Below are positions 1 through 64,000 of a stretch of 64,000 nt of DNA, in pieces. A program made the position numbers and the translations under genes. A model generated the notes under the pieces. The model did not search any database. It worked only from the letters and a program-made list of their open reading frames with translations, and had not been told where the DNA came from. This DNA comes from Herbidospora galbida (GTDB lineage: Bacteria > Actinomycetota > Actinomycetes > Streptosporangiales > Streptosporangiaceae): NCBI RefSeq assembly GCF_005233835.1, contig NZ_SZQA01000013.1, forward strand, positions 62,001-126,000, read 5' to 3'. Numbering within the stretch: the stretch's first letter is position 1; every line of letters starts with the position of its first letter.

Positions 1-1538
1 CCGCGCTGGCCGACCCCCGCTCGACCCCGGTCCTGGACGGCGCGTACTGGGCGGCCAACCTCCGCGACCCCGTGCGGCTCGCCGCCGCGACCACGGCCGC
101 CGCGCAGGACGGCTACCGCGTGTTCCTGGAGATCTCCCCCCACCCGGTGGTCGCCCACTCGGTGACCGAGACGCTCTCGGAGAACGGCTTCGAAGACGTC
201 TTCGTCGGCACGTCGCTGCGCCGCAACCAGCCGGAGCTGCCGACCTTCCTCGCCTCGGTGGGCACCGCGCACTGCCACGGCGTCGACGTCGACTGGACCC
301 GCCTGCAGCCGTCGGGCGGCCTGGCCGACCTGCCGCCGTACGCCTGGCAGCACCGCCGCCACTGGCGCGAGTCGTACACCGAGACCGACAACCGCGGCCA
401 CGACGTGGACTCCTACACCCTGCTCGGCGCCGGGACCTCGATCGCGGGCAGCCGCACCCGGGTCTGGCGGACCAGCGTCCAGGACGCCAACCGCCCCTAC
501 CCGGGCAGCCACGCCCTCAACGGCGTCGAGATCGTGCCGGCCGCGGTGCTGGTCAACACGTTCCTGCACGCCGCCGAGGACGAGGACGTCACCCTCACCG
601 ACGTGGAGATGATGCACCCGCTGATGACGGCGGAGCGGCGCCAGATCCAGGTCGTCCACGAGCCTCCGGCGGTCCGGCTCGCGGCCCGCACCCCGGCCGC
701 CCCCGACGAGCCCGAACCGGCCTGGCTGGTGCACGTCACCGCGAACGTGGCCGCGCCGGGCCAGGTGAAGCCCGACGTCCTCCCGGACGCCGACGGGCTG
801 ACCCCGATGGAGCCGGGCTACGTCCACCAGCGCCTGGCGACGGTCGGCGTCCCGTCGACGGGCTTCGACTGGAGCATCGAGACGCTGCTCGGCGGCGACG
901 GCGCGCTCCGCGCCACGGTCCGCACCGACGGCGTGGACAGCTGGGCCCCGGCGCTCGACGCGGTGATGTCGGTGGCGCCCTGCGTGTTCCCGGGGGATCC
1001 GGTGCTGCGCATGGTCGTCCACATCGACGAGATGGTGCTGACCGGCACACCCCCCACGACGGTGATCATCGACGCGGCGGTGGACCCGTCGGCCGAGGAC
1101 ACCGCGCGGGCGGTCATCGCCGACGTCGACGGCAGGGTGGTCGGCCACCTGACGGGCCTGCGCTACCCGGTGATCGACGCGCCCCTCCAGGCCGAGGAGG
1201 ACCTCGGCGGCCCGGCGGAGTCGTTCGCCGGGGTGGCGCCCGAGGACCTGCGCGGACGCGTCCTGCCGGAGATCCGGGCCGAGATCGCGACCGTGATGCG
1301 ACTGGGGCCGGAGGACCTGTCGATCCGGCGCCCGCTGGTCGAGCAGGGGCTCGACTCGGTGATGACCATCATGGTCCGCCGGCGGCTGGAGAAGCGCTTC
1401 GGCTGCCGCCTCCCCACGACGCTGCTGTGGCAGCAGCCGACCATCTCCGCCATCGCGGACCGGTTGGTGGAGCTCCTGCTGGCGGCCGTACCGGAGCCGG
1501 AGAAGGCCCCCGAGATCGCGCCCGCCTTCGGAGGCTGA
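1..1538 (+). CDS. Iterative type I polyketide synthase, C-terminal part (orsellinate/6-MSA synthase type)
   Basis: The reading frame is open from base 3, so the KS and most of the AT domain lie outside the window. The visible part begins with the end of an acyltransferase (YWAANLRDPV; later FLEISPHPVV). A dehydratase/thioester-hydrolase-like hot-dog domain follows, with the HxxxGxxxxP motif intact (HALNGVEIVP, His codon at 510) and a second candidate catalytic Asp in WAPALDAVMSV. The C-terminus is an ACP with the phosphopantetheine serine in GLDSVMT and the ending LLWQQPTISAIADRL, which resembles 6-methylsalicylate and orsellinate synthases. No ketoreductase lies between DH and ACP, which matches the AviM/CalO5 orsellinate type better than 6-MSA synthase. 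The product, a small aromatic acid such as orsellinic acid, is inferred. A strong hairpin follows the stop. Confidence 0.88.
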   Translation, partial: ALADPRSTPVLDGAYWAANLRDPVRLAAATTAAAQDGYRVFLEISPHPVVAHSVTETLSENGFEDVFVGTSLRRNQPELPTFLASVGTAHCHGVDVDWTRLQPSGGLADLPPYAWQHRRHWRESYTETDNRGHDVDSYTLLGAGTSIAGSRTRVWRTSVQDANRPYPGSHALNGVEIVPAAVLVNTFLHAAEDEDVTLTDVEMMHPLMTAERRQIQVVHEPPAVRLAARTPAAPDEPEPAWLVHVTANVAAPGQVKPDVLPDADGLTPMEPGYVHQRLATVGVPSTGFDWSIETLLGGDGALRATVRTDGVDSWAPALDAVMSVAPCVFPGDPVLRMVVHIDEMVLTGTPPTTVIIDAAVDPSAEDTARAVIADVDGRVVGHLTGLRYPVIDAPLQAEEDLGGPAESFAGVAPEDLRGRVLPEIRAEIATVMRLGPEDLSIRRPLVEQGLDSVMTIMVRRRLEKRFGCRLPTTLLWQQPTISAIADRLVELLLAAVPEPEKAPEIAPAFGG

Positions 1539-1544
1539 GAGAAG

Positions 1545-1571
1545 CGGCCCGGGGGAGCGACCCCCGGGCCG
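1545..1571 (+). terminator. GC-rich terminator hairpin after the PKS
   Basis: A perfect 11-bp stem (CGGCCCGGGGG, 1545-1555, with its complement at 1561-1571) closes a 5-nt loop just after the PKS stop. A CT-rich stretch rather than a U tract follows, which is common for actinobacterial terminators. Confidence 0.7.
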
Positions 1572-1613
1572 TCCTCCTCTGCGGTTGCCCCGAACCCGGC
1601 CGGGCGCGACCAT

Positions 1614-2393
1614 ATGGGGCTCATGAGGCTTTCCTTGATCACCGGCTTACTCGTGGCGCTGATGGCCACGGTTGTGCCCGGCCCCGCGTACGCCGACCCG
1701 GTCGACCATCCCATGCTGTCCGGCAACGATCTCTACGACAGCGGCGTGATCCCCCGCTCCACCTGCCCCGAGAGGCCCATCGGCCGGCGGAACGACGCCG
1801 CGCTCGCCAAGAGGTACGTCACCACCGTGGTGAGCTGCCTGAACCGGGTCTGGTCGGCCCAGTTCGCCAAGGCGGGGCTGAAGTTCCGGAAGCCCGAAGT
1901 GGCCTTGCTGACCAAGAACCCGAAGCGGTCGTGCGGGCTGCCCTGGCACAAGTACCAGTTCCTGCAGTACTGCGCCGACGATGTGAAGATCGTCGTCGTG
2001 CTCGACTGGAAGCTGCTCAGAAAGGACCCCGACGACCTCTACATCTTCACGATGATGTCCAACTTGTACGCCTGGCACATCAACTGGATCGTCGGCATCG
2101 AGCCGGCCCTCCTCGACGAGCAGGAGCCGATCCCCGACGTCGAGATCACGCGGCGCAACTCCCTCCAGGAGTACTGCCTGTCCGGGGCGTTCATCGGCAG
2201 CGTCTACCGGTCGATGCGCCATCGGGACGCGGCCGACTGGAAGGACGTCCTGCGGCAGCTGGGACGGCTGGAGGCCGGCGCCTACACCGGAACCGGGAAG
2301 AACATCGCGTACTGGATGAACCGCGGTTTCACCACCCGCGACGTCGGGACCTGCGCGGAGGCCTGGACCGCGCCCGCGTCGAAGGTGGCCTGA
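1614..2393 (+). CDS. Secreted neutral zinc metallopeptidase homologue lacking the zinc site
   Basis: A 259-residue protein with a signal peptide (cleavage probably after AYA, about residue 25). The ATG at 1623 is an equally possible start, since neither has a clear ribosome-binding site. The pattern of cysteines and core motifs matches the actinobacterial secreted neutral zinc metallopeptidase family, and it aligns with the intact paralogue at 29508-30170. Where that paralogue has HEWGH, this protein reads LYAWH (151-155): the first His and the catalytic Glu are replaced by Leu and Tyr. The third zinc ligand, Glu in ELQADCFAG, is Ser183 here (NSLQEYCLSG). The reading frame is intact, so it is likely a pseudoenzyme with a binding or scaffold role rather than a decaying gene. 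The gene follows the PKS terminator and is probably transcribed alone. Confidence 0.72.
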   Translation: MGLMRLSLITGLLVALMATVVPGPAYADPVDHPMLSGNDLYDSGVIPRSTCPERPIGRRNDAALAKRYVTTVVSCLNRVWSAQFAKAGLKFRKPEVALLTKNPKRSCGLPWHKYQFLQYCADDVKIVVVLDWKLLRKDPDDLYIFTMMSNLYAWHINWIVGIEPALLDEQEPIPDVEITRRNSLQEYCLSGAFIGSVYRSMRHRDAADWKDVLRQLGRLEAGAYTGTGKNIAYWMNRGFTTRDVGTCAEAWTAPASKVA

Positions 2394-2494
2394 CCGACCG
2401 CAGTCCGCGACGTCCGGCGAAAGCACGGAAAGCCATGCAACCTCGGCCCGCTTCGGCGCATTAGATCGATGACACGATGCGCGGAAGGAGGCGA

Positions 2495-3004
2495 ATGGCG
2501 AGATCGTCCGCGTACGACGACGAGTTCACCGAGTACGTGTCCGCACGGTCGGCGTGGCTGCGTCAGGTCGCGTTCCTCCTGTGCGGTGACTGGCACGCCG
2601 CCGACGAACTGCTCCAGGTCGCCGTCACCCGGCTCTACCTGAACTGGTCGCGGGTGCGTGCGGTCGAGAACTCCGACGGCTACGCGCGTACGGTGCTGGT
2701 CAACGCCTACCTGGCCGAACGCCGATCGTCGTGGGTCCGCCGGGTGATCCCCTTCGGCGGATACGAGGAGCGGCCCGCCGCCGACGGCGATCTCGACGGT
2801 GTGCTCGATCTGCGCCGGGCGCTGGTGAGCCTGCCGCCGCGCCAGCGGGCCGTCCTGGTGCTGCGGTACTACTGCGACCTGTCGGTCGAGGAGACCGCCT
2901 TCACCTTGAGGTGCTCGCAGGGCAATGTGAAGAGCCAGACCGCCCGGGGGATCGACCGGTTGCGCCGCATGCTCCATCCCCACGCGGAGGAGGTCTCGTC
3001 ATGA
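2495..3004 (+). CDS. SigE-family ECF RNA polymerase sigma factor
   Basis: A 169-residue extracytoplasmic-function sigma factor. Region 2 covers about residues 10-75 (FLLCGDWHAADELLQ, then YARTVLVNAYL). Region 4 covers about 105-165 (LPPRQRAVLVLRYYCDLS, then a helix-turn-helix around SQGNVKSQTARG). The short linker and these signatures match the actinobacterial SigE family. I chose the ATG at 2495, which has AAGGAGG at 2485-2491 (a tight 3-nt spacing), over the in-frame ATG at 2477, which has none. Its stop overlaps the next gene by ATGA, so the two are translationally coupled. That partner is a membrane protein in the position where these sigma factors usually carry their anti-sigma protein. 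The target promoters cannot be read from the sequence. Confidence 0.88.
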   Translation: MARSSAYDDEFTEYVSARSAWLRQVAFLLCGDWHAADELLQVAVTRLYLNWSRVRAVENSDGYARTVLVNAYLAERRSSWVRRVIPFGGYEERPAADGDLDGVLDLRRALVSLPPRQRAVLVLRYYCDLSVEETAFTLRCSQGNVKSQTARGIDRLRRMLHPHAEEVSS

Positions 3005-3936
3005 CGCTGGACGCCGATGAACTCGCCGCGGGCCTGCGGCAACTGGCCCGGTCGGAGGCGCCGCCGACGCGGCTGGACGTGGCGGCCGTGCGGGCGACGG
3101 CGCGACGCCGGCTGCGGCGTCGCAGGGCCGTACAGGTGGTCGGCGGGCTGCTGGTCTGCGGGGTGCTGCTCGGTGGCGTGGCGGTCGTCAACGGCGGCGA
3201 TGACGTCACGGTCGCGGTCGCCTCGGTCTCCCAGGGCGGCGATCCCCTCGTGGCCCATGCCGCCTTCGGCTGGTTGCCCGACTCGGTGATCGGCGTCAGC
3301 CACGTCGTCGGCGCGCACGGCGACCAGGTGATGGCGCGGGCGGGCGGTGACTTCGGCATGCGCCTGTGGCTTCGCATGTACGAGGCCGCTGACGACCCGC
3401 CGATCGAGGACGGACGGACCGCGCTGCCCGCTCCCGAGGTGAACGGACTGCGTGCGTACTGGATCACCGAAGATCCGCGTGACCCGCTCAACGGGGGCGA
3501 CGCCTTCGTGCGCTGGCAGGTGCCCGGTGGCCGGTGGGCCGAACTGCACGGCTACTACATGAAGGAGGCCGATCCGGGGGCGGTCCTCCTGCGCATCGCG
3601 GCGGACGTCACGATCGGCACCCGGCCCGTGCCGCTGCCCCTGCGCATCGACGGGCTGCCGGCCGATCTCGACGTCACCGAAGTGCACTTCTGGCGTCCGG
3701 GGTTCACCGACGACACGAACTGGGAGCTGGCGATGTTCTACGCCGGCCCGGACGGCACGTCCGTCACCATCCAGGTCAGCCCGCTGAAGATGCCCGGAGG
3801 CCACTGCCGCTCCGCCGCCGGGCTGCACGTCTGCGTGGACGCCAAGGGCCACGCCCCGGACGAGCTCCTCCGGCGGATCACCCTGCTCGGCACCGACGAG
3901 CGCCGCTGGACCACGCGGGTCGTCACCTCAGCTTGA
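3001..3936 (+). CDS. Single-pass membrane protein coupled to the ECF sigma factor (putative anti-sigma or sensor)
   Basis: A 311-residue protein starting at the ATG that overlaps the sigma-factor stop. It has a cytoplasmic N-terminus of about 45 residues ending in an arginine-rich cluster (RRRLRRRRA), then one transmembrane helix (about 47-65) and a roughly 240-residue extracytoplasmic domain that I do not recognise. The topology and coupling fit an anti-sigma factor or signal-sensing partner, but there is no zinc-binding ZAS motif (HxxxCxxC), so that role is inferred from context only. It ends tail-to-tail with the next gene, overlapping it by 14 nt. Confidence 0.78.
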   Translation: MTLDADELAAGLRQLARSEAPPTRLDVAAVRATARRRLRRRRAVQVVGGLLVCGVLLGGVAVVNGGDDVTVAVASVSQGGDPLVAHAAFGWLPDSVIGVSHVVGAHGDQVMARAGGDFGMRLWLRMYEAADDPPIEDGRTALPAPEVNGLRAYWITEDPRDPLNGGDAFVRWQVPGGRWAELHGYYMKEADPGAVLLRIAADVTIGTRPVPLPLRIDGLPADLDVTEVHFWRPGFTDDTNWELAMFYAGPDGTSVTIQVSPLKMPGGHCRSAAGLHVCVDAKGHAPDELLRRITLLGTDERRWTTRVVTSA

Positions 3937-5695
3937 GCCTCTTCTTCGAGGTGCCCGGGAACACGACGACCAGGTGTTGCTCTTCTCCGGCCCGGACCCG
4001 CACGTACACGCGAAGCCGGTAGCGGCCCTCGCCCTCGATCGCCAGGTTCGGGATCGGGGCGCCCGCGCCGACTCCGTCGTAGCTCATCTCCGGCACGGTC
4101 AGCTGGCCGGTGCGGCTGACGATCGGGACCTCGGCGACGTGATCCCACCCCGCCGTGCGCTTCGGCGGCGGGGTGCGGAAGGCCTTCACCGTGAGGCAGA
4201 GGTCGATGACGTCCGCGACGTGGCCGATGAGGGCCGCGCTGCCGTCGGCCGCGACGATGGCGTCGTCGGACGCGAACAGTTCGTCCATCGCCTCCTCCAT
4301 CGTGGGACCGGGGGTCTCGTCGTCGGGGTCGTAGACCATGTAGCCGGGGTCGCCGTCGGCGAACAGGAAGTACTTGACCGAGGCCTGGACGACGCCCTTC
4401 GTCCGGGGCCACGGGTCGCGGCACCGGGCGTTCTCCTCGGCTAGCCAGGCGGCGTCCGCGGCCTCCGTCTCCTCGGCGGTCAGCAGGAGGTCGGGTTGGG
4501 ACTTGCCGACGATCTCCGGGCAGACGTAGACGAGGTGCGACGGGTCGGCGCCCCCGGCGGGCTGTTCGCTTCCGGCCCTCGTCAGGATCGCCTCCTGCTC
4601 GTCGCGGTCGCGGGCGTGGCAGAGGGCCCGCCCGTACGCGAGGACGCCCTGGTCCGACAGGGTGTCGGGGAACAGTGGCGGGCCGCCCTCGACGCTGCGC
4701 GCCCGGCACAGGAACGCGGCCTCGCGTTCGGCGGGGTTCAGGTCGCCGAAGCCGCGTCCGTCGTAGCAGTCCGTCGACCAGCCGCTGAAGGTGAGGTGCG
4801 GGGTCTGCTCCGGGTGGACCAGCGCCATGAGCGGTACGACGGCCACGATCGCCGTCGCGGCGCGGGTCAGGCGCCGCCGCGCGGGTGAGGGTCGCATCGG
4901 ACGGCGGTCGGCGGGCATCTCGCGGGCGGTCGCCGCGATCCACACGAGGCTGACGAACTCCGCCGCGTCCATCAGGACCGTCACCGGCAGCGGAGGGCCG
5001 GGGATCCGGCCGCCGGTGAGGAGGTAGAGGGCGAACGACAGCGCCTGGACGCCCAGCGACGACCAACCGGCGACCAGGGTGCCGCCGCTCCATCGGCCGT
5101 CGCGCCGCTGCCCCGCGAGCGTGACGACGGTCACCCCCGCACCGGCCGCGAACCAGACCAGGTCGACGTAACCGCGCGGTCCGAGCTCCGGCAGGTCGAG
5201 TTCGTCGAGCACCTCGTTGGCGAGCCCGATCAGTTCGACCGTGAACAGCACTCCGGCCGTCGCGCGCAACAGGCGCGACCGCCAGCGGATGACGAGCAGG
5301 AACAGGACGTCGACCGCCGTCCACAGCACGAGCAGGAACACCGCCACGACCGCGTCGGGGAGCAGGCCCATGGGGAGCCACCCCACGAGGCCGTACGCCA
5401 CCACCGCGTACAGCAGCAGGCGCAGCGCCTTCTCCCGGCGGGTCACCGGTCCCCGCATCGGGGGCCGCAGGATCGACCACACGAAGGCGGCCTTCAGCAC
5501 GGCGGCCCCGAGCAGCGCGACGATCGTCGCGACGTCGAACTCGTCGACCCCGTAGAACTCGAGGAAGGGCGGCGGCGACCACTGGACGGCCGTCCAGAGC
5601 CATGCATCGCCGAACACCAGGCCCGCGACCGCCGCCGCGAGGAGCAGACCGACGACGCCGATCCTGACCATCCGCCATAACCCATCCGAGGACAT
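3923..5695 (-). CDS. Multi-pass membrane protein of unknown function
   Basis: A 590-residue protein. The start at 5695 (MSSDGLWR) is chosen because a longer in-frame extension would run into the divergent P450 promoter. The N-terminal half has about eight hydrophobic segments (residues 10-30, 50-75, 90-150, 165-185, 205-225, 240-255, 265-285, 305-325). The C-terminal 270 residues are soluble and acidic, with cysteines in a spacing that may form disulfides outside the membrane. I do not recognise a family. It is divergent from the P450 gene across 112 bp and convergent with the anti-sigma-like gene. Confidence 0.7.
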   Translation of the reverse strand: MSSDGLWRMVRIGVVGLLLAAAVAGLVFGDAWLWTAVQWSPPPFLEFYGVDEFDVATIVALLGAAVLKAAFVWSILRPPMRGPVTRREKALRLLLYAVVAYGLVGWLPMGLLPDAVVAVFLLVLWTAVDVLFLLVIRWRSRLLRATAGVLFTVELIGLANEVLDELDLPELGPRGYVDLVWFAAGAGVTVVTLAGQRRDGRWSGGTLVAGWSSLGVQALSFALYLLTGGRIPGPPLPVTVLMDAAEFVSLVWIAATAREMPADRRPMRPSPARRRLTRAATAIVAVVPLMALVHPEQTPHLTFSGWSTDCYDGRGFGDLNPAEREAAFLCRARSVEGGPPLFPDTLSDQGVLAYGRALCHARDRDEQEAILTRAGSEQPAGGADPSHLVYVCPEIVGKSQPDLLLTAEETEAADAAWLAEENARCRDPWPRTKGVVQASVKYFLFADGDPGYMVYDPDDETPGPTMEEAMDELFASDDAIVAADGSAALIGHVADVIDLCLTVKAFRTPPPKRTAGWDHVAEVPIVSRTGQLTVPEMSYDGVGAGAPIPNLAIEGEGRYRLRVYVRVRAGEEQHLVVVFPGTSKKRLKLR

Positions 5696-5807
5696 GGGAC
5701 GTGATCTTAGACAGGGGCTCCGACAACGCCGCGCGGTCGGCGGCGTTCTCGCGGCGAATTTTGAAATGTACGATGCGGGCGACCTGATCAACGTAAAAGG
5801 AAACCGC

Positions 5808-7019
5808 ATGTCGAATACGGTCGTCCCATTCGAGTTGTTCAGTCCCGACTATTTCCGTGACCCTTATTCGGCGCTCGACTGGCTCCGGGAGAACTCACCC
5901 GTCCACCGATACGTCTTCCCGGTCGGAAACGTCCCCATGTGGGTCGTGACCAGGTATGACGACGCCGTGACCATCCTCGGCGACCCCCGGTTCAGCACCG
6001 CCGAGTGGCGCGGCAGCCCCGAATTCCAGGCCTCGGGCCTTTCCGTCAGCGCGGGCACCGTCCTTTCGCAGACGATTCCCGGGCTCGACCCGCCCCAGCA
6101 CACCAAAGTACGCCGCTGCGCCATGAGCGCGTTCACGCCGCGAAGCGTCGACCGGTGGCGGGAGGACATCCGGACGATCGTCGACGACACCATCAAGGAC
6201 TGGGCGCCGGGCCAGGAGAGGGAGCTGGTCGCGGAGTTCGCGGCGCTGATCCCCTCCCGGGTCGTCTCGACGCGGCTCGGGTTCACGCTGGAGCGCCGGG
6301 AGCAGCTCGCGGGCGACGTCGACCTGCTCATCTCCACCGACCCGGCCGACTTCCCGCGCATCCCCGGCGCGCGGGAGCGCATCATCGCCTACGGGCGCGA
6401 GCTCGTCGCGCTGAAGCGCGCTGAGCCGGGCGACGATCTCACCTCCGCGTTCATCCGGGCCGCCGACGAGGAGGGGCGGATCACCCAGGACGAGCTCGAC
6501 GCGCTGGTCATCATCATGATCATCGCGGGGGTCGGGACGACCAAGATGTTCCTCACCAACGCCGTGCTCGCGCTGTTCGACCATCCCGGGCAGCTCAAGC
6601 TGGTCGCCGACGACCCCGGGATCCTGGCGGGGACCGGCGTCGAGGAGCTGCTCCGGTACGAGTCCCCGGTGGCCTCCACGCCCTGGCGGTTCCCGACCGA
6701 GGACATCCGGATCCGCGACCAGGTGATCGCCGCGGGCGAGCCGGTCATGGTCATGGTCGCGGCGGCCAACCGCGACCCCGCCGTCTTCGACGACCCCCAC
6801 CGGCTCGACCTCACCCGGACGGGGGCGCGGCATCTCGGGCTCGGCCACGGCATCCACAACTGCCTCGGCGCGGCGGCGGCCCGGCTCATCAGCGAGATGA
6901 CCCTCGCCACCCTCGTCGGGCGGTTCCCCGGGCTGCGGCTGGCGATCCCGCGCGAGGAGGTCCGCCGCCACGAGGTCTGGGCGCTGAACGACTACCGCGC
7001 CCTGCCGGTGATCCTCTGA
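5808..7019 (+). CDS. Cytochrome P450
   Basis: A 403-residue bacterial class I P450, normal in length. The heme-binding loop is GLGHGIHNCLG with Cys352 as thiolate ligand, although the usual Phe seven residues before the Cys is Leu. The ExxR motif (EELLR) is present. In the I helix the usual AGx(D/E)T(T/S) reads A240-G-V-G-T-T245, so the acid of the acid-alcohol pair is Gly. The start at ATG 5808 has AAAGGA upstream at 7-nt spacing. An in-frame upstream extension is rejected. The stop overlaps the ferredoxin start (TGATG), so the two form an operon and the ferredoxin is the likely electron donor. It may tailor the product of the PKS at the left edge, but the intervening unrelated genes make that uncertain. 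Confidence 0.93.
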   Translation: MSNTVVPFELFSPDYFRDPYSALDWLRENSPVHRYVFPVGNVPMWVVTRYDDAVTILGDPRFSTAEWRGSPEFQASGLSVSAGTVLSQTIPGLDPPQHTKVRRCAMSAFTPRSVDRWREDIRTIVDDTIKDWAPGQERELVAEFAALIPSRVVSTRLGFTLERREQLAGDVDLLISTDPADFPRIPGARERIIAYGRELVALKRAEPGDDLTSAFIRAADEEGRITQDELDALVIIMIIAGVGTTKMFLTNAVLALFDHPGQLKLVADDPGILAGTGVEELLRYESPVASTPWRFPTEDIRIRDQVIAAGEPVMVMVAAANRDPAVFDDPHRLDLTRTGARHLGLGHGIHNCLGAAAARLISEMTLATLVGRFPGLRLAIPREEVRRHEVWALNDYRALPVIL

Positions 7020-7222
7020 TGGGGCGGCGTCTGGAGGTCGACCGGGCGCTGTGCTTCGGCACGGGGCTCTGCGCCGCCACCGCCCCCGGGCTGTTCACCC
7101 TCGGGGCCGACCACGTCGCCGCCGCGCGGACGGGGGAGCTCACCGATCCGGCCGAGATCGCCCTGGCGGAGGAGGTGGCGGAGTGCTGTCCGCGCGAGGC
7201 GATCAGCCTGCGGCCGGAGTGA
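7019..7222 (+). CDS. Small [3Fe-4S]-type ferredoxin, P450 redox partner
   Basis: A 67-residue ferredoxin of the kind encoded next to actinobacterial P450s. The cluster ligands are Cys12 and Cys18 (CFGTGLC, a Cx5C arrangement with a non-Cys residue between) plus the C-terminal CCP motif. That set predicts a [3Fe-4S] cluster. Its start shares one base with the P450 stop. It would carry electrons from a ferredoxin reductase, which is not encoded here, to the P450. The last 20 nt overlap the end of the convergent HelD-like gene. Confidence 0.9.
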   Translation: MGRRLEVDRALCFGTGLCAATAPGLFTLGADHVAAARTGELTDPAEIALAEEVAECCPREAISLRPE

Positions 7223-9104
7223 CGACGAACAGGCGGCGGGTGGCGCGGGTGAGGGCGACGTACAGGTCTCTGGGGCCCGACTCGCGGTAGGCCTCGATCG
7301 CGGCCGGGTCGACGACGACCACGGTGTCGAACTCCAGCCCCCGGGCGTCGGGAGCGGCGACGACGATCGCGCCGCTCCCTTCCAGGGCCTCCGTCATACC
7401 GGGAGGGGCGATGACGCCGACGAGGCCGTTGTCCTCGTCGGCGGCCAGGGCCCGGACGGTGTCGGGGCCTCCCGTCAGGGTGCGCGGGGGTTCGCCGTGG
7501 CGGACCGACCGCGACGGCCCCTGGCCCGGGGCGATGCGGGCCAGCAGCGGGGTCGCGTGGCCGAGGATCTCGGCCGTGGTGCGGTAGTTGACCGTGAGCG
7601 TGTGGTGGACGAACCGGTCGCCGACGGCCTCGGGCCACGAGCGGACCGTGGTGGCCGAGCCCGACTGGGCGAAGTCGCCCACGACCGTCATCGAGCGGGA
7701 CGGGCAACGGCGCAGCAGCATCCGCCACTCCATCTCGGTGAGCTCCTGGGCCTCGTCCACGACGATGTGGCCGTACACCTCCTCGGGCGGGCCGTCGATC
7801 AGCGCGCGGGCCTCGTCGAGCAGCGCGAGGTCGGCGCGGGTGCGGACGGTGCGGCCGAGCGCGTCCTCGGGGCGCAGCCGGGGCCACACCGCCTCGGTCG
7901 CCTGGTCGACGGCGGGGTCGTCGAGGAGCTGCTCGCGGACCGCGTCCCAGTCGAACTCGGGCTCCGCCGCCGGGCTGTCGTCCAGGCCCAGGGACCTGAG
8001 ATCGCCGGCCACCGCGTCGTCGAGGTCGACGCCGAGCATGGACGCGACCTCGGCGTCGAGCCGGGCCAGCGCGTCGGCGGTGCGCCGCTCCAGCAGGTCG
8101 ACCAGGGCGTCGACCACGTGCTCGCGGAACCTCTCGCGGGCGGGGTTGTGGGCCAGCCCCTCGCGGGTGGCGAGGCGGTGGGCCGCGTCGACCTCGGCCG
8201 GGGTCAGGACCAGCGTCTCCTGGCCGACCTTGACCTCCAGCGGGACGCCGCGCGGCTGCCGGGCGCGCACCCAGGCGGCCAGCGAGGCGGCCGTGCCCGC
8301 GACCCCCTTGGCCCGCGCCGCCTCCTCGGGTTCGGCGGCGGTCGGGGCGACGCCCACGAGGTCGGCCAGCGTGGCCATCCGGACGTCGTTCTCGCCCAGC
8401 GACGGCAGCACGTCGGAGATGTAGTCGAGGAACCGGCTGTTGGGGCCGTACACGAGGACCCCGCGCCCGGCGAGGGCGGGGAAGGCGTAGAGCACATAGG
8501 CCGCGCGATGCAGCGCGACCAGGGTCTTGCCGGTGCCGGGGCCGCCGTCCACGACGGTGACGCCCCGGTGCGGGGAGCGGACGATCGCGTCCTGCTCGGC
8601 CTGCAGCGTCGAGACGGCCTCGCGCATCCGCCCGGTCCTGGCCCGGCTGAGCGCGGCCGCGAGCGGGCCGTCGCCGACCACGTCGTCGGGGGTGGGGGCC
8701 GAGCCGTCGAGGATCTCGTCGCTGACGTCCACGACCCTGCGGTTCTGCAGCCGCAGGTGGCGGCGCCGGCGCAGGCCCAGCGGGGTCGCGGGAGTGGCGG
8801 CGTAGAAGGGGCGGGCGGCGTCGGCGCGCCAGTCGACCAGGACGACCTCGCCGTCCGGGGAGCGCAGGCCGACGCGGCCGATGTGCAGAAAGTCCCCGGC
8901 GGGGGTGTCGATGCGGCCGAAGCACAGCGAGCGTTCGGCGGCCCGGAGTTCGCCGAGCCTGCGGGTGAGCCTGGACAGCTCGACGTCGCGGGTGTGCAGG
9001 TCGTCGGACGTGGTCAGCGCGCGGTCGCGGGCGGCCAGCGTGTCGGAGACGGCGGCGTCGAGGCGGTCGTACAGGCCGTCAACGATCTGCTGTTCGGTTT
9101 CCAC
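7203..9104 (-). CDS. helD: HelD/HelR-type RNA polymerase recycling ATPase
   Basis: A 633-residue UvrD-like superfamily 1 ATPase. The N-terminal about 60 residues are charged and coil-forming. Walker A is GGPGTGKT (about residue 188), Walker B is VVDEAQE, and a C-terminal helicase half contains NYRTT and VALTRATRR. This architecture matches HelD proteins, which pry open RNA polymerase to release DNA or nucleic-acid remnants. Some actinobacterial members (HelR) also displace rifamycins. The length is somewhat short for HelD (about 700-770). The start is GTG at 9104 with a weak ribosome-binding site. I see no rifamycin-associated element upstream. A perfect AAAGTAAG inverted repeat lies in the gap shared with the divergent sensor kinase. 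Confidence 0.82.
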   Translation of the reverse strand: METEQQIVDGLYDRLDAAVSDTLAARDRALTTSDDLHTRDVELSRLTRRLGELRAAERSLCFGRIDTPAGDFLHIGRVGLRSPDGEVVLVDWRADAARPFYAATPATPLGLRRRRHLRLQNRRVVDVSDEILDGSAPTPDDVVGDGPLAAALSRARTGRMREAVSTLQAEQDAIVRSPHRGVTVVDGGPGTGKTLVALHRAAYVLYAFPALAGRGVLVYGPNSRFLDYISDVLPSLGENDVRMATLADLVGVAPTAAEPEEAARAKGVAGTAASLAAWVRARQPRGVPLEVKVGQETLVLTPAEVDAAHRLATREGLAHNPARERFREHVVDALVDLLERRTADALARLDAEVASMLGVDLDDAVAGDLRSLGLDDSPAAEPEFDWDAVREQLLDDPAVDQATEAVWPRLRPEDALGRTVRTRADLALLDEARALIDGPPEEVYGHIVVDEAQELTEMEWRMLLRRCPSRSMTVVGDFAQSGSATTVRSWPEAVGDRFVHHTLTVNYRTTAEILGHATPLLARIAPGQGPSRSVRHGEPPRTLTGGPDTVRALAADEDNGLVGVIAPPGMTEALEGSGAIVVAAPDARGLEFDTVVVVDPAAIEAYRESGPRDLYVALTRATRRLFVVTPAAG

Positions 9105-9133
9105 CCGCCCAAGTATGGAGACGAGGGATACGG

Positions 9134-9155
9134 AAAGTAAGGCTTGACTTACTTT
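9134..9155. promoter_or_regulatory. Perfect 8-bp inverted repeat between helD-like gene and sensor kinase
   Basis: AAAGTAAG (9134-9141), a 6-nt spacer, then CTTACTTT (9148-9155) lie in the 86-bp gap between two divergent genes. The site is much more AT-rich than its surroundings and looks like an operator for a dimeric regulator, perhaps the NarL-type regulator encoded downstream. Confidence 0.55.
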
Positions 9156-9190
9156 GTGATGTCCATCGAGATGGCTTCTAGACTCCCCGT

Positions 9191-10618
9191 GTGGGCGAAT
9201 TACTCGTCGGGGCCGGCTACCTCGTCGCCGGGATCGTGGGATGGGTCGTCCAGCCGCGCCATCGCGTGGGGCCCCTGCTCCTGTGCGTCGGGTCGCTCTG
9301 GCTGCTCGCCAAGCTGGGGCCCGTGGTGCCGGTGGTCGGCGGTGCGTGGGCGGCCGTGCTGGGGCACTGGCTGATCACGTTCCCGACCGGGCGGGCCGGG
9401 ACCACCGCGCAGCGGGCCGGGGTCGGCGTCGTCTATGGGGCCCTGGTCGTCGCGGCGTTCGCGCCGCTCGCGGGGCTGGCGGTCGGCGGGGCGGCGGTCG
9501 TCGCGGTGCAGGTCCTCCGATGGCGGGGGAGCGCGGCGGCGCGGCGGCGGGTGTTCAACCCGGTCACGCTGGCGGGTCTGGTGGCGGTCGTGGTGGTGCT
9601 GGCGCTGAAGCCCGTGGCGGACGTCCCCCTGGCCACCGGTCTGTCGCAGGCGGCGCTCGCGCTCGTGCCCGCCGGGTATCTGGCCGGGCTGCTCCATCGC
9701 CGGATGCGGCGGGGCGCGGTGGCCGACCTCGTGGTGCGGCTGGGCGACGTCCCGGCCGGCGGGATCGAGGCCGAGCTCGCGGCGACGCTGCGCGATCCGA
9801 CGCTCCGGGTCGGCTACTGGGCCGCCGGCCGCTACGTCGACCTCGGCGGGCGGGTCGTCGACGTCCCCGAAGGCGGGGCCACGCGGGTCGACCGAGCGGG
9901 GGAGCGGCTGGCGGTACTCGTCCACGACCCCGTGCTCTTCGAGGAGCCCGAGCTGATCGAGGCCGCCTGCGCGGCGGCCGGGCTGGCGCTGTGGAACGAG
10001 AGGCTCGCCGCCGACCTGCGCCTGCGCATCAGGCAGGCCGGTGAGGCGACCGAGGCCGAGCGGCGGCGCATCGAGCGCGACCTGCACGACGGCGTGCAGC
10101 AGCGGCTGCTGTCGATCCCGATGACGCTCTCGCTGGCCGAGGCGTCCCGCGATCCCGTGCCGCTGATCAGGGAGGCCCGGCACGCCCTGCTCGCGGTGCT
10201 CGGCGACCTGCGGGCGCTGACCCAGGGCATTCACCCGCCGGTGCTCACCGAACGGGGGCTCGCCGGGGCGGTCGGGGAGCTGGCCGCGCTGTCGCCCGTG
10301 CCCGTGCGGGTCACCGCCCGCGTCGGCGACCTGCCGCCGGAGGTGGAGACCGTCGCCTACTACGTCGTCGCCGAAGGGCTGGCCAACGTGACCAAACACG
10401 CCGGGGCGACCGAGGCGGTCGTGCGCGTCGTGGCCGCCGACGGGCTGCTGTCGGTCGAGATCCGCGACGACGGCGTCGGCGGGGCCGACGCCGCGCGCGG
10501 CACCGGGCTCCGCGGCCTGGCCGACCGGGTCGCCGTCTGCGGCGGCACCTTCCACGTGGACGACCACGTGGACGACCGCGCGGGCACCGTCGTCAGGGCG
10601 GTGCTGCCGTGCGGGTAG
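9191..10618 (+). CDS. NarL/LiaS-type sensor histidine kinase
   Basis: A 475-residue membrane sensor kinase. The N-terminal about 165 residues contain several hydrophobic helices. A GAF-like linker follows, then a HisKA_3 dimerisation region with the phospho-accepting His299 in RDLHDGVQQRLL and a HATPase domain (EGLANVTKHAG, DDGVGG, GTGLRGLADR). The start is the GTG at 9191. Its 3' end overlaps the response-regulator gene by 10 nt, giving a coupled two-component system. The signal is unknown. The kinase is divergent from the HelD-like gene with a palindromic site between them. Confidence 0.9.
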   Translation: MGELLVGAGYLVAGIVGWVVQPRHRVGPLLLCVGSLWLLAKLGPVVPVVGGAWAAVLGHWLITFPTGRAGTTAQRAGVGVVYGALVVAAFAPLAGLAVGGAAVVAVQVLRWRGSAAARRRVFNPVTLAGLVAVVVVLALKPVADVPLATGLSQAALALVPAGYLAGLLHRRMRRGAVADLVVRLGDVPAGGIEAELAATLRDPTLRVGYWAAGRYVDLGGRVVDVPEGGATRVDRAGERLAVLVHDPVLFEEPELIEAACAAAGLALWNERLAADLRLRIRQAGEATEAERRRIERDLHDGVQQRLLSIPMTLSLAEASRDPVPLIREARHALLAVLGDLRALTQGIHPPVLTERGLAGAVGELAALSPVPVRVTARVGDLPPEVETVAYYVVAEGLANVTKHAGATEAVVRVVAADGLLSVEIRDDGVGGADAARGTGLRGLADRVAVCGGTFHVDDHVDDRAGTVVRAVLPCG

Positions 10619-11256
10619 CCATCGCCGAAGACAGCGCGCTGCTGCGTGAGGGCCTGGTCAGGCTGCTCGCCGAGACCGGCTTCACCGTCGTCGCGGCCGT
10701 CGAGGACGCCGCCGCGCTCCTCAGGGCCGTCGACGACCACTGCCCCGACGTCGCGATCGTCGACATCCGCCTGCCGCCGACCCGCACCGACGAAGGGCTG
10801 CGGGCGGCGGGGCGGATCCGGCGGCTCCACCCCGGTACGGGGGTGCTCGTCCTGTCCCAGTACGTCCGCCTCACCTACACGGTCGAACTGCTCGACGGCG
10901 GCGCCCAGGGCGTGGGCTACCTGCTGAAAGACCGGGTGACCGACCTGGCCGAACTGGCCGCCGCGGTGCGGAGCGTCGGAAACGGCGGGGCGGCGTTCGA
11001 CCCCGTCGTCATCGACCAGCTCGTCGGCCGTCGAGAGAGACCCGACGACCCGCTCAACGGGCTCAGCGAACGCGAACGGGCCGTGCTGTCGCTGATGGCG
11101 GAGGGCCGCACCAACCAGGCCATCGCGACCCGGCTCGGCATCGCCGAACGGACCGTGGAGAAGCACTGCTCGGGCATCTTCACCAAGCTCGCCCTCCCCG
11201 CCCATCCCGACGACCACCGGCGGGTCCTGGCGGTGCTGCGCTACCTGAACGGGTGA
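10609..11256 (+). CDS. NarL/FixJ-family response regulator
   Basis: A 215-residue regulator with an N-terminal receiver, phospho-acceptor Asp52 (AIVDIRLP), and a C-terminal LuxR-type helix-turn-helix (LSERERAVLSLMAEG, then IAERTVEKH). The receiver and output domain are complete. The GTG start overlaps the kinase gene by 10 nt. It is the cognate partner of the kinase and a candidate binder of the AAAGTAAG palindrome at 9134-9155. Confidence 0.92.
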   Translation: MRVAIAEDSALLREGLVRLLAETGFTVVAAVEDAAALLRAVDDHCPDVAIVDIRLPPTRTDEGLRAAGRIRRLHPGTGVLVLSQYVRLTYTVELLDGGAQGVGYLLKDRVTDLAELAAAVRSVGNGGAAFDPVVIDQLVGRRERPDDPLNGLSERERAVLSLMAEGRTNQAIATRLGIAERTVEKHCSGIFTKLALPAHPDDHRRVLAVLRYLNG

Positions 11257-11325
11257 GGCCGGCCGCACCACGGGTGCGTGCGGGCACGCTTCCGCGCCGG
11301 TGACCCCCGCCCGAGACTCGGCGGC

Positions 11326-12393
11326 GTGAACCTCAAGAGAGCAGCCGTCATCGGGCTGGGCGCGGCGGCGCTGCTGGCCGGCGCGTTCGTCGTGTTCCTC
11401 CGCCCGCCCGTCGACCCCTTCGACCCGATCGCCTGGGACCCCGGGCCGCCGTCGGAGATCGCGCATGTCACGCCCGCCGCCGGGGTCTCCTCGCTCGCCG
11501 CGCTGCCCGGCCCGGAGGACGTGGCCGTCGACTCCGCCGGGCGGATCCACACCGGTCTGCTCGACGGGCGGATCGTGCGTCTCCGGCCGGGAGGCTGGCC
11601 GGAACCCTTCGCCGAGGTCGGCGGGCGTCCCCTGGGGCTGGTGTTCGACGCGCGCGGCCACCTGCTGGTCGCCAACCACGGCGTCGGCCTCCAGTCCGTC
11701 GCCCCCGACGGCACCGTCACCCTGCTCACCGACACCGCCGGCGGCGAGCCGATCAGGTTCGCCAACGACCTCGCCGTCGCCGCCGACGGGACGGTCTACT
11801 TCTCCGACTCCAACAGCAGGCTGAACAACTCGACCCTGGATGGCTCCGCCTTCTCCGTGTACGACTTCCTGGAGGGCCGCCCCCGAGGCCGGCTCCTCCG
11901 CTACGACCCCGCGGCGAAGACGACGACCGTGCTGGCCGAAGGCCTGTACTTCCCCAACGGCGTCGTCGTCACCGACGACCAGCGGGCGCTGCTCGTGGTC
12001 GAGTCGACCCGCTACCGCGTCACCAGGTACTCACTGGCCGACGGGACGACCACGACCTTCCTCGACCGCGTCCCCGGCATCGGCGACGGCTTCACCCGGC
12101 TCCCCGACGGCCGCCTGCTCCTCGGCGTCTACGACCGGGTGCCCCTCCTCGACGAGCGGATCCTGCCGAACGTCTGGACCCGGTGGCTGGCCGCCCGCCT
12201 CCCCGCCGCCCTCCTGGCCGACGAGGACGACCCGATCGCCGGCTCGATCCTGGTGATCGCCCCCGACGGCCGGATCGAGCGACGCCTGTCGGGCATCGAC
12301 CCCGCCCCCGCCAACGTGGTGCCCCACGGGAAGGGCTGGCTGCTGGGCTCCCTCCAGGGCGGGGAACTGCGGACCATGCCGGCCGTCAGCTAG
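11326..12393 (+). CDS. Membrane-anchored SMP-30/strictosidine-synthase-like beta-propeller protein
   Basis: A 355-residue protein with an N-terminal anchor helix (about 5-25) followed by a six-bladed propeller. Recognisable features are LPGPEDVAVDSAGRIH, the central RFANDLAVAADGTVYFSDSN and the later GLYFPNGVVV, which match the SMP-30/gluconolactonase/strictosidine-synthase-like fold. Family members are mostly lactonases or esterases needing calcium, and the substrate here is unknown. I prefer GTG 11326 (VNLKRAA), which places the anchor helix at the extreme N-terminus, over an ORF start at 11278. The 3' end overlaps the convergent gene by 8 nt. Confidence 0.8.
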   Translation: MNLKRAAVIGLGAAALLAGAFVVFLRPPVDPFDPIAWDPGPPSEIAHVTPAAGVSSLAALPGPEDVAVDSAGRIHTGLLDGRIVRLRPGGWPEPFAEVGGRPLGLVFDARGHLLVANHGVGLQSVAPDGTVTLLTDTAGGEPIRFANDLAVAADGTVYFSDSNSRLNNSTLDGSAFSVYDFLEGRPRGRLLRYDPAAKTTTVLAEGLYFPNGVVVTDDQRALLVVESTRYRVTRYSLADGTTTTFLDRVPGIGDGFTRLPDGRLLLGVYDRVPLLDERILPNVWTRWLAARLPAALLADEDDPIAGSILVIAPDGRIERRLSGIDPAPANVVPHGKGWLLGSLQGGELRTMPAVS

Positions 12394-13120
12394 TGCGCAC
12401 CAGGCGGAGGAAGGCCTTCAGGCCGGTGATGAGCTCCTGGTTGTCGCTCAGCCCGTCGACCGTCTCGTCGAAGCGCCGCGTCATCAGGGTGATCTTCCGG
12501 TTCAGGTCGTGGTCGGCGTCCTCCAGCACCGACCGCGCCGCCGCCAGCTCGTCGCGGACCCGCCGGAGGTCCTCGGTCAGCGTCTCGATCGACGCCTCCA
12601 GGGCGGTCCGGGCCTCCACCAGGTCCTTCACGTCGGTACGCAGCGTCGCCACGTCCTGCCGCGGATAGTGCAGCTCCTCCATCAGCGTCCCGACCCGGTC
12701 CTTCAGATGGGCCAGGTAGGCGCCCGTGGGCCGGAACAGGGTCGCCAGCAGGTAGAAGCCGGCGAAGTAGTAGCCCACGTACTCCCCGGAGAAGTACGTG
12801 ACCGTCGCGATCACCGCCGCCGAGACCACATGCCCGAGCACCGCCAGCCGCAGCATCCGCTTCGCGATGCCCCGGGCCTCGTCCTCACGGGCCTGGGGCA
12901 CCTCGATGCCCCGCTCCCGCGACAGCGCGGTCTCGTGGACGACCCGGCGGGCCGAGAAGTACAGGTTCCACGGCACGGTCAGCAGGATGAGCAGCCAGAT
13001 CAGGCTGACCGCGCCGACGCCGATCGCCAGGACGGTGCTGGGGGCCACGCCGGTCGAGAAGGTCAGCCAGGCGGCGAATATCGCGAAAGTCAGAGAAACC
13101 AGGAAAATCCACCATTTCAT
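12386..13120 (-). CDS. Membrane protein with C-terminal coiled coil, unknown function
   Basis: A 244-residue protein. Two hydrophobic helices lie at residues 3-25 and 30-50, followed by a charged loop and another hydrophobic hairpin at about 95-130. The C-terminal about 105 residues form a long heptad-rich segment (DVATLRTDVKDLVEARTAL and onward) that should be a cytoplasmic coiled coil. There is no recognisable catalytic motif. A structural or scaffolding role is possible but not shown. It sits downstream of, and in the same direction as, the secreted repeat protein. Confidence 0.7.
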   Translation of the reverse strand: MKWWIFLVSLTFAIFAAWLTFSTGVAPSTVLAIGVGAVSLIWLLILLTVPWNLYFSARRVVHETALSRERGIEVPQAREDEARGIAKRMLRLAVLGHVVSAAVIATVTYFSGEYVGYYFAGFYLLATLFRPTGAYLAHLKDRVGTLMEELHYPRQDVATLRTDVKDLVEARTALEASIETLTEDLRRVRDELAAARSVLEDADHDLNRKITLMTRRFDETVDGLSDNQELITGLKAFLRLVRTS

Positions 13121-13191
13121 GCCCCAAAGGATCTTCCATGGGCGCGCTCCCCAGCACCGTTTTCGTACTCAGACTGAGTGGGGAATCAGTA

Positions 13192-13809
13192 CTAGTTCCG
13201 TCGCAGAACCCAGACACCATCGGCGTCCACGGTCACGAGGCGGGTGCCCTGGGTCAGCAGGACCTTGCCCCGGTATTTGCCGATCTTGTTGATCAGCAGG
13301 TCGGGGTAGTCGGTGAGGCTTTGGAAGCCGTACACGATGAAGTTCGACGTGCCGTTGTGGGTGGCGTTCATGGTCCGCAGGCCCCTGGTAGGGGTGAGCT
13401 TGAGTACCTGGGATCCCTCGCCGCGGATCGTCGCGGAGCACCAGCAGCGGGCCTTGCTCACAGGCTTGAACGTGGCGGTCCAGGGGCCGTCGGCCTGGAT
13501 CTGGAGGCCGGCGGTGCCGGGGGCGGCGAAGCTGTTGGAGCCGTTGTAGAGGACCGTGCCGGACCAGTCGCCGATCTCGTTGACGAGCAGGTCGCTCTTC
13601 TTCCCCTTGGGGTTGATCGTGTGGACGATGAAGTTCGACTCCCCTGTGTGGTCGAACGTGATCAGGCCGGGAGTCTTGGTCGCCTTGATGCGGATGACGT
13701 CGTCACCTTCGCCCCGGAACGTCTTGTCGGCGTGTGCCGGGAGCGCGGCGACTCCCACGAGCGAGGTCGCGGTCAAGAGGAAGACAGTCAGTAATCGGCG
13801 GAACACCAC
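13192..13809 (-). CDS. Secreted protein made of two tandem repeats
   Basis: A 205-residue protein with a clear signal peptide ending in AHA (about residue 27). The mature part is an internal duplication. Both halves run RGEG, then SNFIV, then (D)LL(V/I)N(E/K)IG, then a G(T/K)VL strand and an (A)DG(P/V)W strand. This looks like a small all-beta domain repeated twice, with the SNFIV-to-LLVNEIG segment as its signature. Two cysteines (CWC) occur between the repeats. The start may be either GTG 13809 or GTG 13806. AAGGAGA just upstream gives better spacing to 13806. No enzyme family is recognised, so a binding or adhesion role is only a guess. Confidence 0.72.
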   Translation of the reverse strand: MVFRRLLTVFLLTATSLVGVAALPAHADKTFRGEGDDVIRIKATKTPGLITFDHTGESNFIVHTINPKGKKSDLLVNEIGDWSGTVLYNGSNSFAAPGTAGLQIQADGPWTATFKPVSKARCWCSATIRGEGSQVLKLTPTRGLRTMNATHNGTSNFIVYGFQSLTDYPDLLINKIGKYRGKVLLTQGTRLVTVDADGVWVLRRN

Positions 13810-13887
13810 ATCTCCTTCGTTTCTGGTGATACGTCGGTGAACTATCGGTGCCCGCGTTTGAAACGTTCCACAATCCGGCGATCTTGA

Positions 13888-14595
13888 CTAACCGGACCAG
13901 GGGATCCCGTCGTCCCACATCCGCTCTGCCTCGGCGGCGAAGCGGTGGAACCAGACGCCGTCGCGTGGCTCCAGAGCGAGGATCGGCCCGCTCTCGCCGG
14001 TCGGCCGGTGCTCGAACCGCTGCGCGCAGATGTACTGGCCGTCGACGACCTGGAGACCCACCGAGGGGACGAACCGGGTGAGCCGGATCTCCAGGTTCCC
14101 CCCGGTGAGTGAGCGCAGATGGTCGAGTTCGGCCAGGACGCCCCGGATGCGCCCGGCCAGCAGCGCCGGATCGGAGCCGCTGTAGCCGATCAGGGCCGCC
14201 GCCGCGATGACCGACTCATCGTCAGGGTCGACCATCATCACCCGGATGCGCGCCCCGCTCTCCAGCAGCGCCTTCAGGTCGGCGCGCATCGTGTTGGCCG
14301 TCCGGGCCATCGACCGCCCGATGAACAGGTAGTCACGGGCCCGCGCGCGGCGGGCGGCCAGGTCGGGCGGGAAGTCCTCCCGGAGGGCCGACCGGTCGGC
14401 GACGAGCTGGGCCACCTGGCGGCGCGACTTGATCTGCGAGAAGGCCAGCAGCGCCAGCAGCGCGAGGGTGGCCGAGATCAGCACCGAGGTCTCCGCCAGC
14501 CCGACCACGCCGAGCACGGTGAACACCAGTGCGACCAGGCCCAGCACGTAGAGGTCGAAGTTGTCGTCGCGGACGAGGTCGGCCAGGCGCTTCAT
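13888..14595 (-). CDS. Membrane-anchored PLD-like domain protein
   Basis: About 235 residues. Two hydrophobic helices (about 15-58) are followed by a cytoplasmic domain containing YLFIGRSMARTANTMR and then GARIRVMMVDPDD, which resembles the first half of a phospholipase-D-like fold. No HxK catalytic motif is visible, so catalysis is doubtful. The ATG at 14595 has GGAAGG upstream at proper spacing, whereas the in-frame ATG at 14604 sits directly on that sequence. Proteins of this layout are known in bacteria without an assigned role. It lies just downstream of the PP2C-type phosphatase on the same strand, with about 50 nt between them. Confidence 0.65.
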   Translation of the reverse strand: MKRLADLVRDDNFDLYVLGLVALVFTVLGVVGLAETSVLISATLALLALLAFSQIKSRRQVAQLVADRSALREDFPPDLAARRARARDYLFIGRSMARTANTMRADLKALLESGARIRVMMVDPDDESVIAAAALIGYSGSDPALLAGRIRGVLAELDHLRSLTGGNLEIRLTRFVPSVGLQVVDGQYICAQRFEHRPTGESGPILALEPRDGVWFHRFAAEAERMWDDGIPWSG

Positions 14596-14646
14596 GGACC
14601 CCATCCTTCCGGGGCAAGCGGCGGCCGGGCGGGCTTTCCGGGTCTT

Positions 14647-16113
14647 TCAGGCGCCCTTCACCGGCAGGCTGAACCAGACCGTCTTCCCGCCCGCCACCCG
14701 GCTCGTGCCCCATCGGTCGGCGAGCTCGTTCACCACGAACAGCCCGCGCCCCTCGTCGTCGAAGCGGCCGGGTTCGCGGAGCCTCGGCATGCGGTGGTCG
14801 TCGTCGCTGACCTCGCACAGGAGGCTGTCGGTGCGCAGCAGCCGTACCGTGATCGGCCGGGCCGTCGCCCGCACCGCGTTGGTGACCAGTTCGGAGGCCA
14901 GCAGTTCGGCCGTCGGGATGAGGGCGTGCAGCCCCCATCCGGCCAGCGTGCGCCGCACCAGCCCGCGCACCCGCGAGGGGGTCTGCGCCTGCGGCTCCAG
15001 CAGCCACTGGGCGACGTCCTCGCTGGGGATGCCGGTGAACCGGATCGCCAGCATGGTGACGTCGTCGCGCATCGGCGTGGCCGGGACCACGCTCGCGCAG
15101 ACCTCTTCGAGGGGCCGCACTCCGGTCAGGCCGCGCCGCAGGCGCTCGACTCCGACGCCGATGTCCTCGCCGCGCTCCTCGACCAGGCCGTCGGTGTAGA
15201 GGACGAGCATGCTGTCGTCGTCGGCGGCGATCTCCACCGTCTCGAACGCGTTGCGCCCGAGCCCGATCGGGGTGCCCGCGGGCGGCTGGAGCACCTCGGC
15301 CTTGCCGTCGGCGCTCACCAGGACCGGGGGCAGGTGACCGGCGCTGGCGATGGTGCAGCGGCGCTGGACGGGGTCGTACACACAGTAGACACAGGTCGTG
15401 ATCGTCTGTGCGGCCAGCCGCTGCGCCATCTCGTCGAGCGACTGCAGCACCTGCTCGGCCGGCAGGTCGAGAGAGGCGAGTGTCTGTACGGCGATGCGCA
15501 ACTGCCCCATGATCGCGGCGGCGTCGAGGCCGTGACCCATGACGTCGCCCACGACCAGGGCCACCCGGGAGCCGGGCAGCGGGATGACGTCGAACCAGTC
15601 GCCGCCGACGCGCGCGGCGGCGGGCTGGTAGCGGAACGCGATCTCCAGACCGGGCAGAGAGGGAGGCTGACCGGGCCGGATCCCGCGTTGCAGGATCTCC
15701 AGCGTCTCGAGTTGCCGGCGGTGTAATCGCCCGTGGAAGATCGTGAGCGCCACCGGGACCGCCAGCTGCCCGATGACCAGCACGTCGTCCTGGTCGAATT
15801 CGCCGCGTTCACGGTCCCGGGCCAGCACCGCGCACCCGACGGCCTCGCCGTAGGCCCGCAGCGGCACGGTCAGCAGCCGTCCGCCCACCAGTTCGGGAAC
15901 CGTGGCCGCCGGATCGCCCGACCAGCGCGAGGGCAACCGCCCGCGCGGATCGAGCCGGTGCACGGCACCCCCGTCGAGGTAGACGGCGGCGGCGTCGGCC
16001 AGCCGGGGCACGGCCGCCTCGCAGAGCAGCCTCGCGGCCTGCTCCGGGTCGAGGCAGTCGCCGATCGCCCGTGCCGTGTCACCGAGAAATGCCAGACCCT
16101 CGGTGTCGATCAC
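14647..16113 (-). CDS. GAF-SpoIIE (PP2C)-HATPase sigma-regulation phosphatase
   Basis: A 488-residue soluble protein in three parts. A GAF-like sensor domain spans about 5-135. A PP2C/SpoIIE phosphatase spans about 160-345, with metal-binding Asp residues in VGGDWFDVIPL and VVGDVMGHG and AGHLPPVLVS near the end. An RsbW-like GHKL ATPase spans about 365-485 (ASELVTNAVRA, then DDEGRGLFVVNELADRWG). Such fusions act on STAS antagonists in partner-switching control of sigma factors, dephosphorylating them with one domain and possibly phosphorylating them with the other. The start is GTG 16113. The STAS protein at 49206-49550 is one possible target, but this is speculative. Confidence 0.9.
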   Translation of the reverse strand: MIDTEGLAFLGDTARAIGDCLDPEQAARLLCEAAVPRLADAAAVYLDGGAVHRLDPRGRLPSRWSGDPAATVPELVGGRLLTVPLRAYGEAVGCAVLARDRERGEFDQDDVLVIGQLAVPVALTIFHGRLHRRQLETLEILQRGIRPGQPPSLPGLEIAFRYQPAAARVGGDWFDVIPLPGSRVALVVGDVMGHGLDAAAIMGQLRIAVQTLASLDLPAEQVLQSLDEMAQRLAAQTITTCVYCVYDPVQRRCTIASAGHLPPVLVSADGKAEVLQPPAGTPIGLGRNAFETVEIAADDDSMLVLYTDGLVEERGEDIGVGVERLRRGLTGVRPLEEVCASVVPATPMRDDVTMLAIRFTGIPSEDVAQWLLEPQAQTPSRVRGLVRRTLAGWGLHALIPTAELLASELVTNAVRATARPITVRLLRTDSLLCEVSDDDHRMPRLREPGRFDDEGRGLFVVNELADRWGTSRVAGGKTVWFSLPVKGA

Positions 16114-16134
16114 TGTGTGTGAGTCACTGTGTCT

Positions 16135-16803
16135 TCAGAACTGGTTCCGCCGGCAGTTGAGGAACAGCTGGATCTCCGGCGGCGCCTGCGTGGTGGCCGG
16201 CGCGTAGGAGATGTCGGTCTCGACGACCACGGTGAACCCGGTCTCCTCGACGAGGGCACGCAGGTCTTCGCGCAGGTAGCCGGTGACGCGGACGGGCGCG
16301 CCGAGGAACTGGAACGGCACGTCGTCGAGGTCGATCTCGACCATGCTCAGCGCCAGCAGCCCACCGGGCACGATCACGTCGTGGATCTTCTGCAGCGCCG
16401 TCGCGATGTCGGCCCGCGGCAGCATCAGCAGCGAGAAGAACGCCACCACCGCGTCGAACCGCCCGAGCGAGGCGTCGATCTCGGTGACGTCGCGCTCCAG
16501 GAACGTCCCCTCGGGCACGTTCTTGCGCGCCAGGTCGAGCATGACGGGCGAGATGTCGATCCCGGTGACCTCGCAGCCCGCGTCGGCGAACTGCTTGGCG
16601 GTCGGCTCTCCGGTGCCACATCCGACGTCGAGCACTCGCGCGCCCGGCTGGAGTTGCTTGATCAGCCACTCCCCGGCCGCGATCTGCCCCTCCTTGTGGG
16701 GAAAGGCGTCGTCGTACCGTGACCCGATGCGGTTGAACGCCTCGGCCTGCATAGCCCGGTATTCGTCGCGACTTTGAGCCGAACCGGATTCAGTTGTCAT
16801 CAT
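16135..16803 (-). CDS. SAM-dependent class I methyltransferase
   Basis: About 222 residues with a Rossmann-type methyltransferase fold: motif I is VLDVGCGTGE, the acidic loop is VTGIDISPVMLDLA, and motif IV is in FDAVVAFFSLLMLP. The substrate is not evident. The start is one of two adjacent ATGs (16803 or 16800); a longer in-frame extension would run over the promoter. A good sigma-70-like promoter lies upstream at 16841-16869. The gene is divergent from the tyrosine phosphatase. Confidence 0.85.
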   Translation of the reverse strand: MMTTESGSAQSRDEYRAMQAEAFNRIGSRYDDAFPHKEGQIAAGEWLIKQLQPGARVLDVGCGTGEPTAKQFADAGCEVTGIDISPVMLDLARKNVPEGTFLERDVTEIDASLGRFDAVVAFFSLLMLPRADIATALQKIHDVIVPGGLLALSMVEIDLDDVPFQFLGAPVRVTGYLREDLRALVEETGFTVVVETDISYAPATTQAPPEIQLFLNCRRNQF

Positions 16804-16840
16804 GCCGCCATATGGGAGATCGCCGACTTCTGCCCACCAA

Positions 16841-16869
16841 GTGATAGGCCCTCTGGGCTCACAAGTCAA
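16841..16869 (-). promoter_or_regulatory. Housekeeping-type promoter for the methyltransferase gene
   Basis: On the minus strand, TTGACT (16864-16869) and TATCAC (16841-16846) are separated by exactly 17 nt. The methyltransferase ATG follows about 38 nt after the -10. A separate TTGACA on the plus strand at 16877-16882 has no convincing -10 partner. Confidence 0.5.
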
Positions 16870-17011
16870 GATATATCTGCGTTAAATTGACATTTCACGC
16901 AGGCGACCTGCGGCAACGATGTTGACTGGACGTGTCGTGAAGGTCAATGCTGCCAGTCAGATAAATGTCGGTTTATGGTCGGCAATGTCTCTTGGCCTGA
17001 AAGGACCCTTC

Positions 17012-17713
17012 GTGCCCCATCTGTCCTGGGAAGGGTGTCACAACACCCGAGACCTGGGAGGTCTCCCACTTCACGACGGCGGCCAAACGTCGTTCGGCGC
17101 GCTGGTCCGCTCGGACAATCCCGAGCGCCTGACGGCGGCCGGATGGGCGGCCGCGACGGCCCACGGGGTGCGGACCGTGGTCGACCTCCGCGAGTCGTAC
17201 TCTCCCGATCTCCGGCCCCCCGGCCTCACGACGGTGCGGATCGACCTCGACGACATGGCCGACGAGCGGGTCTGGGGCCACATCCGCGACCACGAACTCG
17301 ACGGATCGCCGCTCTACTACCGGTACTTCCTGGAGTCCAAGCCGGCGCAGTGCGTGGCCGCCGCGACGGCGGTGGCCCGCGCGCCGGAGGGCGGCGTGCT
17401 GGTCCACTGCGGCCTGGGACGCGACCGGACCGGCCTCGTCGTCATGCTCCTGCTGTCGCTGGTCGGCGTGACCCCGGAGGCGATCGCGACCGACTACGAG
17501 GAGAGCACGGCCCGCCTGGTCCCGCTCTACGCGGAACTGGGCATCGACGACCAGACGGCCGAGATCGAGCAGATCCTGCGCACCAAGGGCACGACGCTGA
17601 GGGCCGCCGTGTACGACGCCCTCGACGGCTTCGACGCCGAGAAGTACCTCCTGGCCGCAGGCATGGACCCGGCCGACGTGTCGGCGTTGAAGACCCGCCT
17701 CACCCGCCCGTGA
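17012..17713 (+). CDS. PtpB-like tyrosine/lipid phosphatase
   Basis: A 233-residue protein of the Y_phosphatase3 family. The N-terminal signature NTRDLGGLPL and the active-site loop VHCGLGRDRTG (Cys133 to Arg139, a CX5R motif) are intact, as is the HCxxGxDRTG form typical of mycobacterial PtpB. These enzymes dephosphorylate tyrosine, serine/threonine or phosphoinositide substrates, and no partner is evident here. I chose GTG 17012, with AAAGGA six bases upstream, over the ATG at 16919, which has no ribosome-binding site and adds an unconserved leader. The end overlaps the DUF817 gene by 14 nt. Confidence 0.88.
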   Translation: MPHLSWEGCHNTRDLGGLPLHDGGQTSFGALVRSDNPERLTAAGWAAATAHGVRTVVDLRESYSPDLRPPGLTTVRIDLDDMADERVWGHIRDHELDGSPLYYRYFLESKPAQCVAAATAVARAPEGGVLVHCGLGRDRTGLVVMLLLSLVGVTPEAIATDYEESTARLVPLYAELGIDDQTAEIEQILRTKGTTLRAAVYDALDGFDAEKYLLAAGMDPADVSALKTRLTRP

Positions 17714-18470
17714 CCCGCCGCTCCCGCGCGGCCCGCCACGAGGCGACGATCACGAAGCTGACCGTGACGAGCAGCGCCCAGGCCCCGATCTTGCCCGTGT
17801 GGACGAGCCGCCAGCCGTCGCGTTGATGGGGGTACTCCCACGCGCCGAGGTAGGTGGCGACGTTCTCGGCCACCCAGAGGAAGAACCCGGTCAGCAGCAG
17901 CGCCGGGGCCAGCGGCAGCCGATGGCGGTGCCCGCCCACGGTGAACAGCACCGAGGTCCCCCAGGTGACGACCACCAGCAGGACCGCCAGCGGAACCCGC
18001 AGGTCGACCCACCAGTGGTGGCTGACGAAGTTGACGTAGATCGCCACCGCGAGCAGCGTGACCGGAACCGCCCGGTAGGCGACCAGGCTGAGCGACAGGA
18101 TTCGCCAGGCCGCGCACACGTAACTCCCGACGGCGGCGTAGAGGAACCCGCTGTAGAGCGGTACGCCGAAGAACTTGGTGTAGGCGTCCTCGGGATAACT
18201 CCACGACCCGAGCCGCACCTTGACCAGCTCGAACGCCAGCCCGACCACGTGAAAGCAGGCGATGACGGCGACCTCCTCGGTGGTCTCCCACCGCATCACC
18301 CGGAAGAGGACGGTGAGCGCGACGGCGTACAGGAGCAGCGCGTCATAACGCGGCACGGGCAGCGGCACCACCGAGGAGAGGGCCAGCCCGGCGAACAACC
18401 CGACCGCGAACCCGCACGCCCTCGCCTCGGCCCACGCGAACCGGGCCAACTGCGCGACGAAGAACCTCAC
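17700..18470 (-). CDS. DUF817 family integral membrane protein
   Basis: A 256-residue protein with about eight hydrophobic helices. The central motif ELVKVRLGSWSYPEDAYTK and the later NVATYLGAWEYPHQ match the DUF817 family, in which a GSWxYPE-like element recurs. The function of the family is unknown. The start is GTG 18470. It is convergent with the phosphatase gene and overlaps it by 14 nt. Confidence 0.82.
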   Translation of the reverse strand: MRFFVAQLARFAWAEARACGFAVGLFAGLALSSVVPLPVPRYDALLLYAVALTVLFRVMRWETTEEVAVIACFHVVGLAFELVKVRLGSWSYPEDAYTKFFGVPLYSGFLYAAVGSYVCAAWRILSLSLVAYRAVPVTLLAVAIYVNFVSHHWWVDLRVPLAVLLVVVTWGTSVLFTVGGHRHRLPLAPALLLTGFFLWVAENVATYLGAWEYPHQRDGWRLVHTGKIGAWALLVTVSFVIVASWRAARERRVTGG

Positions 18471-18547
18471 GCCGCCATTCGATCCGCCGACCGGCGAGAG
18501 GTGGCGGGGATGATGGGGAGATCATGTGCGAAATCGGCGAAGGCCCG

Positions 18548-19069
18548 TCAGTGGCGGGCTGCACCGCCGTGCAGCAGGATCTCGGCGATCTGCCGCGCCC
18601 GGTCGAGGGTGATCCCCGTCCGCTGCTCCACCGCGAGGGGATGATCGGTCGGTTCCAGTTCGATGACCGGACGCTCCCCGACGGGGCGGGTGTGCAGGTT
18701 GGTCTTGAGGTTGATCGTGGACGGCGAGTAGATCGACAGTTCGGTGGACAGCCACCCGAAGTACGGCGGCTCGCTCTCCCTGCCGGGGATCCCCCAGAAC
18801 TCGCAGGCCCGGATGAAGTTCTCCTGGCTGAGCGAGACCCACACGTTCCAGGTGAAGACGTCGTCGGCGTCGACGAGAGGGATCTCGATCAGCCCGCGTA
18901 AGAAGAAGGCCCGCCCCTGGATGACGCACTGGTCGGACGACAGCAGATTCAGGGAGTCATCCTCCATCCCCGGCTTCCAGTAGTCGGGGGCCTCCGTCGC
19001 ATAGGACAACGGCAGGCCGTCATGCCTGTCTCCACAGCACGAACAGGTGAAATCCAACGCCTTCGACAT
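18548..19069 (-). CDS. DUF2199 domain protein
   Basis: A 173-residue soluble protein. It opens with FTCSCCGDRHDGLPLSYA, an apparent zinc-binding CxxCG-type start, and continues with DQCVIQGRAFFLRGLIEIPL and FTWNVWVSLSQENF, which match DUF2199. Its role is unknown. It has its own promoter region upstream and is on the same strand as the DUF817 gene, 77 nt away. Confidence 0.85.
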   Translation of the reverse strand: MSKALDFTCSCCGDRHDGLPLSYATEAPDYWKPGMEDDSLNLLSSDQCVIQGRAFFLRGLIEIPLVDADDVFTWNVWVSLSQENFIRACEFWGIPGRESEPPYFGWLSTELSIYSPSTINLKTNLHTRPVGERPVIELEPTDHPLAVEQRTGITLDRARQIAEILLHGGAARH

Positions 19070-19111
19070 GGCACGAAGGCTAGCGATCGGGGCGGACGAT
19101 CTGGAGCGTGA

Positions 19112-19297
19112 GAAGGTCGGCCGCCTGGGGAGCGCCGGCCCGGCGACGACGAACGCGTCGTGCGCTCCTTCAGAGAGACGGCTACTGAACGGTCACGTCC
19201 CCACGCCGACGTCAAGGCGTTGATGGCCGGGTGCCTGTCGGATCCCGCCGCGCTCGACCGGCTCGTCGCCGTGGTGACGGAGGGGCTGCGCCGGTAG
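19112..19297 (+). pseudogene. Possible C-terminal remnant of a TetR-type regulator
   Basis: An open frame without a good start codon encodes a helical tail (VKALMAGCLSDPAALDR, then VAVVTEGLRR) that ends at 19297 and resembles the last helix of TetR-family regulators. Upstream stops and the missing DNA-binding domain suggest a decayed fragment. The family match is from memory of typical endings and is weak. Confidence 0.25.
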
Positions 19298-19360
19298 GCG
19301 GGGCTTCCCGGTGCGTGAAAGTTACATCCGCGACCACGGGTTTCCTGCGGAAGCGGATGG

Positions 19361-19404
19361 AGGGGTGTCTGCCCCCGAGACGACCACTATTGCCAGACAC
19401 CCCT
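19361..19404. promoter_or_regulatory. Perfect 11-bp inverted repeat upstream of the beta-helix enzyme
   Basis: AGGGGTGTCTG (19361-19371) and its exact complement CAGACACCCCT (19394-19404) are separated by 22 nt, so the arm centres are 33 bp apart, close to three helical turns. It lies about 150 bp before the chosen start of the secreted beta-helix gene. A two-site operator for a sugar-responsive repressor is plausible; a stem-loop is the alternative. Confidence 0.55.
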
Positions 19405-19555
19405 ATTGGTGCAACATTACCTCAGACGTCAGTCGGCATACGTCATACGTTTGGGATGTCAGATGACCACATTCCATCTGCTGCGGATTCTTCGTCGGCG
19501 TGGCACGGGGCGGACGACCTCGCGACAGGTGATGAACCAGCGAAAGGAAAAGGGC

Positions 19556-22246
19556 GTGAAGGCAGTCTTATCCACCACCGGGAAGGTGTTGGCCGCGCTC
19601 GCGGTGTTCGTCGCCGCCGTGATGGTCCCGAGCCTGGGAGGCGGGGTCGCTTCGGCGGCGACCCAGGCCACCTACTACGTCGCCCCTGACGGCAACGACT
19701 CCAACGCGGGCACGATCTCGGCGCCGTTCAAGACCGTGCAGAAGGCCAGGGACGTCGTCCGCACGGTGAACGCCAACATGACCGGCGACATCTACGTCTA
19801 CCTCCGCGGCGGGACGTACTCGGTCGGCAGCACCATCGAGTTCACCCAGGCCGACTCCGGCACGAACGGTTTCCGGGTCATCTACGCCGCCTACCAGAAC
19901 GAGACGCCGATCCTGACCGGCGGCGTACCGGTGACGGGGTGGACGCAGCACAGTGGCAACATCTGGAAGGCCCCGCTGAACCGCAGCAACAAGCTCCGCG
20001 CGCTCTACGTCAACGACAAGCGCGCGTTCATGGCCACCAAGACCGTCAGCTCCCAGGGCTGCACCGGCACCTACAACGTCACGGCCGGCCAGGCGTCGTG
20101 GGCGTGGGAGTCGGGCTCGCAGTGCGCCGGGTCGCGCTACAGCCTGAGCGACTTCCCCGCCATCGCGAGCAACCAGGACGACATCGAGATCGAGACCGGC
20201 ACGACCTGGACCACCGCCATCGTCGGCGTCCGCCAGGTCACCTCCGACGGCTCCGGCCGCATCGCCACCTTCCAGCAGCCCGGCGCGGCCATCGCCCAGG
20301 GCGCCTTCAATGGCAACGCGCAGGTCGGCGGCACGCACAAGCTCATGAACGCCTACGAGTTCCTCGACACGGCCGGTGAGTTCTTCTTCGACAAGACCAC
20401 CAAGACGCTGTACTACTACAAGGCCGCCTCGGAGAACATGTCGACCGCGAGCGTCGTCGCGCCGAACAACGTGACGACCCTCATCAAGGTTGCCGGCACC
20501 TCCACGAGCTCCCGCGCCCGGAACATCACCTTCTCGGGCCTCACGGTGCAGCACTCCGACTGGAACCTGTTCAACGTGGCCGGCTCGGTGCTCAAGCAGG
20601 CCCAGCAGGGCAACCTCGGCGCGCTCGCGTACGCGAAGCAGAACTTCCACGCGTACTACTACCGCAACGTCGACACGGCGCCCGGCATCATCCAGATCGA
20701 CAACGCCGACGGGCTCGTGCTGCAGAACAACCGGATCCAGCACACCGGCGTCGACGGGATCAACATGGTCAACGACGTGGTGAACTCCCAGGTGATCGGC
20801 AACTACACCAACGACATCGCCGGATCCGCCATCACCGTCGGCCATCCGCAGCACGTCTACATCGGCGACCACACCTCGTCCAACCGCGAGAAGTACACCG
20901 CGTCGGTCGAGGGCGCGCCCAAGAACATCGAGATCAAGAACAACTACCTGTACGACAGCGCGGTGCTGTTCTGGGGGCACAGCCCCATCTCGGCCTACTT
21001 CGCCGACACCGTGTCGATCCAGCGCAACCGCATCGAGAAGTCCCCGTGGGCCGGCGTGACCCTCGGCTGGGGATGGTGGAACTTCGACGGCTCGTCCGGC
21101 TCGATCGCGCCGAACCGGCCGACCACCACGGCGAAGAGCAACACCATCAGCCACAACCACTTCATCGACACGGTGCAGCGCCTGAGCGACACGGCCCCGG
21201 TCTACACGCTGGGCAACCAGCCGGGGACCACGATCACCAACAACTACATGCAGGGCGTGCCGTCGGGTCACAAATACGGACTCCACCCGGACGAGGGCTC
21301 GGGCAACATGGTGTTCCGCGACAACGTCCTGAGCGTCGACAAGAACATCACGTGGCTCATCAACTCCGACGACTGGGGCCGCAAGCACGACCTGAGCATC
21401 ACGCAGACCTATGGGCCGATCAACAAGGTCTCCAACAAGGTCCTGCCGAACAGCACGGTCCACGACATCATCGTGTCGTCCGACTACGTCTGGCCGGCCC
21501 CGGCCTACGGCATCGCGGTGAACTCCGGCCTGGAGGACGCCTACCGGGGCATCATCCCCCAGAGCAACCTGTCCCTGCCCGACTACGTCCTGCCCGCCAG
21601 CACGTACACCAGCAGCGGCCAGACCTCGATCCCCATCCGCAGCACCGGCGACTCAAGCAAGAGCGTCTGGCTGGCCCCCGCCGGCTCGACGACCTTCACC
21701 GCCGGCGCCACGATGACCAGGGCGGGCGGCACGGCCACCTCCATCGCCGTGCCGACGACGAACGGCGAATACCGGCTCTTCGTCGTGGACGCCCAGGGCA
21801 ACCGCTCGGCGGCGTCGACGTCCCTCGTCCGGCAGGGCAGCGGCGGCAGCAGCGGCGGCGGCCAGCAGATCGTCGGCACGCAGTCAAACCGCTGCGTGGA
21901 CATCACCGGCGGCTCGTCGGCCAACGGCACCCAGGCGCAGCTGTACGACTGCGGCAGCGGCACCAACCAGCGGCTGACGTACACCTCGGGCAAGCAGCTG
22001 CAGGTGTTCGGCAACAAGTGCCTCGACGCCAACGGCCAGGGCACCACGAACGGCACCCAGGTCATCATCTGGGACTGCAACGGCCAGACGAACCAGCAGT
22101 GGAACGTCAACTCCAACGGCACCATCACCGGCGTCCAGTCAGGCCTGTGCCTGGACGCCTTCGGCGGCGGCACCGCCAACGGCACCAGGATCATCCTGTG
22201 GTCGTGCAACGGCGGCCCCAACCAGCAGTGGACCCTGCGCAACTGA
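19556..22246 (+). CDS. Secreted right-handed beta-helix glycan-active enzyme with C-terminal ricin-type CBM13
   Basis: An 896-residue exported protein. The signal peptide ends at ASA (about residue 34). A long parallel beta-helix domain follows: YYVAPDGNDSNAGTISAPFK, DSGTNGFRVIYAAY, TPILTGGVPVTGW, then repeated NN-rich coils such as LVLQNNRIQHTGVDGINM. This resembles GH141-type fucosidase/xylanase proteins, although substrate cannot be assigned. A short Ig-like stretch and a Gly/Ser linker lead to a ricin B (CBM13) module of three QxW-type repeats (ending in NQRLTY, NQQWNV and NQQWTL). GTG 19556 has AAAGGA at 7-nt spacing and gives a clean signal peptide. Farther upstream starts add an implausible leader. 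A paired inverted repeat lies about 150 bp upstream. Confidence 0.85.
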   Translation: MKAVLSTTGKVLAALAVFVAAVMVPSLGGGVASAATQATYYVAPDGNDSNAGTISAPFKTVQKARDVVRTVNANMTGDIYVYLRGGTYSVGSTIEFTQADSGTNGFRVIYAAYQNETPILTGGVPVTGWTQHSGNIWKAPLNRSNKLRALYVNDKRAFMATKTVSSQGCTGTYNVTAGQASWAWESGSQCAGSRYSLSDFPAIASNQDDIEIETGTTWTTAIVGVRQVTSDGSGRIATFQQPGAAIAQGAFNGNAQVGGTHKLMNAYEFLDTAGEFFFDKTTKTLYYYKAASENMSTASVVAPNNVTTLIKVAGTSTSSRARNITFSGLTVQHSDWNLFNVAGSVLKQAQQGNLGALAYAKQNFHAYYYRNVDTAPGIIQIDNADGLVLQNNRIQHTGVDGINMVNDVVNSQVIGNYTNDIAGSAITVGHPQHVYIGDHTSSNREKYTASVEGAPKNIEIKNNYLYDSAVLFWGHSPISAYFADTVSIQRNRIEKSPWAGVTLGWGWWNFDGSSGSIAPNRPTTTAKSNTISHNHFIDTVQRLSDTAPVYTLGNQPGTTITNNYMQGVPSGHKYGLHPDEGSGNMVFRDNVLSVDKNITWLINSDDWGRKHDLSITQTYGPINKVSNKVLPNSTVHDIIVSSDYVWPAPAYGIAVNSGLEDAYRGIIPQSNLSLPDYVLPASTYTSSGQTSIPIRSTGDSSKSVWLAPAGSTTFTAGATMTRAGGTATSIAVPTTNGEYRLFVVDAQGNRSAASTSLVRQGSGGSSGGGQQIVGTQSNRCVDITGGSSANGTQAQLYDCGSGTNQRLTYTSGKQLQVFGNKCLDANGQGTTNGTQVIIWDCNGQTNQQWNVNSNGTITGVQSGLCLDAFGGGTANGTRIILWSCNGGPNQQWTLRN

Positions 22247-22261
22247 CGCGGGACCTCCACT

Positions 22262-22298
22262 GGGCCGCGGACGGTCACTCCCGGACCGTCCGCGGCCC
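22262..22298. terminator. 15-bp hairpin between convergent CAZyme genes
   Basis: A perfect 15-bp stem (22262-22276 with 22284-22298; arm GGGCCGCGGACGGTC) has a 7-nt loop and starts 16 nt after the beta-helix gene stop. It is the likely terminator for that gene. Confidence 0.78.
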
Positions 22299-22319
22299 AT
22301 CCTCCTCCCCTCAACGAGA

Positions 22320-22350
22320 AAGGGGCCCCGGATCGGATCCGGGGCCCCTT
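22320..22350. terminator. Second hairpin, probable terminator for the minus-strand gene
   Basis: Arms 22320-22334 and 22336-22350 (AAGGGGCCCCGGATC and its exact complement) form a long stem flanked by A and T residues, so it could terminate transcription in either direction. It lies 22 nt beyond the stop of the minus-strand multidomain gene. Confidence 0.72.
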
Positions 22351-22371
22351 CTCATCTGCATGGAGCCGTGC

Positions 22372-25300
22372 CTAGGAGACGGGCTCGATCCACACGTTGC
22401 GGAAACGGGGGTTCTCGCCGGCGTCGCCGTGATCTTGGAGGCGGATGCCGCCCGTCGCCACGCTCTCGGCGATGTGGTCGCCCGTGCCGCCGTCGACGGA
22501 CACGTTGTCGTGGACGACCTGGCCGTTCCAGACGACCGTCACCCGGGCGTTGTCGACCTTCACACCAGTGCTGGTGTAGCGGGCCGCGCGGAAGGTGATG
22601 TCGTAGGTCTGCCACGTGCCGGGGGCGGTGGCCCTGTTGGTGTCGGCCGCGCGCTTGTTGTAGATGGAGCCCGCCCCGTTGATGAGGGGGGCCGCGTCAC
22701 CGAACGACTCCAGGACCTGAACCTCGTAGCGTTCCTGGAGGAAGATGCCGCTGTTGCCGCGCTGCTGCCCGGTCACGTTCGACGGGTAGTCCGGCACCAG
22801 CCACTCGGCGTGGAGCTTGAAGTCGCCGAAGGTCTGACGGGTGCGGATGTCGCCGCCGAGGGACTCGACGGAGCCGTTCGCGATCGGCCAGGTGGCCGTG
22901 CCGCCGGCGCGCTTCTCGAACGCCGCCAGGCTCGTGCCGTCGAACAGCGTGATCCGCTGCGCGAGCGAGACGGAGATGTGGTCGAGGTTGACGTTGCCGC
23001 CGTCGCCCGCGTCGTACCGGTAGGTGATCTCGTTGGTGCCCCGGACCAGGTTGAGCTGTTCCGTCTGGAGGCCCCAGGTGTCCCAGCCGCCCGTGGAGGC
23101 CAGTCGCGACTGCCTGACCTTGGTGCCGTTGACGTACACGCTCAGCGACCTGGTGGTGTCGGCCGCGTAGCGGAGGGCGACGTTGTGCGGGCCGGTGGTG
23201 TCCGACCACACGCTGAACGAGGTGCTCGCGCCCTGGTTCCAGTAGCCGTCCACGAAGCCCTTGTAGGTGTAGCCCGGGTGGTCCTTGTTGGCCTTCGCGC
23301 CGCCGGCCAGCGTGGCGTTCTCCGCCTCGAAGACCCGCTGCGCCGCGACGGTGAGGGAGTCGAGGTTGACGTGGCCGGTGTCGCCGCTGTCGACCTTGTA
23401 CGTGATGAGGTTGACGCCCTCGTTCAGGGTCAGCGGCTCGACCCGGGTGGCCCACTGCTCCCACGACACCGTGCTGGGCAGCGGCACCTGCCTGATCTTG
23501 GTCCCGTTGACGTACACGCTCACGGACTTGTTGCCGGGGGCGGGGTTGGGGCCGTTGGAGTAGCGCAGGCCCACGTGGTAGGTGCCCTCGCGGGGGACGG
23601 TCACGGCGAACTGCGTGGCCGCGCCCTGGTTGCCGTAGCCGGCGACGAAGCCGCTGCCCGTGTAGCTCAGGTGGTCGGTGGCCAGGTTGGCGCCGCCGCT
23701 GTGCGAGGCGCTCTCCGCCTCGTACACGGTGTCGGTCTGCGGGCCGTCGATCAGCGTGTTGAGGGTGTACCAGGCCTCGGTGCTCCACAGCGGCTGGCCC
23801 GACGCCGAGGCGAACGGGCGCGGCGAGCGCAGGTGCACCACGCGGTCGGCCTTCAGGCCCGCGATCTTCAGCGTGACCTTCTTCTTGTCGGTCGACAGCT
23901 CCGCGGAGGTGACGGCCAGCGGCTCCTCGTCGACCTTGGGGCCGCCGTAGGTGGAGGACGCGGCGTAGCGCCACTGGGTGATCTGGAACTTGGACGCCAG
24001 CGACTCGGCGGTCGCGTCCGAGAGGGGCTGGGTGTACTCCAGCTCGAAGCCGCCCGCGATCGCGCGCATCTTCAGGATGTCGAAGGCCTTGTCGCCACTG
24101 GGGGTCAGCTTCTGCAGACCGTAGGTGAGCTTGCCCTCCTGGCCCCAGTTGCCGCCCGCGCCGAGACCGCCGGCGTAGATCGCGCCGTCGGGCCCGAGGC
24201 TGATCCGGTTGATCCCGGCTTCCAGGCCCTGGGTGAGGCGGAAGACCGCGCCCTGGTACTCGCCGTTGACCTTCTCCAGGAAGCCGCGCTGGATGCCGCC
24301 GTAGGTGACGTCACCGAACAGCAGCTGCCCCGCGAACCGGCCCTGCTTCACGAGCAGCGGCGTGCTGGGGGAGTTGGCGATCTCGTTGTGCGGCAGCCAG
24401 AGCACGGGCTTGGTCACCGCGTTGTCGTCGAACCGGCCGTCGGGGTTGGTGTAGTGGTTGAAGAACCGGCCCGGCTTGACGTGCACCAGCTTCGAGGCCG
24501 GCAGCCAGCCGCCCTGGTTGTCCATGACGAACAGGTCGTCGTTCGGACCCCAGGAAAGCCCGTTGGGTGTACGCAGACCTCCGGCGATGAACTCGACCGC
24601 GCCGGTCTCCTTGTTGACCTTGATGGTGGTGCCCCGGTCGGGCGCCGGCTGCGGGTCGGTGGTCGCGCCGCCGTAGTTGATGGCGACGGACAGGTTCAGG
24701 TAGAAGTGCCCGTCCCGGTAGAGCATCCCGAACGCGAACTCGTGGAAGTTGCCGCCGAACGGCCAGGTCGCCACGGTCCGCAGGTTGTCGGCCACGTCGT
24801 CGCCGTTGGTGTCGTTCAGCTCCACCAGCCGGGACTTCTCCGACACGTAGAGCTTGCCGTCGACGTACTTGATGCCCATGGGCTCCTGCAGCCCACTGGC
24901 GATCTTCTTGGTGGTCACCTGCGCGGGCGAGGTCGCGCCCGTGACGTTGTCGAGCAGGTAGACCTCGCCGAGCTTGTTGTCCGTGCCACCCCACGTGGTG
25001 ATGGCCAGCCGGTCGTCGGGGAGCCAGTCCATGCCGGTCACCTGCGGCTGGAACCCGTTCGGCCGAAGGTCGGTGAGCGCGAAGTCGGGGTGTACGGAGG
25101 TCAGCGGCAGCCCGTCGCCGGGGGAGTCGGCGCCGCTCTCGCACTCCTTGCGCCCGGGGCCGGTGACCCGCACGACGTCGGCGTCGGTGCTCAGCACCGA
25201 GGTCGGCACGAGGGTGAACTGCGAGGCGCCCGGGGGCTTCCACTCCAGCCTGAGCTGCTGGCCGTAGAGGTGCTCGAAGTGGTCGACGCGCAGCGCGTGG

Positions 25301-25725
25301 TAGCCGGTGGTCAGGTTGATCGCGCCGTCCACGGAGATCGCGCCGTGCCGCCCGTCGTTGGTGATCACGACGGTGTCGTCGATGCGCAGCCGGGAGCCGT
25401 CGTCGCTGGTGAGCCGGAACTCGTACGCGCCGGCGGTGGCGATGTTGATGTTGGCGATGACCTCGGTGACGAACATGTCGACGAGACCGAAGTCGGCGTC
25501 GGACGTCCAGTCGATCGTGGGCATCAGCTTGTCGACGTTGGGCGTCTGACCGGGCTTGAGCGTGCAGAGCTTGTTCAGCTCGACCTGGACGTCATAGGTG
25601 CGCAGAGTGACACCGGGCTCCTGCGGCGGCACCGCCGCCCGCGCCTGCGCGGGCAGGGCGAGGCAGGAGAGCGCGGTGAGCACTGAGACGGATAAGAGGG
25701 GTATTTTCCGCATGGCCAGTCCCAT
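22372..25725 (-). CDS. Secreted PA14-propeller-CBM35 x2-DUF1080 carbohydrate-active protein
   Basis: A 1117-residue exported protein with a signal peptide. The parts in order are as follows. A PA14-like domain covers about 40-170 (GAYEFRLTSDDGSRLRIDD). A sorbosone/glucose-dehydrogenase-like propeller covers about 195-560 (GLQEPMGIKYVDGKLYVSEK; GLRTPNGLSWGPNDDLFVMD). Two CBM35/CBM6-like modules cover about 665-790 and 795-910, each beginning with an EAE(S/N)A motif and ending in VNLD(S/H). A C-terminal 3-keto-disaccharide hydrolase/DUF1080 domain starts at about 915 (LFDGTSLAAFEK; GNSGIFLQERYEVQVL). Such assemblies act on plant or microbial glycans, and the 3-keto-glycoside route is inferred. 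The start may be 25725 or the in-frame ATG at 25713. It is convergent with the beta-helix enzyme. Confidence 0.85.
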   Translation of the reverse strand: MGLAMRKIPLLSVSVLTALSCLALPAQARAAVPPQEPGVTLRTYDVQVELNKLCTLKPGQTPNVDKLMPTIDWTSDADFGLVDMFVTEVIANINIATAGAYEFRLTSDDGSRLRIDDTVVITNDGRHGAISVDGAINLTTGYHALRVDHFEHLYGQQLRLEWKPPGASQFTLVPTSVLSTDADVVRVTGPGRKECESGADSPGDGLPLTSVHPDFALTDLRPNGFQPQVTGMDWLPDDRLAITTWGGTDNKLGEVYLLDNVTGATSPAQVTTKKIASGLQEPMGIKYVDGKLYVSEKSRLVELNDTNGDDVADNLRTVATWPFGGNFHEFAFGMLYRDGHFYLNLSVAINYGGATTDPQPAPDRGTTIKVNKETGAVEFIAGGLRTPNGLSWGPNDDLFVMDNQGGWLPASKLVHVKPGRFFNHYTNPDGRFDDNAVTKPVLWLPHNEIANSPSTPLLVKQGRFAGQLLFGDVTYGGIQRGFLEKVNGEYQGAVFRLTQGLEAGINRISLGPDGAIYAGGLGAGGNWGQEGKLTYGLQKLTPSGDKAFDILKMRAIAGGFELEYTQPLSDATAESLASKFQITQWRYAASSTYGGPKVDEEPLAVTSAELSTDKKKVTLKIAGLKADRVVHLRSPRPFASASGQPLWSTEAWYTLNTLIDGPQTDTVYEAESASHSGGANLATDHLSYTGSGFVAGYGNQGAATQFAVTVPREGTYHVGLRYSNGPNPAPGNKSVSVYVNGTKIRQVPLPSTVSWEQWATRVEPLTLNEGVNLITYKVDSGDTGHVNLDSLTVAAQRVFEAENATLAGGAKANKDHPGYTYKGFVDGYWNQGASTSFSVWSDTTGPHNVALRYAADTTRSLSVYVNGTKVRQSRLASTGGWDTWGLQTEQLNLVRGTNEITYRYDAGDGGNVNLDHISVSLAQRITLFDGTSLAAFEKRAGGTATWPIANGSVESLGGDIRTRQTFGDFKLHAEWLVPDYPSNVTGQQRGNSGIFLQERYEVQVLESFGDAAPLINGAGSIYNKRAADTNRATAPGTWQTYDITFRAARYTSTGVKVDNARVTVVWNGQVVHDNVSVDGGTGDHIAESVATGGIRLQDHGDAGENPRFRNVWIEPVS

Positions 25726-26037
25726 CTCGGTGAGGGAGCCGCGGTCAGGGCGGCGCAGGGGGTTACGGCACCGCCGATATGGCCGGCTGGACGGCGGTGC
25801 CGGGTCGTTCCATGTAACACGGGGGATATAAGTGCTGCTCTGCGCCGTAATATAGAGCTAGATCGTCGACTTGCCCAGAGGCTTTTGCGCAGATCGACAA
25901 AAGTTGTGATCTCTCCGGCAGAAGCGCGTGACCTAGGTCTTTGCCGATCCGACCCCGTGCGCGACCGGCCCCCACCCCCTCGCGTGCCAAGTCACGGTTG
26001 TCTCACCTGCACCCCTGAGCAGCGGTGAGACGCCCGT
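25726..26037. other. Intergenic promoter region of the multidomain CAZyme gene
   Basis: There is no gene in these 312 bp. The stretch 25820-25910 is AT-rich for this genome (TATATT and TATATC on the minus strand). It contains a short inverted repeat CTTTTG-N10-CAAAAG (25882-25903) and a perfect 10-bp palindrome GACCTAGGTC (25930-25939). These are candidate control elements for the minus-strand gene; no clear -35/-10 pair stands out. Confidence 0.4.
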
Positions 26038-27141
26038 TCACAGCCCCGCGAAGAAGTCCCGAAGATCCTGTACGAGCACCTCCGGCGCCAGGTGCGCCGC
26101 GTAGTGCCCGGCGGGCTCGTCGTAGGAGTGCCACGACCGGATGTCCGTGTGGTCGCGCCCGGCGAAGGTGCGCATCGACACGAAGTCACCCTTGAACATC
26201 GCCAGCCCGATCGGCACCGTCGTCGGCCCGACCGGCGCCTCGGCCCTGGCGTCCTCGTAGTAGAAGCGGGTGGCCGACGTGGCGGTGCCGGTCAGCCAGT
26301 AGAGCATGACGTTGGTCAGGACGAAGTCCGGGTCGAGATCCTCCCCCATCAGCTGGGCGTGCCAGCCGAGCAGCCCGGCGGGGGAGTCGGTGATGGCGTA
26401 CGAGAGGGTCTGCGGCTGCTGCGAGTGCAGGATGTTGAACGACATCTTGTTGTCGCGGAACCACGCGAGGACCTTGAGCGCCTCCTGGTCCTCCGGCGTG
26501 ATCTTCTCGAACTCGGCGGGGTCGCCCGACGGGAACGAGTAGATCTGCGTGACGTGCACCCCGACGACGTGCTCGGGGTCGATCCGGCCCTGCTCCGGCG
26601 CGACCATCGACCCGGCGTCGTTGCCGGCGGTGCCGTAACGGTCGTAGCCCAGCCGCCGCATCAGCTCGGCCCACGCCTTCGCCGTACGGAACCGGTTCCA
26701 TCCCCGCTCCCGGGTCGGACCGGAGAACCCGAACCCCGGCAGCGACGGGATCACCAGGTGGAAGGCCTGCTGCCCGGCCGGCGGGTCGGTGAGCGGCCCG
26801 ATCACGTCCAGGAACTCGACGACGGACCCCGGCCAGCCGTGGGTGAGCAGCAGCGGCAGCGCGTCCTCGCGCGGCGAGCGGACGGGCAGGAAGTGGACGT
26901 TCTGCCCGTCGATCTCGGTCGTGAACTGCGGGTGGGCGTTCAGCCTCGCCTCCCAGCCGCGCCAGTCGTAGCCGTGCCGCCAGTGCTCGGCCAACCGCTG
27001 CACGTACGCGACCGGCACCCCGTAGTCCCAGTCGGTGTCCGGGATCTGGTCCGGCCACCGGGTGGCGTCCAGCCGGTGGTGGAGATCGTCGAGGACGGCC
27101 TGAGGGATGTCGATCCGGAAGGGGGTGATCTCTTCGCTCAT
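26038..27141 (-). CDS. Epoxide hydrolase, microsomal-type with EHN domain
   Basis: A 367-residue alpha/beta hydrolase. The N-terminal EHN extension (about 1-110) includes DDLHHRLDATRWPDQIP and YDWRGWEARLNAHPQFT. The catalytic domain has the oxyanion segment HGWPGS (101-106), nucleophile Asp175 in GNDAGS, and the likely catalytic His346 in AGHYAAH. The family opens epoxides to diols, and the substrate is unknown. The ATG at 27141 is chosen, as the longer in-frame extension runs through the divergent regulator. The gene is divergent from a WYL regulator across 63 bp that contain an inverted repeat, so regulation by that protein is likely. Confidence 0.92.
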   Translation of the reverse strand: MSEEITPFRIDIPQAVLDDLHHRLDATRWPDQIPDTDWDYGVPVAYVQRLAEHWRHGYDWRGWEARLNAHPQFTTEIDGQNVHFLPVRSPREDALPLLLTHGWPGSVVEFLDVIGPLTDPPAGQQAFHLVIPSLPGFGFSGPTRERGWNRFRTAKAWAELMRRLGYDRYGTAGNDAGSMVAPEQGRIDPEHVVGVHVTQIYSFPSGDPAEFEKITPEDQEALKVLAWFRDNKMSFNILHSQQPQTLSYAITDSPAGLLGWHAQLMGEDLDPDFVLTNVMLYWLTGTATSATRFYYEDARAEAPVGPTTVPIGLAMFKGDFVSMRTFAGRDHTDIRSWHSYDEPAGHYAAHLAPEVLVQDLRDFFAGL

Positions 27142-27160
27142 GACCGCAACGCTACGGGGA

Positions 27161-27185
27161 CTTCCGGTCAGCCTTTGTCCGGAAG
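27161..27185. promoter_or_regulatory. Candidate operator between epoxide hydrolase and WYL regulator
   Basis: CTTCCGG (27161-27167) and CCGGAAG (27179-27185) form a perfect 7-bp inverted repeat with an 11-bp spacer in the 63-bp gap between the two divergent genes. It is a plausible binding site for the WYL regulator. Confidence 0.5.
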
Positions 27186-27204
27186 GGCTGGCAATGTGGC
27201 GTAC

Positions 27205-28170
27205 ATGCTGGAAACCTCGGCGCGCCTGCTGCGCCTGCTGTCCCTCCTGCAGGCCCGCCGCGACTGGCCGGGCCGCGACCTCGCCGACCGCCTGGGCGTC
27301 AGCGACCGCACTGTGCGCCGCGACGTCGAACGCCTGCGTGACCTGGGCTACCCCGTCCACGCGAGCCGGGGCACCGACGGCGGCTACCGCCTCGGCGCCG
27401 GCACGGCCATGCCACCCCTGCTCCTCGACGACGAGGAGGCCGTCGCGGTCGCGATCGGCCTGCGCACCGCCGTCGAGTCCGTCGCCGGCATGGCGGAGAC
27501 CTCCGCCCGCGCGCTGACCAAACTGGAACAGGTGCTGCCGTCCCGCCTGCGGCACCGGGTCGACGCGCTGCGGGCGTCCACGGAACCGGTCCCGGCCGAC
27601 CGTCCCGGGCCCACCGTCGACGCGGCGGTACTGTCCATACTCGCGACCGCCTGCCGGAACAGGGAGCGCCTGAGGTTCGACTACCGCGCCCACGACGGAT
27701 CGAGCACTCCGCGCGCGGCCGAGCCGCATCGGATCGTGTCGTGGGGCCGCCGCTGGTATCTGGTGGCCTGGGACGTGGACCGGCACGACTGGCGGACCTT
27801 CCGCGTCGACCGGCTCACCCCGCGGACCCCGACCGGCCCCCGTTTCCCCCCGCGCGATCCCCCGGAGGGCGGCGCGGCGGCGTACGTGGCGCGGGGCGTC
27901 TCCTCCGCGGCCTGGCGTCACCGGGCCCGGATCGTCGTGCACGCGCCCGCTGACGTGGTGACGGAACGGATCAACCCGGCGGTGGGGGTGGTGGAGGCGA
28001 TCGACGACGACACCTGTGTGCTGGACACGGGCGCGGAGACCATCCACACCCTGGCGGTCCACCTCGGCCTGCTCGATCTGGACTTCGACGTGTCCGAACC
28101 CCCGGAACTGATCGAGCACCTGCGGCTCGTGGCGGCCAGGTTCACTCGTGCGACGGCCGTGGCAGGATGA
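27205..28170 (+). CDS. HTH-WYL transcriptional regulator
   Basis: A 321-residue regulator. The N-terminal winged helix of the DeoR/HTH_11 type (LADRLGVSDRTVRRDVERLR) spans residues 3-60. A WYL domain (about 140-220; ERLRFDYRAHDGS, GRRWYLVAWDVD, WRTFRVDRL) and a C-terminal WCX-like segment follow. WYL proteins sense small ligands or nucleotides. Its position, divergent from the epoxide hydrolase with a shared palindrome, suggests it controls that gene and itself. Confidence 0.9.
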   Translation: MLETSARLLRLLSLLQARRDWPGRDLADRLGVSDRTVRRDVERLRDLGYPVHASRGTDGGYRLGAGTAMPPLLLDDEEAVAVAIGLRTAVESVAGMAETSARALTKLEQVLPSRLRHRVDALRASTEPVPADRPGPTVDAAVLSILATACRNRERLRFDYRAHDGSSTPRAAEPHRIVSWGRRWYLVAWDVDRHDWRTFRVDRLTPRTPTGPRFPPRDPPEGGAAAYVARGVSSAAWRHRARIVVHAPADVVTERINPAVGVVEAIDDDTCVLDTGAETIHTLAVHLGLLDLDFDVSEPPELIEHLRLVAARFTRATAVAG

Positions 28171-28174
28171 CCGC

Positions 28175-28825
28175 GTGCGCATGCCGCTGCCACCGGACGA
28201 CGAGATGATCAGATTGGTGCGTCGCTTCGTCGTCCCGGAATGGGGCCGGAGGAAGCGTTATCTGAAGCTCCTGGGAGGTTTCCTGGGGCTCCCCGACCCT
28301 GAGGCGATCGGCTTCGGGCGCTCGCTCGCCAGGGACGCCCGCCGGATCACCGATTATGATCTCGGCGCTCTGCTCGAAGGCGAGTGGCGGGCCCGGCTCA
28401 CGGCCGCCTGGCTGATCGCACTGGATCGGCGGGTAGGGTTCCGCGACCGGTTGACGGACCTGCTGCTGGAGAGCGAAGTGGTGTACGCGGGGGCGGGCTA
28501 CTGCGTGGCGCTGGCCCGGTTCGCTGAAGCGGAGGACGCGGGCGTCCTGTCCGCCTATCTTGATCGCTATCTTCCGCAGGTGGAGAAGCGATACGACCAG
28601 GAGGACGCCCTCGGCGCGCTCCTGGTGGTGGACGAGCAGCTCGGGACGGATCACGCCGGCAGGTTCCTGACCCCTGGTGGTCTGTGGGAGACCTTCACGA
28701 CGGACGACGTCAGTGCCGATATCTGCAGGCGCGACATGGAGGAGAGGATCTCCTTCGCCGAGAGCGCCATGAACGGCACGCTGCCTCAATGGGCGGCCCG
28801 GCGCGACCGGCAATGGATCAGATGA
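28175..28825 (+). CDS. DUF6000 family protein
   Basis: About 216 residues. The body matches the actinobacterial DUF6000 family: RYLKLLGGFLGL, ITDYDLGALLEGEWRARLTA, WLIALDRR, YAGAGYCVALARF and a characteristic ALGALLVVDEQLGTDHAGRF stretch. No function is known. I prefer GTG 28175, which has GCAGGA seven bases upstream. An ATG at 28181 is possible. It follows the WYL regulator by 4 nt, so co-transcription is likely, and its end overlaps the small minus-strand gene by 40 nt. Confidence 0.8.
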   Translation: MRMPLPPDDEMIRLVRRFVVPEWGRRKRYLKLLGGFLGLPDPEAIGFGRSLARDARRITDYDLGALLEGEWRARLTAAWLIALDRRVGFRDRLTDLLLESEVVYAGAGYCVALARFAEAEDAGVLSAYLDRYLPQVEKRYDQEDALGALLVVDEQLGTDHAGRFLTPGGLWETFTTDDVSADICRRDMEERISFAESAMNGTLPQWAARRDRQWIR

Positions 28826-29064
28826 CGAGTCCTGTCCCGCATCGCCTGGTCGGGGTGGACCAACTGAATAACATTCGCAACATACGCGACGTCCTGCAGC
28901 TTGCCCCGCATCTCGTCGTAGAGTCCAAGTAGCTCAGAGCTGTCCGTCTCGGGCGAAATGATCGCACCCAACTCGTCCGCCGCGTGATCGATCATCTGCT
29001 CAACCTTCGCCATCAGATCTTCGGGGCACCCGGCGATCAATTCGCCGTGAAATGTGGCATGCAT
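28786..29064 (-). CDS. Small hypothetical protein
   Basis: A 92-residue soluble acidic protein (ATFHGELIAGCPEDLMAKVE at the start, then a helical HAADELGAIISPETDSSEL). GAGAGGGG upstream of ATG 29064 is an acceptable ribosome-binding site. Third-position GC is lower than in neighbours, suggesting accessory DNA. I recognise no family. The tail overlaps the DUF6000 gene end-on. Confidence 0.5.
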   Translation of the reverse strand: MHATFHGELIAGCPEDLMAKVEQMIDHAADELGAIISPETDSSELLGLYDEMRGKLQDVAYVANVIQLVHPDQAMRDRTRHLIHCRSRRAAH

Positions 29065-29507
29065 TCGACGCCCCTCTCAGACAGAAGGTCCGGCAAGCCT
29101 GGACGAATCCAGAGGCTAACCCCCGCCCGACGACATGAGACGGGCCGGCAGGCGGGAGAGCGCCTAAATGGCCCTTGCAGTCCAACCGGAAATCAGGATC
29201 CGATTGAGTATCCCACCGCGATCGGTCCAGGAAAGGTACTGCGATCTCGTCAACGGCCAGGCGGAGGCGGACGGCGAAGCGTGGCATGTTTGCCCTTGCT
29301 CTCCGACTGCCGGCACACCCCGTTCCCAGGCCAGGAGTGACGTGCGGTAGCCCGGCTCCGGCAGGAGTTCCCTCAGGTGAAGTCCGGGCGTTGAAACCAT
29401 TGATGCGCATCTGACATCGTTCCCGCATCTATGAAAAACGCCACATTCGCCTCTGTGTGAGGTCGTTTCCAATGGAGTCCCATCCCCCCACGGACACCGG
29501 GACCTCC
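29065..29507. other. Intergenic region without a convincing gene
   Basis: These 443 bp have lower GC than the surroundings and only short open frames with no start signal, conserved motif or codon bias. They may hold degraded coding sequence, but I cannot name any. The promoter of the metallopeptidase gene must lie near the right end. Confidence 0.4.
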
Positions 29508-30170
29508 ATGCGCATCCGATCGGCGGCCCTTGCCGCACTCCTGACATCGTCCCTGCTCACAGCCACTCCGGCGAGCGCGGCGCCGCGCGTTCCCGACGAC
29601 ATCAACGCCGACATGACCACCGCGACGAACGTGACGAACGCCTACTGGGCCCGCAACTGGACCAGATTCTTCACCGGCACCTATCAGCCCCCCAAGGTCT
29701 TCGGCTCCTTCCGCCGGGGCGTGCGGCAGCCGCCGGCCTGCGGCGGTAGCCGCACGGGCTTCGGCAACGCCTTCTACTGCGTGCCCGGCGACTTCATCGC
29801 CTGGGACTTCGACCTCATGGCCGGCGGCTACCGATCCGGTGACGCCTGGGTCTACCTCGTCATCGCCCACGAGTGGGGGCACGCCGTCCAGGCCAGGATC
29901 CAGCGCTCCCTGGTACCCCGCGCCCAGGAGTTACAGGCCGACTGCTTCGCCGGCGCCGTACTGTTCGGCGCCGCCGCCCAGAAGACGCTCCTCTTCGAGG
30001 ACGGAGACGTGGCCGAACTCCGCGCCGCCCTGCGCCGCATGGGCGACCGCACCCCGTGGACCGACGTCGGCGACCACGGCTCCGCCGAGCAACGGATCTC
30101 CTTCTTCACCCGCGGCGCCGAGGGAGGCGTCCGCGCCTGCCTGCCGACGGCGTCCCGACTGCCCAGGTAG
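29508..30170 (+). CDS. Secreted neutral zinc metallopeptidase
   Basis: A 220-residue exported protein with a signal peptide ending ASA (about residue 25). The zinc site is intact: HEWGH (His121, Glu122, His125) and the third ligand Glu141 in ELQADCFAG. Conserved cysteine-bearing segments surround it (CGGSRTGFGNAFYCV). The family is widespread in actinobacteria, with unknown natural substrates. The ATG at 29508 begins the signal peptide, and longer in-frame starts (29457, 29472) only add a polar leader. It is a paralogue of the zinc-site-less protein at 1614-2393. Confidence 0.87.
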   Translation: MRIRSAALAALLTSSLLTATPASAAPRVPDDINADMTTATNVTNAYWARNWTRFFTGTYQPPKVFGSFRRGVRQPPACGGSRTGFGNAFYCVPGDFIAWDFDLMAGGYRSGDAWVYLVIAHEWGHAVQARIQRSLVPRAQELQADCFAGAVLFGAAAQKTLLFEDGDVAELRAALRRMGDRTPWTDVGDHGSAEQRISFFTRGAEGGVRACLPTASRLPR

Positions 30171-30185
30171 ACCTCGGGCCTCACC

Positions 30186-30311
30186 CGATTCGTGGTGCTG
30201 CTGCGCACGGTGAACCTCGACGGCCATACGGAGCTCTCCAGGTCGGACCCGCGCGCAGTGTGCACCGATCTCGGATGAGGCGACCTCCAGATCTACCGGC
30301 AGAACGCAATG
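30186..30311 (+). pseudogene. Decayed N-terminal fragment of a DUF1697 gene
   Basis: Translation in one frame gives RFVVLLRTVNLDGHTELSR, then RAVCTDLG, a TGA stop, then GDLQIYRQN. This follows the start of DUF1697 proteins (a YVALLRxVNLGGHxKL-like opening, then DLRALL-like and DVRTYLQSGN-like segments), but with an in-frame stop and nothing recognisable after it. It lies directly downstream of the metallopeptidase stop. Confidence 0.55.
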
Positions 30312-30624
30312 CAAACGCCCGACACCGGCACAAGGGGATGCGACACTCGCTCCTCCGAAGCGTGCAAGACGGTTTCGGCATCGGCGGTCAGCCGACCGCC
30401 GCTCCTGGGATACCGCCCTGATGGCAGAGGGATGCGGGCTGGGTCGAAAGTCCCAGAAGGTGGGGGCGGGTGGGCCCAGTTTCCGGGACGGGCGCGCTCA
30501 CCTGCCGAATTGGGACAGATGTCTGGACACGATGAGCAGATTGTGGCGGAAGATGTCAGTACTCTGATGTGCGCAGCAAGGACGTGGATGTGACTCCTGG
30601 TGATGTCGGGGCAGGAGATCGGCG
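30312..30624. other. Intergenic region, promoter of the sensor operon
   Basis: No gene is seen in these 313 bp. Any further DUF1697 sequence has been lost. The promoter of the following three-gene sensor operon must lie here, but no clear hexamer pair is visible. Confidence 0.35.
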
Positions 30625-31413
30625 ATGAGCGCCGGTCGGCGGCCGATCAGCGGCTCCCCGCGCCGTCTCGGCCAGCGGACCCGGTACGCCTTGCTCGTCA
30701 CCGTGGTGATCTGTGTCGCCGTCGCCGTGCCGCCCCTGCTGATTCCCCGGCAGGACGACCGCGCGGAGGCGTCGGGCACGCCGGGAAGCTCGGCGTCCAG
30801 CCAGGTCCCGACCACCGCGCCTCCTCCATCGACACCCGAGGTCCGCAAGAGCGCGGGCACTTCGCGTCCGACCCCGACGCGTCCGACCGCCACGCCCGGG
30901 CGCCCGCGCGTGCCCTCCTGCACCGCCCCGCCAGGCTCGGGGATCGTGGAGGTCACGCCCGTCCCGGCCTGCTCGATCTACGCGTCGGCCCTCGGGACGG
31001 GATGGCAGGCATCCGGAAGCGGGACGAACGTCGACCCCGGCCGTCCGGTGCCCGACGGTGAAGAGACGGCCATCAGGATCCAGCGACGGGTGAAGACCCG
31101 CGATCAGCCCGCGACCGTGACACTCCTGGCGGGCTCACCCGTGCTGATCGGCGCGAAAAGCCGGCTGCGCCTGCGCGTCTACGGCGGCCGGCAGTACGGC
31201 ACCATCCTCCGGTTGTCCGCCTCACCCTCGGGGGGACGGGCGGGCGCCACCACCGTGACGCTCCAGGCGCCCCCAGAGCGCTGGACTTCCTTCGTGGTAC
31301 ACGTGGGCACCCTGTCGCCCGGCCGCCTGCGCCGGATCGACCTCGCCATCGCCAGCGAGCAGCTCCCGCAGGCGTACGAGTTCTACCTCGACGACATCGC
31401 ACTGGGGAGGTGA
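30625..31413 (+). CDS. Membrane-anchored protein with Pro/Ser/Thr linker and CBM-like domain
   Basis: A 262-residue protein. A basic N-terminus and one transmembrane helix (about 22-42) are followed by a Pro/Ser/Thr-rich linker (about 50-105) that should cross the wall. A C-terminal jelly-roll-like domain (about 115-262) ends with YEFYLDDIALG, an ending seen in carbohydrate-binding modules. No catalytic motif is seen. It stops one base before the sensor kinase start, so it is the first gene of a three-gene operon with a kinase and regulator. A cell-surface sensing accessory is a reasonable guess. Confidence 0.72.
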   Translation: MSAGRRPISGSPRRLGQRTRYALLVTVVICVAVAVPPLLIPRQDDRAEASGTPGSSASSQVPTTAPPPSTPEVRKSAGTSRPTPTRPTATPGRPRVPSCTAPPGSGIVEVTPVPACSIYASALGTGWQASGSGTNVDPGRPVPDGEETAIRIQRRVKTRDQPATVTLLAGSPVLIGAKSRLRLRVYGGRQYGTILRLSASPSGGRAGATTVTLQAPPERWTSFVVHVGTLSPGRLRRIDLAIASEQLPQAYEFYLDDIALGR

Positions 31414-31414
31414 G

Positions 31415-32569
31415 ATGGTCGCGCCGGCCGCCATCTGCCGTGCGGTGATGCTGGGAAGGGCCGCGGTCGTGCTCACCTCCGCCGGGGCCGGGCTGCTGCT
31501 GGTGGCCGACCTCTGGCGGGTGCTGTCGGTAATCGCCGTGACCGTGCTCGCCACGGTCGCCGAGGTGACGGTGCTCACCCGGCACCCGGCCGTGGTCCGT
31601 CGCGCGCTGCCCGTCATCGGAGTGGACTGGCTGGCGGCAACGGGCATTCTGCTGCTGAGCAAAGGCGGCATGGCGTACTTCTGCTTCGCGGCCGGGTCCG
31701 CGGCGCTGGCCGGGGCGCTGCTCGGCATGCGAGCTCTGGGAATCTGGGCCGTTCAGGCCGCCTTCGGGTTCGCCGCCGCGGCCTGGGCTCTGCGGGCGGC
31801 GCCGTACTCTCCGGACGTCGCCGCGTTCGTCATGGCGTTTCCGATGCTCAGCGTGCTCGCGGGCATGGGTGGGGCGGTGGCCACCTCCGCGCTGGTGCGC
31901 TACGTCGATCTGACGGTGGAGGTGACGGCCTCCGCGCAGCGGTCCGCGGCGGCCGACGAACGGGCCCGTCTCGCCCGCGAGCTGCACGACTCCGTCAGCA
32001 AGACCCTGCGTGGAGTGTCGTTCGCCGCCCTGGCGCTCCCGTCGTCCCTGCGCCGTCACCCCGCTCTGGCCGAGCAGCTCGCCGAGACCGTCTCCCGGGG
32101 CGCCGAGGTGGCCGCGAGGGAGGCCAGGCAACTGCTGGAGGGGTTGCGCGGGGACGTACCGGACCGATCCTTCGAGGACACCGTCCACGAGGTCGCACGA
32201 TCCTGGCAGTACGACGCGGGCGTCGCCACGCGGGTGACGGTGGCGTGCGCCGAGCCCGGGGTCGCCGTCCGGTACGAGATCGTCCGCGTTCTCCAGGAGG
32301 CACTGACCAACGTGCAGCGGCACGCGTTCGCCTCCCACGTCACCATCCGGCTGATCCAGTCAGGTGGCCTCCTGGAGCTGATCGTCGGCGACGACGGCAT
32401 CGGCTTCGTCGTTCCCGAGGAGCTCGGACGGTTACAGTCGCAGGGACATTTCGGCCTTGTCGGCATGGCGGAACGGGCGCGGGCCGTCGGCGGCCACCTG
32501 CGGGTGAGGTCCTACCCCGGGGCGGGCACCGTGGTCACGGTCTGCGTGCCGCTCGATCCACTGGAGTGA
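31415..32569 (+). CDS. NarL-type sensor histidine kinase
   Basis: A 384-residue kinase. The N-terminal about 165 residues have five to six hydrophobic helices with almost no extracytoplasmic domain. HisKA_3 carries His191 in ARELHDSVSKTLRG, and the HATPase motifs are EALTNVQRHAF, GDDGIGF and GHFGLVGMAERA. With no large external sensor of its own, it may depend on the co-encoded CBM-like protein for signal input (inference). The stop overlaps the regulator start (TGATG). Confidence 0.9.
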   Translation: MVAPAAICRAVMLGRAAVVLTSAGAGLLLVADLWRVLSVIAVTVLATVAEVTVLTRHPAVVRRALPVIGVDWLAATGILLLSKGGMAYFCFAAGSAALAGALLGMRALGIWAVQAAFGFAAAAWALRAAPYSPDVAAFVMAFPMLSVLAGMGGAVATSALVRYVDLTVEVTASAQRSAAADERARLARELHDSVSKTLRGVSFAALALPSSLRRHPALAEQLAETVSRGAEVAAREARQLLEGLRGDVPDRSFEDTVHEVARSWQYDAGVATRVTVACAEPGVAVRYEIVRVLQEALTNVQRHAFASHVTIRLIQSGGLLELIVGDDGIGFVVPEELGRLQSQGHFGLVGMAERARAVGGHLRVRSYPGAGTVVTVCVPLDPLE

Positions 32570-33234
32570 TGGACGTGATCGACGTACTGATCGTCGACGA
32601 CAACCCGATCGTCCGCGCCGCCATGTCCGCGTTCCTGGATGCCGACGACCGGGTCCGGGTGGTCGGCGAGGCGAGCAACGGGCACGAGGGGCTCGCGGCC
32701 GCACGCCGTCTGCGTCCTGCGGTGACCTTGCTGGACCATCGCATGCCCATCGCCGACGGGCTCTCGGTCGTGAGCGAGATGGGCCTGTACACGAAGGTGC
32801 TGGCGCTGACCAGCGACTACACCGAAGACGTGATCGCCTCGATGCTGCGCGGCGGCGTGCGTGGATATCTCGTACACGGCCAGTTCGACCCACCGGAACT
32901 GCTGCGTGCCGTGCTGGCCGTCGCCGAGGGCCGGGGCTGGCTCTCGCCGGTGGCCGCGTCGGTCGCGACCTCGCTCGTACGGGGGCAGGCCGAGCGTGAC
33001 CAGGAGCAACGCGAACGGGCCGAGCGACGGCACACCGTGCAGACGAGATTCGGGATCACCAGGCGCGAGCGCGACGTGCTGAATCTCCTGGCCCAAGGAC
33101 TGAGCAACGCGTCCATCGCCATCCGTCTGGGCCTGACGGAGAAGACCGTGAAGAACCACCTCAACAGCGTCTTCGGCAAGCTCAACGTGAGCAGCAGGAC
33201 CGAGGCCGTCCTGGTCTGGACCGGGGGCGCCTGA
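32569..33234 (+). CDS. NarL/FixJ-family response regulator
   Basis: A 221-residue regulator. The receiver carries Asp56 in VTLLDHRMP, and a LuxR-type HTH covers about 160-215 (ITRRERDVLNLLAQGLSNAS, then LTEKTVKNHLNSVF). The start ATG shares a base with the kinase stop. It is the output of the preceding kinase. The adjacent DUF1996 gene, 165 bp downstream on the same strand, could be a target. Confidence 0.92.
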   Translation: MDVIDVLIVDDNPIVRAAMSAFLDADDRVRVVGEASNGHEGLAAARRLRPAVTLLDHRMPIADGLSVVSEMGLYTKVLALTSDYTEDVIASMLRGGVRGYLVHGQFDPPELLRAVLAVAEGRGWLSPVAASVATSLVRGQAERDQEQRERAERRHTVQTRFGITRRERDVLNLLAQGLSNASIAIRLGLTEKTVKNHLNSVFGKLNVSSRTEAVLVWTGGA

Positions 33235-33399
33235 CCCGGGAATTGGGCCATGACGCTCAGCCCGTACGGGACTTTCTGCCTAAATCCGCAAGCGGCCGGG
33301 TGGCTAACGTTCGACCCGCCGCCGCGCGATTCGCCCTTCGGTGATCTCTTTGGCGACTCTGCCCGGCAGCCCCAAGCGTCCCACTGTGAAAGGAAATCG

Positions 33400-34365
33400 A
33401 TGTCAGACCACACGCGGCGGCGCCAATGGAGCCGGGCAGCGGGGACGACTCTGCTCGCCGCGGGCCTGCTGCTGGCCGCGCGCCCGTTCCTGATTCCGGC
33501 CTCGGCCGCCGCGGGCCCGCACGCCTCGCACCAGGCGGCCCCCGCGGCGGTGGCCACGCCGTTCCCCACGGCGAAGCCGCTCCCGGTCCCGACGTTCTCC
33601 GGACCGCCGCCGTTCGCGCAGTACCGCGAGATCCACGCGAACTGCAAGGTCACCCACCACCTGTCCGACGACCCGATCGTCTATCCGGGCCTGCCGGGCG
33701 CGGCCCACAACCACACCTTCGCCGGGAATCCGACCACGAACGCCAAGTCGACCAGGGGCTCCCTGCTGGCAGGCGGGTCGAGCTGCCAGGACACCATGGA
33801 CAAGTCCGCCTACTGGATCCCCACGCTGTACCAGAACGGCAAGGTGGTGGATCCGACGATCGTGACGACGTACTACAAGTCGGGTGTCAAGGACTACCGG
33901 ACGGTCCAGCCCTTCCCGGCCGGTTTCCGGCTCATCGTGGGCGACATGCGTACGGCTTCCGCCGCGGACTTCCAGGGCACGTGGACCTGCGGCGGCGGCA
34001 CCTTCACCACCTTCCCGAAGTCCTGCCCGTCAGGCAGTTCGCTGATCGTCCGGCTGAAGGCCCCGAGCTGCTGGAACGGCCGCGACCTGGACTCGTCCGA
34101 CCACAAGAGCCACATGGCCTACCCGGTGAAAGGCGTCTGCCCGGCGGCGTTCCCGGTTCCGTTGCCGATGCTGGAGATCAAGGTCCCCTACAAGCTTCCG
34201 GGCGGGAAGACAGACGGCCTCGCCTACTCCTCCGGTGCGAGCTACTCCTTCCACTACGACTTCATGGAGGCGTGGGCGGGTAACCGGCAGGCCGAGCTGG
34301 TGAAACACTGCATCAACGGTGGGCGGCAGTGCAACGGTTACGGGATCGACCAGCACAAGCCCTGA
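33400..34365 (+). CDS. Secreted DUF1996 protein
   Basis: A 321-residue exported protein. The signal helix (about 14-35) ends near ASA. The mature part matches DUF1996: HHLSDDPIVYPGLPGAAHNH, a histidine-rich opening, then YWIPTLYQNG and later HMAYPV and YSFHYDFMEAW. Members occur in fungi and actinobacteria and are secreted, with no settled enzymatic role. ATG 33400 has AAAGGA seven bases upstream. A hairpin follows the stop. It may belong to the regulon of the two-component system just upstream. Confidence 0.85.
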   Translation: MSDHTRRRQWSRAAGTTLLAAGLLLAARPFLIPASAAAGPHASHQAAPAAVATPFPTAKPLPVPTFSGPPPFAQYREIHANCKVTHHLSDDPIVYPGLPGAAHNHTFAGNPTTNAKSTRGSLLAGGSSCQDTMDKSAYWIPTLYQNGKVVDPTIVTTYYKSGVKDYRTVQPFPAGFRLIVGDMRTASAADFQGTWTCGGGTFTTFPKSCPSGSSLIVRLKAPSCWNGRDLDSSDHKSHMAYPVKGVCPAAFPVPLPMLEIKVPYKLPGGKTDGLAYSSGASYSFHYDFMEAWAGNRQAELVKHCINGGRQCNGYGIDQHKP

Positions 34366-34384
34366 CGGAACCGCTGATTCTCCG

Positions 34385-34416
34385 GAACGGCGTACCCCCT
34401 CGGGAGTACGCCGTTC
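34385..34416 (+). terminator. Terminator hairpin after the DUF1996 gene
   Basis: An 11-bp perfect stem (34385-34395 GAACGGCGTAC with 34406-34416) starts 19 nt after the stop codon. The loop can extend pairing by CCC/GGG. Confidence 0.7.
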
Positions 34417-34560
34417 GCGAGTAGGGGACCGCGGCAGGTGGCGCTGCCCGCGAAGATGCCGTCGTCGAAGTTCCTGACGACGAGGAAACCGCCTTCGACT
34501 TAGCGATCAAGAGTGACAACGACGTGCTGATCGAGACCATCGCCGATTCCGTCACCAGCG

Positions 34561-34583
34561 GGGTTCGAGGGGTCGTCCCCCCT
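34561..34583. repeat. Copy 1 of a dispersed intergenic repeat
   Basis: The segment GGGTTCGAGGGGTCGTCCCC and its C-rich continuation recurs at 46984-47005 with one mismatch. It is partly self-complementary (GGGG/CCCC around TCGT). Both copies are intergenic. An adjacent open frame at about 34428-34613 has no start and may be a gene remnant. Confidence 0.5.
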
Positions 34584-34695
34584 AAAATTCGGTGGGCCGT
34601 ACTTGGCTAAGAAGAACGGCAGATCCCGACCCAAAAATCTTGGATGGCTCGGCCATACAAGGCGAGGTGTCGAGGTGCCTCTCTTCGGCCGATTG

Positions 34696-35129
34696 TCAGC
34701 GCGCAGGCGGAGCGCTCGGCCAGAACTGGAAGAGGTAGGATTCCAGCTCTTCATCTGCATCCTCGGGGAAATGGTCCAGCGGCACGAGTACCGTCCGGTG
34801 CCCTCTCACGCTCCAGTTTGCCTTCGGCGGGCCCAACTCGATGGCGGGATTCACCGCGTCAGTCAGCATGTCGTCGATGGCGATGGACCCAGAGCTTACA
34901 TAGAAGCTGGTGGTGATCACTTCTGCGTCGTGGCCGGGCCCTGGGTCGGAAGGCCACACCTCAAAGCGAATACGCTGCCACCAGCCATTCAGGCTCGGCG
35001 CTCCGGTCATTCCAAGAATTGTCATATGACTTCGCATCCGGGTCGTCAGGCCCGCCATGATCCGTGATGGTGAATTCATAGTACTGCACGAATATGGAAT
35101 CTTCTGCGGCTCGGATGATTTCCGGCATT
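34696..35129 (-). pseudogene. Frameshifted hypothetical gene
   Basis: The first half reads in one frame from ATG 35129, which has AAGGA six bases upstream: MPEIIRAAEDSIFVQYYEF, ITDHGGPDDPDAKSYDN, SWNDRSAEPEW. That frame stops soon after. The second half continues in the -1 frame from about 34990: WWQRIRFEVWPSD, AEVITTSFYVSSGSIAIDD, AIELGPPKANWSVRGHR, ending FQFWPSAPPAR. Both halves look coding and join naturally, so the gene has lost one base, or a sequencing error is present. No slippery heptamer is obvious at the junction. I recall similar short proteins in related actinomycetes but cannot name a function. Confidence 0.5.
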
Positions 35130-35629
35130 GAGATCCTTGAGTTTCGTCAGATTCCCGGTTCGGCCGGGCGTGTTGGACAAAAATGGTTCGGGGAATCAGA
35201 GCACGGGTGTTGCCGATCCAACGATCCGCCCGCGCTCGGGCCAGCCGCTCGGCCGCCGGCAGCCGTGCCGGCGACCGGGCACTGTCATGCGGATGGGACA
35301 GATCTTCGGCTAGCCCACCTCCAACTCGGCCTCGGGCTCCCCGGTTACCGCTGCTCGAGCACCTCGAACGGCCGTACTGCCTCGCCCGTCACGGCTAAGT
35401 CCCTCCTAAGCACGTTCCAAGTCAGCCGCCGGAACGGCGAACGGCGTACCTGATCGTGGTCGAGGACGCCGCCGAAGCGGGTCGCGGTCTAAGCGCTCTC
35501 CAAGAAGCGACCAAGTCTCGATTCTTACCGTCTTCACCAGGTGCTCAACCGATCACCGGGCGCCGCCCAGCGGTGCCGATTTCGCAGCGAACAAGAATGC
35601 CGTCCCCGTACGGCCAAGGAGAGACAAGC
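35130..35629. other. Intergenic region upstream of the RiPP operon
   Basis: No complete gene is seen in these 500 bp, and overlapping short frames on both strands lack starts. The RiPP operon promoter should be in the right half. I found no clear SARP-type direct repeats at 11-bp spacing. A minus-strand open frame (AERLARARADRWIGNTR) may be a remnant of an upstream gene. Confidence 0.35.
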
Positions 35630-35791
35630 ATGTCCAAGATCAAGATTGACGACCTGGCGGCCGTCGGCCGTGAGCTGAACGAGGGCGACCTGCGTCTGGT
35701 CAACGGTGGCCACAACCCGGACCTGACCAGCATCGTCATGACCCCGTCGGGCGGCCGCTGGCGCGACCGGGACGACTTCACGGGCGCCTGA
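35630..35791 (+). CDS. RiPP precursor peptide (graspetide-like), double-glycine leader
   Basis: A 53-residue peptide with ATG at 35630 and AAGGAGAG eight bases upstream. The leader MSKIKIDDLAAVGREL-NEGDLRLVNGG ends in Gly26-Gly27, the classic site for a C39 peptidase, and its acidic helix with a final VNGG is typical of such leaders. The 26-residue core has no Cys. It has hydroxyl donors Thr33, Ser34, Thr38 and Ser40, a second Gly-Gly at 41-42, then an acidic/aromatic tail (Trp44, Asp46, Asp48, Asp49, Phe50, Thr51). Donors precede acceptors as in microviridin-type graspetides. The gene is first in a tight operon with an ATP-grasp ligase and a C39 exporter. The precursor role is inferred from context and sequence. 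Confidence 0.75.
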   Translation: MSKIKIDDLAAVGRELNEGDLRLVNGGHNPDLTSIVMTPSGGRWRDRDDFTGA

Positions 35792-35852
35792 TCCGGTGTG
35801 ACGCGCGGGGTGCCGGCCGGTGCCCCGCGCGTCCCGTCCCAGGAGGACTGAA

Positions 35853-36857
35853 ATGCCAAGCGAGATTCTCATCCTGACGGCGGAGGGGGACGCGCACGCC
35901 GAGAAGGTGGCCGCGATCCTGGCCGCCCGCGGCGTCGAGGCCGTGATGTTCGACCCGGCGGACTACCCATCCCGGGCCCGGATCAACGCGGCCTACGGCC
36001 CAGGAACCCAAGTGCGGCGCACACTCCACACGGACGGCCACCCGCTCGACCTCGACGCGCTGACCGCCGTCTGGTTCCGCCGTCCGCAGCCACCCGCCGC
36101 CCATCCGGAGATCACCGACCCCGCGGTTCGCGTCTACGTCGAGGGCGAGTGCTCGGCCTTCACCGCCGACCTGTGGGACCAGCTCGACTGCAGGCACGTC
36201 CCGGCCCGCAGACAGACGATCATGCTCGCGCAGCGCAAGTCATCGCAGCTCGCGCTGGCCGGCCGACTCGGCTTCGACCTGCCCGCGACGCTGGTCACCA
36301 CCGACCCGGACGAGTTCCTCGACTTCTACGACCGGCACAGCGGCCAGATCATCACCAAGCCCTTGCACGACCCCCGGCCCCCGGCGAACGCCGGTGCGGA
36401 GCTGGGCCGGTTCTCGGAGCCCGTGTCCACCCACGACGTGATCCACGCCGACGCGATCCGCCTCGCGCCCGTCATCGTCCAGGAGTACGTCGTCAAACAG
36501 GTGGAGCTCCGGGTCACCGTCGTCGGGCGCGCGGTCTTCGCCGCGGAGATCCACTCCCAGGAGAGCAACCACACCCGGTTCGACTGGCGCCGCTACGACC
36601 TGGGCAGCACCCGCCACGAGCCGCACCGGCTCCCCACGGACGTGGCCCGGCGCTGCGTCGAGATCGTCGAGCGGCTCGGGCTCCGCTACGGCGCGATCGA
36701 CCTGATCCTGACCCCGGACGGGCGCTACGTCTTCCTGGAGGTCAACCCGAGCGGCCAGTGGCTCTGGATCGAGAGCGCGACCGGCCTGCCGATCAGCGAG
36801 GCCCTCTGCGACCTCCTGCTGTACGGCGAGGTCCACGGCGGAAAAGGAGACCGGTGA
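35853..36857 (+). CDS. Graspetide-type ATP-grasp ligase (MvdD-like)
   Basis: A 334-residue ATP-grasp enzyme. The pre-ATP-grasp domain opens with SEILILTAEGDAHAEKVAAI, and the central and C-terminal lobes carry IITKPLHDP, VIVQEYVVKQVELRVTVV, the metal-binding FLEVNPSGQWLWIE, and ATGLPIS. These features match ligases that join Asp/Glu side chains of a RiPP core to Thr/Ser (ester) or Lys (amide). ATG 35853 has AGGAGG at 6-nt spacing, and a longer ORF from 35820 is rejected. It lies 61 nt after the precursor and overlaps the next gene by one base. Confidence 0.87.
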   Translation: MPSEILILTAEGDAHAEKVAAILAARGVEAVMFDPADYPSRARINAAYGPGTQVRRTLHTDGHPLDLDALTAVWFRRPQPPAAHPEITDPAVRVYVEGECSAFTADLWDQLDCRHVPARRQTIMLAQRKSSQLALAGRLGFDLPATLVTTDPDEFLDFYDRHSGQIITKPLHDPRPPANAGAELGRFSEPVSTHDVIHADAIRLAPVIVQEYVVKQVELRVTVVGRAVFAAEIHSQESNHTRFDWRRYDLGSTRHEPHRLPTDVARRCVEIVERLGLRYGAIDLILTPDGRYVFLEVNPSGQWLWIESATGLPISEALCDLLLYGEVHGGKGDR

Positions 36858-37798
36858 TGTTGTCCGACGCGCTCGACACCCTGCGCGACCTGGCGGGGAG
36901 CGACCCCGGCGAGGCGCTGCGAACCCTGCGGGAACGCCATCCGGACGTGCGCTTCCGGCTGCTGCGCCAGCGCGAGGAGTACGACGACTCGCTCCACTAC
37001 GACCTGTTGATCAAGCGGGCGGGAGAGGGCACGATCTCGCTGTCATGGTGCCCGGAATCCGCCCTGCCGTGGCCGTTGCGAGGCGTGCACCGGGCCAGCG
37101 AACTGCTCCTGCTGCGAATCGACGGGGTGGGCGTGACCGTGGCGGAAGCGGTCGCCCGGCTCGACTTCCTGTGGGACGAGGCCCGTCTGATGGATCGGAT
37201 CGTCACCGCCGCCCTGCTCCAGGCGGAGCTGGAGGAATCCCCCGTCGAGCTCACCGACGACGAACTCCAGGAGGCGGTGGACGCCTTCCGCCGGGCCCGC
37301 GGCCTGCTCACCGTCGAGCGGACCCGCGAGTGGATGGATCAGCGCTGCCTCACCGAGGTGGACCTGCGGGAGCTGGTGGCCGGGGAGGCGGCCGTCGCGC
37401 GGGTACGCGAGCGGGTGACGGCCGGCCGGGTCGAACCGTACTTCGCGGAGAATCGGGCGGAGTTCGGCACGGCCCGGATCGCCAGCTGGGGCTTTCCCGA
37501 CGCGGAGTCGGCCCGGCAGGCCGAGCTCGACGACTGCGACGCGGAACTCATGCCGGGCACCCGGCTGGTGATCGAGGACGTGCCGGTGGCCGAGATCGGC
37601 CGGGCGAAGGCCGGGGAGGTGTTCGCGCCCACGCCGAGGTCCCTGGTCAAGGTGATCTCCATCAGCGACGCCGTGCTCGACGCGGGCACCCGCCGCCGCG
37701 TCGAACAGCGGATCTTCGAGGAGTGGCTGGCGGAGCGCCGCCTGGCCGCGAAGATCGAGTGGTTCTGGGGCACCACGGCGCGGACGGGTTCGCTGTGA
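36857..37798 (+). CDS. Parvulin-related peptide maturation protein
   Basis: A 313-residue protein. The N-terminal about 110 residues (LSDALDTLRDLAG; FRLLRQREEYDDSLHYDLLI) are unlike any enzyme I know. The C-terminal part resembles SurA/PpiC foldases: LTDDELQEAVDAFRRARGLL, then VEPYFAENRAEFGTARIASW, and the ending EWLAERRLAAKIEWFWG. I recall an uncharacterised family of putative peptide maturation proteins with a PpiC-like C-terminus in actinobacterial RiPP loci, and this fits. Key parvulin active-site residues cannot be confirmed by eye. The start ATG 36857 overlaps the ATP-grasp stop and has AAAAGGAGA upstream. It may present or fold the precursor for the ligase. Confidence 0.7.
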   Translation: MLSDALDTLRDLAGSDPGEALRTLRERHPDVRFRLLRQREEYDDSLHYDLLIKRAGEGTISLSWCPESALPWPLRGVHRASELLLLRIDGVGVTVAEAVARLDFLWDEARLMDRIVTAALLQAELEESPVELTDDELQEAVDAFRRARGLLTVERTREWMDQRCLTEVDLRELVAGEAAVARVRERVTAGRVEPYFAENRAEFGTARIASWGFPDAESARQAELDDCDAELMPGTRLVIEDVPVAEIGRAKAGEVFAPTPRSLVKVISISDAVLDAGTRRRVEQRIFEEWLAERRLAAKIEWFWGTTARTGSL

Positions 37799-37977
37799 GC
37801 GGCGAGCGCGTCTTCCGTGCCGAAGCGCGCGTCCGGGCGGTGCGGTCACGGCCCGTGGCGCTGGGCGCGACCATGCTCGCGCTGCTGTGGCTGGTGGTCA
37901 TCGGGCTGGTGGCGGCGTTGTCCCTGCTGGTGCTGTTCCTGCTGGCGCGGTCCCACGTCGACGGTGGCCTGAGATGA
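37795..37977 (+). CDS. 60-residue one-helix membrane protein in the RiPP operon
   Basis: A 60-residue protein. A basic N-terminus (VFRAEARVRAVRSRP) is followed by a single long hydrophobic helix (about 21-51) and a short polar tail. The GTG start overlaps the previous stop (GTGA) and its stop overlaps the exporter start (ATGA), so translation is coupled on both sides. The N-terminus resembles the first residues and helix of HlyD-type adaptors that partner C39 exporters, but the periplasmic part is absent. It may be a reduced adaptor or a membrane anchor for the maturation complex. Confidence 0.65.
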   Translation: MSGERVFRAEARVRAVRSRPVALGATMLALLWLVVIGLVAALSLLVLFLLARSHVDGGLR

Positions 37978-40115
37978 GACGAGCCCCCGTGATCCTGCAG
38001 CACGCGGCGACCGAGTGCGGCGCCGCGTGCCTGGCCATGGTGTTGTCCTGCCACGGCCGCCGCACCGCGATCCAAGAGGTCACCGACCAGCTGCAGGTGG
38101 GTCGAGACGGCCTGAGCGCGCTCGCCATCGTGGCCGCCGCCGAACAGTACGGCCTGCGGGCGAAGGCGTTCTCGCTGGAGCCCGCCGATCTGGCCCGGGT
38201 GCCGATGCCGGCCGTGATCCACTGGGAGTTCCGGCACTTCCTCGTGGTCGAGCGGTGGGCCCCCGGCAGGGTGGACGTCATCGACCCGGCCCAGGGCCGC
38301 CGCCGGCTCACCGCCGAGGAGTTCGACGCCGGCTTCACCGGTGTGCTGCTGGCGTTCGAGCCGGCGCCGGGCTTCCGCCGGGCGCGTTCCGGCGCCGCCC
38401 ACGCCTGGCGCCGGGAGTTCCTGCGGACCCTGCTGCTCCGGCGGAAAGGCCTGCTGGCGCAGGTGCTGGCGGCCTCGGCGCTGCTCCAGATCCTCGGCCT
38501 GGGCCTGGCGACGATGTTCCAGCTCGTCGTCGACCGGATCCTGCCGCACGGCGGCGAGCGGCTGCTCACGCTGGCCGGGGTGGCCGTGCTGGCCGCCGCG
38601 GTGACCCAGTTCGCGGTGGCGTACCTGCGCTCGGTGCTGCTGGTCGCGCTGCGGGCCCGCACCGACGGCGAGGTGACCGAGAATCTGGTCTCCCATCTGG
38701 TCGCGCTGCCCTACCGGTATTTCACCACCCGAGGCAAAGGCGACCTGGTGAACCGGTCCGCCAGCGTCGTCTCCCTGCGCGAGACGCTGACCGGACAGGT
38801 CCTCGCGACCCTGCTGGACGGGCCGCTCGCGCTGGTCTTCCTCGTGCTCGTCGTCCTGGCCGACCCGTTCTTCGGCGGCTTCCTGCTGCTGCTCGTCCTG
38901 GTCCAGGCCGCGATCCTGCTCGGCACGGCCCGCCGCGTCGGCGACCTCACCCGGCGCGAGCTGGTCGCCCTGGCCGCCACCCAGAGCCGCCTGCTGGAAG
39001 CCATCGGCGGCATCGAGACCCTCAAGGCGTCCGGCGCCGAGCCGCTGGCGATGAAACGCTGGTCGGAGCAGTTCGCCCTCCAGCTCCACGCTGACGTGCG
39101 CGGCGGCCTGGTCAAAGGACTGGTCGACTCGGCGCTGACCGCGATCCGCTACCTGGCGCCCCTAGGGCTGCTGTGGGCCGGTGCGTGGCGGGTGCTCGAC
39201 GGCTCGATGAGCCTGGGGACGCTGCTCGCGCTCAACTCCGTCGCGGCCGCCGCGCTCACCCCGATCGGCTCGCTGCTGACGGCGTTCCAGAACCTCCAGG
39301 AGGCGGGCGCGCACTTCGACCGGCTGTCCGACATCCTGGCCACCGAGCCGGAGCGGTCCGCCGGTATCGAGGTGCTGCGCCTGCGCGGTGCGATCGAGCT
39401 GCGCAGGGTGAGTTTCCGGCACGACCCGCGCGGCCCGTGGGTGCTCCGCGAGGTCTCCCTGACCGTACGGCCCGGCCAGAAGGTCGCGCTGGTGGGCGCC
39501 TCCGGTTCGGGGAAGACCACGCTCGCCCGGCTGCTGCTGGCCCTGCACACCCCCACCGAGGGCGAGATCCGGTACGACGGCGTCCCCGCGGCCGAGCTCA
39601 ACCGGCGTTCGCTGCGCCGCCAGTTCGGGGTCGTCACCCAGGAGCCGTCCCTGTTCACGGGGACGATCAAGGAGAACATCGCGTTCAACGACCCGGAGGC
39701 CTCGCAGCGGCGGATCGCCGAGGCCGCCGAACTCGCCTGCCTGCACGATGAGATCGTCGCGATGCCGATGGGCTACGAGACGCTTCTGGTCGAAGGCGGC
39801 GGGCTGTCCGGGGGACAGCGTCAGCGGCTCGCTCTCGCCCGTGCGCTGCTGCCACACCCCCGGGTTCTCCTGCTGGACGAGGCCACCAGTCAGCTCGACG
39901 CCGCGACCGAGGCGGAGATCGAGGCCCGCCTGGCCGGTCTGACCCAGACGCGCATCGTCATCGCGCACCGGCTCAGCACCGTCAAGGACGCCGACCTGAT
40001 TCTCGTCATGGACGGGGGGCGGGTGATCGAGCACGGCACGCACGCGGAGCTACTGGCCCGCGAAGGCCGCTACGCCCGCCTTGTCGCAGCCCAGATGGCC
40101 GGCGTCACGACGTGA
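37974..40115 (+). CDS. C39-peptidase ABC exporter for the RiPP
   Basis: A 713-residue peptidase-containing ATP transporter. The N-terminal C39 domain has a complete catalytic set: Gln9, Cys15 (TECGAACLAM), His88 (IHWEFRHFLVV) and Asp104 (DVIDPAQGRR). A six-helix transmembrane domain follows (about 150-440), then a nucleotide-binding domain with Walker A ending in Lys514 (GASGSGKTT), signature LSGGQRQRLALAR and Walker B VLLLDEATSQLD. It should cut the leader after a Gly-Gly and export the core. The start overlaps the small membrane protein by ATGA. Confidence 0.93.
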   Translation: MRRAPVILQHAATECGAACLAMVLSCHGRRTAIQEVTDQLQVGRDGLSALAIVAAAEQYGLRAKAFSLEPADLARVPMPAVIHWEFRHFLVVERWAPGRVDVIDPAQGRRRLTAEEFDAGFTGVLLAFEPAPGFRRARSGAAHAWRREFLRTLLLRRKGLLAQVLAASALLQILGLGLATMFQLVVDRILPHGGERLLTLAGVAVLAAAVTQFAVAYLRSVLLVALRARTDGEVTENLVSHLVALPYRYFTTRGKGDLVNRSASVVSLRETLTGQVLATLLDGPLALVFLVLVVLADPFFGGFLLLLVLVQAAILLGTARRVGDLTRRELVALAATQSRLLEAIGGIETLKASGAEPLAMKRWSEQFALQLHADVRGGLVKGLVDSALTAIRYLAPLGLLWAGAWRVLDGSMSLGTLLALNSVAAAALTPIGSLLTAFQNLQEAGAHFDRLSDILATEPERSAGIEVLRLRGAIELRRVSFRHDPRGPWVLREVSLTVRPGQKVALVGASGSGKTTLARLLLALHTPTEGEIRYDGVPAAELNRRSLRRQFGVVTQEPSLFTGTIKENIAFNDPEASQRRIAEAAELACLHDEIVAMPMGYETLLVEGGGLSGGQRQRLALARALLPHPRVLLLDEATSQLDAATEAEIEARLAGLTQTRIVIAHRLSTVKDADLILVMDGGRVIEHGTHAELLAREGRYARLVAAQMAGVTT

Positions 40116-40140
40116 TCGCGAAGGAACGAGGGCTGGAAGG

Positions 40141-43100
40141 TCAGCTTCGCCGGAGCTGGGCCAGCGCCGTACGAGCCCCCTGCTCCCAGTGCGGAGAACC
40201 CACCTGCCGGGCGACCTCCACCGCCCGGCGGTAATGCCCGGCCGCCGCCTCCGGCCTGCCGAGGAACACCGCGAGATCGCCGAGCGTGTGGGCCACCGGT
40301 CCGAACGTGATCGACGCGGAGTTCAGCCCCGCCATCTCCCCCTCTTCCGGCAGCAGCAGGCGGTAGCACTCCTCAGCCGTCTCCCGGGCCGCCAACGCGA
40401 TCGCGTTCTCCGACCGGGCCGCCAAGTCCAGCAGCCAGGCGTAGTCCCGGCGTGGAAGGTCCGCCGGCCACACGGCCCGGGCCTCCTCCAGGCGGCCGAG
40501 TCCCACGAGCGCGCGGGTGTACAACTCTCCGGTGCCGTCCGGGATCAGCTCGTAGATCGGGGTGATCGCGTCCAGGGCGTCGTCGAAACGCCCGGCCACG
40601 AGGCAGACCACAGACCTGCCCACCGGGCCCATGGGGGCCCACATCGGTGCCCCCATCTCCGTCATCTGGTGGCCCAGCATCGTGTACGCCCGCTCAGACT
40701 GCTCGAATTCTCCCCGGACCAGCAGGTGCAGCGCGTCCAGGAACGCGATGATGCCGAGGGAGTGCGCGAGCTGGCCGCTCGTGGAGTGCTCCGCGGCCTG
40801 GTCGGCGTGGTGCCGGGCGGCCGCCCAGTCGTTGCGGCCGAGCATGACCATGCACAGCGCCATGTGGCCGAGCGTCTGGTAGCCGAGCAGCCCGGCCGAC
40901 GCGGAAGCCCGCAGCAACTCGTGCCCGACCTCCTCCATCTCCTCGCGCCGGCCGGGGCCGTGGCAGGCCCAGTACCGGGCGTTGAGCGCCATGCACATCA
41001 GCTGCGGGTCGCCGAGGCTCCGGGCGATGTCCAACGCCTCGCTGCTCGCCTTCTCCAGGCGGTCGGCGTCGTGCCCCTCGATGAGCTGGCACAGCATGGC
41101 CAGCAGGCGGCAGCGCGGCCCGCCGGCCTCCCCCGGCAGCGCGTCCTCGAGGATGTTCACCAGATCGGGGTCGAGCCTGCGCGCCGGCTGGATGGTCCAG
41201 ATGGTCGGCGCGTCGAACGCCACGACGGCCCGCGCGAGCGCCCGTGGGTCACCGATCCGCCGCGCGGTGGCGATCGCTCTCGCGCGGGCGTCGAGCGACC
41301 GCTCCACGTCACCGGCGTGCGCCAGCGCGGACACCAGGTGGCACAGCAGGTCGAGCCGGACCGCGTCGGACGGGTCGGGGGCGAGATCGAGCGCGCCCAG
41401 CCCACCCTCCAGGAAGCCCGCCGCGTCCCGGTAGGCGTACAGGGCGGACGCCTGGGCCGCCGCCCGGGACGCGTGCTCAGCCGCGGTCAGCGCGGTGGCG
41501 CCGGTCGCGGCGGCGAGCGCGTGGTGCCCGAGCGCTCCGACGTCCCGGGGGCGTACGGCCTCCAGCGCCGTCAGCACCTTCCCGTGAATGCGCGTGCGGC
41601 GCAGCTGGGGAATCTCCTCGTAGAGGGTCTCGCGGACCAGCACGTGCGCGAACCGGACATGCCCTGGCCGGGGCTCGTCCAGCAGCCCCGCCAGCACGCC
41701 CGCCTCCAGCCCGTCCAGCACGGTCTCCTCGTCGGCCCCCGGCATCGCGATCAGCACATCGGCGTCGACCTCCCGGCCGAGCACCGCCGCGTTGCGCAGC
41801 GTCGTCTGGACGGCCCCGGGCAGGCGGGCCACCCGCCGCCGGATCAGATCCCGCACCCCCGGCGGCAGCGCGTTGACGGCCATCGGCCCGTCCACCGCCA
41901 GCAGCCGCGCCGTCTCGCTCACGAACAGCGGGTTGCCTGCCGTACGCTCGCTCACCCGGCGCACCATGGCCTGACTCACTTCCAGGCCGGAGCGTTCCAC
42001 GAGCAGCCGGGCGATCTCATCCGGTCCCAGCCCGCCCAGGGTGAGGTGCTCCACGGTCTGTACGGTGAGCGCGGCCCCCGTCGCCAGCAGGTCGGCGCCG
42101 CCCTCCCCGGGCCGGTGGGTGAGCAGGACGAGAACGGGCGTGCCTGCCAGCCGTACAGCCAGATGGCGCAGGAGCTGGAGGGTCTCCTCATCGGCCCGGT
42201 GGGCGTCCTCCAGCACGATCAGCAGCGGTCCCCGAACGCCTTCCAGATAGTCGCCCACGGCTCTGGCCAGCCAGAACTGGCCGACCGGGGCGGCGTCGTC
42301 GGTCAGCAACGGGGCCAGCCGGGCGGCGGTCTCCGGCAGCGGCGGCGTGGTCGCCGCCAGATGGCGCAGCACCTCGCTCCACGCCCACGCGGGCGGCACG
42401 CCACCCGTCGTCTCGGGACATCGGCCGACGACGGTCTGCCAGTCCCGCGCCGCGAGGTGCCGTACCAGCGCGTCGGCCAGGGTGGTCTTGCCCGAGCCCG
42501 CCTCGCCGCCGAGCCACGCGAGCCGGAACCCGCCCTCGGCGGCCTGGCCGGCCGCGGCCGTGAGGCGGGCCAGCTCTCTGGTCCGGCCGACCATCCCCCG
42601 CGGAGCGGGCGGTTCCAGGCGGACCGGCGGCACCACCAGCGGCGCCAGCTCGGGTTCCGCCACGATCAGGTCGAGGGAGGGGACCTGGGCGAGAATGTCC
42701 GCTTCCAGGCTGCGCAGCGCGGCCCCCGGGTCCACCCCGAGCTGCTCCACCAGCAGCTCCCTGGTGCGGCGCAGGACCGCGAGCGCGTCCCCTTGCCGGC
42801 CGGCGCGGTAGTACGAGAGCGCGAGCAGCCGTACCGCGTTCTCCCGCAACGGGTTGACGGTGACGTGCCGCTCCAGCTCGGGGACCGCCTCGGCGTGGCG
42901 GCCCAGCGCCAGGCACGCCTCGGCGCGGTACTCGACGGCGACCGTCCGTAACTCCTGGAGGTGCACCACCTCCGGCACGGCCCACTCCTGGTCGGCGAAC
43001 TCCGCGTACGCCTCGCCCGTCCACAGGGACAGCGCCTCCTCGACCGTGTCGAGGGCGTCGGCGGCCATGCCCCTGGCGAGGAGACCGGCCGCGGTGTCGA

Positions 43101-43446
43101 CCAGCCGGGGGAACCGCCAGGCGTCCACGTCGTCGGGGTCGAGCCGGAGCCGATACCCGGGCGGTGCGCTCACCAGCACGTTCGCGGCTGCCCGCGGCGC
43201 CCGGCCCGGCTCCAGGATCCGCCGCAGGTTCGAGACGTAGACCTGCAACGCACCGAGCGCCTTCGGCGGCGGCTGCCCCTTCCACAGGTCGTCGATGAAT
43301 CGGTCGGTGGACACGATGTGCCCCTGCGCGCACACCAGCCGCGCCATCACCGCCCGGTGGAGCGTCGTGCCGATCTCGACCGTACGGCCTGCGACTTCCG
43401 CGCCTATGGATCCCAGCACATGTACCCGCACCATGACGGGAAGCAT
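40141..43446 (-). CDS. SARP-type transcriptional activator with ATPase domain (AfsR-like)
   Basis: A 1101-residue regulator. An OmpR-like DNA-binding domain (VRVHVLGSIGAEVAGRTVEI; YVSNLRRILEPG) and a BTAD domain (about 95-250) are followed by an AAA/NACHT-like ATPase with Walker A GGEAGSGKTTLAD and Walker B-like LLIVLEDAHRAD. A long C-terminal helical TPR-like region of about 500 residues completes it. No C-terminal LuxR HTH is present, unlike LAL regulators. It is convergent with the RiPP exporter with only 25 nt between stops. SARPs usually activate neighbouring secondary metabolite genes, so control of the RiPP operon is likely but unproven. The start may be 43446 or the in-frame ATG at 43434. 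Confidence 0.85.
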   Translation of the reverse strand: MLPVMVRVHVLGSIGAEVAGRTVEIGTTLHRAVMARLVCAQGHIVSTDRFIDDLWKGQPPPKALGALQVYVSNLRRILEPGRAPRAAANVLVSAPPGYRLRLDPDDVDAWRFPRLVDTAAGLLARGMAADALDTVEEALSLWTGEAYAEFADQEWAVPEVVHLQELRTVAVEYRAEACLALGRHAEAVPELERHVTVNPLRENAVRLLALSYYRAGRQGDALAVLRRTRELLVEQLGVDPGAALRSLEADILAQVPSLDLIVAEPELAPLVVPPVRLEPPAPRGMVGRTRELARLTAAAGQAAEGGFRLAWLGGEAGSGKTTLADALVRHLAARDWQTVVGRCPETTGGVPPAWAWSEVLRHLAATTPPLPETAARLAPLLTDDAAPVGQFWLARAVGDYLEGVRGPLLIVLEDAHRADEETLQLLRHLAVRLAGTPVLVLLTHRPGEGGADLLATGAALTVQTVEHLTLGGLGPDEIARLLVERSGLEVSQAMVRRVSERTAGNPLFVSETARLLAVDGPMAVNALPPGVRDLIRRRVARLPGAVQTTLRNAAVLGREVDADVLIAMPGADEETVLDGLEAGVLAGLLDEPRPGHVRFAHVLVRETLYEEIPQLRRTRIHGKVLTALEAVRPRDVGALGHHALAAATGATALTAAEHASRAAAQASALYAYRDAAGFLEGGLGALDLAPDPSDAVRLDLLCHLVSALAHAGDVERSLDARARAIATARRIGDPRALARAVVAFDAPTIWTIQPARRLDPDLVNILEDALPGEAGGPRCRLLAMLCQLIEGHDADRLEKASSEALDIARSLGDPQLMCMALNARYWACHGPGRREEMEEVGHELLRASASAGLLGYQTLGHMALCMVMLGRNDWAAARHHADQAAEHSTSGQLAHSLGIIAFLDALHLLVRGEFEQSERAYTMLGHQMTEMGAPMWAPMGPVGRSVVCLVAGRFDDALDAITPIYELIPDGTGELYTRALVGLGRLEEARAVWPADLPRRDYAWLLDLAARSENAIALAARETAEECYRLLLPEEGEMAGLNSASITFGPVAHTLGDLAVFLGRPEAAAGHYRRAVEVARQVGSPHWEQGARTALAQLRRS

Positions 43447-43869
43447 AAGTTGTTACGTTTGTCCCCCGCAGCGGCAAGAACCCCCAAAGGTCGGATGGTC
43501 AGCCGCACTGCCAGATCACACCGCAGGGTCGATCCGCATGAAGCGCTCCTGGAGCGGCGGAGACGACGGACCGGGTCCAAGTTCGTCGGCAGGAGCGAGA
43601 ACTGCACGCCCTGGCCGACAGCCTGCCGGATACCCCGCAAGCCCTCCGTGATCAGGAGCGCACAGGGGTGACCGCGGGTTCGCCGACGGCCAAGAACCTT
43701 CGGGCGCTGAGTCCGGAAGACGTCGAAGAACAAGCGGACTCCTGAGCAGCCGACGAGTCCTCTGACCTTCCGGGCGCCCCTGACACGACCGCGTTCTGCA
43801 GCCTCCAGGAGCCCGCCGGACCCGCCCCCGCCGTGACCATGACTGGCCAGGCGGGTGCGGGAGAGCCGC
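43447..43869. other. Intergenic region with a possible gene remnant
   Basis: There is no gene with a start in these 423 bp. A plus-strand open frame from about 43537 to the stop at 43744-43746 reads like coding sequence (ERELHALADSLPDTPQALRD; AKNLRALSPEDVEEQADS) but begins at a stop codon and has no ATG, GTG or recognisable family, so it may be a decayed gene. The promoter of the SARP gene must be at the left end. Confidence 0.35.
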
Positions 43870-45123
43870 TCAGAAGTAACGGGAGCTGAGGTCGGTGGTG
43901 GGCCAGGTGGTGACCTTGCCGATCTCGGCGTTGATCCGCGGGCTCAGCACATCGAAGTCGAGGCTGCCGCTCTCCTCCCGGCGGTTGAACAGCGCGGCGT
44001 AGGTGAAGCCGTTCTGCAGCCGGGCCAGATAGGTGTAGGTGCCGGGCAGCGAGCCGTCGTGCCAGGTGTTGAGGTGCCCGGTCACCTGGCGCACCCACCA
44101 GCCCGCGCCGTACCAGGAACCGCTCGAGGTGACGCCGATCTCCGGCTTGGCGAACATCTTGCCGATGGAGGTCACGTTGAGCACCGGACCAGGAGCGTCG
44201 AAGACTTTCGCGAACCTGACCAGATCCACTGCGGAGGCCAGCCAGCCGCCCCCGGCGCCACGGTTGGGCATGCTGAAGCCGCCGTAGGGGGCGGGTACGA
44301 CGGCGCCCTGAGAATCCGCGACGGTCTTGGCGGTGAAACGCGACTCGTAGAACACCTCGCCGGGCGCGGCCTCGGCGCGGAGCGTACGGCCGAGCCGTAG
44401 CCGGGTGATGCCGACGGGCGCCAGCAGCTTCTGCTTGACGTAGGACTCGTAGCTCTGGCCGGAGACCTTCTCAATGATCAGGCCGAGCAGCATGTAGCCG
44501 TAGTTGCTGTAGGCGTAGCGACTGCCGGGAGCGAAGTCGAGCGGGCGGCTGCTCGCATACTTGACGATGTCGCCCCGGGTGATCGGCAGCGGTACGCCGA
44601 GCGCGCCGGCGATCACGTGGTCCAGATACAGATAGTCCTTCGAGATGGCGCTGTCCCAGCCGCCGGTGTGCTGCAGCAGCCGCCACACCGTCACATCGGC
44701 CAGCCGGGGATCCGCCGCGGTGGACAGGCCGAGCAGGCGGGCCACCGAGGCGCCCAGGGTGAGCTTGCCGTCCTGGACCAGGCGCATGATGGCGGCGGCG
44801 GTGATGTGCTTGCTCAGGCTCGCGATCCGGAAAAGCGAGGTGGGCGACACCGCGGGGACGGCCCGGCCGTCGCTGGAATACCGGTAACCACGCGCCAGGA
44901 CGAGCTTGCCGTTCTTGACGATCGCGAGCTGAGCGCAGGAGATGTCACGCTCAGTGATGTAGGTCTTCAGGACCCGATCGAACCCCGCGAGCGCGGCGGG
45001 CGCGACCCCGGACACCTCCACCGCCGGAGCGCTGCCGGCCCACGCGGGCAGTGCACCGGACACGGCCGCGGGTAACACCGCGGTACTCGCCTGAAGGAAG
45101 CTTCGCCTGCTGAGCAGCGTCAC
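43870..45123 (-). CDS. Tat-exported serine hydrolase, class C beta-lactamase fold
   Basis: A 417-residue protein. The N-terminus has a twin-arginine signal (LLSRRSFLQASTAVLPAA). The catalytic motifs are SxxK with nucleophile Ser102 and Lys105 (IASLSKHITA) and YxN at Tyr205-Asn207 (RYAYSNYGYM). A third box is probably near HDGSLPGTYT. The family includes D-aminopeptidases, esterases and penicillin-binding-like enzymes, and substrate cannot be told. GTG 45123 has AGGAGC six bases upstream and begins right before the Tat motif. The longer in-frame extension is rejected. Confidence 0.88.
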   Translation of the reverse strand: MTLLSRRSFLQASTAVLPAAVSGALPAWAGSAPAVEVSGVAPAALAGFDRVLKTYITERDISCAQLAIVKNGKLVLARGYRYSSDGRAVPAVSPTSLFRIASLSKHITAAAIMRLVQDGKLTLGASVARLLGLSTAADPRLADVTVWRLLQHTGGWDSAISKDYLYLDHVIAGALGVPLPITRGDIVKYASSRPLDFAPGSRYAYSNYGYMLLGLIIEKVSGQSYESYVKQKLLAPVGITRLRLGRTLRAEAAPGEVFYESRFTAKTVADSQGAVVPAPYGGFSMPNRGAGGGWLASAVDLVRFAKVFDAPGPVLNVTSIGKMFAKPEIGVTSSGSWYGAGWWVRQVTGHLNTWHDGSLPGTYTYLARLQNGFTYAALFNRREESGSLDFDVLSPRINAEIGKVTTWPTTDLSSRYF

Positions 45124-45578
45124 ATGGGCTCCTGGAATCGGCGGTTCAACAAGGCTCTGGATACCGGTAGCGGATCTTAGGGTGCTTTTTCGGCCTTCGC
45201 CAACCAGGATTTTTCGGGGCGCCGTATTCGGTGCCCCGAACCGACCACGCAGAGCATCAGGTGCGGGCATCACGCGAGGTTCCGGTCCTCGCCGAGCGCG
45301 ATCCCGTTCGCGTATGGGCGATAGTCGGGGAGCTCCGTCTCGTGCCCTCCTCGAAGGGCGGGGTGATCTGGCCGGACGGGGTCGAGGTCACGGAGGCCGT
45401 CGTTGTAGCGGATCTCGAAGACTTCGTCGCACAACCGCCCCGCCCAACGTCGCCCTGCGCGAGGTCGCGGTGGCGGTCGAAATGGGCTGTCGATCACACC
45501 TTCGAGTCATCACGGCGATCAACGCGTAGCCGCCGTCAAGCGAAGGCCGCGCTTCGCTTGACCTGGCCGCACACCCAG
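45124..45578. other. Intergenic region without an assignable gene
   Basis: These 455 bp contain open frames on both strands (for example a plus-strand AERDPVRVWAIVGELRLV and a minus-strand DEVFEIRYNDGLRDLDPV), but none has a start signal or family match. Degraded coding sequence is likely, given the neighbouring pseudogene and tRNA-like remnant. Confidence 0.35.
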
Positions 45579-45655
45579 CCCGTGGCAGGTGCCTCGAAGG
45601 GGCAACAACCACGGGCCATTCATTCACCAGTGGAGTTAACGCTCGCCTACTCGAA
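45579..45655 (-). repeat. Decayed copy of the tRNA-Ala 3' end and its terminator hairpin
   Basis: Read on the minus strand, TTAACTCCAC is followed by about 50 nt closely matching the sequence after the tRNA-Ala gene, including CGTGGTTGTTG, the CCCTTCG loop and TGCCACGGGC. The tRNA reads TTAGCTCCAC at the same place. A GTTCGAGT motif upstream resembles a T-loop. It is a remnant of a second tRNA or an attachment-site duplication. Confidence 0.55.
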
Positions 45656-45804
45656 CTCGTCCATCCAGACCGACACACGCCGCGAATGATGGAATCTCGG
45701 ACGGCCCACCGAGACGGCCAGAATCCTCTGAGGTGTCACCTCGCAGCGCCACCGATCCGACGAAAAGCCGGAACGAAGCCCAGCGAGGCTTCACGTGGCC
45801 TCAT

Positions 45805-46201
45805 TCAACGGCCCGACTCTGGCAAGCCGAGTCCAATGCGATGAGCTCTGGCGAGGGCGCCCTCTTCGATGTCGACTTTCCCTTCATCCGCAAAACGGAG
45901 GAGGGTAGTTCTCATGGACGCATAGTCCGCGTTCGGCGGTACATCGATTGCCCACAGGAATCCCGTCGCATCAATCTCCCAGGAGCACTCGAAGCTGCGG
46001 AGCATGGCGTCAACACGTCTCTCGCGTCGTCATCGGTGATGATGACGCGGACCGTCGAATGTCCCGCCTCCGAACGAATTCTTCGCATACGAACTCCCTG
46101 CGCTCATGATCAGCTCTGGCTCGCACAATGTCACGGAAGGCGATTCCCTTCACAAAGAAGGGAGTGTTCCGGCCTCTAGCCCGCACCGACCCCTGCACCA
46201 T
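45805..46201 (-). pseudogene. DUF4265 pseudogene with at least two frameshifts
   Basis: Three minus-strand frames carry consecutive pieces of one DUF4265-like protein. The first is NTPFFVKGIAFRDIVRARAD and HERREFVCEEFVR (46201 side). The second is AGHSTVRVIITDDDARDVLT. The third is LRSFECSWEIDATGFLWAID, PPNADYASMRTTLLRF and ADEGKVDIEEGALARAHR, ending at 45805. Each junction is a -1 shift, as expected from single-base losses. The family opening upstream is also disrupted by a stop. The gene is not functional as read, unless the assembly is wrong at both places. Confidence 0.65.
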
Positions 46202-46322
46202 CTACCACAGCGAAAGTCTCGTCGATGACAACCGTGCACATCGCGACACCCCGCGCTCTTCATCATGCCCCTCGTGCCGCTCGATGCGGAGGCCTCAAAG
46301 GCCCGGCGGCGATACTTATCCG

Positions 46323-46820
46323 GTGGATGACGAATCTCTGGGGTGGGCCGTCTTCGACGGCGACACGGCGGGGCTCCGCGGCATGCTTCTCAGCGGCGCT
46401 GATCCCAATGTCGTGGACGATGGGACACCTCTCGTGGAACTCGCCGTCCGCTTCGGTCGGATTGGCGTTCTTCGAGTCCTGGTCGAATTCGGGGGAACCC
46501 TCGATGTCCCATCGCTGTTGCACAACGTCGTAGCAGGACGAGAGCTACCAGACATGCTTCTCGTGCTCCTTGAGCTGGGCGCAGATGTCAACGCCCGTGA
46601 CTCCGCCGGCTGGATGCCACTTCATTTCGCCTCGGCTTATGGATACGAGGGCTCGGCCCGTGCGCTCCTCGATGCCGGTGCCGACATCACCGCGATCACA
46701 CGTGAAGGACTCACCGCAGCTGAGATAGCCCAGCGGAACGGCCATGGCACACTCGCGTCCCTGCTCGTTCACAGAGCCTCGTATCCCGTCGTCCCACCCC
46801 AGACAGAACCCCCCACATGA
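46323..46820 (+). CDS. Ankyrin-repeat protein
   Basis: About 165 residues. Ankyrin units are recognisable: LGWAVFDGDTAGLRGMLLSG-ADPN, PLVELAVRFGRIGVLRVL, LGADVNARDSAGWMPLHFAS and AGADITAITREGLTAAEIAQ. It is a soluble protein-interaction module with no fused enzyme. The start is uncertain: GTG 46323 and ATG 46284 are both possible, and neither has a good ribosome-binding site. Base composition is less GC-rich than the core genes, in keeping with accessory DNA between the tRNA and its remnant. Confidence 0.62.
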   Translation: MDDESLGWAVFDGDTAGLRGMLLSGADPNVVDDGTPLVELAVRFGRIGVLRVLVEFGGTLDVPSLLHNVVAGRELPDMLLVLLELGADVNARDSAGWMPLHFASAYGYEGSARALLDAGADITAITREGLTAAEIAQRNGHGTLASLLVHRASYPVVPPQTEPPT

Positions 46821-47024
46821 AGAGTCGAGCGAAGCGAGAGCAGCCCGAGCGATAGCGAGGCCTTACCAGGGAGCGCGAGGGGCGGAGCCCCTGGCAAGGA
46901 GCGAAGCGACCCGGAGCGACAGCGACGCAGGGGCCGCATAGCGGCCGGGGGAGCGCGAGGGGGCGAAAGCCCTCTCGTATCGGGGGTTCGGGGGGTCGTC
47001 CCCCCGTGTACGCAAAAGGGGAAT
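46821..47024. repeat. REP-like, palindrome-rich intergenic region downstream of tRNA-Ala
   Basis: The stretch is built of short related motifs: GAGCGAAGCGAGAG, GAGCGATAGCGAGG, GAGCGCGAGGGGCGGAGCCCC, GGAGCGAAGCGACC and GAGCGCGAGGGGGCGAAAGCC. Several fold into small hairpins. It also contains the second copy of the dispersed repeat (46984-47005, GGGTTCGGGGGGTCGTCCCC and onward). Confidence 0.6.
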
Positions 47025-47066
47025 GGCCCGTGGCAGTTGGTCCCGAAGGGCCAACAACCACGAGCC
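47025..47066 (-). terminator. Terminator hairpin of tRNA-Ala with a TTCG loop
   Basis: On the minus strand a stem of about 19 bp with minor mismatches (GGCTCGTGGTTGTTGGCCC pairing across a TTCG tetraloop) begins 14 nt after the tRNA 3' end and is followed by a CCCCTTTT tract. Confidence 0.7.
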
Positions 47067-47079
47067 ATCCCATTACCCG

Positions 47080-47152
47080 TGGAGCTAAGGGGATTCGAAC
47101 CCCTGACCCCCTCCATGCCATGGAGGTGCGCTACCAGCTGCGCTATAGCCCC
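47080..47152 (-). tRNA. tRNA-Ala (GGC anticodon)
   Basis: A 73-nt cloverleaf reads on the minus strand from 47152. The acceptor GGGGCTA pairs with TAGCTCC (one G-T). The D-arm is GCGC/GCGC, the anticodon stem CCTCC/GGAGG with loop ATGGCAT (anticodon GGC), and the T-arm AGGGG/CCCCT with TTCGAAT. The discriminator is A, and CCA is not encoded. Confidence 0.96.
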
Positions 47153-47366
47153 GAAGGTGTGAGACGAGTCTATCGGACTGGGGAGGGTGCCTGGGACGGG
47201 GAAGTGCCCCGACCGGCCCTCCTAGTCGTCATCAAGTAGAGGCCATCTCCCTCCCAAGTGCCGTCCCGCATTCTCTACCTGTCCCCGCCGCCCAGGCGGG
47301 AACCCGCGCGGCGGCAGGAGACACAGCGCGTGTCCCCAAAGGGGGGCGGCGCCGCGCGACCTGCGT

Positions 47367-47412
47367 CCCCGCAGGGCCGGTGTGGCACTCATACTCCACC
47401 GGCCCCGCGGGG
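47367..47412. terminator. Long GC-rich hairpin
   Basis: Arms 47367-47382 (CCCCGCAGGGCCGGTG) and 47397-47412 pair at 15 of 16 positions around a 14-nt loop. It lies between the tRNA-Ala and the rhodanese/small-ORF pair. It may terminate the minus-strand rhodanese transcript or act as a leader structure for the plus-strand small ORF. The remaining 47153-47366 stretch holds no gene that I can see. Confidence 0.5.
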
Positions 47413-47434
47413 CTGGCCACACGAAGCACGACCA

Positions 47435-48007
47435 CTACACGACCTCGGGAACCACGCCATGATCACCCTCAGAGCCCGCCTGGCCAGAGCCGCGGCCCTC
47501 CTCCGCACCGCCGACCACGCCCGCCCGCACACCGAGCGCCCCTACGTCCCCCACTGGACCTTGAACAACCTTCGCTGAGGGGTTCCCCACCAGCGGGTCG
47601 GCCTTCCGCCGCTCGACCGTCCCGTCCCCCAGCTCGACGGGAAACCCCTCCTTCGCCCAGTACTCGAACCCGCCGATCATCTCCTTCACCCGATAGCCCA
47701 GCCGAGCGAAGGCCGCCCCACCCTGCTGGGCCCCGTTGCACCCCGGACTCCAGCAATAGACCACCACGGTCTGCTCGAACGGCAGCGTCGTGGCGGGGAT
47801 CTCGCCGACGGGAATGTGGACGGCCCCGGGAACATGCCCCCGGTCCCAGCTCTCCCGGCTCCGGACGTCGACCACGACCACCCCGGTCACGCCGTCGGCC
47901 AGGTCACGGGCCACGTCGGCCACATCGGTCTCGACGGCCAGTCGGCCCGCGAAGTGGGCGAACGCGACGGCGGGGGAGGCGGCTGGGGTACGCAGAATCG
48001 CTGACAT
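47435..48007 (-). CDS. Rhodanese-like sulfurtransferase domain protein
   Basis: A 190-residue ORF. The rhodanese domain (about 30-125) includes VVVVDVRSRESWDRGHVPGA, the active-site loop VYCWSPGCNGAQQGG and EMIGGFEYWAKEGFPVE. It would transfer sulfane sulfur or bind thiols. The natural end of the family is near residue 140 (RRKADPLV). The last about 48 residues are Gly/Val-rich with poor codon bias and overlie a plus-strand small ORF, so the stop may have been lost. It is divergent from a GlxA-type regulator with an inverted repeat between them. Confidence 0.78.
   Translation of the reverse strand: MSAILRTPAASPAVAFAHFAGRLAVETDVADVARDLADGVTGVVVVDVRSRESWDRGHVPGAVHIPVGEIPATTLPFEQTVVVYCWSPGCNGAQQGGAAFARLGYRVKEMIGGFEYWAKEGFPVELGDGTVERRKADPLVGNPSAKVVQGPVGDVGALGVRAGVVGGAEEGRGSGQAGSEGDHGVVPEVV
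47459..47578 (+). CDS. Small 39-residue ORF antisense to the rhodanese 3' extension
   Basis: ATG 47459 to TGA 47578 encodes a basic helix-prone N-terminus (MITLRARLARAAALLRTA) and an unusual tail (RPYVPHWTLNNLR). About nine in ten third codon positions are G or C, whereas the same bases read as the rhodanese C-terminus show much weaker bias. This suggests the plus strand is the coding one here. A weak GGGA ribosome-binding site lies ten bases upstream. I recognise no family. Confidence 0.4.
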   Translation: MITLRARLARAAALLRTADHARPHTERPYVPHWTLNNLR

Positions 48008-48040
48008 GCCGCCAAGCCTGACCCACCGACGAAAGCGGCA

Positions 48041-48063
48041 GAAGTGGCGGAAACGCCCACTTC
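48041..48063. promoter_or_regulatory. Inverted repeat between rhodanese and GlxA-type regulator
   Basis: GAAGTGG (48041-48047) and CCACTTC (48057-48063) form a perfect 7-bp inverted repeat with partial extension (AGCGG/CGCT) in the 71-bp divergent gap. It is a candidate operator for the adjacent AraC-type regulator. Confidence 0.5.
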
Positions 48064-48078
48064 CGCTAAGATCCCGCC

Positions 48079-49029
48079 ATGTCCCATCGCGTCGCCGTCC
48101 TGGCCTTCGACGGCATGGCCCCGTTCGAGCTCGGCTGCGTCGTCGAAATCTTCAGCGTCGCCAGACCCGACGGCGTCGAGTGGTACGACCTGACCGTCTG
48201 CGCCGAGACCATCACCCCGCTCAAGGTCGTCGGCGGCTTCACGATGACCCCTTCACACGGGCTCGACGCGTTCAAGGGAGCGGGCACGGTCGTCATCCCG
48301 GGAGTCCGCGACGTCCGCCAAGAGGTCTCGCCGGCCCTCGTCGAGGCCACCCGCGCCGCCCACCGGAGCGGGGCGAGGGTCGTCTCGATCTGCTCGGGCG
48401 CGTTCGCGCTGGCCGCCGCCGGGCTGCTCGACGGCCGGGAGGCCACCACCCATTGGCGGTACGCCCCCCTGCTCAAGACCCGCTTCCCCGCCGTCACCGT
48501 CACCCCCGACGTCCTCTACGTCGACCACGGCGACGTCCTGACCAGCGCGGGCAGCGCGGCGGGGCTCGATCTGCTCCTCCACCTGGTCAGGACCGACCAC
48601 GGTCCCACGGTCGCCAACGCGGTCGCCCGCCGGCTGGTCGTCGCGCCGCATCGGGAGGGCGGGCAGGCCCAGTTCATCGAGACCCCGGTCACCCCGACCG
48701 AGGAGGACGCCGTCGGGCGGGCGATGGAGTGGACGCTCGCGCGGCTGGCCGCGCCGGTGACGGTCGGTGAGATGGCCCGGCAGGCCGACATGTCGGAGCG
48801 GTCGTTCCTGCGGCACTTCGCCCGGAAGTCGGGCACCAGCCCGCTCAAATGGTTGATCGCGCAGCGGGTCGCGGCCAGTCTGCCGCTCCTGGAGGGGACC
48901 ACGACGCCGGTCGAGGAGGTCGCCGCCGCCTGCGGGTTCGACAGCCCGGTCACCTTCCGGCACCACTTCACCCGGGCGATGCGGACCTCGCCGTCGGCCT
49001 ATCGGCGGGCGTTCCAGGCCGGGGCATAG
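48079..49029 (+). CDS. GlxA-family regulator (DJ-1/PfpI-AraC)
   Basis: A 316-residue regulator. A DJ-1/PfpI amidotransferase-like domain (about 1-180) has the nucleophile-elbow cysteine in SICSGAFALAAAGLLDGREA. A C-terminal AraC double HTH (about 215-310) includes QADMSERSFLRHFARKSGTS and VAAACGFDSPVTFRHHF. These proteins activate catabolic or detoxification genes, and the divergent rhodanese gene is the obvious candidate target. A paralogue is at 55358-56353. Confidence 0.9.
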   Translation: MSHRVAVLAFDGMAPFELGCVVEIFSVARPDGVEWYDLTVCAETITPLKVVGGFTMTPSHGLDAFKGAGTVVIPGVRDVRQEVSPALVEATRAAHRSGARVVSICSGAFALAAAGLLDGREATTHWRYAPLLKTRFPAVTVTPDVLYVDHGDVLTSAGSAAGLDLLLHLVRTDHGPTVANAVARRLVVAPHREGGQAQFIETPVTPTEEDAVGRAMEWTLARLAAPVTVGEMARQADMSERSFLRHFARKSGTSPLKWLIAQRVAASLPLLEGTTTPVEEVAAACGFDSPVTFRHHFTRAMRTSPSAYRRAFQAGA

Positions 49030-49072
49030 CCAGGGGGCCTACCTGCGGAGATCCGGGGCAGTGGCCATACAC

Positions 49073-49252
49073 ATGAAGAGAATTCTGCAGGTGTTCGTGA
49101 CCCGGTGGCTGTCGAAGACCCCGCTGGGCATCGCCGTGCTGGGGGCCGGATGGTTCGTCAGCAGGCGTCGGCGGAAGGCCCGTGAGGCCGAGGAGAACGC
49201 GCGGTTCAGGCCGGGCCGGCGGCGACAGCCTCAGCGGGCGAGTCGTAGATAG
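49073..49252 (+). CDS. Small basic membrane-associated protein
   Basis: A 59-residue protein (ATG 49073; an in-frame ATG at 49061 is possible). It has a short amphipathic start (KRILQVFVTRWLSK), one hydrophobic segment (PLGIAVLGAGWFVSR) and a long Arg/Lys-rich tail. The function is unknown. Its 3' end overlaps the convergent STAS gene by 47 nt. Confidence 0.55.
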   Translation: MKRILQVFVTRWLSKTPLGIAVLGAGWFVSRRRRKAREAEENARFRPGRRRQPQRASRR

Positions 49253-49550
49253 GAATGTGGCCGGCCAGGCCGACCAGTTCCATCACCTTGCGCGGCGAGG
49301 GCCGGGGGCCGGTCAGGGCGATGCTGCCGCCCTGGGTCTGGGTGTGGTGCAGGGCGTCGAGGAGCACGCGGATGCCCGCGCTGTCCATGAAGGACATCTC
49401 GGCGAGGTCGAGCACCAGGTGGGCCGAGATCTCCCGGGCCCGGGTGACGGCCTCGTGCAGCTGCCCTGTGGTGGTGGCGTCGACGTCCCCGGCCACGGTG
49501 ATCACGGCGTAGGCCCCCGACGGAGCCACGTGAACCCGGAGGTTGTCCAT
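49206..49550 (-). CDS. STAS-domain anti-sigma factor antagonist
   Basis: A 114-residue single-domain protein. The phosphorylatable serine is Ser57 in EMSFMDSAGIRVLLDALH, and the overall pattern is RsbV/SpoIIAA-like. It should bind an RsbW-type anti-sigma kinase when unphosphorylated. It is divergent from the RsbR-S-T operon, so it is a likely client of the phosphatases encoded there. ATG 49550 is the clear start. Confidence 0.9.
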   Translation of the reverse strand: MDNLRVHVAPSGAYAVITVAGDVDATTTGQLHEAVTRAREISAHLVLDLAEMSFMDSAGIRVLLDALHHTQTQGGSIALTGPRPSPRKVMELVGLAGHIPIYDSPAEAVAAGPA

Positions 49551-49682
49551 GATCTCCCTCTGTTCGTAAGCGCATAAGACCTACCACAGGGAGGCCTCTA
49601 TTCAGAAACATGTCGCAGTACCGGCGACTTCTCTAGGGTGGTGGTTGCGAATAATGCGTATCCGGTACGACTTGGAGGCCAC

Positions 49683-50522
49683 ATGACCTCGGAACCCTTC
49701 GGTGACCTTATCGAGCGGTGCCGGGCGGTGGAGGACGATCTGGTCCGCCGCTGGCGGGCCGACGTGGCGGCCTCGTTGCGTGGAAGGGTCTCGGAGATCG
49801 AGCTCGACAAGGAGCTCCGGGAGATCCTCGACGCCGTGCTGTCGGCGGTGAGCGCGGCCGAGGGGGCCGACACCCGTTCCGCCGCCTACGGCGAGGCGCG
49901 GGCGTTGCTGGTCGACCTGTCCCGGGCCAGGGCCCTGCAGGGGTTCAGCCCGCGTGAGACGGCGGTCAGCGTCTTCGCGCTCAAGAAGGCGGTGCGTGAG
50001 TCGGTGGGCGCGGGGGAGGAGTTCCTCGCCTTCTCCGACGTGATCGACGAGCTCGCGCTGTTCACTTTCGAGACCTATGCGAAGGCCCGCGAAGAGGTGA
50101 TCTCCAACCAGGCCGAGCAGCTGCTCGAACTGGCCACCCCGGTGGTCAAGCTCTGGCAGGGGGTCGTCGCGCTGCCGCTGGTCGGCACGCTCGACTCGGC
50201 GCGCGCCCAGGTCGTCATGGAGAAGCTGCTGCAGACGCTGGTCGACACCGGCAGCGAGTACGCCATCATCGACATCACCGGCGTCCCCGCGGTCGACACG
50301 CAGGTCGCGCAGCACCTGCTGAAGACGATCGTGGCGGCGCGGCTGATGGGGGCCGAGTGCATCATCTCCGGCATCCGGCCGCAGATCGCCCAGACGATCG
50401 TGGCGCTCGGCATCGAGTTCGGCGACATCGCCACCAAGGCCACGCTGGCCGACGCGCTGATGCTGGCCCTGGGCCGCATCGGGGTCGACGTCGCGGCCGA
50501 GATGTCCAAGCGCGGCCTGTGA
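49683..50522 (+). CDS. rsbR: RsbR-type stressosome co-antagonist
   Basis: A 279-residue protein. The N-terminal helical RsbRD_N-like sensor domain spans about 1-155, and the C-terminal STAS domain spans about 160-275. Both phosphorylation threonines known in Bacillus RsbR can be placed: Thr206 (VDTQVAQHLL) and Thr238 (GIRPQIAQTIVALGI). Together with RsbS it would form the stressosome core that holds the RsbT kinase. ATG 49683 has GGAGG four to five bases upstream. The longer ORF from 49638 is rejected. It overlaps rsbS by one base. Confidence 0.9.
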   Translation: MTSEPFGDLIERCRAVEDDLVRRWRADVAASLRGRVSEIELDKELREILDAVLSAVSAAEGADTRSAAYGEARALLVDLSRARALQGFSPRETAVSVFALKKAVRESVGAGEEFLAFSDVIDELALFTFETYAKAREEVISNQAEQLLELATPVVKLWQGVVALPLVGTLDSARAQVVMEKLLQTLVDTGSEYAIIDITGVPAVDTQVAQHLLKTIVAARLMGAECIISGIRPQIAQTIVALGIEFGDIATKATLADALMLALGRIGVDVAAEMSKRGL

Positions 50523-50887
50523 TGGAACGGCTCCCGATTCTGAAGATCGGCCCGATGCTGCTGGTCTCGATCCAGGTCGACCTGCGCGACGACATGGTGA
50601 TCGCGCTCCAGGAGGACCTGGCCGACCGGATCGTCGACACCGGCGCGCGGGGCGTCGTGATCGACATCACCGCCCTCGACATCGTCGACTCCTTCACCGG
50701 CCGGATGCTGGCCACGATCGCGGCCCTCTCGCGGGTGCTCGACGCCGAGACGGTGGTCGTGGGCATGCGCCCGGCGGTCGCGATCACCCTCGTGGAGCTG
50801 GGGCTGTCCCTCGACGGGATCAAGACGGCCCTCGACGTGGAACGCGGCATGCGGTTGCTGAGCTCGGCCGGCGGCGTGGGGAGATGA
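50522..50887 (+). CDS. rsbS: RsbS-type stressosome STAS protein
   Basis: A 121-residue single STAS domain. The expected phosphorylated residue is Ser57 in DIVDSFTGRMLATIAAL, and PILKIGPMLLVSIQVDLRD matches RsbS openings. The start shares a base with the rsbR stop (TGATG), and the stop overlaps rsbT by 4 nt. It forms the stressosome core together with RsbR. Confidence 0.92.
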   Translation: MERLPILKIGPMLLVSIQVDLRDDMVIALQEDLADRIVDTGARGVVIDITALDIVDSFTGRMLATIAALSRVLDAETVVVGMRPAVAITLVELGLSLDGIKTALDVERGMRLLSSAGGVGR

Positions 50888-51282
50888 CCGCCCAGGAACT
50901 CCCCATCACGGGCGACGCCGACGTCGTCCGGGTCCGCCAGGCGGTGCGGGCGGCGGCCGTCGAGGCCAAGCTGTCGCTCGTCGACCAGACCAAGCTCGTG
51001 ACTGCGGCCAGCGAGCTGGCCCGCAACACCCTCACCTACGGCGGGGGCGGCGGCGCCCTCGTCGAACAGCTCGACAACGGCCTGCGCAAGGGCGTGCGGG
51101 CCGTCTTCCACGACAAGGGCCCCGGGATCGCCGACGTCGCGCAGGCGCTGACCGACGGCTTCACCAGCGGCTCGGGCATGGGGCTCGGGCTCGGCGGGGC
51201 CCGCCGGCTCGTCGACGAGTTCGTCATCGAGACGGCGCCCGGCGACGGAACCACCGTGACGGTGGTCAAGTGGGCCCGGTGA
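50884..51282 (+). CDS. rsbT: RsbT-type serine/threonine switch kinase
   Basis: A 132-residue GHKL kinase: the N-box region is ASELARNTLTYGGGG, the ATP-lid region is DKGPGIADVAQAL, and SGSGMGLGLGGARRLVDEF follows. RsbT phosphorylates RsbS and RsbR, is then released, and activates a downstream phosphatase. Here two candidate phosphatases follow in the same operon. It overlaps rsbS by 4 nt and the next gene by GTGA. Confidence 0.93.
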   Translation: MTAQELPITGDADVVRVRQAVRAAAVEAKLSLVDQTKLVTAASELARNTLTYGGGGGALVEQLDNGLRKGVRAVFHDKGPGIADVAQALTDGFTSGSGMGLGLGGARRLVDEFVIETAPGDGTTVTVVKWAR

Positions 51283-52232
51283 CCGCCGTCTGGATCGACG
51301 TCACCGAAGAGAGCGCGGTCGGCGCGGTCCGCCGCGCGGCCGTCGACCGGGCGAGGGCGGCGGGGCTGCCCGAGGGCAGGGTCGCCGAGGTCGCCATCGT
51401 GGCGGCCGAGCTGGCCGCCAACGTCCAGCGGCACGCGGGCAGCGGGACGGTCCTGGTCCGCCGGGGCACGGCACACGTCGAGATCGTGGCCGTCGACTCG
51501 GGGCCGGGCTTCGACCCGCCGCCCGTCGAGGGACTGTCGACCCGCGGCGGCCTGGGCATCGGCCTGGGGGCCATCACCCGCCTGTCCGACTCCTTCGACG
51601 TCTACTCACGGCCGGGGCTCGGCACGGTCTTCGCGGTACGGATGGGGGAGCCCGCCCCCCTCGACATCACCGGCCTGACCCGGCCGATGCCGGGCGAGGA
51701 CCTGGGCGGAGACGCCTACGCCTGGCGTACCGACGACGACACGATCAGCCTGCTGCTCTGCGACGGGCTGGGGCACGGCCCGCTGGCCGCCTCGGCGGCG
51801 GGCGCGGCGGTCCGGGCCTTCGAGGAGGCCGCCGCCGGGCCGCCCGCGCAGCTCGTGAAGCACGTCCACGGTGAGATCTCCCACACCCGGGGCGTGGCCG
51901 TGGCCATCGCCCAGGCCGGGGGCGGCACCCTCACCTTCGCCGGGCTGGGCAACATCGCGGCGACGGTCGTCCACCGGGGCGACCACCGGGGGCTGATCTC
52001 CCTGCCGGGCATCGCCGGGCACCGCGCGGCCGCCATCAGACAGTACGACTACCCCCTCCCTCCCGGGGCACTGATCGTCATGCACACCGACGGCCTGCGG
52101 CAGCGCTGGACCTTCGGCGACTATCCGGGCCTGGTCACGCGCCGGTCCCCGGTGATCGCCGGGACCCTCCTGCGGGATCTCGGGGTCCGCCGCGACGACG
52201 CCGGTGTGCTGGTCGCCAGGATGCCGTCATGA
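51279..52232 (+). CDS. RsbT-like ATPase fused to an RsbX-like PP2C phosphatase
   Basis: A 317-residue protein. The first about 125 residues are a second GHKL domain (VAAELAANVQRHAG, DSGPGFD, GGLGIGLGAITRLSD). The rest (about 130-317) is a compact PP2C/RsbX-type phosphatase (LLLCDGLGHGPLAASAA; FAGLGNIAATVV; MHTDGLRQRW). Such a protein could dephosphorylate RsbS/RsbR and reset the stressosome, with the ATPase domain either competing with RsbT or tethering the protein. GTG 51279 is chosen because it overlaps the rsbT stop. The GTG at 51270 is less likely. Confidence 0.87.
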   Translation: MTAVWIDVTEESAVGAVRRAAVDRARAAGLPEGRVAEVAIVAAELAANVQRHAGSGTVLVRRGTAHVEIVAVDSGPGFDPPPVEGLSTRGGLGIGLGAITRLSDSFDVYSRPGLGTVFAVRMGEPAPLDITGLTRPMPGEDLGGDAYAWRTDDDTISLLLCDGLGHGPLAASAAGAAVRAFEEAAAGPPAQLVKHVHGEISHTRGVAVAIAQAGGGTLTFAGLGNIAATVVHRGDHRGLISLPGIAGHRAAAIRQYDYPLPPGALIVMHTDGLRQRWTFGDYPGLVTRRSPVIAGTLLRDLGVRRDDAGVLVARMPS

Positions 52233-53869
52233 CATCGGGCGAGCTGTTGTCGATCGAGGTCACAGGCGAGGGCGACGTGTTCACACTGCGGCAGCGCGCC
52301 CGCGTGGTGGCCGATGCGGCGGGGCTCGACCAGCAAGACCAGGTGCGCCTGGCGACCGCGCTCAGCGAGGTCGGCCGGGAGGTGCTCACCCAGGCGGGGG
52401 GCGCGAGAATAGCCTTCTCCATCGACGGTTCGCTGCGGGTCCGCGTCCGCGGCTACGGTCCGCTCAGCCCGGCCGCCCCGGGCTTCGCGGCGGCGGCCCG
52501 GTTGGTCGACGAGGTGTCGCACGAGGGGGAGGACGTCATCCTGAGCAAGGGGTTGCCCCCCGGCCGTTACACCGGCGACTGGCTGCGCAACCTGCGCGCC
52601 CTCCTGGCGGGGTTGGCCAAGCCGAGCCCGCTCGACGAACTGCGCGCCCAGAACCAGGAACTCATGGCGGCGCTGGAGGACGTCCAGTCGCAGCGCGACG
52701 AGCTGGAGGAGACCAACCGGGGCGTGATGGCCCTCTACACCCAGCTGTCGGAGGAGCTCGAACGCACCAACCAGGGTGTGGTGGCCCTCTACGCCGAGCT
52801 GGAGGACAAGTCGGCCCAGCTGCGCGAGGCGAGCGAGGCCAAGAGCCGGTTCCTGGCCAACGTCAGCCACGAGCTGCGCGCCCCGGCCAGCTCGATCCTG
52901 GGCCTGGCCCGCATGCTGCTCGAACTCGGCGAACCCCTCGACGACGAGAAGCGCCGCCAGGCCGAGCTGATCCGCGAGTCGGGCCGCGACCTGCTCAACC
53001 TCGTCAACGAGCTGCTCGACCTGGCCAAGGCCGAGTCGGGCCGCATCGAGCCCGAGGTCGTCGACGTGTCGCTGCGCGGCCTGCTGCGCCGCCTCAAGGA
53101 GACGTTGCGGCCGATGGCGCGCGAGGGGGTCACGCTGGTCGTCGACGACCCCGACGGCGTGGAGATCCTGCAGACCGACGAGCTGATGCTCACCCGCGTG
53201 CTGCGCAACCTGCTCACCAACGGCCTGAAGTTCACCGAGCGCGGCGAGGTCAGGGTCGGCGCCCACGCCGACGGCGACCACGTCCTGCTGCGGGTCTCCG
53301 ACACCGGCATCGGCATCTCCGATGAGGAGATCGAGCGTATCTTCGAGGAGTTCCACCAGGTCAGAGGCCCCATCCAGGCCTCGGTGACAGGAACCGGCCT
53401 GGGCCTGCCCTATGCCCGGAGCCTGGTCGCCATCCTCGGGGGCGAGATGTCGGTCCGGAGCGTGGTCGGGGAGGGCACGGTCTTCGAGGTACGCCTCCCG
53501 CGCCTCGACCGCATCCGGCTGGGCCGGGTCGTCATCGCCGACGACGACGCCGCCTTCCGCACCATGCTGCGCGGCCTCCTCCACGGGGTCGCCGAGGAGA
53601 TCGAGGACGCCGCCGACGGCTACGCCGCCCTCGCGGCCGTCCGGCGGGCCCGGCCCGACCTGCTCCTGCTCGACCTGCGGATGCCCGGCCTGACCGGCGA
53701 GGAGGTCATCAGGGAGCTGCGCGCCGACCCCGACCTGGCCGCCACCCGCGTCATCGTGGTCACCTCGACCGACACGGACGGCATCGACGGTGTGGCCCTG
53801 GACAAGTCACGCCTGACCCGGGGGGAGTTGCTCCGGGCGGTCGGCGAGATCGGAAAACGCGATGCCTGA
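52229..53869 (+). CDS. Hybrid histidine kinase with GHKL-like N-terminus and C-terminal receiver
   Basis: A 546-residue cytoplasmic protein. Residues 1-120 resemble a degenerate RsbT-type domain (DQVRLATALSEVGREVL). A coiled coil (about 133-208) follows, containing two copies of TNxGVxALY 18 residues apart (162-170 and 180-188). HisKA carries His214 in NVSHELRAPASSILG. The HATPase domain (about 320-430) has NLLTNGLKFT and GTGLGLPYA. A receiver domain starts at about 438, with the acceptor Asp in LLLLDLRMPG. It overlaps its neighbours on both sides (ATGA at the start, 8 nt at the end). It links phosphorelay signalling to the stressosome output. Confidence 0.9.
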   Translation: MTSGELLSIEVTGEGDVFTLRQRARVVADAAGLDQQDQVRLATALSEVGREVLTQAGGARIAFSIDGSLRVRVRGYGPLSPAAPGFAAAARLVDEVSHEGEDVILSKGLPPGRYTGDWLRNLRALLAGLAKPSPLDELRAQNQELMAALEDVQSQRDELEETNRGVMALYTQLSEELERTNQGVVALYAELEDKSAQLREASEAKSRFLANVSHELRAPASSILGLARMLLELGEPLDDEKRRQAELIRESGRDLLNLVNELLDLAKAESGRIEPEVVDVSLRGLLRRLKETLRPMAREGVTLVVDDPDGVEILQTDELMLTRVLRNLLTNGLKFTERGEVRVGAHADGDHVLLRVSDTGIGISDEEIERIFEEFHQVRGPIQASVTGTGLGLPYARSLVAILGGEMSVRSVVGEGTVFEVRLPRLDRIRLGRVVIADDDAAFRTMLRGLLHGVAEEIEDAADGYAALAAVRRARPDLLLLDLRMPGLTGEEVIRELRADPDLAATRVIVVTSTDTDGIDGVALDKSRLTRGELLRAVGEIGKRDA

Positions 53870-55403
53870 ACGAATCCTCGTCGTCGACGACATCAGCGCC
53901 AACCGCTACGTCATCGCCACCTGGCTCCAGCACTCGGGGTACGCGGTCGTCGAGGCCGCCTCCGGCGGCGAGGCGCTCAGCCTGATCAAGGAGTCGCTGC
54001 CCGACCTGGTGCTGCTCGACGTCCGCATGCCCGACATGTCGGGGTTCGAGGTGTGTGAGCGGATCAAGGCCGACCCGGTCAGCGCGGCCGTGCCGGTGAT
54101 CCACCTGACCGCGTCGGCGGTCGGGGTCGGCGACCGGACGCAGGGCCTGGCCCGCGGCGCCGACGGCTATCTCGTCGAACCGGTCGAACCCGAGGTGCTG
54201 CTGGCCACGGTCAACGCGACCCTCCGGTACGCCCGCGCCCGCCGCCAGGCCGAACGGCTGGCCGGGCGGCTGGCCGGCCTGTCGGACACCACCCTCGCCA
54301 TCAACATGGCCGGGACCCTCGACGAACTGCTCGGGGCGGCGGCCGAGGGCGCGCTCCGGATGTTCGGCGGGCCCGCGACCGTGTTCGCGCCGACCGAGGT
54401 GGGCAGCCGCTTCGTCACCTGCGATCTCGACGGGATGGTCGCGGGCGATTCGCCGCTGCTCGACCCCGGCGGGGTGCCGCGCGGGCCGACCCTGCGCACC
54501 ACCCCCGGGTCCGACTGGGCCGGGGTGCTGGCGCCGTCGGTCGCGGCCGAGGAGGTCAAGGTCGCGCTGGCCCGGGTGCAGGGGAGGCCACCGGTGGGGG
54601 TGCTCGTGGAGGCGGCGCTCGCCTTCGGCGACGACGACGCCCACGTGCTCAGCCAGCTCTCGATGGGGGTGGCGCTGGCGGTCGAGGCGCTGCGGTCGAT
54701 CGACGAGGAGCGGCGCATCGCGCTCACCCTCCAGCGGGCCCTGCTGCCCCGGTCACTGCCCGAGGTGGAGGGGGTCGAGCTGGCCGCCCGCTACGTGCCG
54801 GCCAGCTCGAATGCCGAGATCGGCGGCGACTTCTACGAGGTCATCGAGATCGGCGGCAAGCTCATGGTCGCGATCGGCGACGTGATGGGCCACTCGCTGC
54901 ACGCCGCGACCGTGATGGCCGAGATCCGGCACGCCGTGCGCGCCTACGCCAGCGAGGGCCACCCGCTCGACGAGATCCTGCGGCAGGTCAACCTGCTGAT
55001 GCTCCGGTTCCTGCCGCGTGAGCTGGCCACGGTGGCGCTGCTGCTGCTCACCCCGTCGACGGGTGAGATCGTGATGTGCAACGCGGGGCACCTGCCGCCG
55101 CTGCTGGTCTCGAAGCGGCGTACCGACTATCTGAGCATGCCCGGACCGCTGCTCGGCGCCCGCCTGCACCGGCCCGGCGAGGCGCGGTTCACGCTCGAAC
55201 CGGGCGAGTCGCTGGTGCTGGTCACCGACGGGCTGGTGGAGCGCCGCGACCTGACCCTGCAAGAGGGCATGGCCCGGCTCCAGGAGCTGTCGGGCAGCGT
55301 CGAGGACGACCTGGAGGCTTACTGCGACCGGGTGATCGACGCGATGATGCGCCCCGATCACGAAGACGACGTCGCGCTGGTGGTGCTGCGCAGGGCGGCC
55401 TGA
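53862..55403 (+). CDS. Response regulator with SpoIIE/PP2C phosphatase output
   Basis: A 513-residue protein. The N-terminal receiver has Asp53 (LVLLDVRMPDMSGFEV). A GAF-like middle domain follows (about 140-280). The C-terminal PP2C (about 300-510) has metal ligands in IGGDFYEVIEI and IGDVMGHSLHAA, and the end motifs NAGHLPPLL and DDVALVVL. The hybrid kinase upstream is the obvious phosphodonor. Its phosphatase would act on a STAS antagonist such as the protein at 49206-49550, releasing a sigma factor encoded elsewhere. The last 46 nt overlap the convergent GlxA-type gene. Confidence 0.92.
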   Translation: MPERILVVDDISANRYVIATWLQHSGYAVVEAASGGEALSLIKESLPDLVLLDVRMPDMSGFEVCERIKADPVSAAVPVIHLTASAVGVGDRTQGLARGADGYLVEPVEPEVLLATVNATLRYARARRQAERLAGRLAGLSDTTLAINMAGTLDELLGAAAEGALRMFGGPATVFAPTEVGSRFVTCDLDGMVAGDSPLLDPGGVPRGPTLRTTPGSDWAGVLAPSVAAEEVKVALARVQGRPPVGVLVEAALAFGDDDAHVLSQLSMGVALAVEALRSIDEERRIALTLQRALLPRSLPEVEGVELAARYVPASSNAEIGGDFYEVIEIGGKLMVAIGDVMGHSLHAATVMAEIRHAVRAYASEGHPLDEILRQVNLLMLRFLPRELATVALLLLTPSTGEIVMCNAGHLPPLLVSKRRTDYLSMPGPLLGARLHRPGEARFTLEPGESLVLVTDGLVERRDLTLQEGMARLQELSGSVEDDLEAYCDRVIDAMMRPDHEDDVALVVLRRAA

Positions 55404-56353
55404 GGCCGGAAGGTCTGCCGGTAGGCGATGGGGGAGACGCCGACCGCCGCGTGCAGGTGCTGGCGCAGCGACACGGCGGTGCCGAACCCGGCCTGCCGGG
55501 CCACCTCGTCGACCGGCAGGCCGGTCGTCTCCAGCAGCCGGCGGGCGTGCTCGACCCGCTGGCGGTTGAGCCAGCGGGCGGGTGACAGGCCGGTCTCCTC
55601 GCGGAAGCGGCGGGTGAAGGTGCGCACGCTCATCCGGGCGTGCGCGGCCAGCGCGTTGAGGTCGAGCGGTTCGGCCAGCCGCGACAGCATCCAGGCCCGG
55701 GTCGACTCGGTCGAGGCACCCTGGGCGGGCGGCAGCGGACGTTCGATGAACTGGGCCTGGCCGCCCTCGCGGAACGGCGCGGTCACGCAGCGGCGGGCCA
55801 CCCGGTTGGCGACCTCGGTGCCGAAGTCGGACCGGATGATGTGCAGGGCCAGATCGGTGCCGGCCGCGACGCCCGCCGAGGTGAGGATGTCGCCGTCGTC
55901 GACGAACAGCACCTCGGGGTTGAGCAGCACGTCGGGGTAGAGCCGCCGGAACCGGTTCGCGTTGCGCCAGTGGGTGGTCGCGGCGCGCCCGTCGAGCAGC
56001 CCGGCCGCCGCCAGCACGAACGCGCCGGTACAGATCGACACGATGCGCTTGCGCCCGGCGACCGCCCGGAGCGCCTCGGCCACCCCGGGTTCGAGGGAGC
56101 CCTCGAACGGCAACCCGCCGTGGACGCCCGGGACGATCACCGTGTCGGCGTCCTCCAGGAGCGACAGGTCGTGGTCCGGCACGATGGCGTAGCCCGCGGC
56201 GCAGCGGACCGGCCCGCCGCCGGGCGTGCAGGTCCTGACGTCGTAGAGTTTCCGCCGGTCGGCGTCTTCGGCGATGCCGAAGAACTGGCCGGGGATGCCG
56301 ACGTCCATGGTCGCGAAGTCGTCGAGCACCAGCATGGCCACACGATGGAGCAT
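55358..56353 (-). CDS. GlxA-family regulator (DJ-1/PfpI-AraC)
   Basis: A 331-residue paralogue of the regulator at 48079-49029. The DJ-1/PfpI domain has the cysteine loop SICTGAFVLAAAGLLDGRAA. The AraC HTH pair is ARMSVRTFTRRFREETGLS and VARQAGFGTAVSLRQHL. The C-terminal Ser/Thr-rich tail is an end-on overlap with the PP2C gene and may be dispensable. It is divergent from an MFS transporter and probably regulates it. Two palindromic elements lie in the gap. Confidence 0.9.
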   Translation of the reverse strand: MLHRVAMLVLDDFATMDVGIPGQFFGIAEDADRRKLYDVRTCTPGGGPVRCAAGYAIVPDHDLSLLEDADTVIVPGVHGGLPFEGSLEPGVAEALRAVAGRKRIVSICTGAFVLAAAGLLDGRAATTHWRNANRFRRLYPDVLLNPEVLFVDDGDILTSAGVAAGTDLALHIIRSDFGTEVANRVARRCVTAPFREGGQAQFIERPLPPAQGASTESTRAWMLSRLAEPLDLNALAAHARMSVRTFTRRFREETGLSPARWLNRQRVEHARRLLETTGLPVDEVARQAGFGTAVSLRQHLHAAVGVSPIAYRQTFRPQAALRSTTSATSSS

Positions 56354-56400
56354 GGCCCGATTCTTTCACATATTGGCTTATGGGCCACTAGTGCCCTCCA

Positions 56401-56416
56401 CCTGCTCTTGAGCAGG
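56401..56416. promoter_or_regulatory. Palindrome in front of the MFS transporter
   Basis: CCTGCTCTTGAGCAGG is a perfect 7-bp inverted repeat around TT, just before the MFS start and within the 72-bp gap to the divergent GlxA-type regulator. A less perfect element centred on ACTAGT lies upstream at about 56378-56392. Both are operator candidates. Confidence 0.5.
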
Positions 56417-56425
56417 ATGTCCGGC

Positions 56426-57700
56426 ATGACCATCACACGGGGGGTGACCCGGCCCGCACGCGTGCACCGGGCCTGGATCGTGGGCGGCATCGCCCTGATC
56501 GCGATCATCGGCGCGGCCGGGTTCCGGGCGACGCCCGGCGTCCTGATCACGCCGCTGCAGGACGAGTTCGGCTGGTCGCGCGGCACCATCGGGTTCGCCG
56601 TGTCGATCAACCTCATGTTCTACGGCCTCACCGCCCCCTTCGCCGCCGCCCTGATGGACCGCTTCGGCATGCGCAGGGTCGTCACCTACGCCCTCGCGCT
56701 GGTCGCCCTCGGCAGCGGCGTGACCGTCTTCATGACCGCGAGCTGGCAGCTCGTGCTCTGCTGGGGCGTGCTCGTCGGGCTCGGCACCGGCTCGATGGCG
56801 CTGGTCTTCGCCGCCACGCTGACCCAGCGGTGGTTCGTGCGCAGCCGGGGCCTGGTGACCGGCATCCTGACCGCCGGGGGCGCGACCGGGCAGCTCATCT
56901 TCCTGCCGGTGCTCGCGCTGCTCGTCGAGGGCAGCGGCTGGCGGACCGCCGCACTGGTCGTGGCGGGCTCGGCGCTGGCGGTGGTGCCGCTGGTCTTCTT
57001 CCTGCTGCGCGACCACCCCGCCGACGTCGGGCTGCTCCCGTACGGCGCCACCGAGCCCCCGCCGCCCCCCGTCCCCGCCACGGTCGGACCGGCCACGCGC
57101 GCCCTGTCGACCCTGCGGAGGGCCGCCCGGACCCGGTCGTTCTGGTATCTGGCCGGCGGGTTCGCCATCTGCGGCGCGTCGACCAACGGCCTGGTCGGCA
57201 CCCACTTCATCCCGGCCGCCCACGACCACGGCATGGCCGAGCCGGTCGCGGCGGGCCTGCTGGCGGTCATCGGGATCTTCGACATCGCCGGGACGATCCT
57301 GTCGGGCTGGCTGAGCGACCGCATCGACGCGCGGGTGCTGCTGGGCGTCTACTACGCCCTGCGGGGCGCCTCGCTGCTGATCCTGCCGCAGCTCTTCAGC
57401 GACTCGGCCCACCCCAGCATGGTCGTGTTCATCGTCTTCTACGGCCTCGACTGGGTGGCCACGGTCCCCCCGACGGTGGCGCTCTGCCGCAAGATCTACG
57501 GCGACGACGGGCCGATCGTGTTCGGCTGGGTCTTCGCCTCCCACCAGATCGGCGCGGCCTTCGCGGCGACCCTGGCCGGGGTGACCCGCGACCACCTCGG
57601 CACCTACGACCTCGCCTGGTACGTATCGGGCGGACTTTGCGCACTTGCCGCCATCATGTCGATACGGATCGCGCGCGGGGCTGGCAGTATTGGCCGGTGA
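56426..57700 (+). CDS. MFS transporter, oxalate/formate antiporter-like
   Basis: A 424-residue protein with 12 predicted helices. MFS features are GWSRGTIGFAVSINLMFYGL, the loop motif DRFGMRRV after helix 2, LTQRWFVRSRGLVTGILTAG and SGWLSDRIDARV after helix 8. The layout resembles the monocarboxylate/oxalate-formate branch, but the substrate is unknown. ATG 56426 has AGCAGGA at good spacing, and ATG 56417 is also possible. The stop overlaps the next gene by GTGA. Confidence 0.88.
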   Translation: MTITRGVTRPARVHRAWIVGGIALIAIIGAAGFRATPGVLITPLQDEFGWSRGTIGFAVSINLMFYGLTAPFAAALMDRFGMRRVVTYALALVALGSGVTVFMTASWQLVLCWGVLVGLGTGSMALVFAATLTQRWFVRSRGLVTGILTAGGATGQLIFLPVLALLVEGSGWRTAALVVAGSALAVVPLVFFLLRDHPADVGLLPYGATEPPPPPVPATVGPATRALSTLRRAARTRSFWYLAGGFAICGASTNGLVGTHFIPAAHDHGMAEPVAAGLLAVIGIFDIAGTILSGWLSDRIDARVLLGVYYALRGASLLILPQLFSDSAHPSMVVFIVFYGLDWVATVPPTVALCRKIYGDDGPIVFGWVFASHQIGAAFAATLAGVTRDHLGTYDLAWYVSGGLCALAAIMSIRIARGAGSIGR

Positions 57701-58389
57701 GCCAATACGTGCTGCCGCTGGTGGTCCGGATCGAACGGGCGACTCCGCCACGGCGTACCGACGCGCTTGAAGCCGCCGCGCTGGCCGTGCTGCGCATGGT
57801 CAACGACCACCGTTCGGGCGGCGAGGGCGAATGGGCCGAGGCCGTCCGGGGCTGGGAGAGCCACGGCATCCGCAAGGTGGTCCGCCGGGCCCGCGGCGCC
57901 GAATGGACGCGGGTGCTCCAGCTGCCCGGCGAGACGGTGACCGCCGGAACCGCCGCCGTACGCGTCCACCCGCCCATCCCGCTCGACGGCTGGCCCAAAG
58001 ACCTGTCGCGGCTGCAGGTGTCCGGGACCGACCTCGACGACCCCGAGCCGCCGGGGCCCGCCGGGGCGCCCTGCGTGCTGTGGATCAACCCCCACCTGGA
58101 GATGACCGCCGGCAAGGCGATGGCCCAGGCCGGGCACGCCGCCCAGCTGGCGTGGTGGGCGACCACGCCGTCCGACCGCGCGGCGTGGGCCGAGACCGGG
58201 TTCGCGGTGTCGGTCCGGACGGCCAGCCCCTACGACTGGGCCAAGCTGGCCGAGGCCGACCTGCCGGCCGTCCGCGACGCGGGGTTCACCGAGATCGCGC
58301 CGGGCTCGGTGACGGTCGTCGCCACCGCGCCGTGGCTGCGCGAGGGCGGCTTCCGCCCGGCGGGCCGGGGCCCGCTGCGCAACACCTAG
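57697..58389 (+). CDS. PTH2-family peptidyl-tRNA hydrolase-like protein
   Basis: A 230-residue protein whose C-terminal half (about 125-225) matches the PTH2 fold: INPHLEMTAGKAMAQAGHAA is the hallmark segment, followed by GFTEIAPGSVTVVATAP. The N-terminal about 120 residues (LPLVVRIERATPPRRTDALE) form an extra domain seen in actinobacterial members. The predicted role is release of tRNA from stalled peptidyl-tRNA, or a derived function. The GTG start overlaps the MFS stop. Confidence 0.85.
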   Translation: MSQYVLPLVVRIERATPPRRTDALEAAALAVLRMVNDHRSGGEGEWAEAVRGWESHGIRKVVRRARGAEWTRVLQLPGETVTAGTAAVRVHPPIPLDGWPKDLSRLQVSGTDLDDPEPPGPAGAPCVLWINPHLEMTAGKAMAQAGHAAQLAWWATTPSDRAAWAETGFAVSVRTASPYDWAKLAEADLPAVRDAGFTEIAPGSVTVVATAPWLREGGFRPAGRGPLRNT

Positions 58390-59372
58390 ACGGTCAGCAC
58401 GTCGGCCCAGACACCTTCGGGCGTGAGCCGCGAGGGTGAAGGGCTGTCGTGGACGATCATCAGCTGCCCGTCGCCCAGCACCGCCAGGCCTTCGGGGCGG
58501 TCGTCTCTGACGCCCGTCGCCAGGTCGGCGACGTGGATGGGCGGGTCGGCGAAGCCGTTGCCGGGCGTCCAGCGCACGATCTTCACCGGACCGTCGTGGG
58601 TCATGGTGGGCCCGGCGAGAATCAGGATCTCCGCGCCGAGCGGGCACAGGTCGCGGATGCCCAGGCCGTCGAGGTCGACGAAGTGGGTGCGGTAGCGGGC
58701 GTCGCCGACCGGAGCGAAGCGCAGCCGGCTCTCGTCGTGGGGGTCGGGCTCGGGGCGGATCTCCAGGATGACGGCCCAGCCGCGCAACACGGGCCCGCGC
58801 AGGCCGACGAACACCCGCTCGCCGATGACCGCGATGCCCTCGATGTCGACGCCGTTGTCCTTGCCCGGCAGCCGCAGGAACGGCGCGAGATGGGGGTCGT
58901 GTTCGAGCATGTCGGCCAGGTTGCGCCCGGGTCCGCACAGGATGGCGGCCCGGCGCGCGCCGTCTCTGCGCACCGGCACGGGCAGGCCGTCGCGGTCGAC
59001 GAGAGGGAGGCGTACGAGAACGAAGCGGTTCTCCTCGCGCAGGACCGTGGCCAGCCGCTTGCGGGCCTTGTCGCCGTTCTGGCCGGGTTTGACGCGCTTG
59101 CGCTTGAGGCTGTGGGAGCCGACGGCCCAGAGCCAGCCGTCGGCGCGGGCCAGGCCCTCGATGTCGGCCTCGTCGTCGGGACCGGCGGGCAGGTCGACGA
59201 AGTCGGCCAGCCGGAAGGTCTGGTGATCCTGGAAGGCGCCGTCGCGCCACGTGAGCCGTTCGACCCCCGCCCACTCGTCTCCGGCGACCCAGAGACACCG
59301 GCCATCCTGGCGCACGGCGGAAAGATCGTGATGGATCGCCGATCCCGGGGCGAACCGGAGCTCTACCTGCAC
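58386..59372 (-). CDS. DUF3616 family protein
   Basis: About 328 residues. The family signatures are ADIEGLARADGWLWAVGSHS, DIEGIAVIGERVFVGLRGPV and RPEGLAVLGDGQLMIVHDSP, a repeating propeller-like pattern matching DUF3616. The function is unknown. I chose GTG 59372 because an in-frame start at 59465 would overlap the divergent gene and its promoter. The 3' end overlaps the PTH2 gene by 4 nt. Confidence 0.78.
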   Translation of the reverse strand: MQVELRFAPGSAIHHDLSAVRQDGRCLWVAGDEWAGVERLTWRDGAFQDHQTFRLADFVDLPAGPDDEADIEGLARADGWLWAVGSHSLKRKRVKPGQNGDKARKRLATVLREENRFVLVRLPLVDRDGLPVPVRRDGARRAAILCGPGRNLADMLEHDPHLAPFLRLPGKDNGVDIEGIAVIGERVFVGLRGPVLRGWAVILEIRPEPDPHDESRLRFAPVGDARYRTHFVDLDGLGIRDLCPLGAEILILAGPTMTHDGPVKIVRWTPGNGFADPPIHVADLATGVRDDRPEGLAVLGDGQLMIVHDSPSPSRLTPEGVWADVLTV

Positions 59373-59458
59373 CCAGTCATTATGAGCCGCAAACCTCGTT
59401 CCCGAAGTGTGATGGCTATCGCACCCGAATTGCCGTGATTTGCCGTACGCTCGCCGAC

Positions 59459-60382
59459 GTGCCACCTGGGGACTATGGGACGAAGGCCACTCCTTCGTAC
59501 GTTGCGGCGGAAGCGGAGACCAGCCCGTTACCGAAGATCACGATCCCGGACCCTCCACCACCGCCGTCGATCAAAGGCCTGGGCGATCTGCCCATGCGGC
59601 TCGTCTACCGGACCGCCGCCGTCGTGACGGTCGTCGCCGCCCTGGGAGTGGTGGCCGCAGGGGTCGTCCTCACCCGCAACGACCCCGGTGAGGCCGCCGC
59701 GGCCGCGCCCGCCCCCAAGGCCGACCCGGTCACGGTCGCCGCGACGACCGCGCCGCCGCCCTCGCCCTCGCCGGTGCTCCCGAGCCCGCCGCCGTCCCCC
59801 TCGGTCAGCGCGCTCTCGACCGCGATGACCGACGCGCTCGACGACCCCCGGGTGCCCGAGCTCCCCGGAGACCAGAAGAAGCTGCGGACCTTCGCCGGCA
59901 AGCCCGCCAAGATCCGCGGCTCGATCAAAGACCAGCGCTCGGGCGTGGCCTTCCCCCGCTTCGCCGGCGACTGGGATCTGGCCTCGGCCTCGCCGTTCGC
60001 GTCCCGCCAGCAGCTGCCCAAGGTCAAGGGGTCGGCCTACCGGGGCCTGCTGGTCTCCTGCCCGGTGCCGATCGAGGTGCAGGACGACCTGAAGGACACC
60101 GCCTTCCTGGCCGCCCGCTGGACGCTCAACCACCACCCGGCCGGCGCCACCCTCAAGTGGACGTCCGCCGATCTGACCACGATCGACGACCGCCCGGCCT
60201 GGGTGCTCGGCTACGACGTCACGTACACGATCAAGGGCGACAAGCGGAAGTCGACCGCCGCGATCGCGCTCGTGGACGTGCCCGCCGCCAAGCCCGCGCT
60301 GGTCTTCATCAGCATCCCGGACAGCCAGAAGAAGAACTACCGCGACATCAACACGGTGATGAGCAAGATCAAGGTGCTTTAG
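59459..60382 (+). CDS. Single-pass membrane protein with Pro/Ser/Thr linker, unknown function
   Basis: About 307 residues. A cytoplasmic N-terminus ends in a proline run, then come one transmembrane helix (about 55-75), an Ala/Pro/Ser-rich linker and an extracytoplasmic domain of about 180 residues (KKLRTFAGKPAKIRGSIKDQ; TSADLTTIDDRPAWVLGYDV; ALVDVPAAKPALVFISIPD). No family is recognised. Two starts are possible (GTG 59459 or GTG 59435), neither with a ribosome-binding site, so a leaderless transcript may apply. Confidence 0.72.
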   Translation: MPPGDYGTKATPSYVAAEAETSPLPKITIPDPPPPPSIKGLGDLPMRLVYRTAAVVTVVAALGVVAAGVVLTRNDPGEAAAAAPAPKADPVTVAATTAPPPSPSPVLPSPPPSPSVSALSTAMTDALDDPRVPELPGDQKKLRTFAGKPAKIRGSIKDQRSGVAFPRFAGDWDLASASPFASRQQLPKVKGSAYRGLLVSCPVPIEVQDDLKDTAFLAARWTLNHHPAGATLKWTSADLTTIDDRPAWVLGYDVTYTIKGDKRKSTAAIALVDVPAAKPALVFISIPDSQKKNYRDINTVMSKIKVL

Positions 60383-60438
60383 ACCCGGTCTCATCTGGGG
60401 AAATATCCCCTTATCTGGACTTCGGGGGGAGCTCCATC

Positions 60439-60933
60439 ATGGCTACATTGATCGCCATCGCGTATGACGACCTCGGTACCGCCGTACAGGTAAGGGACAA
60501 GCTGTTCCAGCTCCAGCAGGAACACCTGATCACACTCACGGACGCCGCCATCGTCGAGCACACCGCCGAGGGCAAGATCAAGATGAAGCCGGCCGTCAAC
60601 ATGGCCGCGACCGGGGCGGCGGGCGGCGCCCTGTGGGGCGGCCTGATCGGCCTCATCTTCTTCATGCCGCTGATCGGCGCGGCCGTCGGCGCCGCGACCG
60701 GCGCCCTGGTCGGCGCCAAGACGGACATCGGGGTCGACGACAAGTTCATGAAGGACGTCGCCGAGGGCCTCAAGCCGGGCGGCGCGGCCCTGTTCCTGCT
60801 CGTCGAGGACAGCACCCGCGACAAGGTGCTGCCGCAGGTCGCGCCCATGGGCGGGCGCATCATCCACACGTCCCTGACGCAGGAGGCCGAGAACCAGCTC
60901 AAGGAGGCCATCGAGGCGGCCCGACACCACTGA
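60439..60933 (+). CDS. DUF1269 family membrane protein
   Basis: A 164-residue protein. It matches DUF1269: LIAIAYDDLGTAVQVRDKLF, then a Gly/Ala-rich membrane hairpin (GGALWGGLIGLIFFMPLIGA), then DKFMKDVAEGLKPGGAALFL. The function is unknown. ATG 60439 has GGGGGAG eight bases upstream. It lies 27 nt before ftsH on the same strand, so co-transcription is likely. A small hairpin (GGGGA-AATA-TCCCC) precedes the gene. Confidence 0.86.
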   Translation: MATLIAIAYDDLGTAVQVRDKLFQLQQEHLITLTDAAIVEHTAEGKIKMKPAVNMAATGAAGGALWGGLIGLIFFMPLIGAAVGAATGALVGAKTDIGVDDKFMKDVAEGLKPGGAALFLLVEDSTRDKVLPQVAPMGGRIIHTSLTQEAENQLKEAIEAARHH

Positions 60934-60960
60934 CGCCTGCCATAGAGCCGAGGAGCCGAC

Positions 60961-62907
<1,947 letters not shown>

Positions 62908-63900
62908 CGCCACCACCGGGCGGTCACCGCCACCGACACGGCGAGCCCGGCGGTCGTCAGCACGCCGCCCTCACCCAGCAGCCAGGGCGAGTGGGGCTGC
63001 GTCATGGCCTGCCCGACGAAGTAGATCGCGGCGTTGAGCGCGGCGTGCAGGACCAGCACCGGCCAGATCGACCCCGTCCTGAGCCGGAACCAGACCAGCG
63101 GGAAGGCCAGCACGACCGACTGCGCGGTGAACCAGAGCAGCGCGTAGGCCATCGGCACCCCCGGGTCCACCGCGCCCGGGACGAACAGCATCAGCGGCAC
63201 GTGGAACAGCGCCCACGCGATCCCGACGACGACCGCGACGACGTCGGCGGAGTGCCGCTCCCCGAGCCGCGTGACGAGGAACGAACTCCACCCGAGCTGC
63301 TCCCCGAGCGCGAGCAGGAGATAGGGCGCCAGCCCGGGGACGAGCCCCACCACGACCATGAGCAGCGGCGGCATCGGCAGCCCGTGGGCGCCGAACGAGG
63401 CCAGCCCGGTGAGCCACCCGGTGCCGTAGGCGAGCCCGACCCCGATGACGGGGATCGCCCAGGCCGTCAGCAGCGTCATCCACGGGACCTTGACGAACCC
63501 CCACGGAAACCCGCGCCCCCGGAAGGCGACGGCGGCGGCGATGGCCGGGGCGAGCGCCTGGCCGTAGAGGGCGAGCTGTACGGGAATCGGCGCCTCCCCG
63601 ATGTGGTCGAGGTCGACCCCCTGGGAGACGGCGTAGGCGACGGCGGGGAGCACGAGAACGGGCAGCACGAGGGCGAACGTGGTGAGCTGGCGGGATATGT
63701 CGGTCTTCACGGTGCAAGCAGACCCGGCGACCGGTCCCGACCGCCTGAACACCGGGTCCCCTTGTGGTCCCGCCTCACTCCAGACGGTCCTCCCCGCCGG
63801 TGCGGCGCCCTCCGGAGCTCGCGGACTCCGGAGCGGGTCCCGGGACCCACGGGACTCTGGTCCCATTCCGCCAACTGCGGATATCCCTGACAATTGCCGC

Positions 63901-64000
63901 ATGCCGACCGTCCGATGGCCCTGGATCGTGCCCGTGCTCTGCGCGGTCGCCGTGGTCGTGGGCGTCGTCCTGACCGCGGGCGTCGAGCACGCCGACACCG
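63901..64000 (+). CDS. Start of a membrane-anchored or secreted protein (partial)
   Basis: ATG 63901 opens a frame that runs off the window: a short polar start followed by a strongly hydrophobic helix (WIVPVLCAVAVVVGVVLTAG) and then a polar stretch. This is a signal peptide or anchor, and nothing more can be said. It is divergent from the CPBP gene. The 190-bp gap holds a 14-bp palindrome at 63835-63848. Confidence 0.5.
   Translation, partial: MPTVRWPWIVPVLCAVAVVVGVVLTAGVEHADT

Follow-up and report, generated by a model that had tools for sequence, protein, structure and literature searches.

Graspetide group 21 includes rosaritide, published in March 2026, the product of the mir cluster of Micromonospora rosaria; the part of the report cited here (PMC13097080) gives the set as a precursor, a TIGR04187-type synthetase, a TIGR04500 partner and a peptidase-containing ABC transporter (PCAT), with a network threshold at an alignment score of 70. 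According to that same part of the source, the three esters of rosaritide are formed only when synthetase and partner are present together: precursor and synthetase without the partner give no mass change, and the partner is essential (PMC13097080).

In this work we analysed five genes (35630-40115, all on the + strand) of Herbidospora galbida, an actinobacterium of soil type, within a stretch of 64,000 nucleotides that we call the window. A first-pass annotation, made from the sequence alone, had read them as a RiPP cluster of the graspetide type in which the precursor has a Gly-Gly leader and a C39 transporter serves for export, a reading with which the protein families and the solved relatives of the ligase agree. 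It had also proposed an undescribed system, and this part has to be given up, as the same four families have already been described together under group 21 (PMC13097080). The locus is very likely a group 21 (rosaritide-type) graspetide cluster, that is, a known kind present here as a variant. The five genes most probably serve to make and export a small ring-closed peptide. What had been proposed as an unknown system becomes a defined variant among the partner-dependent graspetides.

Results

The gene layout was as first annotated, positions included: five genes in the same direction begin with a 53-residue double-glycine precursor devoid of Cys, and start/stop overlaps of 1 nt (TGATG), 4 nt (GTGA) and 4 nt (ATGA) join the ligase gene to the TIGR04500 gene, the latter to the gene of a small membrane protein, and this one to the exporter gene. 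A convergent gene on the - strand (40141..43446) encodes an AAA-type regulator, which we take to belong to the SARP family and which is possibly linked to the cluster; Acrocarpospora L168 has a counterpart at the corresponding position (84% over 973 aa), the fetched flanks of L174, L176, L178 and L186 contain partial homologues (36-48% over about 250 aa), and the other nine of the 14 loci examined gave no match. A scan of positions 35100-36000 returned no promoter-like site. Another RiPP class was considered and rejected, NCBIfam and Pfam having matched no lanthipeptide- or thiopeptide-type enzyme among the five cluster proteins. The comparisons below include 60 fetched regions, 59 of them a selection from the ligase and partner matches and one taken for an orphan copy, and alignments of 35 chosen sequences (A1) and 23 sequences (A2); dN/dS was computed for precursor, ligase and small membrane protein only.

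The precursor (35630..35791, +) has a leader (residues 1-27) that ends in LRLVNGG, with the double glycine at 26-27, and a 26-aa core, HNPDLTSIVMTPSGGRWRDRDDFTGA, with prolines at positions 3 and 12. Its match to TIGR04497 is weak (20.9 bits, under the cut-off of 32). The Acrocarpospora catenulata counterparts are 90.6% identical for the precursor (dN/dS 0.38) and 84.1% for the ligase (dN/dS 0.31). The core had been described as unmatchable to any known graspetide class; it does align with group 21 cores, and all 14 aligned cores, which were picked by hand (the window and 13 others), follow a [TS]S...DF plan, while many other precursors adjoining TIGR04500 genes have quite different cores. Compared with the rosaritide pattern (S8, S9, T11; D22, D24, D26), two of three donor columns and one of three acceptor columns are kept, two Asp being one column off, so that the ring pattern could differ from that of rosaritide.

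Eight rosaritide-like clusters were found in 160 genomes of a single genus, Micromonospora judging from the precursor. Six of their eight precursors were examined, and that of L262 fits the core length and every core residue named in the part of the paper cited here (PMC13097080); from its precursor, L262 is very probably the published rosaritide cluster. The window synthetase is 45.8% identical to that of L262 (279 bits), and partner and exporter are 39.4% and 41.8% identical. If the L262 synthetase is MirB, as we infer, the alignment score, 78.9 by our own calculation from the 279 bits, lies above the group 21 threshold of 70.

The MirB-like ATP-grasp synthetase (334 aa, 35853..36857, +) matches TIGR04187 with 247.3 bits, under the cut-off of 350, and is closest, among solved structures, to the graspetide synthetases AMdnB (E 4.4e-48, residues 5-323), MdnB, MdnC and CdnC, to which it is homologous along its whole length with the conserved columns kept. 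Since these are its closest solved relatives, it does not group with the non-peptide ATP-grasp enzymes, and an S6-type ligase was rejected on the comparison with solved structures. Residues K129, K169, D244, R246, E296 and N298 are invariant in 23 synthetase sequences and probably represent ATP-site or DFR-type positions, the invariant D244 and R246 forming a DWR motif where the cited part of the paper names a DFR motif (PMC13097080). In the window the TIGR04500 gene shares 1 nt with the ligase gene. Among the best 80 of 213 relatives, drawn from several phyla, 78 have a frame of the TIGR04500 type that comes after the ligase or overlaps it, a count biased by a query alignment built from partner-bearing loci.

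The MirC-like partner (313 aa, 36857..37798, +) belongs to TIGR04500 (306.8 bits, cut-off 180), a family named PpiC-related. Its AlphaFold model (mean pLDDT 85.2) may be read as an N-domain (about 1-95), a SurA-like chaperone core (about 110-200 and 278-305) and a domain at the parvulin position (about 205-272), and the best Foldseek matches are LIC12922, SurA, Cj1289 and PrsA. The protein was first called parvulin-like; its predicted fold looks like that of a SurA-type chaperone partner, not of an isomerase. At E 1, Pfam reports no parvulin domain in it and none of the solved chains matches its sequence, and no relative was found in the viral contigs scanned with it. The partner gene was short in four loci (L062, L099, L115, L118). 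In the Acrocarpospora partner the stretch matching about 205-272 is missing; a frameshift was considered and rejected, because the reading frame is continuous. Among 111 distinct partner sequences (110 from clusters plus the orphan L107, those sharing the same last 200 residues being counted once) the parvulin-position domain is wholly absent from two, L062 and L229, one of which comes from the nearest relative of the window.

Of the five genes, that of the 60-aa protein (37795..37977, +, GTG start) is the least secure. The protein consists of an N-terminal VFRAEA motif followed by one transmembrane helix, and the gene ends just past the helix, overlapping the exporter start, so that the outer beta-barrel, lipoyl or hairpin part of an adaptor is absent; such an outer part is found only in long relatives, which share the N-terminus and occupy the same place in the cluster (over 51 aa, the L101 mini and the L239 long form share 76% identity). 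The adaptor trait, a cytoplasmic N-terminal motif and one membrane helix beside an exporter gene, is present, weakly in the window itself. With a model built without the window, four of 1000 shuffles reached the score of the window protein; with a model of long forms only it scored 8.2 bits, equalled by two of 200 shuffles, and each of the 23 other minis beat all 200 of its own. Constraint on its sequence appears weak: dN/dS is 1.4 against Acrocarpospora (50.9% identity), 0.42 against Microbispora L063, where dS is near saturation, and 0.39 to 1.33 in 15 Microbispora pairs. L062 has an altered motif and L099 has none, five of 35 loci have neither a mini nor a long form, and all eight rosaritide-like clusters lack the gene, with partner-exporter gaps of 15-54 bp.

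No adaptor model matched the window protein and five other minis in NCBIfam, the window protein in Pfam, or four long forms in the two databases; the matches returned were weak and to unrelated models, and neither database names a family for the four long forms. Profile comparison of the minis with the N-termini of NHLM HlyD is weak (P 0.0068, probability 5.6%) and at most suggestive, and we therefore relied on the long forms. The AlphaFold model of one of these, from nine sequences, is of moderate quality (pLDDT 72.3); no Foldseek match reaches E 0.001, the top one is a flavin-reductase domain (E 0.052), and the 50 matches listed include ten flavin-reductase domains and 20 that are membrane-fusion proteins by title or identity (best E 0.12). 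As it matches these longer forms, which weakly resemble membrane-fusion adaptors, the 60-aa protein looks like an adaptor reduced to its anchor. A search of the window's own genome for NHLM HlyD gave four low-scoring matches, none above the cut-off; the best (L152), the one inspected, was read as frame noise and not as an adaptor.

The MirD-like exporter (713 aa, 37974..40115, +) contains Peptidase_C39 (116.6 bits), ABC_membrane and ABC_tran domains in Pfam, has TIGR03796 as its best NCBIfam model (598.9 bits, under the cut-off of 853.3) and aligns with the solved PCAT 4ry2, a bacteriocin transporter, over residues 7-703 (362.6 bits); it is thus of the PCAT/NHLM type found in group 21. In an exporter tree of 64 rows, from which repeats of numbered loci and pieces of up to 550 aa were omitted, the small membrane protein, mini or long, marks one clade (34 of 35 rows). 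Ten of the exporters labelled as having none begin at the border of the fetched region (L070, L074, L079, L080, L082-L084, L087, L090, L095), and six of these are in the tree (L070, L080, L082, L083, L087, L095); none of the ten is in the clade of 35. The flank is present, with no small gene, in L188, L202, L225 and L208, taken as the same places as L082, L083, L080 and L095, and for L070 and L087 the upstream flank lies outside the fetched stretch.

Discussion

The mechanism that we propose is based on gene content, homology, co-conservation and the predicted fold of the partner. Through its leader, the precursor would be recruited by the synthetase and the chaperone-like, presumably cytoplasmic partner acting as a complex. 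The synthetase would phosphorylate Asp side chains near the core end, and Thr/Ser side chains would attack them to form two or three ester links, our best guess being T6-D19 and S7-D22, plus T11-D21 if a third one forms, for a mass change of -36 to -54 Da. Cleavage past Gly27 by the C39 domain would follow, and the ABC part of the exporter would export the 26-residue core, while the 60-aa protein, as the anchor left in the membrane from an ancestral HlyD/MacA-type adaptor, would still be docked on the exporter. Ring pattern, cleavage, export of this peptide and the role of the 60-aa protein are those parts of the scheme that we infer. Coexpression of precursor and ligase followed by mass spectrometry had been suggested as a check; carried out without the partner, it would probably give a false negative, as rosaritide needs its partner according to the cited part of the report (PMC13097080).

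That the ATP-grasp enzyme acts on another substrate, for example a small molecule or a ribosomal protein, is suggested by its RimK-type matches (TIGR00768, E 3.9e-16), but it matches graspetide synthetases far better (AMdnB at 4.4e-48 versus about 2e-5 for RimK-type proteins among solved chains), and the precursor gene is directly upstream and conserved, which makes this reading hardly credible. An active prolyl isomerase, by which the partner would fix the geometry of the prolines in the product, would suit the family name and the two core prolines. This is nevertheless very unlikely in view of the chaperone-like predicted fold, the lack of Pfam and solved-chain matches and the two members without the parvulin-position domain; in addition, Pro16 and Pro21 of rosaritide are trans and the corresponding part of its partner is unlike a PPIase, as stated in the cited part of the report (PMC13097080). 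Remote descent from a chaperone that carried an isomerase is still likely, because some of the Foldseek matches (PrsA, SurA, Cj1289) carry parvulin domains.

For the 60-aa protein we tentatively favour, at somewhat less than even confidence, an end point of repeated reduction of an adaptor to its anchor: the Streptosporangiaceae exporter would still need motif and helix, for instance for C39/ABC gating or for loading of the cyclized peptide, and the outer, periplasm-bridging part would have been discarded. The gene may instead be a vestige, its frame kept only because the two 4-nt overlaps couple exporter translation to that of the partner, a possibility to be taken seriously, if a doubtful one. 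The dN/dS of 1.4 (against 0.38 for the precursor and 0.31 for the ligase), the Microbispora range, the altered or missing motif and the clusters without the gene speak for such a relic; its retention in 34 of 35 rows of one exporter clade, the shuffle results of the 23 other minis and, despite the near-saturated dS, the value of 0.42 against Microbispora speak against it. Small membrane proteins of bacteriocin clusters are often immunity proteins, and no adaptor or other family model recognizes the 60-aa protein, so that we also considered a role in self-immunity or resistance to the product, with no relation to adaptors. This is improbable, given that long forms with the same N-terminus lie in the same place and that the exporter clade bearing the small protein holds several unrelated core types. 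Truncated rosaritide, moreover, did not inhibit growth of four test bacteria, according to the cited part of the source (PMC13097080).

If the reduced-adaptor reading is true, one-helix adaptors would be a hitherto undescribed part of the RiPP export machinery of single-membrane bacteria and would show what portion of an adaptor is required by a peptide exporter in the absence of an outer membrane; combined with partners that have naturally lost the parvulin-position domain, they would define a minimal rosaritide-type machine. The Acrocarpospora partner raises the question whether that domain matters at all, and the Val at the third donor position that of the number of rings formed by the enzyme.

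The microviridin synthetases MdnB and MdnC are of the same enzyme superfamily, and DWR also occurs in MdnB and AMdnB, but the microviridin cores differ from that of the window and, to our knowledge, no TIGR04500 partner has been described for them. The likeness to the chaperones SurA, Cj1289 and PrsA lies in the predicted fold of the C-terminal part of the partner, which differs from them by an extra N-domain and, in some members, by a reduced or absent parvulin-position domain. With HlyD/MacA-type adaptors, including NHLM HlyD (TIGR03794), the small protein shares an N-terminal FR.xAL motif followed by a Pro/hydrophobic stretch and one helix, and the beta-rich outer domain of the long forms has a predicted fold weakly like MacA, BesA, EmrA and Spr0693; the window form, however, has no outer domain, and the best Foldseek match of the long form is not an adaptor. 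Rosaritide resembles the window in its gene order, as read in L262, in the Gly-Gly leader of its precursor and in a core built on the [TS]S...DF plan. The window differs from it by the extra 60-aa membrane protein and by a core of 26 instead of 27 residues, in which Val replaces the donor Thr11, two Asp are shifted by one column and a TGA (Thr-Gly-Ala) tail follows the final Asp-Phe; the small protein, the absence of the parvulin-position domain from the partners of L062 and L229 and the Val at the third donor are features that the part of the rosaritide report cited here (PMC13097080) does not describe.

Results

All five genes at 35630–40115 (+) were confirmed as the first-pass annotation placed them (precursor, ATP-grasp ligase, TIGR04500 partner, 60-residue membrane protein and C39 exporter), and the last four are indeed joined by start/stop overlaps of 1, 4 and 4 nt. 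The suggestion that the system was undescribed did not hold: the precursor/TIGR04187/TIGR04500/PCAT set is of a known kind, graspetide group 21, which the available part of PMC13097080 describes from Micromonospora rosaria as MirA, MirB (TIGR04187), MirC (TIGR04500) and MirD (PCAT, TIGR03796). The assembly carrying the cluster is 8.3 Mb, and the cluster is patchy within the genus, since none of the six other same-genus genomes sampled carries a ligase as close as that of Acrocarpospora (44% for the closest, in genome G097, versus 86%). TIGR04500 matches above the cut-off occur in 68 of 297 sampled genomes of the order and in 2 of 346 of the phylum, the window's own genome being one of the two.

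The ligase scores 247.3 bits against TIGR04187, below the model cut-off of 350, and its closest solved structures are AMdnB, MdnB, MdnC and CdnC. Residues K129, K169, D244, R246, E296 and N298 are invariant in an alignment of 23 ligase relatives; in our own reading they would be ATP-site and DFR-type positions. When named genomes were scanned with the ligase alignment and the best 80 of 213 relatives kept, a partner-type frame lay on the same strand, overlapping or downstream of the ligase, in 78 of these 80, a count biased upward because the query alignment was built from loci already known to bear a partner. Among the paired ligases are those of Rhodococcus, Nannocystis, Cyanobacteria, Acidobacteriota and Thermomicrobiales. 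No partner-type frame was found at the two other loci among these 80, L240 and L243 (ligases 41–42% identical, from Blastocatellia and Anaerolineales MAGs), which are candidates for partner-independent enzymes.

The third protein matches TIGR04500 at 306.8 bits (cut-off 180), and Foldseek matches of its AlphaFold model (mean pLDDT 85.2) include LIC12922, SurA, Cj1289 and PrsA (20 matches with E ≤ 0.001). Two of 111 distinct partner-type sequences lack the whole of what corresponds to window residues 206–268, in the parvulin-position domain, and keep most of the remainder: those of L062, the Acrocarpospora locus and the closest relative of the window, and L229, from Paractinoplanes. Both domain-less partners are in one reading frame; the L062 precursor and ligase appear constrained, and in L229 coverage over residues 278–305 is also down, to 0.68. 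A sequencing or assembly error is a possible cause of the absence. If these two clusters work, the parvulin-position domain would be dispensable and the partner putatively a chaperone or docking protein. Eight rosaritide-like partners retain 56% of the same stretch. In the available part of PMC13097080 the MirC truncations tested are removals of the whole N-domain or whole C-domain only, and PMC8939145, likewise in its available part, lists TIGR04500 as cluster 145 and as a putative isomerase found mainly in complex loci of actinobacteria; a library search found no other paper on TIGR04500.

A second TIGR04500-like stretch lies elsewhere in the window's genome, at L107:6655–7350 (−) (G000:C73:12663–13364), and covers model positions 84–339. 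Its neighbours are presumably 2-oxo-acid dehydrogenase genes, no second ligase was found in this genome, and the stretch is perhaps a relic of another cluster. Similar stretches, below the cut-off, occur in six same-genus genomes. Convergent with the exporter lies a gene at 40141–43446 (−) for a 1101-residue AAA-type regulator, which we take to be of the SARP family. Acrocarpospora has a counterpart at the corresponding position (L168, 84% over 973 residues), partial homologues lie near the clusters of L174, L176, L178 and L186, and 9 of 14 loci examined have no match.

The exporter has C39, membrane and ATPase domains, and its residues 7–703 match the solved bacteriocin transporter 4ry2. In 35 loci, 34 of them fetched and the other the window's, the exporter follows the partner; the intervening gene encodes a one-helix protein with the motif [FYW]R.[EKQRA][AST] in 24, a one-helix protein with this motif altered or missing in two (L062, L099) and a longer protein in four (L085, L104, L110, L118); neither form was found between partner and exporter in five (L097, L115, L116, L120, L121). 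The gene is also absent from 4/4 Rhodococcus loci and from the eight rosaritide-like clusters, where partner–exporter gaps are 15–54 bp. At 13 loci the exporter lies upstream of the precursor (L180, L184, L188, L189, L192, L193, L198, L202, L208, L216, L225, L226, L234), and no adaptor was found in its upstream flank there.

Longer proteins with the same start, in the same place, occur in Calothrix, Mastigocoleus, a Chloracidobacterium, a Thermomicrobiales bacterium, Sphaerisporangium and Planotetraspora, and the one-helix protein (mini) of L101 is 76% identical to the long form of L239 over 51 residues. With a model of seven long forms, 23/23 minis other than the window's outscore all 200 of their own shuffles. 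Shuffles score as high as the real protein in 2/200 cases for the window and 11/200 for L062 (4/1000 and 2/1000 when the model is built without these two), so that these copies are the weakest members of the mini family.

Discussion

Pfam and NCBIfam assign no family to the four long forms tested. The predicted long-form structure (pLDDT 72.3) has a helix, a membrane helix and a beta-rich outer part, and gave no Foldseek match at E 0.001. Its top match is a flavin-reductase domain (E 0.052), as are 10 of the 50 matches listed; membrane-fusion proteins make up 20 of the 50 (MacA and a chimera, BesA, EmrA, Spr0693; best E 0.12), some of these identities being our assumption. The N-terminus of NHLM HlyD proteins from genomes of the class (Streptomyces, at a guess), FRQQALAKL...PVRFARPQGWLVL, resembles the FREEALRRH...PLVIRGPSFLVLW of the small-protein family; profile comparison of the two is weak (P 0.0068, probability 5.6%). 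An adaptor origin is regarded as likely. A word search of the main text of PMC13097080 found neither 'adaptor' nor 'fusion protein', and no title found in library searches on adaptors and graspetides describes the small protein, an earlier mention, for instance in supplements, being possible. Clusters 18 and 40 in the available part of PMC8939145 consist of uncharacterised membrane proteins, and the former is ascribed to thuringinin loci.

The exporter tree has 64 rows (26 without the small protein, 29 with a mini, 9 with a long form), and all 29 minis fall in a single starred clade of 35, together with five long forms and one row without (L244); six rows without it outside this clade have the exporter at the edge of the fetched DNA, L070 and L087 having no checked counterpart that shows the flank. 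The four other long forms (Cyanobacteria, Acidobacteriota, Thermomicrobiota) form a separate starred group. Long forms sit at two places among minis, with 5 changes over three states versus a shuffled mean of 27.3. This pattern fits an outer part that was lost repeatedly while the anchor stayed; regain of the outer part among minis is possible. A role for the mini is argued against by its dN/dS of 1.4 between the window and Acrocarpospora (precursor 0.38, ligase 0.31) and of 0.39–1.33 in 15 Microbispora pairs; between the window and Microbispora L063 it is 0.42, with near-saturated dS.

According to the available part of PMC13097080, MirA undergoes up to three dehydrations, only when MirB and MirC are both present; the ester links of rosaritide are Ser8–Asp22, Ser9–Asp26 and Thr11–Asp24; MirC co-purifies with MirB and has a SurA-like part, its C-domain being without similarity to the Cj1289 PPIase domain; and growth inhibition was absent on four bacteria. 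A library search found no other paper on rosaritide. Eight rosaritide-like clusters were found in 160 genomes of one genus, precursors being read in six (those of L258 and L259 were missed by the search patterns). The precursor of one, L262, is MKRKPVQIDTIPADGVELADDQLATMLGG-LPRNGAGSSKTIDDIPGGGRPDTDSDF; its core, SSKTIDDIPGGGRPDTDSDF, matches S8, S9, T11, D13, D14, I15, P16, R20, P21, D22, T23, D24, S25 and D26 as named in the available part of PMC13097080, D12A and D13A in one sentence there being taken as a slip, and fits the tryptic cut after residue 3 with 24 residues left. Because of this agreement we take L262 to be the rosaritide cluster itself or one very close to it, and its genus, that of the 160 genomes, to be Micromonospora.

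In the window precursor (20.9 bits against TIGR04497, under the cut-off) the 27-residue leader ends in LRLVNGG, and the Cys-free core of 26 residues is TSIVMTPSGGRWRDRDDF. The 14 cores chosen by hand for alignment, which include those of Acrocarpospora (TSIVMTPDGRRWRDRDDF), Microbispora (for example SSHVITPDGSVDAKDLDF) and Rhodococcus (SSKVIDVVDGWTGTDADF), all carry [TS]S close to their N-terminal end and Asp-Phe at or close to their C-terminal end. Rosaritide S8 and S9 are kept as window T6 and S7 and D26 corresponds to D22, whereas donor T11 is replaced by V9, and D19 and D21 lie one column after rosaritide D22 and D24. Should a third ring form, window T11 or S13 (or T24) would be needed for it; T11 is the better guess, since the S13 position is Asp in Acrocarpospora and six Microbispora-clade sequences. 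Many other precursors adjoining TIGR04500 genes have cores quite unlike these. Across L063–L121, cores vary extremely behind similar leaders (AKSQVITIHGNHSHTSGDSN, QAPEFDRSGCYADNMCKYDDISL, RWTISWYIGGKPAEWENN), far outside the rosaritide pattern, and five loci (L084, L226, L113, L079, L080) have two or three tandem leader-like precursor ORFs with differing cores upstream of a single ligase.

In direct comparison, identity to L262 is 45.8% for the window ligase (279 bits), 39.4% for the partner and 41.8% for the exporter. By a formula that we assume to apply, 279 bits convert to an alignment score of 78.9, above a threshold of 70. The latter is the network threshold in the available part of PMC13097080. 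The cluster is ordinary to a specialist aware of the 2026 rosaritide paper, and three points presented here are absent from that part of it: the putative mini adaptor, the partners that naturally lack a parvulin-position domain, and the shift within the core.
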